This document shows positions 1 through 36,858 of a DNA stretch of 36,858 nt, piece by piece. Each line of letters opens with the position of its first letter. Position 1 is the stretch's first letter. A program made the translations under genes and the position numbers. The stretch is from NCBI GenBank assembly GCA_003402745.1, contig QQND01000026.1, forward strand, positions 1 to 36,858. The letters are read 5' to 3'. Origin of the DNA: Verrucomicrobiota bacterium. Its GTDB lineage: Bacteria; Verrucomicrobiota; Verrucomicrobiia; Chthoniobacterales; Chthoniobacteraceae. Below the pieces are notes generated by a model. It was not told the DNA's origin and made no database searches. It was given only the letters and a program-made list of their open reading frames with translations.

Positions 1-152
1 CGGCGTCGTTTGGATTTCATTGGGGTCAGTTTGGGTTGTGTTTTCTAACACCCTCCTGCCGCCACGCTATAGCTTAGCTCCTGGTCCAAATTCCCGGGTC
101 CGCCTCAATATTCGAGCTGGTAAAGTTCCATCAATAGTCATCGGTTTTTCCG

Positions 153-213
153 TTGGTAATCAGCGTAAAGAAGTGTTTTACCAATGATATCCGCGCGTTT
201 CAAATGGTAATCA
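153..213. promoter_or_regulatory. operator-like repeat cluster upstream of the oxidoreductase gene
   Basis: TTGGTAA at 153-159 is matched by its perfect inverse TTACCAA at 178-184. The 9-mer TGGTAATCA occurs at 154-162 and again at 205-213, where it touches the start codon of the next gene. Two inverted arms plus a direct copy within 61 bases look like a binding site for a dimeric repressor. The protein that would bind is not identified; this is inference from the repeat geometry. Confidence 0.4.
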
Positions 214-1697
214 TGAACACACCCGAATCCCGTCCGTTTGTGCGTCTTGGTGCGTTGAAGACTTTGGAGGATTTTCAAGCTGCCTGCGCGGCGCTTGAAA
301 TTAACTTGCCCGCGGAGATGGCAAGCGGCGAGGAATCTCCTTTGGGGCGGCCCGCGGAGGTGGTGGTGAATGGCAAACGCCCCGGTAACCGGATCGTGAT
401 TCATCCCATGGAGGGGTGGGATGGTACGACCACGGGGGGCGTGAGTGATGAAATGAGGCGGCGCTGGCGGCGTTTTGGGGAGAGCGGAGCGAAGCTGATC
501 TGTGGGGCGGAGGCGATGGCCGTGCGTGCCGATGGAAGGGCCAACCCTAACCAACTCATCTTGGTGGAGGAGAACCGAGCGGGGATTACCGAGCTTGTGG
601 GGATCTTGAAAGAGGCGCACAGAGGGTTGTACGGGACGGTGGACGACCTGGTGATTGGATTTCAGCTAACGCACTCTGGTCGGTTCTGCCGACCGAGCGA
701 CAAGGCGCGCTGGGAATCGCGGGTGGCATTCCGGCACCCGATTCTGGACAAAAAGTTCAACGTCCTCAGCGATGATCAGGTGTTCACGGACGCAGAAGTT
801 GAGTTCTTGATCGGGGATTATGTGCGCGCGGCGCGCCTTGCGTGGGAGGTGGGGGCTGATTTCGTCGACATAAAGCATTGCCACGGATATCTGCTCCATG
901 AGTTTCTCGGGGCTCACACGCGCCCAGGCAAATACGGGGGCAGCTTTGAAAACCGAACCCGTATTCTGCGCGAAATCATTGAGGGAATCCGAGCGGATGG
1001 TAATCCTGTGGACATCGGGGTGCGGCTCAGTCTTTTTGACAAGGTGCCGTACCGCCCAGATCCCACGCGGGCGAAAGCGGGTAAACTCGGGCCCGGCATT
1101 CCCGAAGATTTTACCGAGTGTCTTCCGTACCGCTACGGGTTTGGAGTTAACATTGAAGATCCCTCGCAAATTGATTTAAGCGAAACGTTTGAGTTCGTAA
1201 AGCTTTGCGCTGAACTCGGAGTGAAAGTGTTGAACACAACGGCGGGTTCGCCTTACTACACGCCTAACCTCCAGCGCCCTGCGACTTTTCCTCCGAGCGA
1301 CGGCTACCAGCCTGCGTATGATCCGCTCATCGATGTGGAGCGCCAGGTTCAGGCGGTGCGGCAGGTAAAAGCCATCTCGCCCAAAGGCATTTATGTCATT
1401 GGGTCCGGTTACACCTATCTCCAGGAGTTTCTGGCGCCAGTGGCCAGTGCGGTTCTCCGCCTGGGCTGGGCGGACGGCATTGGGCTGGGACGAGCGGTCC
1501 TTTCTTATCCCACGATGCTCACCGATGTGATCACCGGTCAGGCGGTGCAAAAAAAGTTTATCTGCCGCACTTTCAGTGAGTGTACAACGGCACCGCGGAG
1601 TGGCCTCATCAGCGGCTGTTATCCCTTGGATAAATTCTACACGGAGCGGCCGGAATTTGCTCAGTTGAAGGAGATTAAAAAGAAGGCCGGAGTTTAA
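213..1697 (+). CDS. NADH:flavin oxidoreductase, old yellow enzyme family
   Basis: FMN-dependent TIM-barrel oxidoreductase of the old yellow enzyme family, expected to be cytosolic and to reduce an activated double bond or a related substrate using NAD(P)H. Family motifs are visible: QLTHSGRF in the first half, the KHCHGYLLHEFL segment that holds the paired histidines, and GGSFENRTR after it. The C-terminal part ends with a cysteine-containing stretch (CTTAPRSGLISGCYPLD) seen in a long-form subgroup of about 490 residues; the protein is 494 residues. The ATG at 213 was chosen because the family homology begins directly after it; an in-frame ATG at 204 and a TTG at 153 are possible. No Shine-Dalgarno is visible. 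A DHDPS-like aldolase gene follows after 22 bases, so the two are probably co-transcribed. The substrate cannot be read from the sequence. Confidence 0.85.
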   Translation: MNTPESRPFVRLGALKTLEDFQAACAALEINLPAEMASGEESPLGRPAEVVVNGKRPGNRIVIHPMEGWDGTTTGGVSDEMRRRWRRFGESGAKLICGAEAMAVRADGRANPNQLILVEENRAGITELVGILKEAHRGLYGTVDDLVIGFQLTHSGRFCRPSDKARWESRVAFRHPILDKKFNVLSDDQVFTDAEVEFLIGDYVRAARLAWEVGADFVDIKHCHGYLLHEFLGAHTRPGKYGGSFENRTRILREIIEGIRADGNPVDIGVRLSLFDKVPYRPDPTRAKAGKLGPGIPEDFTECLPYRYGFGVNIEDPSQIDLSETFEFVKLCAELGVKVLNTTAGSPYYTPNLQRPATFPPSDGYQPAYDPLIDVERQVQAVRQVKAISPKGIYVIGSGYTYLQEFLAPVASAVLRLGWADGIGLGRAVLSYPTMLTDVITGQAVQKKFICRTFSECTTAPRSGLISGCYPLDKFYTERPEFAQLKEIKKKAGV

Positions 1698-1719
1698 GTT
1701 TTAGCAAAGGTTGCTGCAC

Positions 1720-2838
1720 ATGAAGACACTGATTTCAAACCCCAAGGAACTTTTGCCCGAAACCCCCTGGCTGGACACTGCTTGGGCCTGGACTGCGGAG
1801 GAAGATCTCGTAGACCACAGAACCAAGGCGCGTTTGTGTGCGGCGGCTCTGCTGCCGTTTGGCAACGGGCGGCCCGACTGGGACGGCTTTGCTGCAAGTA
1901 TCCGCTGGATGCAGGCTACCGCAGATTTCTACGGGGTGGAGCTCGTCGTCGTGCTCAACGCGGACACCGGCTACATCTTCGATTTGGACGACGCGATGTA
2001 TGCCGAGGTGTTGCGCCGGTTTCGCGCGGAATTTCCGCTGTTGAAATTCATCGCGGGCGTGACGGCGCGCGGCGCCCAGGAAGATACAACGTTTAAGGCA
2101 GAACGTTACCGGCCGCTTTTGGACATCGTCCAGGAGCACGACAACTGCGAAGTGATGCTCATGACTTCCCGCTGGCTAAACGCCCTCGGACCTGAGCCTC
2201 GGCGGGATGCTTATTACGAGATCGCAGAGTGGCTGATCCGGCCTGGTATTGTGCACGCGCTTGAACCGGCCTTTGTCCCCTGGGCGACCCCTTACGAGCC
2301 GTGGCTACTGTGGCAATTGGCGCTGCATCCGAAGTTCGTCGGTGGGAAGGTGAGCACTTTGGACGAGCCGCATTTTCTCTACTGGGCGGCGATGTGCCGC
2401 GACCTTGCTCTGGATTTTGCGCCTCACAGCGGCGACGACTTCGGGATTGCCACGGCCATTCGGCTTGGTCTTCCGCTGCTCATCGGCGCGGCGGTGAGCG
2501 GGGCGCCGTTGATTTGCGCGGCCAAGGACATGTGGCTAACCGACGACGCGCCCTCCAAGAGGTTCAAGACGGGCACGGGGCGTTTTGACACGCGCGTTTA
2601 CAAGGTGTTTGAGGCTTTTCAGTCCCTCGAGGACCAAGTGTTCCGACTTGACTCGAAGATGAGTGCCGCCGCCTACAAACATAGCACGGCCCATGTGCTT
2701 CATCTCCTCGGGATCCTGGCCTCACCCGAGGCGCACCCTGCGTGCAAGGACCTGCGCGGAGCTGATGAACCCGGGCGTATGGAAGACGCCCTGCGCCGGC
2801 CCCGGAGGGTCGCGCAACGGCTGGGAATTTCGTTTTAG
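1720..2838 (+). CDS. dihydrodipicolinate synthase/N-acetylneuraminate lyase-like protein
   Basis: 372-residue protein resembling the DapA/NanA class I aldolase superfamily, longer than DapA itself (about 290). The segment FVGGKVSTLDEP places a lysine (about residue 210) where the Schiff-base lysine of the family lies. GDDFGIATAIRLGLPLLIGAA fits the later barrel strands. The tyrosine motif of true DapA is not recognisable, so the substrate is probably a sugar-acid-type compound and not aspartate semialdehyde; this is inference. A TTG at 1711 could extend the protein by three residues, but ATG 1720 has AAAGG at 1706-1710 at a suitable distance. It lies 22 bases after the old-yellow-enzyme gene and probably shares its transcript. 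Confidence 0.65.
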   Translation: MKTLISNPKELLPETPWLDTAWAWTAEEDLVDHRTKARLCAAALLPFGNGRPDWDGFAASIRWMQATADFYGVELVVVLNADTGYIFDLDDAMYAEVLRRFRAEFPLLKFIAGVTARGAQEDTTFKAERYRPLLDIVQEHDNCEVMLMTSRWLNALGPEPRRDAYYEIAEWLIRPGIVHALEPAFVPWATPYEPWLLWQLALHPKFVGGKVSTLDEPHFLYWAAMCRDLALDFAPHSGDDFGIATAIRLGLPLLIGAAVSGAPLICAAKDMWLTDDAPSKRFKTGTGRFDTRVYKVFEAFQSLEDQVFRLDSKMSAAAYKHSTAHVLHLLGILASPEAHPACKDLRGADEPGRMEDALRRPRRVAQRLGISF

Positions 2839-2846
2839 CGTCAGGT

Positions 2847-2909
2847 ACAAAAAAGAAACGCGCCCTCCTGGATGGGGGGCGCGCTCCAAAGCTCTGTCGG
2901 AAAGCTTTT
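2847..2909. terminator. bidirectional terminator between convergent genes
   Basis: CGCGCCC (2859-2865) pairs with GGGCGCG (2877-2883). On the minus strand the stem is followed by a T-rich run (the A-rich stretch 2849-2858 on the plus strand), which suits the NIPSNAP gene. A weaker second hairpin, AAAGCT (2888-2893) with AGCTTT (2903-2908), is followed by further T residues on the plus strand and suits the aldolase gene. Confidence 0.6.
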
Positions 2910-3713
2910 TTAGCGGATTGGTGAAAAGTCGGTGGCCTTCATGTAGACAGACTTCACTCCCTCAGGCTGGGGCAGGGTGAGGGAGCCGTTTTCCTCGCTT
3001 TTGGCTTTGGCGGCGATCCATTCGGGGTCGGCGCGGAAAGCCTCAAAGGACTTGAGACCCGCTTCCTTGCTAGGATGTGCGAGGATATAGATCAACTTCT
3101 TGGAAGCGCCTGCTTCCGGATCGGTGGGGGTCCAGTAGGCGATGTGAGACATTCCGTGGCGGGAGAAGAGCCCGACGGTGTGGTCGCGGAAGCGGCTGTT
3201 GAGGGCGTCGAGTTTGCCTTCGGCAGTGTTGTAGGTGCGCAGCTCGAACACGCGCTCGGCCGAACCTGCGGCGGGCTTGATCGCGGCGGAGTAGTCTGTG
3301 GCTTTCATGAAGATGACTTCCGGTTTTTGCGCGAGGATTTTTCCGCTGGCCTCGCTGGCTTTGGCTGCGGCCTGCCAGTCAGGATCCTTGCGGAAGGCGT
3401 CCCAGGAGGAGGCCGCGGCTTCACGGTTCTTGTGGGCGATGACGTAGATCAGGGTTGTGTCGGCGCCCTCGTTTTTTTCAACGGGAACCCAGTAGCCGAC
3501 GTTTTCGATGCCGTGTTTTTTAAAGAGACCGACGGTGTGGTCGCGAAAGCGAGAAAGAAGGGCGGGAAGTTTGCCCTCGTTGGTGACGTAGATGCGCATT
3601 TCAAAAACGCGGGAATCTTCGACGGCTTGGGCTGGGGCGTAGAAACACATGGCTGCGGCGAACGTTGTGGCGAGCCAGCTACGGCGGTTGATGTGAGGAG
3701 CGGAGAGGTTCAT
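2910..3713 (-). CDS. secreted NIPSNAP-family protein with two domains
   Basis: 267-residue protein with an N-terminal export signal (an RR pair, then a hydrophobic stretch, ending AQA before VEDSRVF). Two homologous NIPSNAP-like domains follow, each starting FEMRIYVTNEGKL or FELRTYNTAEGKL and sharing the phrase SRFRDHTVGLF, then YW(V/T)P and a hydrophobic strand (LIYVIAH / LIYILAH). These are dimeric alpha/beta-barrel (ferredoxin-like) domains; their biochemical role is mostly unknown. The frame stays open upstream for 65 more residues, but that part is low-complexity Ser/Pro and overlaps the neighbouring cyclophilin gene, so the ATG at 3713 just before the signal peptide is preferred. No Shine-Dalgarno. 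It lies downstream of the cyclophilin gene on the same strand. Confidence 0.8.
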   Translation of the reverse strand: MNLSAPHINRRSWLATTFAAAMCFYAPAQAVEDSRVFEMRIYVTNEGKLPALLSRFRDHTVGLFKKHGIENVGYWVPVEKNEGADTTLIYVIAHKNREAAASSWDAFRKDPDWQAAAKASEASGKILAQKPEVIFMKATDYSAAIKPAAGSAERVFELRTYNTAEGKLDALNSRFRDHTVGLFSRHGMSHIAYWTPTDPEAGASKKLIYILAHPSKEAGLKSFEAFRADPEWIAAKAKSEENGSLTLPQPEGVKSVYMKATDFSPIR

Positions 3714-3801
3714 TGGGAGGGTGTTGTGTGGTGGGGAAGGGTGGGAAGAGAGGTGGGGCGCCGTCCCGCTTTCGAGCAGACGCCCCGGAGAGGAGAGTGG
3801 G

Positions 3802-4302
3802 TTACTTGAGCTCTTTGTCCCAGGCGGCGATGAGTTTTTTCTCCGATTCAAAAAGTTCGTCCGTGGAGTCGACGATTTCGATCGAATCGATGGTGTCGCC
3901 CTGTTCAACGGAGTCGACGATGTCCTGGCCCTTGGTCACTTCGCCGAAAACGGCGTGTTTGCCGTCGAGGTGGGGAGTGGGGACGTGCGTGATGAAAAAC
4001 TGGCTTCCATTTGTGTTGGGGCCAGAGTTGGCCATCGAAAAGATGCCAGGCTTGTCGTGCTTGAGGCCCTTGCGGATTTCGTCGGGGAAGCGGTATCCGG
4101 GGCCGCCCCTTCCTGAACCAGTGGGGTCGCCGCCCTGGATCATGAAGTCTTTGATGACCCGGTGAAAGGTCACGCCGTCGTAGAAACCGCGTTTTGCGAG
4201 ATTCAAGAAATTGGCGGTGGTGATAGGAACCTCGGAGGCAAAGAGGGTGGCCTCTATAGCTCCGCGGGAGGTGTTGAGAACGATACGGATATTTTCCATC
4301 AT
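3802..4302 (-). CDS. peptidyl-prolyl cis-trans isomerase, cyclophilin type (cytosolic)
   Basis: Catalyses cis-trans isomerisation of X-Pro bonds. The 166-residue protein is a bare bacterial cyclophilin domain without signal peptide: [19 protein letters not shown] carries the catalytic arginine and the Gln-Gly-Gly loop, and [16 protein letters not shown] and [11 protein letters not shown] are the other conserved blocks. A short charged C-terminal tail follows ([18 protein letters not shown]). Two adjacent ATG codons (4302 and 4299) compete, and a TTG lies at 4317; no Shine-Dalgarno decides between them. It is transcribed away from a second, exported cyclophilin whose start is only 76 bases off, so the two share a promoter region. 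Confidence 0.92.
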
Positions 4303-4378
4303 CTGTAGTGTAGACAAAAAAAATAGGAGAGGGGAATCATTGCGTGAAACTAGTCACTTAGTAAAATTACTTCCGCTT

Positions 4379-5020
4379 ATGACAAAACCGTTCCTCCTCA
4401 CCTTTGCGGGCTGCCTCATGGGAGTCATCCTGCCTGTTTCCGCCCAGACGCCCTCGCCGGCGCCTGCACCCGCAGCTGACCCTGCTGCCCCCCAACCCGC
4501 GCCGCCCCCGATGAAAGAGGTCGCAGTGCTCAAAACGTCCAAGGGTGAAATGACTGTGGAATTTTGGAGCGATGTGGCTCCAAAGACAGTCGAGAATTTC
4601 AAAAAACTATCGAAGCAAGGTTTTTACAACGGAACCGCCTTCCACAGAATCATCCAGGGTTTCATGATCCAAGGCGGTGACCCCAACACAAAGGATCCCT
4701 CCAAGGAAGCCAGCTTTGGCTCCGGGGACCCCGGCTACAAAATCAAAGCCGAGTTCAACCCACGCAAACACGAGGCGGGCGTCATCTCCATGGCCCGCAG
4801 CTCGGATCCCGATTCAGCGGGTTCGCAGTTTTTCATTTGTTTGGACGCGGCCCCCAATTTGGACGGTCAATACACCGCCTTTGGCAAGCTGACCAAGGGC
4901 GAGGACACCCTTCAGAAGATCGGCGACACGCCCGTTTTGAGCAACGGTCGGGAACGTAGTAAACCGGCTGAACGCGTTGGAGTGGAGAGCATTTCAATCA
5001 TCAGCGTACCCGTTAAATAG
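4379..5020 (+). CDS. peptidyl-prolyl cis-trans isomerase, cyclophilin type (exported)
   Basis: 213-residue cyclophilin with an export signal (MTKPFLLTFAGCLMGVILPVSAQ) and a Pro/Ala-rich linker of about 25 residues before the catalytic domain. Catalytic blocks [32 protein letters not shown] and LDGQYTAFGKL are intact. It should help fold proteins in the periplasm. The frame is open 56 codons further upstream, but that part lies inside the divergent cyclophilin gene; the ATG at 4379 directly before the signal peptide is the start. A TAAAAT box at 4362-4367 would put the transcript start only a few bases before the ATG, but this is weak evidence. No Shine-Dalgarno. Confidence 0.9.
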   Translation: MTKPFLLTFAGCLMGVILPVSAQTPSPAPAPAADPAAPQPAPPPMKEVAVLKTSKGEMTVEFWSDVAPKTVENFKKLSKQGFYNGTAFHRIIQGFMIQGGDPNTKDPSKEASFGSGDPGYKIKAEFNPRKHEAGVISMARSSDPDSAGSQFFICLDAAPNLDGQYTAFGKLTKGEDTLQKIGDTPVLSNGRERSKPAERVGVESISIISVPVK

Positions 5021-5049
5021 GGGGGTACTGAGAGGTTTTTCCTGGCAGT

Positions 5050-5090
5050 GGGGAGAGGGCCCGTTCGGTTCGAACCGCTCTTTCCCCTTT
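5050..5090 (+). terminator. possible terminator after the exported cyclophilin gene
   Basis: GGGGA at 5050-5054 can pair with TCCCC at 5083-5087, with GAG/CTC continuing the stem, and a perfect 12-base palindrome CGGTTCGAACCG (5066-5077) sits inside. A short T run follows the stem and a longer one at 5100-5105. It could equally be leader structure of the aguB transcript. Confidence 0.4.
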
Positions 5091-5186
5091 GTCCTCCGCT
5101 TTTTTGGAGCTTTTTCCGTACGGGCGTTTCCAGATTGTCACATTTTTCCCCAAGCTCGCGCGTCTCTGCGTGGGCATTGTTTTATT

Positions 5187-6086
5187 ATGTCCCAACCTAA
5201 ATCGGTGAAAATTGGTCTCGTGCAGACCCGCTGCGGAGCGGATGTGCTGGAGAATCTTCAGAAGGCAGTCCAGCGCACCCGCGAGGCCGCAGCCCTGGGA
5301 GCGCAGATCATCTGCCTTCAGGAGTTGTTCAACTCCGTGTATTTCTGCCAGGTCGAGGACCACAAATACTTTGCGCTGGCCGAGGAGATCCCCGGGCCGT
5401 CGACCGAGGTTTTTACCGCCCTCGCCAAGGAATTGGGCGTGGTTATCATTGCCTCCCTTTTTGAAAAACGCGCCGCCGGCCTCTACCACAACACCGCCAT
5501 TGTTATCGACGCCGACGGGCGTTATCTGGGCAAGTACCGGAAAATGCACATTCCCGACGACCCGCTTTTTTACGAAAAATTTTATTTCACCCCCGGCGAC
5601 CTCGGGTTTAAAGCGTGGGACACGCGTTTCGGAAGAATCGGTGTCTGTGTGTGCTGGGACCAGTGGTACCCGGAGGCAGCGCGCTTGACTGCATTGCACG
5701 GGGCGCAAATTCTTTTCTACCCGACGGCTATCGGCTGGCACCCCTCGGAAAAAGCGCAGTACGGCGAGCGTCAGCATAGCGCATGGGAAACCGTCCAACG
5801 CGGCCACGCCATTGCCAACGGTTGTTATGTAGCGGCTCCCAACCGCGTCGGGCACGAGGCGCCGGACGGCGGGGAGGGAATCCAGTTTTGGGGCCAGAGT
5901 TTTGTGGCTGACGCCTCCGGTCAAATCCTCAAGAGGGCCTCCGCCGAGGAAGAGGAAATTATGGTGGTGGAACTTGATCTGGAAGCCTTGGACACGCAGC
6001 GCACGCACTGGCCTTTCTTTCGGGACCGCCGGATCGACGCCTATCAGGGACTCGAGCAACGCTACCTGGGAGACCGCCATGTTTGA
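5187..6086 (+). CDS. aguB: N-carbamoylputrescine amidase
   Basis: Hydrolyses N-carbamoylputrescine to putrescine, CO2 and ammonia, the last step of the agmatine route to polyamines. The 299-residue protein is a nitrilase-superfamily hydrolase with the complete Glu-Lys-Cys triad: E46 in CLQELFNS, K119 in KYRKMHIPDDP, and C156 in CVCWDQWYPEAAR. The motif ERQHSAWETVQRGHAIANG and the long conserved N-terminal half (LFNSVYFCQ) match this subgroup closely. The ORF is open 70 codons upstream, but the homology begins at the ATG at 5187. The stop overlaps the agmatine deiminase gene by 8 bases, which supports the assignment and indicates translational coupling. No Shine-Dalgarno. Confidence 0.93.
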   Translation: MSQPKSVKIGLVQTRCGADVLENLQKAVQRTREAAALGAQIICLQELFNSVYFCQVEDHKYFALAEEIPGPSTEVFTALAKELGVVIIASLFEKRAAGLYHNTAIVIDADGRYLGKYRKMHIPDDPLFYEKFYFTPGDLGFKAWDTRFGRIGVCVCWDQWYPEAARLTALHGAQILFYPTAIGWHPSEKAQYGERQHSAWETVQRGHAIANGCYVAAPNRVGHEAPDGGEGIQFWGQSFVADASGQILKRASAEEEEIMVVELDLEALDTQRTHWPFFRDRRIDAYQGLEQRYLGDRHV

Positions 6087-7140
6087 AAAATTCAGCTCTA
6101 GCGCTCCTACCCCGGCCTCCCGCGGTTACAAGATGCCCGCCGAATGGGAGTCCCATGCAGCAACTTGGCTTTCGTGGCCGCGGCCCGACGGGATCTCGTT
6201 TCCTGAAGCTTACGACAAGGTAATGCCGGCCTTCGCTAAGATGGTCGACGCCTTGGCCGACTCGGAGCCGGTCTGCATCAACGTGTGGGACGCCGCCCAC
6301 GAGGCGGACGTGCGTCGGCAATTGAACCGCCACGGAGCGAGGGAGAGTCACGTCCGTTTCTACCGGCATCCCTCCTACGAACCTTGGTGCCGTGACCATG
6401 GCCCTGTTTTTCTCAAACGTTCCGGGAGTCCCGAACCGGTGGTTGTCGACTGGGACTACAACGCGTGGGGGGGGAAGTATCCGCCTCATGACCTAGACGA
6501 CGCCGTGCCGACGCATATTGCTGAACAGCTGGGGCTTGCAGTGTATGCTCCGGGAATGATTCTGGAGGGTGGCTCCATTGAAGTGAACGGCGCCGGGACT
6601 CTGCTCACCACGCGCAACTGTCTTCTTAACCCGAATAGGAACCCCCATCTCAACCAGGCCGAGATTGAGCAGAAAATGCGGGATTATCTTGGAGTGAATC
6701 ACTTCCTATGGCTTGGAGACGGAATCGAAGGGGACGACACTGACGGGCACATCGATGATTTGACCCGGTTTGTAAGCCGGACGAAGGTTGTTACTGTGGT
6801 TGAGCCCAATATTGAGGACGCAAACCATTTGCCATTGAGCGAAAACCTGCACGCGCTCCTTGGGATGCGTGTGGAGGACGGCTCGCGTCTGGAAGTTCTG
6901 CATCTCCCCATGCCCGGCAGGATCGACCGCGACGGGCTTCGACTGCCAGCGAGCTACGCCAACTTTTACATCGCAAATAAAGTAGTTCTGCTGCCCGTGT
7001 TTAACGATCCGATGGACGCTAAGGCCGTTGCCGTTTTGGAGCCTCTTTTTCCCGGACGCGAAATTGTCCCGATCGACTGCACGGAGTTGATTTGGGGGCT
7101 CGGTGCGTTCCATTGTCTGACCCAGCAGCAGCCCGCCTGA
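6079..7140 (+). CDS. aguA: agmatine deiminase
   Basis: Converts agmatine to N-carbamoylputrescine and ammonia, supplying the substrate of the preceding amidase. The 353-residue protein is a peptidyl-arginine-deiminase-fold enzyme: MPAEWESHAATWLSWP at the N-terminus, PWCRDHGPVF in the middle, GDDTDGHIDD with the active-site Asp/His, and the catalytic cysteine C346 in GAFHCLTQQQP near the C-terminus. The ATG at 6079 lies inside the end of aguB and has GGAG about 6 bases upstream. Gene order aguB-aguA makes a complete two-step module. The arginine decarboxylase that would make agmatine is not in the window. Confidence 0.94.
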   Translation: MFEKFSSSAPTPASRGYKMPAEWESHAATWLSWPRPDGISFPEAYDKVMPAFAKMVDALADSEPVCINVWDAAHEADVRRQLNRHGARESHVRFYRHPSYEPWCRDHGPVFLKRSGSPEPVVVDWDYNAWGGKYPPHDLDDAVPTHIAEQLGLAVYAPGMILEGGSIEVNGAGTLLTTRNCLLNPNRNPHLNQAEIEQKMRDYLGVNHFLWLGDGIEGDDTDGHIDDLTRFVSRTKVVTVVEPNIEDANHLPLSENLHALLGMRVEDGSRLEVLHLPMPGRIDRDGLRLPASYANFYIANKVVLLPVFNDPMDAKAVAVLEPLFPGREIVPIDCTELIWGLGAFHCLTQQQPA

Positions 7141-7162
7141 GTCGGAAGCGGCGCCTTGAATC

Positions 7163-7468
7163 ATGGCTTCGATTTTTGAGAACTTTGGCCGCCGGCCCAT
7201 TTGCAACCTGCTTCCGAAAAGAGCTTTTTGCATTCGTGGGTTTGTGTTTCCGGTTTGTGCACGCTGCACCGGGTTGGTGATTGGGGCACTCATGGGCGGC
7301 GCGTTCAGGGCTGCGGGATGGGTCGGGGCAGTTGCCCCAGAGGTGAGGCTGGCTCTGGTGGTGCCCGTATTGACGGACTGGTTGGTTCAGACGGTCTTTG
7401 GCCGTGAAAGCACAAATTTTCGACGGCTAATTACAGGTTTTCTGTGTGGATTAGCTTTTTGCGTTTGA
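7163..7468 (+). CDS. small DUF2085-type membrane protein
   Basis: 101-residue predicted inner-membrane protein. The segment CNLLPKRAFCIRGFVFPVCA followed by RCTG matches the signature of the DUF2085 family, with its pairs of cysteines around a Pro-Val-Cys-x-Arg-Cys-Thr-Gly core. Two hydrophobic stretches follow (around residues 36-55 and 62-78), with a shorter one at the C-terminus. Members are often longer, so this is a short version. Function is unknown; the cysteine pattern suggests redox or metal binding, but that is inference. It starts 22 bases after aguA and ends 39 bases before ilvN, so it may be read through from either side. Confidence 0.7.
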   Translation: MASIFENFGRRPICNLLPKRAFCIRGFVFPVCARCTGLVIGALMGGAFRAAGWVGAVAPEVRLALVVPVLTDWLVQTVFGRESTNFRRLITGFLCGLAFCV

Positions 7469-7507
7469 CCATATAGCTTAACTAACGCAACCTCCGCCCC
7501 CTTTCGC

Positions 7508-7987
7508 ATGCGTCATACCCTTTCGGTTCTGGTTGAAAACAAGTTCGGAGTGCTCACCCGCATTGCTGGAATGTTCAGCGGTCGTGGCTTCAACATCGAC
7601 ACCCTCAATGTTGGCCCAACGCTGGACCCGGCAACGTCTCGGATGACAATCGTCGTCCGCGGCGACGATACTGTTTTGGAGCAAGTCACCAAGCAGCTTC
7701 GCAAACTCGTGGATGTGATCGAGTTGCAGGATTTCAGCGGGGACCAGAGCGTGGACCGCGAGCTTGTCCTGCTGCGCGTCAATGTGCAACCCGAGACCCG
7801 GGGCGAACTGATGCAGATCTGCGATATTTTCCGCGCCAAGATCATCGATGTGCAGCGCCACAACATCTCGATTGAGATCACGGGCGACGACAGCAAAATC
7901 AGCAAGTTCATCTTCCTGATGGAGCCTTTCGGCATTAGCGACCTGACTCGGACCGGGAAAATCGCACTAGCCCGGAAGGCCGACTAA
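7508..7987 (+). CDS. ilvN: acetolactate synthase small (regulatory) subunit
   Basis: Regulatory subunit of acetohydroxyacid synthase, which binds the large subunit and gives feedback inhibition by valine in the first common step of branched-chain amino-acid synthesis. The 159-residue protein opens with the ACT domain ([20 protein letters not shown], then [14 protein letters not shown]) and carries the C-terminal small-subunit domain ([10 protein letters not shown] onward, with RAKIIDV). Length is normal for IlvN/IlvH. The gene for the large catalytic subunit is not in the window, and the upstream neighbour is a membrane protein. ilvC follows after 41 bases and probably shares the transcript. 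No Shine-Dalgarno. Confidence 0.95.
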
Positions 7988-8028
7988 GTTTCACTTCATT
8001 TTCAACCCACCTCCACCCAACTCATTCC

Positions 8029-9060
8029 ATGGCTGTAAAAATCTACTCTGACAAAGACGCTGACCTCGGCATTTTCAAAGGCAAGACCATCGCCGTTCTC
8101 GGTTTTGGCTCCCAGGGCCACGCGCACGCGCTGAACCTCAAAGAATCCGGAGTCCATGTCATCATCGGGCTCTATCCCGGCAGCAAATCCCGCAAAACCG
8201 CCCAGGAGCGCGGCTTTGAAGTGTTTGACACCGGTGAAGCAGTGCGCCGCGCGGACGTTATTTTTGTTGCGATTCCTGACACCAAGCAGCCTGCTGCCTT
8301 CGTAAAAGACATCGAACCCAACCTCAAGAAGGGTAAGACACTCCTCTTCAGCCACGGCTTTTCGATCCATTACAAGACGATTGTGCCCCCAGAAAACGTC
8401 GACGTGATTTTGGTCGCCCCCAAGGGCCCGGGCCACATCGTCCGCCGTCAATATACAGAAGGCAAGGGCGTTCCAACGCTCATCGCGGTGCACCAGAACC
8501 CCAGCAAAAAGGCGAAGAAGATCGCGCTGGCATGGGCCAAGGGCATCGGCGGCACCCGCGCAGGAGTGCTCGAAACCTCCTTCAAAGAAGAAACCGAAAC
8601 CGATCTCTTTGGCGAACAGGCAGTCCTTTGCGGCGGCACCTCCGCCCTCGTGATGGCGGGTTTTGAAACCCTCGTGGAAGCCGGTTACTCCCCGGAAATG
8701 GCGTATTTCGAGTGCCTCCATGAATTGAAGCTCATCGTTGATTTGATGAACGAAGCCGGGATTGCTGGGATGCGTTTCTCGATTTCCGAGACCGCAAAGT
8801 GGGGCGACGTGACGGTCGGACCGAAGATCGTCGACGCCGGCACCAAGAAGCGGATGAAGGCGGTTCTCAAGGACATTCAGTCTGGCAAGTTTGCGAAGGG
8901 CTGGGTCAAGGAATACGAAGGCGGGTACAAGCAGTACAACGCTCTCCTCGCGGCTGGTGAAAAACACCCCATCGAGAAGACCGGCGACAAACTTCGCAGT
9001 CTGATGCCTTGGATTGCCAAGCGGAACCTCAAGGGGACGCAGGCTTCCTACTCGGCGTAG
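8029..9060 (+). CDS. ilvC: ketol-acid reductoisomerase (class I)
   Basis: NADPH- and Mg-dependent isomeroreductase, second step of isoleucine and valine synthesis. The 343-residue length is that of short (class I) enzymes. The Rossmann motif [15 protein letters not shown] lies near residue 25, followed by the YPGSKSR loop that selects the cofactor phosphate. The metal-binding acidic residues lie in [14 protein letters not shown], and the C-terminal knotted domain includes [13 protein letters not shown]. The ATG at 8029 gives the expected N-terminus. It lies downstream of ilvN and ends at a strong terminator. Confidence 0.97.
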
Positions 9061-9082
9061 ACGGTCACCCTCCTGGAAATTC

Positions 9083-9125
9083 AAAAAGGCTGCAGGTCCT
9101 CATTGGGCTTGCAGCCTTTTGTTTT
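9083..9125 (+). terminator. intrinsic terminator of the ilvNC transcript
   Basis: An 11-base perfect stem, AAAAGGCTGCA (9084-9094) with TGCAGCCTTTT (9110-9120), has a 15-base loop and runs into TTTTGTTTT. It lies 23 bases after the ilvC stop. Confidence 0.9.
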
Positions 9126-9268
9126 ACAGGGGGACAGAGAAGGTTCGACGCTGGCTCCGTCCGGGACAGCGGCGGCGCGGCACGCCTCCATACAAGCGCC
9201 ACCGGCGACGTTTGTACGGAATTTTTATGACTGGGCTAGGACCGCCGCGCGGGTCGGCTTGGTTTGCG

Positions 9269-9757
9269 TTACTTGATCGCGCCGCTGAAACCGTTTTTGT
9301 TCAGAGCGGCTGCCAGTTCCTTGGTATTAAAATCGCCTTCTACCTTGAAGGATGTCGCGCCTTTGGTCGCGGTATGGCCCGTGACGCCTGCAACCGAAGT
9401 GACCGCCGTTTCCACGGCTGTGACGCATTTTCCACAGCATAGATGGACTCCGTTGACGGTGGCTGACTTCACCTTGGCGTCGACCACGGAAGGAGCCACG
9501 GCGCCTTCGCCAAAGTAGCCGCCGCTTACGAGCGAGGCGACTGCGAGTTTAGCGGTTGCCTCGTCTTTGGCGGTGACTGTGACTTTGTTTTTTTCCACGA
9601 GTGCAGTCGCCCCTGAGACCTTGGCGATCGCCTCATTAATGCCGGTGTCGCATTTTTTGCAGCAGTTGTGCACGCCGTTGAGGACGACGGAAGCGTCTCC
9701 AAATGCAGCGAAGTTCAGGGCGAGGGAAAGGGCGGAAATGAGGGCGGGAGTTTTCAT
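9269..9757 (-). CDS. exported protein with two CCxxC heavy-metal-associated-like domains
   Basis: 162-residue protein with a signal peptide (about residues 1-22). Two tandem domains of about 70 residues follow, each beginning with the same pattern: NGVHNCCKKC (cysteines 32, 33, 36) and NGVHLCCGKC (cysteines 107, 108, 111). Each continues as ...AIAKVSGATALVEKNKVTVTA, the alternating strand-helix layout of the HMA copper/mercury-binding fold. The usual HMA motif is GMxCxxC; here a histidine and an extra cysteine replace the methionine region. The protein is likely periplasmic and may bind a soft metal; binding itself is inference. A TTG 8 codons upstream is less likely than the ATG at 9757. It is divergent from the GH57 gene. 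Confidence 0.7.
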   Translation of the reverse strand: MKTPALISALSLALNFAAFGDASVVLNGVHNCCKKCDTGINEAIAKVSGATALVEKNKVTVTAKDEATAKLAVASLVSGGYFGEGAVAPSVVDAKVKSATVNGVHLCCGKCVTAVETAVTSVAGVTGHTATKGATSFKVEGDFNTKELAAALNKNGFSGAIK

Positions 9758-9939
9758 GAATCTAGTAAGTAAACCCAGCAAGGTCTCAGTTGTTTGCTGA
9801 ATAAAAGCCTCTTTTTTGCATCATGGCTGGCAGGGGCTTTTCCCCGGGGGGTGGCGGAAACTTTTAAATGTGACCTCGAAGCCGCTTTTTGAGTCGATAT
9901 TGAGTGCTTGGGGTTGCCGCGGGGCCAGCTTCGTCGTAC

Positions 9940-9945
9940 GGAGGT
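9940..9945 (+). promoter_or_regulatory. strong Shine-Dalgarno of the GH57 gene
   Basis: GGAGGT lies 5 bases before the ATG at 9951. It is one of only two strong ribosome-binding sites seen in the window and confirms that start. Confidence 0.8.
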
Positions 9946-9950
9946 AGGGC

Positions 9951-12104
9951 ATGGCGCACGCGGTATTTCTATGGCATATGCACCAACCCTACTATGTGAA
10001 CCCAGCATCTCGCACGGCGATGATGCCCTGGGTCCGGCTCCATGCGGTCAAGGGTTACTTGGACATGGTTTCCATCTTGGATGAATTCCCTGAGATGCGG
10101 GTGAATTTCAACATGACGCCCGTGCTGCTACTGCAGATCATTGAGCTCTCGGAAGGGCGTGTCCATGACTTATGGATGGATTGGGCGCGGAGGCCGGCGG
10201 CGCAGTTGGAGGAGCACGAGAGGCTTGCGATTTTGGAGAATTTTTTCAAAATCCATTGGGAGAACCTCGTCAAACCCTTCCCCCGCTATTGGGAACTCCT
10301 GAACAAGCGCGGGCTTGCTTTTGAGCGCGAGGAGGCGCGCCGGGAATTGCGTTACTGGTCACTGCAGGAGTTTATCGACCTGCAAACGTGGTTCAATCTC
10401 GCCTGGTGCGGGTACACGGCGGAACGGCTGTATCCGGAACTCGGGGAGTTGAAGCGCAAGGGGCGGCATTTTTCTGAGGGCGAGAAAAACAGGGTATTGG
10501 ACATTCATCAGGAGATTCTCGGGAAAATCATCCCTCTGTACCGGGAGGCTGAGAAACGCGGGCAGGTGGAGATTACCACCACTCCGTTTTTCCATCCGAT
10601 CCTTCCGCTCGTGTACGACAGCGACTTTGCCGAGCGAAGCATGCCTGGGCGGCAGCTTCCCAAGCGTTTTCAGTGGCCGCAGGATGCCTTGGCGCATTTG
10701 AAAATGGCGGTGGAACAACACACTGAGCTTTTCGGGAAGGCTCCGCGCGGGCTCTGGCCCAGCGAGGGTTCCATCGCGCCGGAACTCGTGGCATTGATGC
10801 AGGAGGCGGGGATCCGCTATTTTTGTTCCGACGAGGAAAATCTTTTTCGTTCGTTGGAAAAGGATCCGGCTTTTCGGGGGAAGCCGGTGAATCATTTGGA
10901 AATGTTTCAGGGCTGGAGGGTGGAGCACGATGGCGCCTCGGTGCAGGCCGTGTTCCGCGAAAAGCCGCTCTCGGACTTCATCGGGTTCATGGCTGCGAAA
11001 AACCGTCCCGAAGATGCAGCTGCCCACCTGCTGCATCATCTGTCCAATATCGCCCGGGCCCTGCCAAAAAAAACAGGGGTGATTCCGCTCATTTTGGACG
11101 GAGAAAATGCCTGGGAAACCTTTCCAGACGGAGGGCAGGGGTTCCTGCGGGCGCTTTACGCCGGGGTTTTGAAGGAGCCCCTGCTGCAGTCCTCCACGAT
11201 CGAGGAGTATCTGGCCTTGGAGCCGCCCGCGAAAACGGTCCATATGCTTCACACAGGCTCCTGGATATCGAGCAACTTCGACATTTGGATTGGTGAGGAA
11301 GAAGAGAACCGGGCGTGGGATCTTTTGGGAGAGACGCGGCTTTTTTTACAGAGCCAGCTGGATGCCGGCCAACTCACCGCTGAGCAGCAAAAGGCCGCGT
11401 TGCTTGAGGTTTATGCCGCCGAGGGAAGCGACTGGTTTTGGTGGTACGGGCCGGATTTTTCGACTGAAAACGACGCTCTTTTTGACGACCTGTTCCGCCA
11501 GCACCTCAAAAACGTCTACACCCTCTGTGGCAAACTGCCCCCGGCGCGGATGGAGGAACAAATCACGGCAATGCGCGTCGCCCCCCTGTACAGCACGCCC
11601 GAGCGTCTCGTGAGCCGCGAGCTGACGGGGCGGCGCTCCTCGTACTTTGATTGGATGGGTGCGGGATGTTACGTCGCGGGCAGCGAGCAGGGGGCGATGT
11701 ACCGGTCCGGCCGAATGTTGAAGCGGTTTTTTTTCGGAAACGACATCGAGTTTCTCTACCTGCGCTTGGATCCGATTCGGTGGGAGAACCTTTCGGTGCG
11801 GCTTGAGTTTCATGGGGAGTTCCCTGGGGTGATTGAGCTATCCAATCTGGACAAAGGCGGGCAGGGCACCTTTGTGTGGCACTCGGCGGACGGTGAACAA
11901 ACTGAATACCAGGGGCTTGTGGCTCGGGACGTGGTGGAACTGGAGGTGCCGCTTTCTCTGCTAGGGCTCAATGGGGACGCGGCGGTGCGCTTTCAAGTGA
12001 AGGTGTTTGAGGGCGGGCTGGAGCGGGAGTGCTATCCGGAGCGCGTGCCGATTGAATTCAACCTTACGCGGCGGGAATACGCACTGGAGCATTGGATGGT
12101 TTGA
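9951..12104 (+). CDS. glycoside hydrolase family 57 protein (alpha-glucan active)
   Basis: 717-residue retaining alpha-glucan hydrolase or transferase of family GH57, probably acting on glycogen or maltodextrins inside the cell because no signal peptide is present. Conserved blocks are HMHQPYYV near residue 9 (metal/substrate-binding histidines), the nucleophile E272 in GLWPSEGSI, and the general acid D383 in ILDGENAWE. A C-terminal beta-rich region of roughly 150 residues (from about residue 560) follows the catalytic barrel. The subfamily (amylase, 4-alpha-glucanotransferase or other) cannot be settled by eye. Its start is fixed by GGAGGT 5 bases upstream. It stands alone, divergent from the metal-binding-like protein gene, 193 bases apart. 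Confidence 0.88.
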   Translation: MAHAVFLWHMHQPYYVNPASRTAMMPWVRLHAVKGYLDMVSILDEFPEMRVNFNMTPVLLLQIIELSEGRVHDLWMDWARRPAAQLEEHERLAILENFFKIHWENLVKPFPRYWELLNKRGLAFEREEARRELRYWSLQEFIDLQTWFNLAWCGYTAERLYPELGELKRKGRHFSEGEKNRVLDIHQEILGKIIPLYREAEKRGQVEITTTPFFHPILPLVYDSDFAERSMPGRQLPKRFQWPQDALAHLKMAVEQHTELFGKAPRGLWPSEGSIAPELVALMQEAGIRYFCSDEENLFRSLEKDPAFRGKPVNHLEMFQGWRVEHDGASVQAVFREKPLSDFIGFMAAKNRPEDAAAHLLHHLSNIARALPKKTGVIPLILDGENAWETFPDGGQGFLRALYAGVLKEPLLQSSTIEEYLALEPPAKTVHMLHTGSWISSNFDIWIGEEEENRAWDLLGETRLFLQSQLDAGQLTAEQQKAALLEVYAAEGSDWFWWYGPDFSTENDALFDDLFRQHLKNVYTLCGKLPPARMEEQITAMRVAPLYSTPERLVSRELTGRRSSYFDWMGAGCYVAGSEQGAMYRSGRMLKRFFFGNDIEFLYLRLDPIRWENLSVRLEFHGEFPGVIELSNLDKGGQGTFVWHSADGEQTEYQGLVARDVVELEVPLSLLGLNGDAAVRFQVKVFEGGLERECYPERVPIEFNLTRREYALEHWMV

Positions 12105-12211
12105 GCAGGGAAGTGGAGTTTCCCCACTCTCCGAGTTTCTGAGATTGCCGCCTGCCCCCCTTTTCCCCTTTGATAGCGAGTCTTCGGTTCATTAGCCGTT
12201 GCTTTAGCCTC

Positions 12212-13279
12212 ATGAAACTTTTCATTCCTGGTCCCGTACAAGTCTCTGAAAAAACCTTCGGTGCTTTCTGCAAGCCTATGATCGGGCACCGCAGCAACGA
12301 CTTCAAAAAGCTCTATGGCGGCATCCAGCCCAAGCTTCAGGAGCTTTTCCAGACCACCCAGCCCGTTTTTCTCTCCACCTCCTCGGCATGGGGGGTGATG
12401 GAAGGGGCGATCCGCAATCTCGTGGGCTCTGGCAAGGTGTTGAACTGCATGTGTGGGGCGTTTTCGGACAAGTGGCTCGATGTTTCCAAACGCTGCGGCA
12501 AGGAGGCGGTTGGCCTTCAGGTGGAGTGGGGCCAGCCGATCCGCGGGGAACAGGTTCGAGAGCACCTCCAGGAGGGCGGTTTTGATGCCGTCACTTTGAT
12601 TCACAACGAAACGTCCACCGGGGTGATGTCTAACATTGCCGAGATAGCGGAAGTGCTCCGTGAATTCCCCGAGGTGTGCTTTATTGTGGACAGCGTATCC
12701 TCTTTTTCAGTGGTTCCCATCGCCATGGATGCGCTCGGTATCGACGTCCTCCTCACAGGGTCTCAGAAAGCCTTGGCAATGCCACCCGGCCTCGCTCTTT
12801 TTGCGGCAAGCCCCCGGGCCATGGAGCGCGCCGCTTCAGTGAAAGGTCGCGGCTACTACTTCGATTTTATTGAATTTCAGAAGAACCAGGCGGAGGACAT
12901 GACCCCCTCGACGCCTTCGATCTCCCACATCTACGCCTTGGAATCCAAGCTTCAGGATATCTTCGACGAAGGTGTCTCGGCCCGGCACGCCCGGCACGCC
13001 GCAACCAACGCGCTCGTGCACGAGTGGGTGAGGAGTCGCGGGTTTGAGTTTTTTGCGCCCGAGGGCTATCGCTCCAAGTCGCTGACGTGCGTTGCCAACA
13101 ACCGCAATGTCGACGTCGCCACGTTGGTGGCTAACCTCAAAAGCCGCCATCAGTTCATCATCGACGGAGGGTACGGAAAGCTCAAGGGTAAGACTTTCCG
13201 GCTCTCGAACATGGGGGACGAAACGGTGGCCTCCGTGGCCGAACTCCTCGCCGCGCTAGACGACTGCCTCCTAGGCTAG
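12212..13279 (+). CDS. class V pyridoxal-phosphate aminotransferase (alanine/serine-glyoxylate type)
   Basis: 355-residue fold-type I PLP enzyme of aminotransferase class V. The N-terminus MKLFIPGPVQVSE and the early GHRSNDFKKLY match the alanine-glyoxylate/serine-pyruvate/phosphoserine group. The phrase FIVDSVSSF holds the Asp that contacts the pyridine ring, and K186 in TGSQKALAMPPG is the Schiff-base lysine. RLSNMGD near the C-terminus contains the substrate-carboxylate arginine. The substrate pair is not decidable from sequence; a phosphoserine role is possible. The ATG at 12212 starts exactly at the family N-terminus; 14 codons upstream are open without homology. The peroxiredoxin gene follows after 45 bases. 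Confidence 0.85.
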   Translation: MKLFIPGPVQVSEKTFGAFCKPMIGHRSNDFKKLYGGIQPKLQELFQTTQPVFLSTSSAWGVMEGAIRNLVGSGKVLNCMCGAFSDKWLDVSKRCGKEAVGLQVEWGQPIRGEQVREHLQEGGFDAVTLIHNETSTGVMSNIAEIAEVLREFPEVCFIVDSVSSFSVVPIAMDALGIDVLLTGSQKALAMPPGLALFAASPRAMERAASVKGRGYYFDFIEFQKNQAEDMTPSTPSISHIYALESKLQDIFDEGVSARHARHAATNALVHEWVRSRGFEFFAPEGYRSKSLTCVANNRNVDVATLVANLKSRHQFIIDGGYGKLKGKTFRLSNMGDETVASVAELLAALDDCLLG

Positions 13280-13324
13280 TTTTCCACCCCAGCTCACTCG
13301 ATTCAACCCAAACCAAACATCATC

Positions 13325-13957
13325 ATGTCCGTACTCGTTGGAAAAAAAGCCCCTCATTTTAGCGCGCCCGCCGTGGTCAACGGAGGAGAATTCGCTTCGG
13401 AATTTTCACTGGACCAGTTTCTTGGTAAGCAGAACGTGGTTCTTTTCTTTTACCCGAAAGATTTCACGTTCGTGTGCCCGACGGAGCTCCACGCCTTTCA
13501 GGAAAAGCTCGCCGAATTTGAAAAGCGCCACACAGCCGTGGTCGGTGTTTCTACCGACACGGAACAGTGCCACTGGGCCTGGCTGCAGACCCCAAAAAAC
13601 CACGGTGGGATTGCCGGCGTGAAATACCCTCTGGTGGCCGATTCCAACAAGACCATCTCCTCGGCCTTCGACGTGCTCAATGGCGAGTTTGGGGTGGACG
13701 AAGACGGCAATCTGACGGCCTCCTCAGAAATGATCGCCTACCGCGGTCTTTTCCTCATCGATAAACAGGGCATTGTGCGCCACCAGCTTGTCAACGACCT
13801 GCCCTTGGGGCGCAGCGTGGACGAGGCCCTTCGCGTGGTGGATGCCCTCAGCTTTTTTGAGTCCCACGGGGAAGTTTGCCCCGCCAACTGGGCTCCCGGT
13901 AAGGAAGGCATGAAGGCCGATCACGCCGGCGTGGCCGACTACCTTTCCAAGCACTAA
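13325..13957 (+). CDS. typical 2-Cys peroxiredoxin (AhpC/Prx1 type)
   Basis: Thiol peroxidase that reduces H2O2 and organic peroxides. The peroxidatic cysteine is C51 in DFTFVCPTELHAF with the preceding Pro-Lys of FYPKDFT; the resolving cysteine is C185 in HGEVCPANW, giving the typical two-cysteine arrangement. The 210-residue length is normal. No AhpF-type reductase is nearby, so thioredoxin is the likely reductant. It sits between the class V aminotransferase gene (45 bases upstream) and the LarA-like gene, whose GTG begins 2 bases after this stop. No Shine-Dalgarno. Confidence 0.95.
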   Translation: MSVLVGKKAPHFSAPAVVNGGEFASEFSLDQFLGKQNVVLFFYPKDFTFVCPTELHAFQEKLAEFEKRHTAVVGVSTDTEQCHWAWLQTPKNHGGIAGVKYPLVADSNKTISSAFDVLNGEFGVDEDGNLTASSEMIAYRGLFLIDKQGIVRHQLVNDLPLGRSVDEALRVVDALSFFESHGEVCPANWAPGKEGMKADHAGVADYLSKH

Positions 13958-13959
13958 CC

Positions 13960-15249
13960 GTGAACCTGCCCCCCCCTCTCTCTCGAGTAGCACTTGCGGG
14001 CGCCTGTGTCTCGCAGGCAGAAGTCGCCCAACTGATCGCCGAGGGCTGTCCCCTCGAGGATTACCGAGGCAAACGCGTTGTCCTTATCATTCCGGATTCG
14101 ACGCGCACTTGTCCCGTCGGGCAACTTTTTCAGACACTGCACGCACATTTGGGGGGGGCGGTGCAGTCTCTGGACATCATGGTGGCGTTGGGCACGCACC
14201 AACCCATGAGTGAGACGGCCATTTGCGAGCGCCTCGATATCTCTCTGGAGCAGCGCAAGGCTCAGTACGCCGCCGTCGGTTTCTTCAACCACGAATGGGA
14301 CAATCCAGCGGCGCTCCGTCGTATCGGCGTCATTGGTCGGGATGAAATCAGCGCTTTGAGTGGCGGCCTTTTCGCCATGGACGTTCCCGTGGACATCAAT
14401 GACAAGGTGCTGGGATACGACCACATCATCATCTGCGGGCCGGTCTTTCCACACGAGGTCGTGGGGTTCTCCGGTGGCAACAAGTACCTGTTCCCGGGCG
14501 TTAGCGGGCCTGAGATTTTAAACTTTTTCCACTGGCTCGGCGCCGTCGTCACCAACCCGATGATTATCGGAAACAAGTGGACCCCGGTGCGCAAGGTTGT
14601 CGACCGGGCTGCCGCCTTGGTGACGGTCCCAAAAACGTGTCTGGCCATGGTGGTCGACCACGGTCACCTCGCTGGCCTGTACTGCGGGTCCCCGGAGAGC
14701 GCCTGGGACGGGGCGAGCGAACTTTCCCGGAACCTGCACATCGAATATAAGGAGAAGCCTTTCCACACGGTGCTTTCCTGCGCTCCGGCAATGTACGACG
14801 AGCTTTGGGTGGGTGGAAAGTGTATGTACAAGCTGGAACCGGTCGTCGCGGACGGCGGGGAACTCATTATCTATGCGCCTCACATTCACGAAATCTCCCT
14901 CACACACGGGGACCTCATCCGGGAAGTGGGCTACCACTGCCGCGATTATTTCCTCAAGCAGTGGGATCGTTTTAAGGACTACCCGTGGGGTACGATTGCC
15001 CACTCCACGCATGTGAGGGGCATTGGCACGTATGAAGACGGGATGGAACATTGCCGGGTGAAAGTGACGCTTGCCACCGGTATTCCCGAGGAGGTGTGCC
15101 GCTCCATCAACCTTGGCTACCGGGACCCGGCCTCGATCAACCCAGCGGATTATGCGGGGCGCGAGGAGGAGGGGATACTCTACGTGCCGAAGGCTGGGGA
15201 AATGCTTTACCACCTGCGCGAGCGGCCCGAGTGGGCGCGGGAGATGTAG
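13960..15249 (+). CDS. LarA-family (DUF2088) nickel-pincer-type racemase
   Basis: 429-residue homologue of lactate racemase LarA, which racemises or epimerises 2-hydroxy acids with a nickel-pincer nucleotide bound covalently to a lysine. The cofactor-site residues are conserved with the right spacing: H165 and K175 in FPHEVVGFSGGNKYLFPG are ten apart, and H191 (FFHWLGA) is sixteen further, as for His174, Lys184 and His200 of the Lactobacillus enzyme. PDSTRTCP (D46, T48, R49) and GTHQPMSE (H80) are the other catalytic blocks. The substrate is unknown. The start is a GTG only 2 bases behind the peroxiredoxin stop, suggesting coupled translation. The cofactor-synthesis genes larB, larC and larE are not in the window. 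A terminator lies 29 bases after the stop. Confidence 0.85.
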   Translation: MNLPPPLSRVALAGACVSQAEVAQLIAEGCPLEDYRGKRVVLIIPDSTRTCPVGQLFQTLHAHLGGAVQSLDIMVALGTHQPMSETAICERLDISLEQRKAQYAAVGFFNHEWDNPAALRRIGVIGRDEISALSGGLFAMDVPVDINDKVLGYDHIIICGPVFPHEVVGFSGGNKYLFPGVSGPEILNFFHWLGAVVTNPMIIGNKWTPVRKVVDRAAALVTVPKTCLAMVVDHGHLAGLYCGSPESAWDGASELSRNLHIEYKEKPFHTVLSCAPAMYDELWVGGKCMYKLEPVVADGGELIIYAPHIHEISLTHGDLIREVGYHCRDYFLKQWDRFKDYPWGTIAHSTHVRGIGTYEDGMEHCRVKVTLATGIPEEVCRSINLGYRDPASINPADYAGREEEGILYVPKAGEMLYHLRERPEWAREM

Positions 15250-15277
15250 TCCTCGGCCCTGATTCCTGCGTAGGGTG

Positions 15278-15306
15278 AGCCCCTGGTCGAGGGGGCTGTT
15301 TTTTCT
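15278..15306 (+). terminator. intrinsic terminator after the LarA-like gene
   Basis: AGCCCC (15278-15283) pairs with GGGGCT (15292-15297) and is followed by GTTTTTTCT. It probably ends the aminotransferase-peroxiredoxin-LarA transcript. Confidence 0.8.
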
Positions 15307-15405
15307 GGCGTTACTCTGGAAGTTGACTGGGGTTCGGGCAGGTTTGATCCGCCCAGGCTTTTTTAGACGGTTTGCGTTTCCTCCCTTTGAGAGGTACCAG
15401 TAAGG

Positions 15406-15771
15406 ATGAATAAACGCAGACCGGTGAGTGCAAAAATCCTGGTGGGTGCGGAGGGGTTGGGAACGCCGGACCAGGATCTTTTTGAGAAAAGAGCTTGGGA
15501 GGTTGCTGCGATCCAAGGGCATGAAATTCCCACAGTCGCGGATTGGGACGAAGCTCGGCGGGAGCTACACGGGCGCTGTGTAGACAACGAATTGGCGGCG
15601 GTCGTGGAGGATGGCGAAGGGGGGATGGAGTTGATTGGGGCGTCTATGGGCAACGGGGAAGGGGACGAGACCAACCTCGGGGAGGAATTGGTGCGCGAGG
15701 GAATGGAAGAGGCCGAGCACGAGCGCATGTTGTTGGCAAACAAACCCCGCCCGGAGGGGATTGAGCTCTAG
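15406..15771 (+). CDS. small acidic hypothetical protein, DUF2934-like N-terminus
   Basis: 121-residue, strongly acidic protein without signal peptide or membrane segment. The N-terminal half, with FEKRAWEVAAIQGHEIPTVA and then DWDEARREL, resembles the DUF2934 pattern (helix, short linker, Asp-Trp, acidic/basic helix). The C-terminal half is rich in Glu and Gly (EDGEGG, GEGDETNLGEEL, EEAEHERM) and has no family I recognise. GAGAGG about 10 bases before the ATG could serve as a ribosome-binding site. It stands alone between two terminator/repeat regions. Coding is supported by an open frame with a biased composition, but the function is unknown. Confidence 0.6.
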   Translation: MNKRRPVSAKILVGAEGLGTPDQDLFEKRAWEVAAIQGHEIPTVADWDEARRELHGRCVDNELAAVVEDGEGGMELIGASMGNGEGDETNLGEELVREGMEEAEHERMLLANKPRPEGIEL

Positions 15772-16144
15772 GGACTGGCGGAGAGTTCTGGACTCCTGCC
15801 CGAAAAAGAAACCTGAAAACAGAAGTTCACGCGGAGGCGCGGAGACGCGGAGACGCGGAGAAATACAAAATTCTGTGAAAAAGGATGTTCCATTTCCAAT
15901 CTCCGCGCCTCCGCGCCTCCGCGTGAAGACCTCCTTCAGCCTTAATTTTGAGTCCGGGTTAAAAACCGAACGTTCAAAACCGGCAAGGAATGGGCTGCAA
16001 AGGGGGCGTTAAGATGGATGAGGGGCCTTGCGCTGAGGTGGATTCCAGGGCGGGGAGGGATGTGGTTTCATCAAAAACCAGCTCCTCTGTGTGGGGCGGA
16101 TTGCCTTCTGCCTTAAAATGCCGAAGATCAAAGGCACCAGCCCT
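15772..16144. other. intergenic region with palindromic repeat
   Basis: 373 bases without a convincing gene. It holds the inverted repeat at 15826-15927 and, after it, 217 bases ahead of polX in which the polX frame is open from 16091 (in-frame ATG at 16118), so a slightly longer PolX N-terminus cannot be excluded. Confidence 0.6.
15826..15927. repeat. palindromic intergenic repeat with GC-rich 8-mer arms
   Basis: The left arm 15826-15853 and the right arm 15900-15927 are reverse complements over 28 bases with a single mismatch. The arms begin TTCACGCGGAGGCGCGGAG and are built of repeated CGCGGAG(A/G) units; the left arm has one extra copy at 15854-15861. A 38-base AT-rich spacer separates them. 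Such arms can form a long hairpin and resemble dispersed REP-like repeats found between genes in many environmental bacteria. The window has only this copy. Confidence 0.8.
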
Positions 16145-17902
16145 ATGCTTGAAAAATCAAAAGAGGACGTCATTGAACTGCTTGAATCCATCGCCCGTTT
16201 GCTTGAACTCAAGGGGGAGAACGTCTTCAAAATCCGCGCGTACACCAATGCTGTACGCGCGCTGGAAACTTTCAGCGGCGACTTTGATTCTCTTGTAAAA
16301 GAAAAACTTCTGGGCCAGGTGGGCGGCATTGGAGCTGCCTTGGAAGAGAAGATCACAACGTTTGCGACCACGGGAACGTTGCCATATTTTGAGGCGCTCA
16401 AAGCCGAATTTCCAGCGACCTTATTTGATCTTTTTGAACTGCAGGGACTTGGACCAAAAAAAATAAAGGCGCTCTGGGAGGAACTGGATCTCACCACCGT
16501 CGAAGGGCTGGAAGCGGCATGTAAGGACGGACGGGTCGCCTCTCTCAAGGGGTTTGGAGCCAAAACGGCAGCAAACATTCTCACCAGCATCGAAGCGCTC
16601 AAGCAGTATGCCGGCTCCTTCCGGTTCGGGGACATTGCGGCGGATGCTGAGATCCTGCTGGAACAGCTCAAGCAACTTCCGGAAGTGCTTCAAGCCTCCC
16701 TCGCTGGGTCTTACCGTCGCCGCAAAGAGGTGGTCCACGACTTGGATTTCCTGGTCGCCACACGCGAACCCGCTTCGGTGTCCTCCTTTTTTGTCAACCA
16801 CCCTTTGGTGGAAACGGTTCTTGCCCACGGCGTCACAAAATCAAGCGTCCGCCTCAACACTGGGATTCAAGCGGACCTCCGAGTGGTGGCGCCTCAGGAG
16901 TATCCGAGTGCGCTCAATTATTTTACGGGCTCCAAGGAGCACAACATCGCACTCCGCAGCCGGGCCCTTGCGCGCGGCTGGACTCTCAACGAATACCGGC
17001 TCGGGCCGGACGAAAAGGCGAAAAAAGCCCCCGATCCCATCCCCCCGATTCACACAGAGGCGGATTTGTACCGGGCTCTGGGACTGGACTACATCGAGCC
17101 TGAATTGAGGGAAGACCGCGGTGAAATTGCGGCTGCGGCTGAGCACCGGCTGCCGCATCTTGTGGAGATTCAAAACCTCCGGGGTACTTTTCACAACCAC
17201 ACCACCGCCAGCGATGGCCGTTCGAGCCTGGAGGAAATGGCAGCGGCTGCCCAGGAACTGGGGCTCCAATATCTTGGCATCTCAGACCATTCGGTTTCTT
17301 CCTTCCAGGCGCACGGCTTGGACGCCTCACGTCTTTTGGAACAAGTGGCTCGAATCCGCGAGCTGAACGCCGAATTCGGGCCGGATTTCCACCTCTTTTC
17401 CGGGGTGGAATGCGACATTCTTAAGGACGGCAGCCTAGATTATCCTGACGAAGTTCTTTCGCAACTGGACTACGTTGTGGCTTCTGTGCACGCGTCCTTC
17501 ACTCAACCGCAGACTGAAATGACCGCTCGGCTCATCAAGGCCATGTCAAATCCCTATGTGACGATGCTTGGACATATGACGGGGCGTCTGTTGCTCAGCC
17601 GAGATGCCTATGCGCTAGACATTCCCGCGGTGATCGAGGCGGCAGCGGAGACAGGGACGATCATCGAGCTCAATGCCAGTCCGCGGCGCCTGGATATGGA
17701 CTGGCGCTGGTGGCCCCTTGCAAAAGAGAAAGGCGTGCGTTGCTCCATCAACCCAGACGCACACCACGTTTCGCAACTGCAATTTCTGTGGAATGGAATC
17801 GGAGTCGCTCGCAAGGGATGGCTCACTGCCGCGGACGTGGTCAACACTTTGCCGCTTGGTAAAATCGAGGGAGTGCTCGGAAAAAAACGTGAAAAGGCGT
17901 AG
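16145..17902 (+). CDS. polX: family X DNA polymerase / PHP-domain 3'-5' exonuclease (PolX)
   Basis: 585-residue bacterial PolX used in DNA gap filling and repair. Domains in order: an N-terminal 8-kDa-like helical domain (ENVFKIRAYTNAVRALE), helix-hairpin-helix segments (LQGLGPKKIKALWEEL and LKGFGAKTAANI), the Pol beta-type nucleotidyltransferase domain with GSYRRRKE and aspartates D199 and D201 (HDLDFLV) plus D244 (IQADLRVV), and a C-terminal PHP domain. PHP metal ligands are present: H350 and H352 in TFHNHTTASDG, ISDHS, GVECDIL, SVHASF, LGHMTGR and NPDAHH. Both active sites look intact. The ATG at 16145 matches the family N-terminus, with AAAGG about 9 bases upstream. It converges on the sulfatase gene. 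Confidence 0.95.
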   Translation: MLEKSKEDVIELLESIARLLELKGENVFKIRAYTNAVRALETFSGDFDSLVKEKLLGQVGGIGAALEEKITTFATTGTLPYFEALKAEFPATLFDLFELQGLGPKKIKALWEELDLTTVEGLEAACKDGRVASLKGFGAKTAANILTSIEALKQYAGSFRFGDIAADAEILLEQLKQLPEVLQASLAGSYRRRKEVVHDLDFLVATREPASVSSFFVNHPLVETVLAHGVTKSSVRLNTGIQADLRVVAPQEYPSALNYFTGSKEHNIALRSRALARGWTLNEYRLGPDEKAKKAPDPIPPIHTEADLYRALGLDYIEPELREDRGEIAAAAEHRLPHLVEIQNLRGTFHNHTTASDGRSSLEEMAAAAQELGLQYLGISDHSVSSFQAHGLDASRLLEQVARIRELNAEFGPDFHLFSGVECDILKDGSLDYPDEVLSQLDYVVASVHASFTQPQTEMTARLIKAMSNPYVTMLGHMTGRLLLSRDAYALDIPAVIEAAAETGTIIELNASPRRLDMDWRWWPLAKEKGVRCSINPDAHHVSQLQFLWNGIGVARKGWLTAADVVNTLPLGKIEGVLGKKREKA

Positions 17903-17934
17903 TGGGACTGTTTTTTATCGATCCTTGCGTTCCT

Positions 17935-19374
17935 TCAGTTCGTTCCTTTTCCAAGCAGGGCGCGCAACTCTTCGACAACGTTCGCACGGGAGGCGTCTTG
18001 AGCTAGATTCTGAAATTCCCTGGGGTCCACGGCGTGGTCATAAAGCTCGGAGCCAAGCCGTCCCTCATTCCATTCTGTATACCGGTACCGCTCGGTACGG
18101 ACCGAGCGCCCAACAGCCTCAGCCTCCTTTTTGTTGCCGAACACCACCTGGGTGAACGCGGCACGGTTCCACTCTCGATCTGGATTTTCGAGGACGGGCT
18201 TCAAACTTGTGCCTTGAATACGGCGGTCGGGCTTGAGTCCACACAGGTCGGCCAGCGTGGGGTACAAATCAATGAGTTCGGCGGTTCGCCCCGTCGGAAG
18301 GCCCGGGGAATTCATGCCGGGATCGCGGATGATGAGGGGCACGCGCGCCGAATCCTCATACAGTGAACGCTTCTGCCACAGGCCATGCTCACCCAAGTTG
18401 TATCCATGGTCGCTGATGAAAATGACAATCGTGTTTTTATCAAGGCCCTGCTTCTCAAGTTCCGCCAAGACGAGCCCGAACTGGGCATCCATGAAGCTCA
18501 TGGATGCGAGATAAGCCTGCTTGGCACTGCGCTGCATGTCTTCGTCCATCCCGTAATGCGCCCGTGCTGTGTTGGAGAGCGCTGCCTTGGGCTTTGTTTC
18601 ACGGTTACCTGGAGGCTCTTGGGGGAGCTCGACCTTGTCCTGAGGATACAATTCAAAATAAGACTTTGGAGAGACATAGGGCGTGTGAGGTCTATAAAAA
18701 CCGACCGCCAGAAAAAACGGCTTCTCGTGCTTCTGCCTTAAAAACTGTTGCGCCTGCGCCGCAATTTTACCGTCGGTCTGCTCCTCATCCGCGCCCTCGG
18801 CCGCTAACCAACTCAGCGTGCCTCCGTAATTTCCAGAGCCCCTCTGCAATACCGTTTTTGCGTTGGGTGAAGCCAAAATGCTGAATATTTTGTCCTCGTC
18901 GTCGCAATCCCGACCCCGAGGGTTCCAGACGTGCTCCCAAGAAGCCGGATCATCCAGCCCGTTCGTTCCAATTTCTTTCGGCACTCCATAGTGGTAAAGT
19001 TTTCCAATCCTCACCACCGAGTATCCGCCGTTGCGGAACATCTGGGGCAGGGTGACCATGTCTGGAATGACGTTCCGGAACTCTTTGGCGTTGTCCATGA
19101 CCCCAGTCACATCGGGACGCAGGCCCGTCAAAAAAGAGGTCCGGCTGGGATTACACAATGCGTACTGGCAATAGGCTCGCTCAAAACGCCGTCCTGTTCG
19201 AGCAAGCTTGTCAATATTTGGAGTGAGACCGGGGCCGCCGTAACAACTCATGCCAGCGCGGCAGTCGTCGGAGACAAGCAGCAGGACGTTTTTGCTCGGG
19301 CTGGGATCTGCTCCGAAAGCGCATTCAGCGCAAAAAAGGAGGAGAAGCGGCAAGAAAAGGCGGAGTGTGAGCAT
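17935..19374 (-). CDS. secreted sulfatase (iduronate-2-sulfatase-like)
   Basis: 479-residue type I sulfatase that should cleave sulfate esters from a polysaccharide or related substrate outside the cytoplasm. The N-terminus is a signal peptide (MLTLRLFLPLLLLFCAECAFGA). The calcium-binding DD pair is D36-D37 in LLLVSDDCRAG. The sulfatase signature CNPSRTSFLTG contains C74, the cysteine to be turned into formylglycine, followed by PSR. Further blocks are FLAVGFYRPHTPY and FISDHGYNLGEHGLW. The layout matches the iduronate-2-sulfatase-like branch common in Planctomycetes and Verrucomicrobia. The formylglycine-generating enzyme is not in the window. The gene stands alone on the minus strand, convergent with polX. 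Confidence 0.93.
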   Translation of the reverse strand: MLTLRLFLPLLLLFCAECAFGADPSPSKNVLLLVSDDCRAGMSCYGGPGLTPNIDKLARTGRRFERAYCQYALCNPSRTSFLTGLRPDVTGVMDNAKEFRNVIPDMVTLPQMFRNGGYSVVRIGKLYHYGVPKEIGTNGLDDPASWEHVWNPRGRDCDDEDKIFSILASPNAKTVLQRGSGNYGGTLSWLAAEGADEEQTDGKIAAQAQQFLRQKHEKPFFLAVGFYRPHTPYVSPKSYFELYPQDKVELPQEPPGNRETKPKAALSNTARAHYGMDEDMQRSAKQAYLASMSFMDAQFGLVLAELEKQGLDKNTIVIFISDHGYNLGEHGLWQKRSLYEDSARVPLIIRDPGMNSPGLPTGRTAELIDLYPTLADLCGLKPDRRIQGTSLKPVLENPDREWNRAAFTQVVFGNKKEAEAVGRSVRTERYRYTEWNEGRLGSELYDHAVDPREFQNLAQDASRANVVEELRALLGKGTN

Positions 19375-19710
19375 AAGGGAATTGTGAGCTTAAAAACCGG
19401 GGCGGGCAAAAAGTTTGAAAAATCTGCCGGAGCCGTTGCTTAGGAGGGCACTTTTGCAATGCCGAGCGAAGTCCAAAGCCACTCGAGGAAACGTTACCGG
19501 GGATCAAAACTGAGGGGCGATTCGAGATTCGCGCCCACTCGACTGGCGCAAGATCCCAGACTGTGAGGGTGCCCGAAAGTCCGGTTCGAGGAGCAGCGTG
19601 GAGGTTTAGGCCGTTGGCTGGAGTCTGTGGGTCTGGGCGGACTCGAGAGGGAAAGGCGTTCGGGTCCACGTTTCTCACTCCATATGACATACATTGTATT
19701 AGGTTATAGA

Positions 19711-19915
19711 TATGCCTCTCGTTGAGTCTGCTTTGCGGGCCTGTGAATAACTTGTGGGCCTATTTTTGCGGCGCCTTGAACGCCCCGGTCCGCCCCCCCC
19801 GATTCCAAAGACCTCGTCCCATTCCCTGCTTGTGGAGGCGGTGCCCCACTGAAACCGCCCCATTGAAAAAGGCGTCATGGCGACTGCTTTTTAAACGAGC
19901 AATCGCCACTTTTTA
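19711..19915 (+). ncRNA. candidate small RNA or leader attenuator
   Basis: Between a weak promoter-like pair (ATGACA 19684-19689, TATAGA 19705-19710, 15-base spacing) and a terminator hairpin ending at 19914 lies a stretch of about 200 bases with one further hairpin (GGCGGT 19837-19842 with ACCGCC 19854-19859). It could be an independent small RNA or the attenuated leader of the gene at 20071. No known RNA family was recognised. Confidence 0.25.
19878..19914 (+). terminator. terminator-like hairpin not preceded by a gene
   Basis: TGGCGACTGCT (19878-19888) pairs with AGCAATCGCCA (19898-19908) with one C-A mismatch in 11, a 9-base loop and a following CTTTTT. It lies 157 bases upstream of the gene at 20071 and about 500 bases from the nearest gene on its other side, which is on the opposite strand. 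Confidence 0.6.
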
Positions 19916-20070
19916 GACAGCGCCATATACGGACTAGATTTTTGCCTGACACCCGTTCAATCTGCCCGCGCCGTCCAACTCTGAGCTTAAAAAAACCAGG
20001 GTTGACCAAGCGCGGAACCCGAACCCGCAAACGTTTCGAGCACTCGGTCCCAATACTTTTTACCCGTCCT

Positions 20071-21492
20071 ATGTCCGACAACGCCCTTGATACTCGCCAA
20101 AAAGCACTCCTGGTGAACCTTGACCCCCGGCTTTACGGCACCTTCGCAGAAATTGGAGCCGGTCAGGAAGTGGTTCGCTGGTTCTTTCGAGTCGGCGGTG
20201 CCGCTGGTACGGTTGCGAAAAGCATGTCGGCTTATGACATGACGGTTTCCGACGCGATTTACGGGACGAGCGACCGCTACGTTTCAAGAAGTCGGTTGGA
20301 GGCGATGCTTTCGCATGAGTTTGAACTGAACGTTCAGAGGCTGGACACGAAGCGCGGCGACCACACCTGTTTTTTCGCGTTTGCAGACACCGTCGCGGCA
20401 CGGTCCTTTCGCGGGGGGTCAGAGTGCCACGGATGGATGGGAATTACCTTTCAACACGCTGCTCGGGCTCCCCAGAGTCGGATTTTGATTCATGTACGAA
20501 TGCTCGATGCCGAGAACGCGGCTCAGGCTGAGGCGCTGGGTGTGGTTGGGGTCAACTTGGTCTATGGTGCTGGGTTCCTGCATCAAGACCCCGAGTCGCT
20601 TTTGACTTCGCTCCTGGACCAACTGTCAGTGGGACGGATCGAAATCGACATGGTGGAGTTTTCTGGAGCCGCATTCTCAGGGGTGGATAACCGTCTCATG
20701 AGTTTGAAGCTGGTGCAGCTTGGATTGTCCGGGGCCGCAATGTTCGGCCCTTCGGGCGAAGTCCTCCAGCCGTCGGAGGTCTTTTATCGGAAAGCGATTC
20801 TGGTGGAACGCGGGGCTTTTCATCCTGTCACCAAGGTGCACATGGACATGCTCAAGCGGGCCTCGGAAAAGTTCCGTGCGTCGCCCGAGGTCAAGGCTTC
20901 AAATGCGCCCGTGCTTGAGGTCATGGAAATTACCATGCGTAATTTGCTTTCGGACCAGAAGTCCGTGGACCCCCAAGACTTTTTGGACCGCGCGGATGTT
21001 TTGGCGGCCTGTGGACTCACCGTGCTCGTTTCAGACTTTTCTGAGTATTACAGGCTGAGCGCATTTCTGACTCGAATGACTCGTGAGCCCATTGGGATCG
21101 CTCTGGGGGTCACGCGTTTGCTGAATCTGTTTGAGGAAGGATTTTACACCGACCTTCCCGGGGGAATCCTTGAGTCGTTTGGCCGTCTTCTTAAACACCA
21201 ACTCAAACTTTTTGTTTATCCCGCCTTGGACAAGGCTACCGGGCAGATTCGCAACGTGGACAACCTCGTGGTGCCTGCGGGGCAGCATAAGCTGTTTGAA
21301 TACCTGAACGAGCGCGGCTCTTTTGTGGGGCTCGAAACAGAACATCCGAGTCTCCTCTCGATTTACCCCAAGGACGTGCTCGATGCGATGCTTCGAAGGG
21401 ATCCTGTGTGGAAATCTATGGTGCCCGCAGAGGTCGTCGAAGCGATCGAGCGTAAGCATCTGTTCATGCGCGCCTCAGAGGCGAACGCATAG
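20071..21492 (+). CDS. conserved protein of unknown function
   Basis: 473-residue soluble protein without signal peptide or membrane segment. I recognise the overall pattern as a family conserved in Bacteroidetes and PVC bacteria but cannot name its function. Striking blocks are VAKSMSAYDMTVSDAIYG near residue 45, FFAFADTVAARSFRGG near 110, CHGWMGITFQ, EALGVVGVNLVYGAGF near 175, RIEIDMVEFSGAAFSGVDNR near 210, and LVERGAFHPVTKVHMDML near 255. Many charged and polar residues are fixed around Gly-rich turns, as in an enzyme active site. The frame is open 43 codons further upstream, but these are basic and unlike the family; ATG 20071 is preferred. It follows the long non-coding gap and may be controlled by the hairpin there. 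Confidence 0.75.
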   Translation: MSDNALDTRQKALLVNLDPRLYGTFAEIGAGQEVVRWFFRVGGAAGTVAKSMSAYDMTVSDAIYGTSDRYVSRSRLEAMLSHEFELNVQRLDTKRGDHTCFFAFADTVAARSFRGGSECHGWMGITFQHAARAPQSRILIHVRMLDAENAAQAEALGVVGVNLVYGAGFLHQDPESLLTSLLDQLSVGRIEIDMVEFSGAAFSGVDNRLMSLKLVQLGLSGAAMFGPSGEVLQPSEVFYRKAILVERGAFHPVTKVHMDMLKRASEKFRASPEVKASNAPVLEVMEITMRNLLSDQKSVDPQDFLDRADVLAACGLTVLVSDFSEYYRLSAFLTRMTREPIGIALGVTRLLNLFEEGFYTDLPGGILESFGRLLKHQLKLFVYPALDKATGQIRNVDNLVVPAGQHKLFEYLNERGSFVGLETEHPSLLSIYPKDVLDAMLRRDPVWKSMVPAEVVEAIERKHLFMRASEANA

Positions 21493-21655
21493 GCGGTGCT
21501 GGGGCGAGATTTTTGTGAGCAAAGGGCTTTGCTGCGGTTGCTTTAAGGGATGCCCATCATTCCACAAAGTCGCTTCTGTTGGCGGGAGAGAAGCCGCCCG
21601 ACGTTCCTGAATGCTCGCCTTTTAACGGGAACATCGTAGGCTCGTCAAATAACCG

Positions 21656-22543
21656 ATGATTGCGTTTAAGACTCTCGCCAAGGTGCGTTCCCCTGATGGC
21701 TCCATGATTACGCTCCACGAGCATGATGGAGAACATTATATCAAGCATAACGGCAGGCAGTTGATGAGCACCATCGCAACCGTTTCCGAGCTGCTCCTAG
21801 CGGACCTCGGTTGCCGTGAACTGCGCGAAATGCCCAAGCCCCGCGTCCTCATTGGTGGGCTGGGGTTGGGATTCACCCTAAAACGCGTTCTCGAACTTGT
21901 GGGAGAAAATGCGGTCGTCCACGTCTCTGAACTGCTGCCGGAAATGGTTGAGTGGAACAGAGAGCACCTGGAGAAAGTGAACGGCCTCCTCCTGAAAGAT
22001 CCGCGCGTCGAGATTCTTGTGGAAGACGTCTTTAAAGTGATACGTGAGCTCAAGGGAGAGCGCTATGACGCAATCCTTTTGGATGTGGATCACACCCCAG
22101 CCTCTTGGGTGCAGGTGCAGAACCACCGACTGTACGCCCGCGCCGGCTTTGACGCCGTACACAGAGCTCTGAAGCCACACGGACTCGTCGCCTATTGGTC
22201 GGCCGGCGAGGAACCTGAGTTTGCCCTCCGCCTCGGACGCGCCGGCTTCCAAGTCCAAACCTACGAAGCCAAGGCGCACACCACCGCCAAACGTGCAGTG
22301 CACCGGATTTATCTCGGCGCAGCGAAACCGCGCCCAGAGGGAGAATCCGCGCCCAAAGCGGACCGAAAACCTTCCCGCAGACCCACCCCTGCGCCGCCCT
22401 CGGGCCGGCCCAATGGGATCGGCGGGCGCCGCAGGCAGGCACCGAAGCCTGTGCAGCATCCCTTCATCAGCCCGCGCCAGGCTGAGGGACTGGCGCGCAA
22501 AGAACTCCGCCGCGCAGAATCCAAGGGCGCGAGCAAGCGCTGA
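21656..22543 (+). CDS. spermidine-synthase-fold methyltransferase-like protein with basic tail
   Basis: 295-residue protein. Residues about 1-220 have the Rossmann fold of spermidine synthases and class I S-adenosylmethionine methyltransferases: motif I VLIGGLGLGFTLKRVLEL, then VHVSELLPEMVEWNRE, then YDAILLDVDHTPA and HGLVAYWSAGEEP. The Asp motif differs from that of true SpeE (usually followed by Ser/Thr-Asp-Pro), so aminopropyl transfer is not certain. The last 75 residues form a low-complexity tail rich in Arg, Lys, Pro and Ala, probably disordered and perhaps nucleic-acid binding. It follows the unknown gene by 163 bases and converges on the PQQ-propeller gene. Confidence 0.7.
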   Translation: MIAFKTLAKVRSPDGSMITLHEHDGEHYIKHNGRQLMSTIATVSELLLADLGCRELREMPKPRVLIGGLGLGFTLKRVLELVGENAVVHVSELLPEMVEWNREHLEKVNGLLLKDPRVEILVEDVFKVIRELKGERYDAILLDVDHTPASWVQVQNHRLYARAGFDAVHRALKPHGLVAYWSAGEEPEFALRLGRAGFQVQTYEAKAHTTAKRAVHRIYLGAAKPRPEGESAPKADRKPSRRPTPAPPSGRPNGIGGRRRQAPKPVQHPFISPRQAEGLARKELRRAESKGASKR

Positions 22544-22612
22544 ACCGCTGGGTTGCCAGCCTCTGGCTCCGTACGGGAGCGAAGATGGGCCCTCCTCGCC
22601 CGTTTTCAGGTT

Positions 22613-23914
22613 CTACTGTTCGACCCGGTAAAGCGCTCCTTTGGTTCGGAGCACCAGGGCATTTCCTACCACCGCAGGGGACGCCATAAAACCTTCGGGA
22701 AGGGTGTTTTTGGAAACAACCTCAAAGGTGGACTGCGCCTTCACGACCGTGGTCAGCCCGCTGCAGTCTGAAAAATAAAGCAATCCGTTGGCCACGAGGG
22801 GCGTCGCCGCAAAATCGCTCCCCATGCGCTCCCTCCAGAGAACGTCCCCCGTGGAGAGATCCAAACAAGAGGCGATCCCCCCCGAGGAGACGGTGAAGAC
22901 CAGATTATTCACGATCACGGGGGTGGTTTGATCTGGGGCGGCAGTTTTCTGCTTCCAAAGCAAGTGGCTCTCCGTGATATCTCCGCGGGCTCCTTCGAGT
23001 TTGAGGGCCCAGATTTCGGGCTTCATAAAGCCCGTGCTCAGCACCATCGTTTTGCCGTCGGTAGCGGGCAGGGGCACGTTGGAAAACCCGGGGCTGTAGT
23101 TCACAAACCAGCGTTCTTTTCCGGTGGCCGGATCCAGACCGTAGACCCGATTTGAGGCGGTGGTAATACTCACGGGCTGCCCGCCCAATTCCACCACAAG
23201 CGGGGTGCCGTAGGCCTTCCGCCGGTCAGGGGCAAGCGTCTCAAGAAAGTCCTTGGCAGAACGCGGGGAATCCCAGACCACCTCGCCGGTCGCTTTGCTC
23301 AGGGCAACCTCGTGCTGCACATCCATCCCGTCGCATGGAATCAAGAGCGTTTCGCCGAACTCGGTCAGGGAGCCCCCTGCCCCGTTTTGATGATCCACCT
23401 TCAACGTTTTCTGACGCCAAAGAACGGCCCCTGTCTTTGCATCCAAAGCAGCCGTCCCGCTTGTGCCAAAATGGACAAAAAAGCGGCCTCCGCTCAGCAG
23501 GCCGGTGGGCGAAGCGTAGGAGTTGCGCCGGTGTTTTGCGGGCGCCGCCTCAAGATGAAAAACTTCGACGTCATGCAGGATTTTCCCCGAGGCAAAATCA
23601 ACGGCCACCGCCCGCAGTGAAAGCCCTTCCTCGGTGGCCGTGGTCAGCCAGATACGGCCATCGGCCACCACGGGCGAAGACCACCCTTCCCCCGGGATTT
23701 CCGTACGCCAGCGTACGTTCGTGGCCGGATCCCAAGAAAGAGGAAGTTTCGGAGCATTCTCCACCTTGTTGTTCTGTGTGGCGCCAAGAAAGCGCGGCCA
23801 GGCATCCGCTGCCCCCACCGAGGAAAGGCTCAAGGCTGCCACGAAAAGTCCTGCCAAAGGCCGGACTGAAACACAAAAATAAGGACTCAGAGAGGAAAAT
23901 GGAACAGGGGTCAT
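22613..23914 (-). CDS. secreted PQQ-type beta-propeller protein (first copy)
   Basis: 433-residue exported protein (signal peptide with LFVAALSLSSVGAADAW). After it, repeated blades of the PQQ/BamB-type propeller are evident from recurring phrases such as SSPVVADGRIWLTTATEEG, LDAKTGAVLWRQ, LDPATGKERWFV and LDLSTGDVLWRERM. No catalytic cysteine pair, heme site or other enzyme domain is visible, so it is not a clear dehydrogenase; a binding or scaffold role is likelier. It is related along its length to the protein at 29476-30768. The ATG at 23914 was chosen because it begins the signal peptide; 18 upstream codons look unrelated. No Shine-Dalgarno. Confidence 0.85.
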   Translation of the reverse strand: MTPVPFSSLSPYFCVSVRPLAGLFVAALSLSSVGAADAWPRFLGATQNNKVENAPKLPLSWDPATNVRWRTEIPGEGWSSPVVADGRIWLTTATEEGLSLRAVAVDFASGKILHDVEVFHLEAAPAKHRRNSYASPTGLLSGGRFFVHFGTSGTAALDAKTGAVLWRQKTLKVDHQNGAGGSLTEFGETLLIPCDGMDVQHEVALSKATGEVVWDSPRSAKDFLETLAPDRRKAYGTPLVVELGGQPVSITTASNRVYGLDPATGKERWFVNYSPGFSNVPLPATDGKTMVLSTGFMKPEIWALKLEGARGDITESHLLWKQKTAAPDQTTPVIVNNLVFTVSSGGIASCLDLSTGDVLWRERMGSDFAATPLVANGLLYFSDCSGLTTVVKAQSTFEVVSKNTLPEGFMASPAVVGNALVLRTKGALYRVEQ

Positions 23915-24032
23915 CAAAGAAAAAGCCTGCGGGCCGTTAAAAATTAGACAAGTCGGAAAAGGCCACACCTATGATCCGTGCTAAAAAGAGTCGTCCCTCT
24001 CGCCTGATTCACGAACTGGACCAAGGTCGTCC

Positions 24033-25064
24033 TCAGTCGCGACGGCCCAATCTTTCCCGGATTTGTTCGGGGCTCAGCGCCAGCAATTCGTCGTGTTGAG
24101 CGCCGGAGATCAGATTGATTTCAAGCATCGTTTTCACCACGCTTTCCTTCGTGGCTTTTTCGTTTCGAGAGTCGTCTATCTGCTCTCCGAAGAGGAGCAC
24201 CATGAGCGTTTTTCCCACGATGTTCATCAGGATCCCAAACAGCACCAACCCCAGCAACATCGTGACACCCGCAATCACGCGTCCCCCAAAACTCACAGGA
24301 TACATGTCTCCGTAACCGGTGGTGGTGAGGGTTACAATGCACCACCACATCGCGGCGGGAATGGAGGCGAAGAACTGTTTGTCCGGAGGCATGGGGTTTC
24401 CACCGATGGGGTCGACCGGTAGAAATTTCCGGTCCGCTTCGGGTAACGCCTTCCAGTCGGCATCTGAAGCGTGCGCCTGTTCGAGTGCGCTTTGCCCAAG
24501 AGAGAGCGCTTCCGTAGAATAAAAACCGCCCTCCACGTAATACATGAGGGTGCTTGAAATCATCATTACCGAGAAAAGCGCAATCAAATAGATACGCAGG
24601 TTTGCTATGATTGGATTGGAGCTTTTTGACTGAGAGGTAATCTCCATCAAGGTGGTCCGGGCCATTTTCAAAACCCGCAGCACCCGCACGACTCTCAGCA
24701 GTCGGAACACTTTCGCCCCTTGAAGGGCGGTGAGGTTCAAAATCATCAGATAACTCGGTAGGATCGAGATCAGGTCGACCAACCCCCAGAAACTGAACAT
24801 GTACCGCACGCGATCCTCTGCAAAATATAAATTTGCAATGTAATCGATTGAAAAAAATGCCACCGCTACACATTCCAAGGTAAAAAACCAACTTTGGTGC
24901 GTTGTCGCAAACGGCTCCACGGTTTCAAAGGCCATCGCAATGCAGGACACGAAAATCAGCAGGTTCAATACCCTCTGCCAGCGTAGAAAACTCGGGGCTT
25001 GAGGATCCGTGAACAGGACATGCAGGAAATGGACTTGGGGCGTTTCAGTAGCGGGGCGGTTCAT
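24033..25064 (-). CDS. voltage-gated-type potassium channel
   Basis: 343-residue inner-membrane ion channel of the Kv/KvAP superfamily. Six membrane segments are readable: S1-S3 in residues about 25-110, S4 as the arginine ladder VFRLLRVVRVLRVLKMAR with a positive residue every third position, S5 near IALFSVMMISSTLMYYV, and S6 near GVTMLLGLVLFGILMNIVG. The selectivity filter TTTGYGDMYP marks potassium selectivity. Between S5 and the pore helix there is an unusually long loop of about 60 residues (STEALSLGQSALEQ ... PMPPDKQF). A short cytoplasmic tail ends the protein with no nucleotide-binding or TrkA domain. The ATG at 25064 gives the expected N-terminus. Confidence 0.93.
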   Translation of the reverse strand: MNRPATETPQVHFLHVLFTDPQAPSFLRWQRVLNLLIFVSCIAMAFETVEPFATTHQSWFFTLECVAVAFFSIDYIANLYFAEDRVRYMFSFWGLVDLISILPSYLMILNLTALQGAKVFRLLRVVRVLRVLKMARTTLMEITSQSKSSNPIIANLRIYLIALFSVMMISSTLMYYVEGGFYSTEALSLGQSALEQAHASDADWKALPEADRKFLPVDPIGGNPMPPDKQFFASIPAAMWWCIVTLTTTGYGDMYPVSFGGRVIAGVTMLLGLVLFGILMNIVGKTLMVLLFGEQIDDSRNEKATKESVVKTMLEINLISGAQHDELLALSPEQIRERLGRRD

Positions 25065-25333
25065 CTTCAGTTTTTCTTACGAGTCCAGTGCACAAGCACG
25101 CGCGAAATTGAGCAGTCTCTGTGCCAGACGCTTCCGTGGCGGGGATTTTCCGAAAATACACAAAAAACGGAAACAAAAAATCTCGCATCTCCCCGATCCC
25201 GCTGCCCTGTGTTTTCGAAAAAGCATCTCAGCGCGAGCGGTAATTTTTAGCGCATGATACTCTATCCGCAACGCGAAGGTGCATTTCTATTGCCTGCCTC
25301 AAAATTCCCAGCACTCTATGTGGCGGATCTTCC

Positions 25334-26107
25334 ATGGCTTTTTATTTGCTCATAGACAACAGCAATTCGTTCACCAAGTTCGCCCTCTCCAGCGCAAAGC
25401 GGGTGGGTGCGGTGCGCCGCCTGCCCACCCCGGAAGTGAGTATCCGCAGCGTAAAAGGCCTTCTCAAGGACTGGAATTTTGAGGCCGTCATCCTGTGTTC
25501 CGTTGTGCCGGCAAAGGGCGCCTTGCTCAGAAAAATTTTCGCCAAAACGTTCCTCTTGGAGGTGAGTGCCTCCACCGATCTTGGGGTAGGAATTGACTAC
25601 CCCCAGCCAGCCTCCATTGGGGCTGACCGCCTGGCTAACGCTGTCGCCGTGGCCCTGCTTTACCGTCCGCCCGCTGTGGTGGTGGACTTCGGCACTGCGG
25701 TGACCTTCGACATCATTTCCAAGGAGCGCTGCTACATCGGCGGGGTCATCGCCCCAGGTCTGGAGGCCATGACTGACTACCTCCACCAACGCACGGCGAA
25801 ACTCCCGAAAATCAGTCTGCTTGAGCCCCCCGGTGTGATCGGAAAGTCGACCAAACACGCAATGCTCGCGGGCGCCGTATACGGGTACCGGGGGTTGGTG
25901 CGCGAAATTCTGCTCAAAATCCGGCACGCATTGCCCGGACGTCGTCCGCTCAACGTCATCGCCACCGGCGGTTATGCGGAACTTATCGCCGCCGACCTTC
26001 CCGAAATCACCGAGGTCAGGCCAAAGCTGACCCTTGACGGGTTGCGCTTGATTGCGAACCGCCATTTCCCCAAAAAAGACCCGCAGGAATCTTCTTTTTC
26101 TCCGTGA
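25334..26107 (+). CDS. coaX: type III pantothenate kinase
   Basis: Phosphorylates pantothenate with ATP, first step of coenzyme A synthesis. The 257-residue protein belongs to the ASKHA fold CoaX group: LIDNSNSFTKFAL near the N-terminus is the phosphate-binding loop, GADRLANAVAVA is the conserved pantothenate-site block, VVVDFGTAVTFDII is the second phosphate motif, and IAPGLEAM follows. Its TGA overlaps the next gene's GTG by 4 bases, so the two are translationally coupled. Upstream, 269 bases separate it from the divergent channel gene. A short open frame from 25255 overlaps the start but is not convincing. Confidence 0.93.
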   Translation: MAFYLLIDNSNSFTKFALSSAKRVGAVRRLPTPEVSIRSVKGLLKDWNFEAVILCSVVPAKGALLRKIFAKTFLLEVSASTDLGVGIDYPQPASIGADRLANAVAVALLYRPPAVVVDFGTAVTFDIISKERCYIGGVIAPGLEAMTDYLHQRTAKLPKISLLEPPGVIGKSTKHAMLAGAVYGYRGLVREILLKIRHALPGRRPLNVIATGGYAELIAADLPEITEVRPKLTLDGLRLIANRHFPKKDPQESSFSP

Positions 26108-27051
26108 CTCTCCCAAATCCCCTTCCCCACGCCGTCGGCATTGATTTCGGCGGCACCAGCATCAAACCCGCCCTTGTTCAGGGAAGCACCATTCTCACCC
26201 ACGGCGCGACATTCAACCCACAAGGTCGCAGCGCGGCGCAGACTTTGGATGCGATGGAGGAGTCCATTCGGTTTTTGTGCAAGGACCTTTCCTCGCTAGT
26301 GCCCGTGGGCATCGGCCTGCCAGGGTTTGTGGACAGCGTCCACGGAGTGGTTCACGGCCTCTCCAACGTGGCTGGTTGGACGGAAGTGCCGGTGAGTAAA
26401 ATTCTCTCCGAAAGATTGGGCGTTCCCGTGATCCTCGAAAATGACGCAAACGCAATGGCCTATGGCGAGTGGATGTACGGAGCGGCGGCGCACGCTCGCA
26501 ATGCTGTTTGCATCACGCTGGGCACTGGTGTTGGCGGCGCTCTGATTCTCGAGGGGAAACTCTACCGCGGCTCCCAGCTTGCCGCGGGCGAACTTGGGCA
26601 CACCAGTATCGACCTGAATGGCCGCATGGGGCCCTATGGGAACAAGGGCTGCCTGGAGGCCTATGTCGGCAACCACTCCATAAGCGCCCGCGCGCTCGCT
26701 GCCTACGCGCAGGCCGGAATTCCCGCCCCCTCAGAGGAATGCACCCCTCTGGATCTCACTGGCGCCGCCCGAGAAGGCTGCCCGGTCGCCCTTCATATTT
26801 GGCAAACCATCGGCGATGAACTTGGCGCCGCTTTTGCCAACATCGTCTGGATTCTTAACCCGGACGTCATCGTTGTAGGCGGCGGTGTGGCCAAGGCTGG
26901 CGATCTGCTTTTCCCTCATATCGAGCATTCCCTTAAGAGCCGCACCTCTCCAGTGATCAGCCGTCAGTTGCGCATTGTGCCGGCCACACTCGGAAACGAC
27001 GCCGGAGCCATTGGCTGCGCCGCCCTCGCCCTCGCGGCTGCCAACCCGTAA
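26104..27051 (+). CDS. ROK-family sugar kinase (glucokinase-like) lacking two zinc cysteines
   Basis: 315-residue ROK kinase expected to phosphorylate a hexose such as glucose. The ATP loop VGIDFGGTSIKPALV is at residue 8, the substrate block ENDANAMAYGEW follows, and ITLGTGVGGALILEGKLYRG is the second phosphate motif. The zinc-binding region normally reads CxCGxxGCxE; here it reads GPYGNKGCLE, so positions 176 and 178 carry Gly and Tyr and only C183 and H166 of the four ligands remain. No N-terminal DNA-binding domain is present, so it is an enzyme and not a repressor. The GTG start overlaps coaX by 4 bases. It ends 16 bases before the convergent sugar-transferase gene. Confidence 0.9.
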   Translation: MTLPNPLPHAVGIDFGGTSIKPALVQGSTILTHGATFNPQGRSAAQTLDAMEESIRFLCKDLSSLVPVGIGLPGFVDSVHGVVHGLSNVAGWTEVPVSKILSERLGVPVILENDANAMAYGEWMYGAAAHARNAVCITLGTGVGGALILEGKLYRGSQLAAGELGHTSIDLNGRMGPYGNKGCLEAYVGNHSISARALAAYAQAGIPAPSEECTPLDLTGAAREGCPVALHIWQTIGDELGAAFANIVWILNPDVIVVGGGVAKAGDLLFPHIEHSLKSRTSPVISRQLRIVPATLGNDAGAIGCAALALAAANP

Positions 27052-27067
27052 CCCTCGCACCCGCCCT

Positions 27068-28444
27068 TCAGTAGGCCGCGGGCGGCGGGAAGATCACCTG
27101 CCAGGCCGTCCGGGCGATCAGGGTGAGGTCCAGCCACAGGTTCCAGCGTTCTACGTAAACGATGTCAAAACGCACCCGACTGTCCATGTCCGCGGCGCAA
27201 CGCACCTCGCCCCGGCAGCCGTTCACTTGAGCAAGGCCCGTGATGCCCGGTTTAACAAAACTGCGCACATGATAGCGCTGCTGCTCGGCAAACTGACCGG
27301 TGTGTTCCACAAAGTGGGGGCGCGGCCCAACAACACTCATTTCACCGGAAAGAACGTTCAGAAACTGCGGTAGTTCATCCAAACTATGACGCCTTAGCCA
27401 GAGCGCAAAGGGATAGATTCTTGAGTCATTCTGTTTTGCCTGGACCGCAGCGAGGGCTGGATTCTCGTGCATGGTCCGGAACTTCCAAACCCGAAAGGGC
27501 CTGTTTCCACGCCCGTGCCTCCATTGCCTATAAAACACGGGCCCAGGGGACTGAACCCTCTGCGCCAACCAGGTCACCAGCGCGACCGGAACTACGGCAA
27601 ATAAAACAGCCGGCACTGCCACGCAAACATCTAAAATTCTCTTTAAAAGTCGGTTAAACGGGCTTTGCAGGGGCTCCCTGCAGGCCATCCCAAAGCACCA
27701 CTCCCCCTGGGCCTCCCAAGAAAAACCGCCCAGTCCAGATTCAGTGAACTTCTGGGCCACCACCAGACGCACGCCCAGTTTTTCACAATCCGTCTTCCAC
27801 TGGTTGACCTGGGCCTCGCGCACCCCGCCTGCAAGAATCACCTGGTCGACCCCCTTTTCCCTAATCACGGCTGCAAACTCATGGGATGCACCGAAGCAGG
27901 GAAGACTCCCCTTGCCCGGGTTGATTTTTCCCACCCCCAGCCATCCCACAGGATTGTAGCCCAGTCCTTTGCGTGAACTCAGCATGCGTTCCAAATCAGC
28001 CACCCTATCCTCCTCCCCAACCACAATCACCCGATGCCTGTGCTGCACTCCAAAGAAGAGCACTCCGAAAAGGCGCGGGAGCAGCCTGTAGGCTAGAACA
28101 AGCAGCAAAAGGTGTCCGATCCAAAGCAGGGCGGCCACATCGGAGCTCAAATGTTTGAGAACCGGCTCAAAAGCCGCAAATGCTGAAAATGTGAAAGCGA
28201 AAAAAGCCCGTGGCCAACACTTTATCCACTCAGGAGCGGAGCCGTCTCCGTGCCAGTGGTTGCACCAAAGCAACTCCGCGCCGATCCCAGCGGCCCATGC
28301 CCAGCACAGACGCCCGAAGTGCTCGCTCAACAAACCCAAGTCCAGATGGTTAAATCGGACCACCGCCCAAAGAGCCCCCCAATGCAGTAGACACTGCGAA
28401 GCTCCCACCAATGCATCAAATCCTCGCGCACGATACGCAAACAT
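27068..28444 (-). CDS. exopolysaccharide polyprenyl glycosylphosphotransferase
   Basis: 458-residue membrane enzyme that transfers a hexose-1-phosphate to undecaprenyl phosphate and so starts a repeat unit of exopolysaccharide or O-antigen. The N-terminal part has several membrane segments (up to about residue 140), followed by a Rossmann-like soluble domain (HRVIVVGEEDRVADLE). The C-terminal bacterial sugar transferase domain contains KRILDVCVAVPAVLFA, SPGPVFYRQWRHG, the KFRTM motif, RRHSLDELPQFLNVLSGEMS and VGPRPH. The frame is open 35 codons before the ATG at 28444; the G-rich run AAGGGGGGGG lies just upstream of that ATG, which also begins the homology. No other polysaccharide genes are visible nearby. 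Confidence 0.9.
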   Translation of the reverse strand: MFAYRARGFDALVGASQCLLHWGALWAVVRFNHLDLGLLSEHFGRLCWAWAAGIGAELLWCNHWHGDGSAPEWIKCWPRAFFAFTFSAFAAFEPVLKHLSSDVAALLWIGHLLLLVLAYRLLPRLFGVLFFGVQHRHRVIVVGEEDRVADLERMLSSRKGLGYNPVGWLGVGKINPGKGSLPCFGASHEFAAVIREKGVDQVILAGGVREAQVNQWKTDCEKLGVRLVVAQKFTESGLGGFSWEAQGEWCFGMACREPLQSPFNRLLKRILDVCVAVPAVLFAVVPVALVTWLAQRVQSPGPVFYRQWRHGRGNRPFRVWKFRTMHENPALAAVQAKQNDSRIYPFALWLRRHSLDELPQFLNVLSGEMSVVGPRPHFVEHTGQFAEQQRYHVRSFVKPGITGLAQVNGCRGEVRCAADMDSRVRFDIVYVERWNLWLDLTLIARTAWQVIFPPPAAY

Positions 28445-28648
28445 TGTAAGCCCCCCCCTTTTTGAACCTGCCACACCTCTCGTCTCGCCCCTGGCAGAAA
28501 GTTTTCCTGCCACATACTGATTCGCAAATGAGCGCACCGCCGCTCTCAATCAGTTGAACTAATCCCTAACAGAAAGACTGGCTTAAAATAGCCATCAGAG
28601 GGAGTTCGGGATCCGATCCTCCCCAGCCAAAACCTCAGCCAAGTTTGG

Positions 28649-29113
28649 CTAACTCCGTTTGCCGCGGTTGAAGCGAGAGACTTCCCGCTCCATTTCCCGC
28701 TTCTCTGTGCGTGTTTTCAGGTCTGCCCGTTGGTCCGCCTTGTCTTTGCCCGAACCGACCCCGAGTTCCACCTTCACCCGGTGGCCCTTCCAGTACAGAC
28801 GAAGAGCTACAATCGTGTTTCCTTTGATGTGGGTCTGCTCAAAAAGTTTGGCGATCTGCTGGCGGTGCAGCAGCAAACGGCGCCGGCTCTTGGGTTCGTG
28901 CTGGGTGTGGCTGGCCTTGTCGTACTCCCGGATGTCGAGTTCGTACAGATAGACCTGCATCTTTTCGACGCGCGCGAAGGCCCCTTGCAAATTGGCATGC
29001 CCCGTGCGGATGCTTTTGACCTCCGTCCCTTTGAGCTCTATGCCCGCCTCGAACCTCTCAAGAATATGAAAGTCTCTCAGAGCCTTCCTGTTCGCTGAAA
29101 TCTCAGTACTCAT
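28649..29113 (-). CDS. smpB: SsrA-binding protein SmpB
   Basis: 154-residue partner of tmRNA in ribosome rescue, binding the tRNA-like part of tmRNA and placing it in the A site. The family pattern is complete: NRKALRDFHILERFEAGIEL, then GTEVKSIR, then ANLQGAFARV, the central RRRLLLHRQQIAKLF and the long basic C-terminal tail (REVSRFNRGKRS) that enters the mRNA channel. The ATG at 29113 is preferred to the TTG at 29122; GAGGGGA lies immediately before it. It follows rpoZ by 62 bases on the same strand. The tmRNA gene itself was not found in the window. Confidence 0.96.
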   Translation of the reverse strand: MSTEISANRKALRDFHILERFEAGIELKGTEVKSIRTGHANLQGAFARVEKMQVYLYELDIREYDKASHTQHEPKSRRRLLLHRQQIAKLFEQTHIKGNTIVALRLYWKGHRVKVELGVGSGKDKADQRADLKTRTEKREMEREVSRFNRGKRS

Positions 29114-29175
29114 TCCCCTCAATCCCCCCGCTTACCGCCCCCGGTTGAATCCGGGAACTCGAAAACAACCCCCGA

Positions 29176-29394
29176 CTAATCCTCTGTAACCGCGTCTGTT
29201 GCCGGATAGATGAGGGTCAACTTTCCCTCAATGATCTCCTGCAATGCGATATCAGCAAAACCCGTGCGAAAACCAGCGTCCACGAGAGGCCGTTCCCCCT
29301 GATTCAGTTGACGCACTCTCTTGCTGACAATATTCACCAGCGCTTGTTGGGTCGGAACTTTTTTGAGGGCTTCTTCTAGCAGATGGCTGGTCAT
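29176..29394 (-). CDS. rpoZ: DNA-directed RNA polymerase omega subunit
   Basis: 72-residue small subunit that helps assemble and stabilise core RNA polymerase. The core motif NIVSKRVRQLNQGERPLVD and the later DIALQEIIEGKLTL are characteristic of omega (the usual A-x-RAR-x-L is varied to SKRVRQL). Length fits short omega subunits. It lies between a PQQ-propeller gene (81 bases upstream) and smpB (62 bases downstream), all in the same direction. No Shine-Dalgarno. Confidence 0.88.
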   Translation of the reverse strand: MTSHLLEEALKKVPTQQALVNIVSKRVRQLNQGERPLVDAGFRTGFADIALQEIIEGKLTLIYPATDAVTED

Positions 29395-29475
29395 AAGTAT
29401 CAGGGAAAGTCGGCCACCCTATGGGAGGATGTCTCAGGAGTCAATGGGAGCTTTCAGAGAGCCGCGCACCCCTTC

Positions 29476-30768
29476 CTATTGGGCCGCTTCCACGCGGTAC
29501 AAGTGCGTTTTACTCCGCAAGTACAACGCTCCGCCGGATACCGCCGGAGACGCCAGGAACCCGCTCTCGAACTGTCCCTCACCCAACACTCTGTAACCCG
29601 TTTTTTCAGCGGCGAATACGGTCATCTTCCCCTCCTCATTACACGCATAAATCCGACCGTCGGACAGCAAAGGGGAGGCTGAAAAATTGCCCCCCACTCG
29701 CTCCGTCCACAGGGTGTCGCCCGACTTCGCGTCCACGCAGGAGGCAATCCCAGAATCATCCACCATAAAAAGGGCGCCATCGAGCAGGAGCATGGAGGGC
29801 TTGCTGGGCACGCTTTTTTTCACGCGCCAGGCGACCTGGCTTTCCTCGAGAACCCCTGCTCCTCCCAGTTTTACAGCGAGAATCTGCCCCTTGAAACCGC
29901 TCTGGAAAAACACTTTACCGTCCCAAAACAAGGGCCGGCTGCTGGCACTGTGCTGTGCACGCTCCTCCAACCTCCACAACTCCCGGCCCGTCGCAGGGTC
30001 GTATGCGTAGTGGCACTTGGCTCCGCTGCTAAGCAACACCGGCTGCCCCTGCCATTCTCCCACAGCCGGGGTGGCGAAGGCCTTGCGAAAATCGCCCTCG
30101 CCGGTGATTTTTCCATCGCCATTGACGTCCTTGAAGTCCACGGACCGTTCCGTGCGCCACACGGTTTTCCCCGAGTTTTTGTCCAGCGCAACTACGTACT
30201 GAAAGTCACTGCCGTCAAAGTGCATAAGGACAAAATCACGCCACACAACTGGGGAGGAGCCCGACCCCCGGAAATGGTTGCACACAAAGTCCGCGCGTTC
30301 CCAAAGCTTGACTCCTGTCGCCTCGTCAAAACAGGCGGTGTAGGGCGAACCAAACGTCACAAACACCTTCCCATCCGAGATGGCCGGAGTGGGCGATGCG
30401 TAGCTGTTGAATTTGTGGCAAAACTGCGGGTTCTGAACGTTGAAAAGCACCTCGTCTCTCAGGATTTTTCCAGACTCCTTGTCCACCACCACAAGAGAAA
30501 GTTCTGAGCCGTCTTCCGTCGCCGTTGTCAACCACACTTTCGACCCAGAAAGCACGGGCGAGGACCACGCCTTGCCATGAATCGCAGTTTTCCAGCGCAC
30601 GCCTTCCGTTTCCGAAGGAGCCGCCGGCACCCTCAAACCGGAGGTCTGTCCATCGCCCTGAGGGCCGCGAAACTGGGGCCATTCGTTCAGCGCGTAAGCA
30701 TTAACCGGGGCAAGCCCCAGCAAAAGACTCATTCCAAGACTCGGGCAACAGAGGGGGAGTGCTTTCAT
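29476..30768 (-). CDS. secreted PQQ-type beta-propeller protein (second copy)
   Basis: 430-residue exported propeller protein (signal peptide with LGMSLLLGLAPVNAYA). It starts NEWPQFRGPQGDG and carries repeated blades (SSPVLSGSKVWLTTATEDG, FDEATGVKLWER, LDKNSGKTVWRTE, YDPATGRELWRLE, VDAKSGDTLWTERVGG). A short insert DVNGDGKITGEGDF between two blades looks like an EF-hand-type calcium loop. It is a paralogue of the protein at 22613-23914, sharing blade order and phrases. No enzyme domain is visible. The ATG at 30768 begins the signal peptide. It is the first gene of a minus-strand run with rpoZ and smpB. Confidence 0.87.
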   Translation of the reverse strand: MKALPLCCPSLGMSLLLGLAPVNAYALNEWPQFRGPQGDGQTSGLRVPAAPSETEGVRWKTAIHGKAWSSPVLSGSKVWLTTATEDGSELSLVVVDKESGKILRDEVLFNVQNPQFCHKFNSYASPTPAISDGKVFVTFGSPYTACFDEATGVKLWERADFVCNHFRGSGSSPVVWRDFVLMHFDGSDFQYVVALDKNSGKTVWRTERSVDFKDVNGDGKITGEGDFRKAFATPAVGEWQGQPVLLSSGAKCHYAYDPATGRELWRLEERAQHSASSRPLFWDGKVFFQSGFKGQILAVKLGGAGVLEESQVAWRVKKSVPSKPSMLLLDGALFMVDDSGIASCVDAKSGDTLWTERVGGNFSASPLLSDGRIYACNEEGKMTVFAAEKTGYRVLGEGQFESGFLASPAVSGGALYLRSKTHLYRVEAAQ

Positions 30769-31044
30769 CCTTAAGACAGAAAAACAATCCGAGCCCAAGC
30801 GGAAGAAGGAAAAGCATATTTTTAAGGACACGCTACTTCCCTGCGCACGCATTCACCGCCTTGGGCGAACCAGAGTCTGCCGTTTGATTGCCGGTGCGGC
30901 ATTGCCAAGACGTAGGGAACGGTCGAAGTTAAGCCCCATGGAACCCCGTCTGAATCCACTCCCGAGCCGCCCCCTCCTGCCCTTTGGAACCGCGTCAGGC
31001 GGCAGGCTTCAGTCCGCGGCAGGCGTCTAACTCACCATTTGGCC

Positions 31045-31842
31045 ATGCACGTTTTTTCTGTCTACTGGCTCTGGAACGGCCTCCAATTTGAACCTGCCAC
31101 GGGTTTTCCTTTTTCTGATCGCGGCGCGCGCTACGGGATGTCCATCTTTGAAACCCTCCGGCTTCGACGGGGGCTTCCGGAATGCTTGGGGGCGCACCTG
31201 GAACGCCTGTGCCAGGCGGCCCAAACCTGCGGCTTCCACCTCCCAGAGGGGGCGCTTGAAGCAGTGACAACGCTTTTCCCGATCGGCGCGCGCGACGGGA
31301 TGGCCCGATTGTACGTCACGGCGGGAGATGGAGGGCCCTCCGACCCTGCGGCAAGATGTCGGATGGCTTTGTTTTTTGAGGAACGAGCCTGCGTGGTTCC
31401 CGCAAGTTACTCTGTGATTTTGGAAACCGAGCCTCACCTTCCCTTATTCGGAGGCCTGAAAACGGCCAACTACTGGAGGAACGCAGAAAGCCTGCGTCGG
31501 GCCCGCAACGGGGGGGCGCATGAGGCGCTTTTATTCGATCCAGCCGGCATCTTGATAGGGGCCTGTATGGCAAACGTCTTTCTCAAAACGGCCGGGCAAT
31601 GGGTAACGCCCTCTCCCGCGTGCGGGGCCCGTACGGGAGTCGTGCGCGCATGGGCAATGGCCACTTTGGGAGCAAAGGAAGCTCGCTTCAAAGCCGAGGA
31701 GCTTCAACAAGCGGACAGCGTTTTTCTCACCAGCAGTTGGCTGGGCGTCATGCCGGTGGACCGCATTGGCGCCCAGAAACTGCCACCGCCGCCCGAGGAA
31801 GTCCTGAACCTCAGGGCAGAATGGGATGAGACGCCAAAATAA
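31045..31842 (+). CDS. class IV aminotransferase / aminodeoxychorismate-lyase-like protein
   Basis: 265-residue fold-type IV PLP enzyme, the group of branched-chain aminotransferase, D-amino acid aminotransferase and aminodeoxychorismate lyase (PabC). FSDRGARYGMSIFETLR is the family N-terminal motif, K139 in GLKTANYW is the Schiff-base lysine, ACMANVFLKT is the phosphate region, and TGVVRAW and DSVFLTSSWLGVMPV complete it. The short length favours a PabC-like or minor aminotransferase role over a full branched-chain enzyme, but the substrate is open. The TTG at 31039 is 2 codons upstream; the ATG at 31045 is preferred. Its 3' end converges on the Minf_1886 gene. Confidence 0.85.
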   Translation: MHVFSVYWLWNGLQFEPATGFPFSDRGARYGMSIFETLRLRRGLPECLGAHLERLCQAAQTCGFHLPEGALEAVTTLFPIGARDGMARLYVTAGDGGPSDPAARCRMALFFEERACVVPASYSVILETEPHLPLFGGLKTANYWRNAESLRRARNGGAHEALLFDPAGILIGACMANVFLKTAGQWVTPSPACGARTGVVRAWAMATLGAKEARFKAEELQQADSVFLTSSWLGVMPVDRIGAQKLPPPPEEVLNLRAEWDETPK

Positions 31843-31932
31843 CAAATTGGCAAGGGGCTTCCGGGCTCAGCGAAAGCCAGAACCAGGAATGGCTCCGAGG
31901 ACGCTCCGGGAAGGGAGAGGGATTTCAAGGAA

Positions 31933-32382
31933 TCAGGTGGCCTTGATTTCGCGTCGGCGCACCCGAGCGCCACGGGAGGCGACGCCGGAATTCCGGCCCC
32001 CGGTGGGCTGGAAGGGGGCGACAAAGGCCTCGTGGAAAGTATAAACACCCTTGAAATCGCCGAGGGAATCCTGTTCTGACTTCCCGAAAATTCCCTTCTG
32101 AATGAGGAGGTAGACCATCTCTCCGAAGTGTTCGCAAGCGGTGATTCCCCAGGTCTCAAAGACCGTCGGAACCATAGGGCCAAAATATTTGAGGGCGTAC
32201 TCGCGGATTCCCTCCAAAAGCTGCCTCCCACTGACGTGGTTGGTACCCCGTTCCCGCGTCTTTTTCGTCTGCTCCACGGTGAATTCGAGGGCATCCTTGA
32301 TGAAAAAATACGCGTCCCGGTCGAACCTGGGATCTTCCGCGATGATGAGGTCAATGGTGGCGGCGAAGTCTATTTTCTGCAT
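31933..32382 (-). CDS. Minf_1886-family protein (Verrucomicrobia/Planctomycetes-restricted)
   Basis: 149-residue soluble protein matching the PVC-restricted family described from Methylacidiphilum Minf_1886 (TIGR04138). The recognisable core is RDAYFFIKDALEFTVEQ, then HVSGRQLLEGIREYALKYFG, then VFETWGITACEHFGEMVYLL and FGKSEQDSLGDFKGVYTFHE. No catalytic motif is evident and the function is unknown. The tail (GGRNSGVASRGARVRRREIKAT) is basic and less conserved. The ATG at 32382 begins the homology; a TTG at 32397 is possible. It is divergent from rpsU. This gene is one of the best taxonomic pointers in the window. Confidence 0.85.
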   Translation of the reverse strand: MQKIDFAATIDLIIAEDPRFDRDAYFFIKDALEFTVEQTKKTRERGTNHVSGRQLLEGIREYALKYFGPMVPTVFETWGITACEHFGEMVYLLIQKGIFGKSEQDSLGDFKGVYTFHEAFVAPFQPTGGRNSGVASRGARVRRREIKAT

Positions 32383-32577
32383 GGAGCAACAAAACAAGTT
32401 CCTGACATTCCTTTGAAATCGCAGTCCTGGGCGGGCTGGCGCCCTTTGAGGCTTTTACCCACCGGAACTTTTCAAAGGTTTGGGGGGGGCGTTCGGCGGA
32501 AATGTTTCCAGAAAGTTTGCAGACTAGCATTGTCTATTGAGTCGTCAATCAGAGTCGAATCCGCCCCAAAACTCCTG

Positions 32578-32605
32578 TTGACTACATGGGGGGCGCAAAG
32601 ATAGT
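32578..32605 (+). promoter_or_regulatory. sigma-70-like promoter of rpsU
   Basis: TTGACT (32578-32583) and GATAGT (32600-32605) with a 16-base spacer lie about 58 bases upstream of the rpsU start. Five of six and four of six consensus bases match. Confidence 0.5.
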
Positions 32606-32645
32606 TTGCACCTCACCCAAATAGTTGGGATCGAATCCTCGAAAG

Positions 32646-32653
32646 AAAGGAGG
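32646..32653 (+). promoter_or_regulatory. extended Shine-Dalgarno of rpsU
   Basis: AAAGGAGG, the full complement of the anti-Shine-Dalgarno core, lies 10 bases before the ATG at 32664. Most genes of the window have no such motif, so this one is exceptional and decides the start. Confidence 0.85.
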
Positions 32654-32663
32654 GAGATTTTAC

Positions 32664-32861
32664 ATGCCAGAAGTATCTGTACGCAAAGGTGAACCTATTG
32701 ACCGTGCCCTGAAACGCTTGAAGTCCAAAATGGAGAGCGAAGGGATTATGGAAGAGGTGCGCCGGCTGCGAGCGTTCGAAACGCCGACTCAGAAGACCAA
32801 ACGCAAAGCAAAAGCCAACGCCAAACGCGCCAAGGCTAAGCAGCGTTTCAATGCTTCCTAG
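32664..32861 (+). CDS. rpsU: 30S ribosomal protein bS21
   Basis: 65-residue small-subunit protein located near the 3' end of 16S rRNA. The pattern PEVSVRKGEPIDRALKRLKS and the following MEEVRRLRAFETPTQKTKRK are typical, and the C-terminal tail is Lys/Arg/Ala-rich (KANAKRAKAKQRF). Length is normal. The open frame extends 13 codons upstream, but the strong Shine-Dalgarno fixes ATG 32664. It has its own promoter-like site upstream and terminator downstream, so it is monocistronic. The strong ribosome-binding site in an otherwise Shine-Dalgarno-poor window suggests special translational control. Confidence 0.95.
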   Translation: MPEVSVRKGEPIDRALKRLKSKMESEGIMEEVRRLRAFETPTQKTKRKAKANAKRAKAKQRFNAS

Positions 32862-32911
32862 TCTGAGTCTAGTCTGAGTTCATCAGCGGCATCGTTCCGC
32901 AGCGGGTTTTG

Positions 32912-32947
32912 AAAGAAGCCGCCCTTCAAACAGGGCGGCTCTTTTTT
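32912..32947 (+). terminator. intrinsic terminator of rpsU
   Basis: AGCCGCCC (32917-32924) pairs perfectly with GGGCGGCT (32933-32940), 8-base loop, followed by CTTTTTT. The preceding A-rich GAAAGAA could let it act weakly for the opposite strand, where the regulator gene ends at 32946. Confidence 0.88.
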
Positions 32948-34133
32948 ATGCCCCACGGCCCGCGGTCGACTCCCGCCCCGCCTCCCCGTTCCTGTACGCC
33001 TGAGGTGAACAGCCATGTTTCTGCACAAAACACCGGTGGAGGTGGCGCACGCTCCCAAACCCGCAAGCCTCAGCCACCGTCGCCACCTTGCTCTCGCCCG
33101 AGACAAGGAGATGCGCCGCGCGTTCTAACCGCAACAGCAGCAACTGCCGTACTGGAGTGCGCCGCAGCTCATTTTTAAACGCGTACTGCAGTGCACGCTC
33201 CGACAACCCTGCTGCGCGCGCAATATCCCCAATCCCAATGGTCTCCTGGACCCTCGCGGTCATGAAGGCAAGCGCCTTCTGCACCCCAGGATGCGTGACG
33301 GCAAGACTATCGGTGCTGCGCCGCATGAACACGCCCCTCACAGGAACCAGTAGCGGTTCCCTCAAGGCCCCGGGATCGGTTCCTGCACAGGTGCCCTCCA
33401 TCACCTCCGCCAGAAGGGCGGCCGCCCGATACGCAATTTCACTCAAATTTTCGTCTATGCTAGAAATCGGCACCCGTGCGCATTCGCAGGCAAGCTCCAT
33501 GTTACCCACCCCCATGACCGCCACGTCCTCGGGGACCCGCAGTCCGAAATCCAAGCAGACATCGATGACATCCATCGCGACAACATCATCTAAAACAAAT
33601 ACAGCCAATGGTTTAGTGATGCTTTTAAGCTGCACTCCCAGCCACTCCCTGCGGTTGTCCCAAGTGTCCCTGCGCTGGGAAGTCTCCCCCATCCACTCCA
33701 GTACGTGGCAGCTCCGACCGGACGCCTGAAGTGTCTTAACAAACGCCTCGCGCCGACCCATTTCTGAGCGACCATGAGGCAGCCCTAGCCAGGCAAAATT
33801 TTGATGGCCTCGCTCCAAAAAGTGGACTGCTGCCAACCGCCCCACCTCGCCATTGTCCTCCTGAACGGAAGGAAAGCCCGCATACCGGTGGTTTGAACCA
33901 ATAAGCACGGTGGGCTGCAAGCGTATTTGATTCTCAATAAAACGTTTTATTCGAGGAACTTCCGTGTCGTTTGCAAGCATCCCGTCGCCCCGCCAGTAGG
34001 CCGGCAGCGCGGATTCTATCACCGCGCGCATTTCAAGGTGCCAACCTGCCTCCTTCGCATAACGTCCCACACCCTCGAGAATGCGCGGGTCGTGCCAGCC
34101 AAGGGCGATGAGGACGTTGCGTTTTGTTTTCAA
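32946..34133 (-). CDS. XylR-type transcription regulator (LacI-like sensor, AraC-type DNA-binding domain)
   Basis: 395-residue regulator. Residues 1 to about 270 resemble the periplasmic-binding-protein-like sensor of LacI/XylR proteins (KRNVLIALGWHDPRILEG, YAGFPSVQEDNGEVGRLAA, FVLDDVVAMDVID, VGVGNMELAC). Residues from about 285 form an AraC-type domain with two helix-turn-helix units (TIGIGDIARAAGLSERALQY and TVAEACGFGSVRHLHRCF, then SPQAYR). Xylose-type sugars are the usual ligands of this architecture, but the ligand here is unknown. The start is a TTG at 34133; no ATG exists near the family N-terminus. A palindrome at 34142-34158 lies just upstream. It is divergent from the secreted propeller and cytochrome/DUF1549 genes, which it may control. 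Confidence 0.9.
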   Translation of the reverse strand: MKTKRNVLIALGWHDPRILEGVGRYAKEAGWHLEMRAVIESALPAYWRGDGMLANDTEVPRIKRFIENQIRLQPTVLIGSNHRYAGFPSVQEDNGEVGRLAAVHFLERGHQNFAWLGLPHGRSEMGRREAFVKTLQASGRSCHVLEWMGETSQRRDTWDNRREWLGVQLKSITKPLAVFVLDDVVAMDVIDVCLDFGLRVPEDVAVMGVGNMELACECARVPISSIDENLSEIAYRAAALLAEVMEGTCAGTDPGALREPLLVPVRGVFMRRSTDSLAVTHPGVQKALAFMTARVQETIGIGDIARAAGLSERALQYAFKNELRRTPVRQLLLLRLERAAHLLVSGESKVATVAEACGFGSVRHLHRCFVQKHGCSPQAYRNGEAGRESTAGRGA

Positions 34134-34141
34134 AAGTGGTT

Positions 34142-34158
34142 TTCGGAAAATGTCCGAA
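34142..34158. promoter_or_regulatory. palindromic operator candidate upstream of the XylR-type gene
   Basis: TTCGGA (34142-34147) and TCCGAA (34153-34158) are perfect inverted arms separated by 5 bases, centred 17 bases before the regulator start and inside the divergent intergenic region. A self-binding site of the regulator is plausible but unproved. Confidence 0.4.
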
Positions 34159-34287
34159 GTTTTGCGGCTCAGGTCCTGTGGCGCAATTTAATTTTGGGTT
34201 ACACTCTCAAACGAAGCGAACCTTCCCCCTGCCTGCATGCCCTCCCAAAGAAACCCGCTGGCAAAGGGTCCTCCAATTACCTACCCT

Positions 34288-35238
34288 ATGTTCTCCCATT
34301 CCCCGACGCCCAACCATCGCACCGCCCTTTTTCTTGGCGCCTGCACCCTCCTCACGCTTCCCCTCACGCTTCCCCTCGCCCGCGCCGAGGAAGCGCCGAT
34401 CACCCACTCCTACGTGTCCTTCGGAGCCGCGACGGAAATCATCTCAGACAAGGGTGAACTCCTCTGGAAATACCCCGCATCCACCCGCGACGGATGGGTG
34501 CTGCCCAGCGGCAACCTATTGCTGACCCTCTCCAAGAACAAGGACTACCCAGGCGGGGGCGTGATCGAGGTCACGCGCGACATGAAGGTGGTGTTTGAAT
34601 ACAAAGGCACCCAAGCGGAAGTAAATACAGCGCAGGCTCTTGCCAATGGAAACATCGTCCTCACGGAAGCCGGAGTCAACCCGCGACTGCTGGAAATCGA
34701 TCGCTCCGGCAAAACCATCGTCGAGTTTCCGCTGCAGTGCCAGAGCACCAACGCACACATGGAAAGCCGGATGACCCGCAAGCTGGAAAACGGGAACTAC
34801 CTCGTGCCCCAGTTGTTGGACAAAGTGGTCCGAGAATACACCAAGGAGGGAAAGATTGTCTGGGAATTCAAGACTCCCGACGAACCCAAGGACAGCTGGC
34901 CCTTTACAGCCATCCGCATTCCCAATGGCAACACCATCGTCAACCTCACTCACGGCAACAGCGTCGTGGAGGTCGACCCTGCGGGGAAAATTGTCTGGCA
35001 ATGCTCCAACGCCGATCTTCCCGATACCTTCAAAGATCCCTGCGGCGCGCAATGGTTGCCCAATGGCAACATCGTGGTGGCCAGTTATGCGGCCAAGGGC
35101 GACGCCATCAAACTATTTGAGATCAACCGGGAGAAGAAAATCGTGTGGAGCCGCCGGGATGGAAAAACCCACGGCATTCATGAATTTCAAATTTTAGACA
35201 CCAACGGCAAGCCTTTGGAAGGCACCCTATACCGTTAG
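34288..35238 (+). CDS. secreted beta-propeller protein (PQQ/arylsulfotransferase-like)
   Basis: 316-residue exported protein; the signal peptide covers about residues 1-33 and contains LFLGACTLLTLPLTLPLARA. The rest is a propeller made of repeats with a recurring pattern of name-a-place-then-link type: LPSGNLLLTL, LANGNIVLTEAG, LENGNYLVPQL, IPNGNTIVNLTHGNSVVEV and LPNGNIVVASY, each followed by a phrase such as DRSGKTIVEFP or DPAGKIVWQ. It lacks enzyme motifs. The ATG at 34288 is chosen because it starts the signal peptide; 17 upstream codons are open. The cytochrome/DUF1549 gene follows after 50 bases in the same direction, so the two probably form an operon. Confidence 0.8.
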   Translation: MFSHSPTPNHRTALFLGACTLLTLPLTLPLARAEEAPITHSYVSFGAATEIISDKGELLWKYPASTRDGWVLPSGNLLLTLSKNKDYPGGGVIEVTRDMKVVFEYKGTQAEVNTAQALANGNIVLTEAGVNPRLLEIDRSGKTIVEFPLQCQSTNAHMESRMTRKLENGNYLVPQLLDKVVREYTKEGKIVWEFKTPDEPKDSWPFTAIRIPNGNTIVNLTHGNSVVEVDPAGKIVWQCSNADLPDTFKDPCGAQWLPNGNIVVASYAAKGDAIKLFEINREKKIVWSRRDGKTHGIHEFQILDTNGKPLEGTLYR

Positions 35239-35288
35239 TCCCAGGAAAGCATGCCGTCCGGAAACTTCTCCAGAAAAACGCGTCCCTC

Positions 35289-36858
35289 ATGAAACAACCG
35301 AATTTGAGCCTCCCTCTTTTGGTCGTTGGCAGCTTTCTGTCGACTGGTGGAGTTTCGCTTTGGGGGACTCCTGGGGATGCGGAGTTTTTCGAACGGAAAA
35401 TCCGGCCGGTTCTGGCGGACAAATGTTTTGAGTGCCACAGCGCCGACGCAAAGAGTCTCAAGGGCAACCTGCTTCTGGATTCTAGGGAGGGCCTCCTCAA
35501 AGGGGGAGACACAGGCCCCTCCTTGGTCCCCGGGGAACCGGACAAGAGTCTGCTCATCACAGCCATCCACTACGGCGATCCAGAAACGGCGATGCCGCCC
35601 AAAAAAGCCGGCGGCAAGCTGCCTCCCGAGGTGATCGCCGACTTCCAGGCGTGGGTCCAGGCCGGCGCCGTTTGGGCTCCATCCACTGGTGGCGTACAAA
35701 CGACCTCAAAAAAATTCGACCTTGCCCAGCGCAAAGCCGACCACTGGTGCTGGCGCCCCCCCGTCTCCCACGCCGTTCCAAAAGTGAAGGACGCCTCCTG
35801 GTCGCGCTCCCTAAGCGACACCTTCCTCCTCGCCAAGCTCGAGCAGAAGGGCCTCCAACCCGCCCCGCCCACCGGCAAAAACACCCTCCTGCGCCGCGTC
35901 GCGTTTGACCTGACTGGACTGCCCCCCTCGCCCGAAGCGCTCGCCGCGTTCCTTTCCGACCCCTCTTCGGACGCCTTTGCAAAGGCCGTGGACACCCTCC
36001 TCGCCTCGCCACAGTTTGGCGAACGCTGGACCCGTCACTGGCTGGACCTGGTGCGTTACGCTGAAAGCCGGGGACACGAGTTTGACCCGATCATCCCCAA
36101 CGCTTGGCAGTACCGGGACTACCTCGTTCGCGCGCTCAATGCGGACGTGCCCTACGACCAGTTTCTCAAAGAGCACCTCGCAGGAGACCTGCTCCCCCCA
36201 CGCCTCCATCCAGAAACAGGCGCCAACGAGTCCATTTTGGGCACCGGCTTCTGGTTTCTAAACGAAGAAGTCCATTCCCCTGTCGACATGCGCCAGGACG
36301 AGGTCGACCGCATCGACAACAGGGTCGACGTCATGACTAAAAGCTTCCTCGGCCTGACAGTCGCCTGCGCCCGCTGCCACGACCACAAATTCGACGCTAT
36401 TTCCCAAAAGGACTACTATGCGCTCACCGGTTTTTTAATCAGCAGCAGCCAGCGCTTGGTGCGGTTTGAAACCATGGAGCAGGAACGCAAAACCTCCGAA
36501 GCGCTCGCCCTGCTGCGCCCCCAAATCGCCCCCCAACTCCTGAGTGCCGTCGCCACTGCGGTCCGGCCAGCACTTGCACCCGCGGCCCCCGCCGTTCTCA
36601 CCGCAGCAAGAAAAGCCTTCCCTGCCCGCCCGAAAAACACGTCCCCACAGCCGGCACCTCGTCTTCTGGCGGACTACACCCAAACCGGCGCGACCCCTTT
36701 CCTCCAAGACGGCTCCGCCTTCGGTAACGGTCCCGCAATCCCTGGCGCCGTGTTTGCCGGAACCTCCGCAACAGCCCCAATCGCCGCCATCGTCACCCAC
36801 GGGGCAGCCAAACGCGACCCCGCGTGGAAGAACATTGTGAGCAAAGGCGAGACGGATC
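35289..36858 (+). CDS. planctomycete cytochrome C and DUF1549 domain protein, cut by window end
   Basis: The frame from ATG 35289 stays open to the last base (523 codons seen), so the gene continues outside. After a signal peptide (LSLPLLVVGSFLSTGG) the PSCyt1 domain has a heme-type motif C46-x-x-C49-H50 in LADKCFECHSAD, then SLVPGEPDKSLL and AMPPKKAGGKL. The DUF1549 domain begins near residue 150 and shows LLRRVAFDLTGLPPS, FGERWTRHWLDLVRYAES and VACARCHDHKFDAI with a second CxxCH at C360-C363-H364. This architecture belongs to the PSD1/DUF1549-DUF1553 proteins of Planctomycetes and Verrucomicrobia, whose biochemical role is uncertain; a DUF1553 domain and a DUF1501 gene would be expected downstream. 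It follows the secreted propeller gene by 50 bases. Confidence 0.9.
   Translation, partial: MKQPNLSLPLLVVGSFLSTGGVSLWGTPGDAEFFERKIRPVLADKCFECHSADAKSLKGNLLLDSREGLLKGGDTGPSLVPGEPDKSLLITAIHYGDPETAMPPKKAGGKLPPEVIADFQAWVQAGAVWAPSTGGVQTTSKKFDLAQRKADHWCWRPPVSHAVPKVKDASWSRSLSDTFLLAKLEQKGLQPAPPTGKNTLLRRVAFDLTGLPPSPEALAAFLSDPSSDAFAKAVDTLLASPQFGERWTRHWLDLVRYAESRGHEFDPIIPNAWQYRDYLVRALNADVPYDQFLKEHLAGDLLPPRLHPETGANESILGTGFWFLNEEVHSPVDMRQDEVDRIDNRVDVMTKSFLGLTVACARCHDHKFDAISQKDYYALTGFLISSSQRLVRFETMEQERKTSEALALLRPQIAPQLLSAVATAVRPALAPAAPAVLTAARKAFPARPKNTSPQPAPRLLADYTQTGATPFLQDGSAFGNGPAIPGAVFAGTSATAPIAAIVTHGAAKRDPAWKNIVSKGETD

Follow-up and report, generated by a model that had tools for sequence, protein, structure and literature searches.

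Ribosomal protein gene rpsU carries a strong Shine-Dalgarno (SD) sequence in a stretch of bacterial DNA where most genes appear to start without one, and this raised the question of whether the site serves to regulate the gene's own product, bS21. It was demonstrated experimentally in F. johnsoniae that initiation on rpsU via its extended SD is faster with ribosomes that lack bS21, which results in feedback (McNutt et al. 2023, PMC9976891). So far, a Bacteroidota species is the only one in which such a bS21-based ribosome population has been shown to control one message. A sequence-only reading of the present DNA had suggested that the same logic may operate in its lineage. The window, the whole stretch of 36,858 nucleotides analysed here, was contig C26 of a 2.79-Mb metagenome-assembled genome (MAG) that was 69% complete and belonged to Chthoniobacteraceae (Verrucomicrobiota). 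The closest named rpsU loci were those of Chthoniobacteraceae/Spartobacteria, order Chthoniobacterales, in the same phylum.

The rpsU transcription unit

The rpsU gene (32664..32861, + strand) encoded a bS21 of 65 amino acids (PF01165, E=2.8e-18), and one copy was found in the genome. A −35 element, TTGACT, was located at 32578..32583 (+), and its TTGAC did not vary among the 11 species of the genus. After an 18-nt spacer, the −10 element TAGTTT (32602..32607, +) was identified from the alignment of 11 congeners, with TAnnnT in most species. The promoter is thus predicted to be sigma70-like, and transcription would start near 32613-32616. On the 3' side of the gene, direct reading of the sequence gave a hairpin resembling an intrinsic terminator, GCCGCCC...GGGCGGC followed by TCTTTTTT (32918..32947, +). 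Since this hairpin closes the gene off, rpsU is read as a lone gene in a single-gene transcription unit, made up of the promoter, a leader of ~50 nt and the terminator-like hairpin. The convergent neighbour (32946-34133, − strand) was an AraC-type regulator with a Peripla_BP_3 sensor domain, an XylR-like architecture.

Pairing of the extended Shine-Dalgarno with the 16S tail

The letters at 32640-32666 were CGAAAGAAAGGAGGGAGATTTTACATG. The sequence-only reading had placed the rpsU site at AAAGGAGG, which was present at 32646-32653; the complementarity reached further, to the extended SD AGAAAGGAGG (32644..32653, +). This formed 10 uninterrupted Watson-Crick pairs with the congener 16S 3' tail CCUCCUUUCU, and its last G was 10 nt from the ATG. 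The congener tail used for the pairing was UCACCUCCUUUCU; the MAG itself contained no 16S gene, and the tail was taken from relatives. Inspection of 16S 3' ends, a check that the sequence-only reading had proposed, gave ...GGATCACCTCCTTTCTA in congener G005 and relatives, and the anti-SD GATCACCTCCTTTCTA was intact in G005 and six other relatives.

The energy of the rpsU SD was −19.3 kcal/mol as a stacking sum and −17.4 with RNAduplex. Pairing was scored against 16S nt 1532-1544, as in PMC9976891, using our own scripts in place of the authors' free_scan. Because G-U pairs were allowed and the stacking sums contained no initiation term, ranks and differences weigh more than absolute values.

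Shine-Dalgarno use across the genome

SD use was examined in 1.97 of the 2.79 Mb, with ~1,325 called starts. Genes were called by a home-made dicodon caller that used no SD information, and mock windows were set further upstream. Starts at −8 kcal/mol or below made up 17.5% with coding-only starts and 12.0% with a second start model, against 21-22% of the mock windows. With coding-only starts, SD matches were below mock at each threshold as far as −11 kcal/mol and close to mock at the stricter ones, and with the second model they were below mock at nearly all thresholds. SD matches were therefore no commoner than mock, which bore out the earlier claim that most genes lack an SD. The genome-wide count and ranking suggested at that time placed rpsU first in an SD-poor genome. 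The longest perfect Watson-Crick complement at any other called start was 8 bp, compared with 10 at rpsU.

Among the partial set of ribosomal genes found in the source genome (G000), rpsU had the strongest SD (−19.3), followed by rplJ (−14.0), rplS (−11.0) and rpmB (−10.7), and the others were weak. When all plausible starts per gene were scanned, two ATG sites as strong as rpsU or stronger surfaced. One (C45:1515) lay within the coding start, with AKKGG codons, of a membrane protein that resembles FliL on a reading of its sequence without a family search. For the other (C40:15131), a better-supported start was located downstream. Neither was judged a real competitor of rpsU. The GH57 gene (PF03065; 9940-12104), the second gene for which a strong site had been claimed, was confirmed to carry GGAGGTAGGGC-ATG at 9940-9953, with the ATG at 9951. 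Across the whole window, GGAGG-N3-14-ATG was seen 18 times against 15.4 expected, which is the chance frequency.

Replication in a congener

The ranking was repeated in congener G006, for which 400 kb on one contig included rpsU and the S10/spc region. Here rpsU was again first (−19.3) among 271 starts and ~30 ribosomal genes; the next ribosomal gene was rplX at −13.2 kcal/mol, a gap of 6 kcal/mol, and the strongest other called start reached −15.3. SD was not enriched over mock in G006 either. The lead of rpsU over other ribosomal genes thus exceeded 5 kcal/mol in both G000 and G006. In contrast, rpsU of E. coli was 11th of 53 at −12.0, and 34/53 ribosomal and elongation-factor genes reached −8.

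Moderate SDs (AGGAG, AAGGAG, GGAGGU) were also observed on G006 ribosomal genes of contig C76 at ~188000-204500 (L295-L297), in this SD-poor genome. With a cut-off of −9 kcal/mol, ribosomal genes other than rpsU showed moderate SDs in 12/27 cases versus 1/27 mock (p=9e-4). This excess suggested that some ribosomal genes probably make use of the anti-SD, and the 16S tail is probably not fully hidden in this genus. SDs on some other ribosomal genes have been reported for other Bacteroidia orders (PMC9976891), and in this respect the genus resembled those less strict orders, not Flavobacteriales.

Spread of the rpsU site among relatives

The exact 10-mer was kept in 9/11 species of the genus while the surrounding DNA diverged. 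In G002 it was replaced by AGAGAGGGG plus UGA, still at −17.7, which fits selection on pairing strength. G008 had a weaker site (−13.4). Genus g5, another genus of the same family, carried GAAAGGAGG (9 bp) in 5/6 species, and the site of genus g6 was AGAAAGGAAGGG. Imperfect extended sites (AGAAAGTAGGTGAA, ~−15) occurred in three other families; in f6, f7 and f9 the form was AGAAAGTAGGTGA or close to it, a pair of half-sites carrying one mismatch (~−15). Soil Udaeobacter-like loci had AGGAGTGAT or GAGGTGA forms, ~−8 to −15. The rpsU SD was weak or missing in two more genera of this genus's family, g3 and g9, and in families f3, f4 and f5. SD use in other genera was read from small pooled loci. 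Among 388 sampled genomes of the phylum, a survey limited to bS21 genes beginning ATGCCNGARGT and with genus g5 outside the sample, the strict pattern was found only in this genome. Judging from these sequences, the trait is patchy and not lineage-wide, and its full-strength form turned up here in two genera of a single family.

The split site AGAAAG-T-AGGTGAA was conserved before rpsU in several other Chthoniobacterales families, with one mismatch inside a 12-13-nt tail complement (L088, L095, L103, L108, L142, L143, L146, L147, L149, L181, L184, L186, L259, L263).

bS21 feedback as a proposed use of the site

We consider bS21 feedback to be the most likely use of the extended SD, with a probability that we put a little short of even. 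A helix of 10 bp could form between the rpsU leader and the 16S 3' tail, and since most messages start without SD pairing, rpsU would gain privileged entry on 30S subunits whose tail is free. Subunits lacking bS21 would have a freer tail, would preferentially initiate on rpsU and would then be completed by its product, and complete subunits would use the rpsU message less. In this scheme, bS21 would restrain the 16S tail in this lineage.

For Bacteroidota, bS21 autoregulation was inferred where rpsU has the lowest pairing energy of the ribosomal genes and this energy lies below −13 kcal/mol (PMC9976891). Here, rpsU was the minimum, lay below that value and was found in an SD-poor genome with an intact anti-SD in its congeners. 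As in F. johnsoniae and other Bacteroidota, the rpsU SD was extended (9-13 bp) and first among ribosomal genes, SDs elsewhere did not exceed mock, and the 16S tail was identical, ACCUCCUUUCU. However, this genus belongs to another phylum, has moderate SDs on other ribosomal genes and leader hairpins of its own, and only part of its family has the trait; the regulation has been demonstrated there and is inferred here. The proteins also differ. Tyr54 is the residue of the anti-SD pocket that Bacteroidia bS21 stacks on A1534. The present bS21 had K54 in ungapped numbering, with no aromatic residue from 39 to 61, and F. johnsoniae bS21 (7jil) aligned with it over residues 4-46 only. The best-known tail contact is therefore removed.

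The proposal of the same bS21 logic in this lineage was thus upheld in part. The SD-poor genome, the intact congener anti-SD, the top rank of rpsU in two species, the genus-wide conservation of its extended site and the agreement with the Bacteroidota pattern argued for it, but the absence of Tyr54, the moderate SDs in G006 and the weak or missing site in other genera did not fit. Equally strong sites on other ribosomal genes, which would have counted against that proposal, were not seen among those found in G000 and G006; 12/27 genes in G006 carried moderate SDs.

Chlorobia rpsU offers another parallel, having an extended SD in an SD-poor group, a bS21 without Tyr54 and an unproven mechanism; 11 other tail-contacting residues are conserved in Chlorobia (PMC9976891). 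In the parts of PMC10783764 that bear on Verrucomicrobiota, low SD use (about 10) is given for Spartobacteria, Akkermansia is SD-scarce and CCUCC is intact, and these parts hold no report of rpsU as an exception in the phylum. Our results suggest that the bS21 self-regulation proven in Flavobacterium may have its equivalent in another phylum, where bS21 is different, and the best reading of the locus is a putative rpsU control region that would work like the Bacteroidota one. The same signature with a bS21 lacking the key pocket residue, together with relatives lacking the signature, makes a useful comparison. It could reveal whether hiding of the tail requires Tyr54, and how loops of this kind appear and disappear.

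The strong SD might instead be a high-output ribosome-binding site only, with no bS21 feedback, and we regard this as a serious possibility, if not a probable one. A lone short gene that lacks translational coupling has to supply bS21 at ribosomal stoichiometry, and a very strong SD may have been selected for this reason. The moderate SDs above mock on other ribosomal genes of the genus, the AAGGAGG of rplJ in G000 and the wide variation of the rpsU site across the order are consistent with such a role. However, rpsT, rpsO, rplI and rpsB have their own upstream regions and showed weak SDs or none, and the lead of rpsU in both genomes would be hard to account for. In addition, efficient initiation usually needs fewer than ten pairs.

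Conserved elements of the rpsU leader

The leader was aligned using the window at 32616-32642 and ten congener loci (L084, L086, L087, L093, L099, L110, L244-L247). It contained a hairpin, P1 (CCCAA-AUAG-UUGGG, 32616..32629, +), which adjoined a TCGA-N4-TCGA element (32631..32642, +) in 9/11 species. When the offset was slid, P1 was found in 9/11 species at its real place and in 0-3/11 at all others. Its core pairs were kept in 45/45 cases with two-sided changes in all five, and the sequences differed by species (CCCAA/UUGGG, CCCUGA/UCAGGG, CACGU/ACGUG, GUUCAA/UUGAAC, CCCUCCU/AGGAGGG and others). Shuffling each sequence gave p of 0.001-0.15 for the nine hairpins; the significance of P1 is approximate because its position was picked after inspection of the sequences and several of the species are closely related. 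The two species without P1 were the two with an altered SD.

The TCGA pair was invariant in 11/11 species and may form a hairpin, P2, but the element showed no covariation and could equally be a DNA site. Followed by GGAGG, it was the only copy in 1.97 Mb. What is new here is an rpsU leader shared across the genus, comprising a sigma70-like promoter, hairpin P1 and the invariant TCGA-N4-TCGA just 5' of the SD. The simplest guess is that P1 acts as a 5'-end stabiliser or SD presenter, and under bS21 feedback the leader hairpins would serve to present the SD or to stabilise the message.

It is unlikely, in our estimate, that rpsU is controlled mainly via this structured leader of P1, TCGA-N4-TCGA and SD, for example by bS21 or another factor binding to it. 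The fixed neighbourhood and two-sided changes of P1 and the invariant TCGA pair would suit such control. So would a CCUC overlapping the TCGA element, which in 5/11 species, the window included, could base-pair with the GAGG of the SD, a pairing that excludes P2. However, this SD-masking pair was missing in the remaining species, and genus g5 had the extended SD with no leader of this type. An Rfam search matched no family to the leader; its one hit, Thr_leader, was at chance level and fell on the terminator. In several RNAfold outputs, CCUCC-like letters on the 5' side of P1 paired with the SD; this pairing was set aside, as some species lack these letters and transcription probably starts at or downstream of them.

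A more specific form of bS21 feedback is a fair possibility, though less likely than not: the loop would have arisen separately in Verrucomicrobiota, with the tail restrained by contacts other than Tyr54 and the 10-bp SD presented by the conserved leader (P1 + TCGA-N4-TCGA), and related genera without the site would have lost it or never had it. Chance complementarity within a purine-rich stretch is very improbable: the two strands of the 1.97 Mb together held 39 ten-base tail complements, not above the reversed control, but any 10-mer of the tail complement is expected in only ~2e-4 of given 22-nt windows of this genome, and conservation in 9/11 congeners plus a 9-mer in another genus contradicts it. 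Further upstream, ~110-200 nt from rpsU, G006 carried a tandem array of GGATGAGCCAA units (L246).
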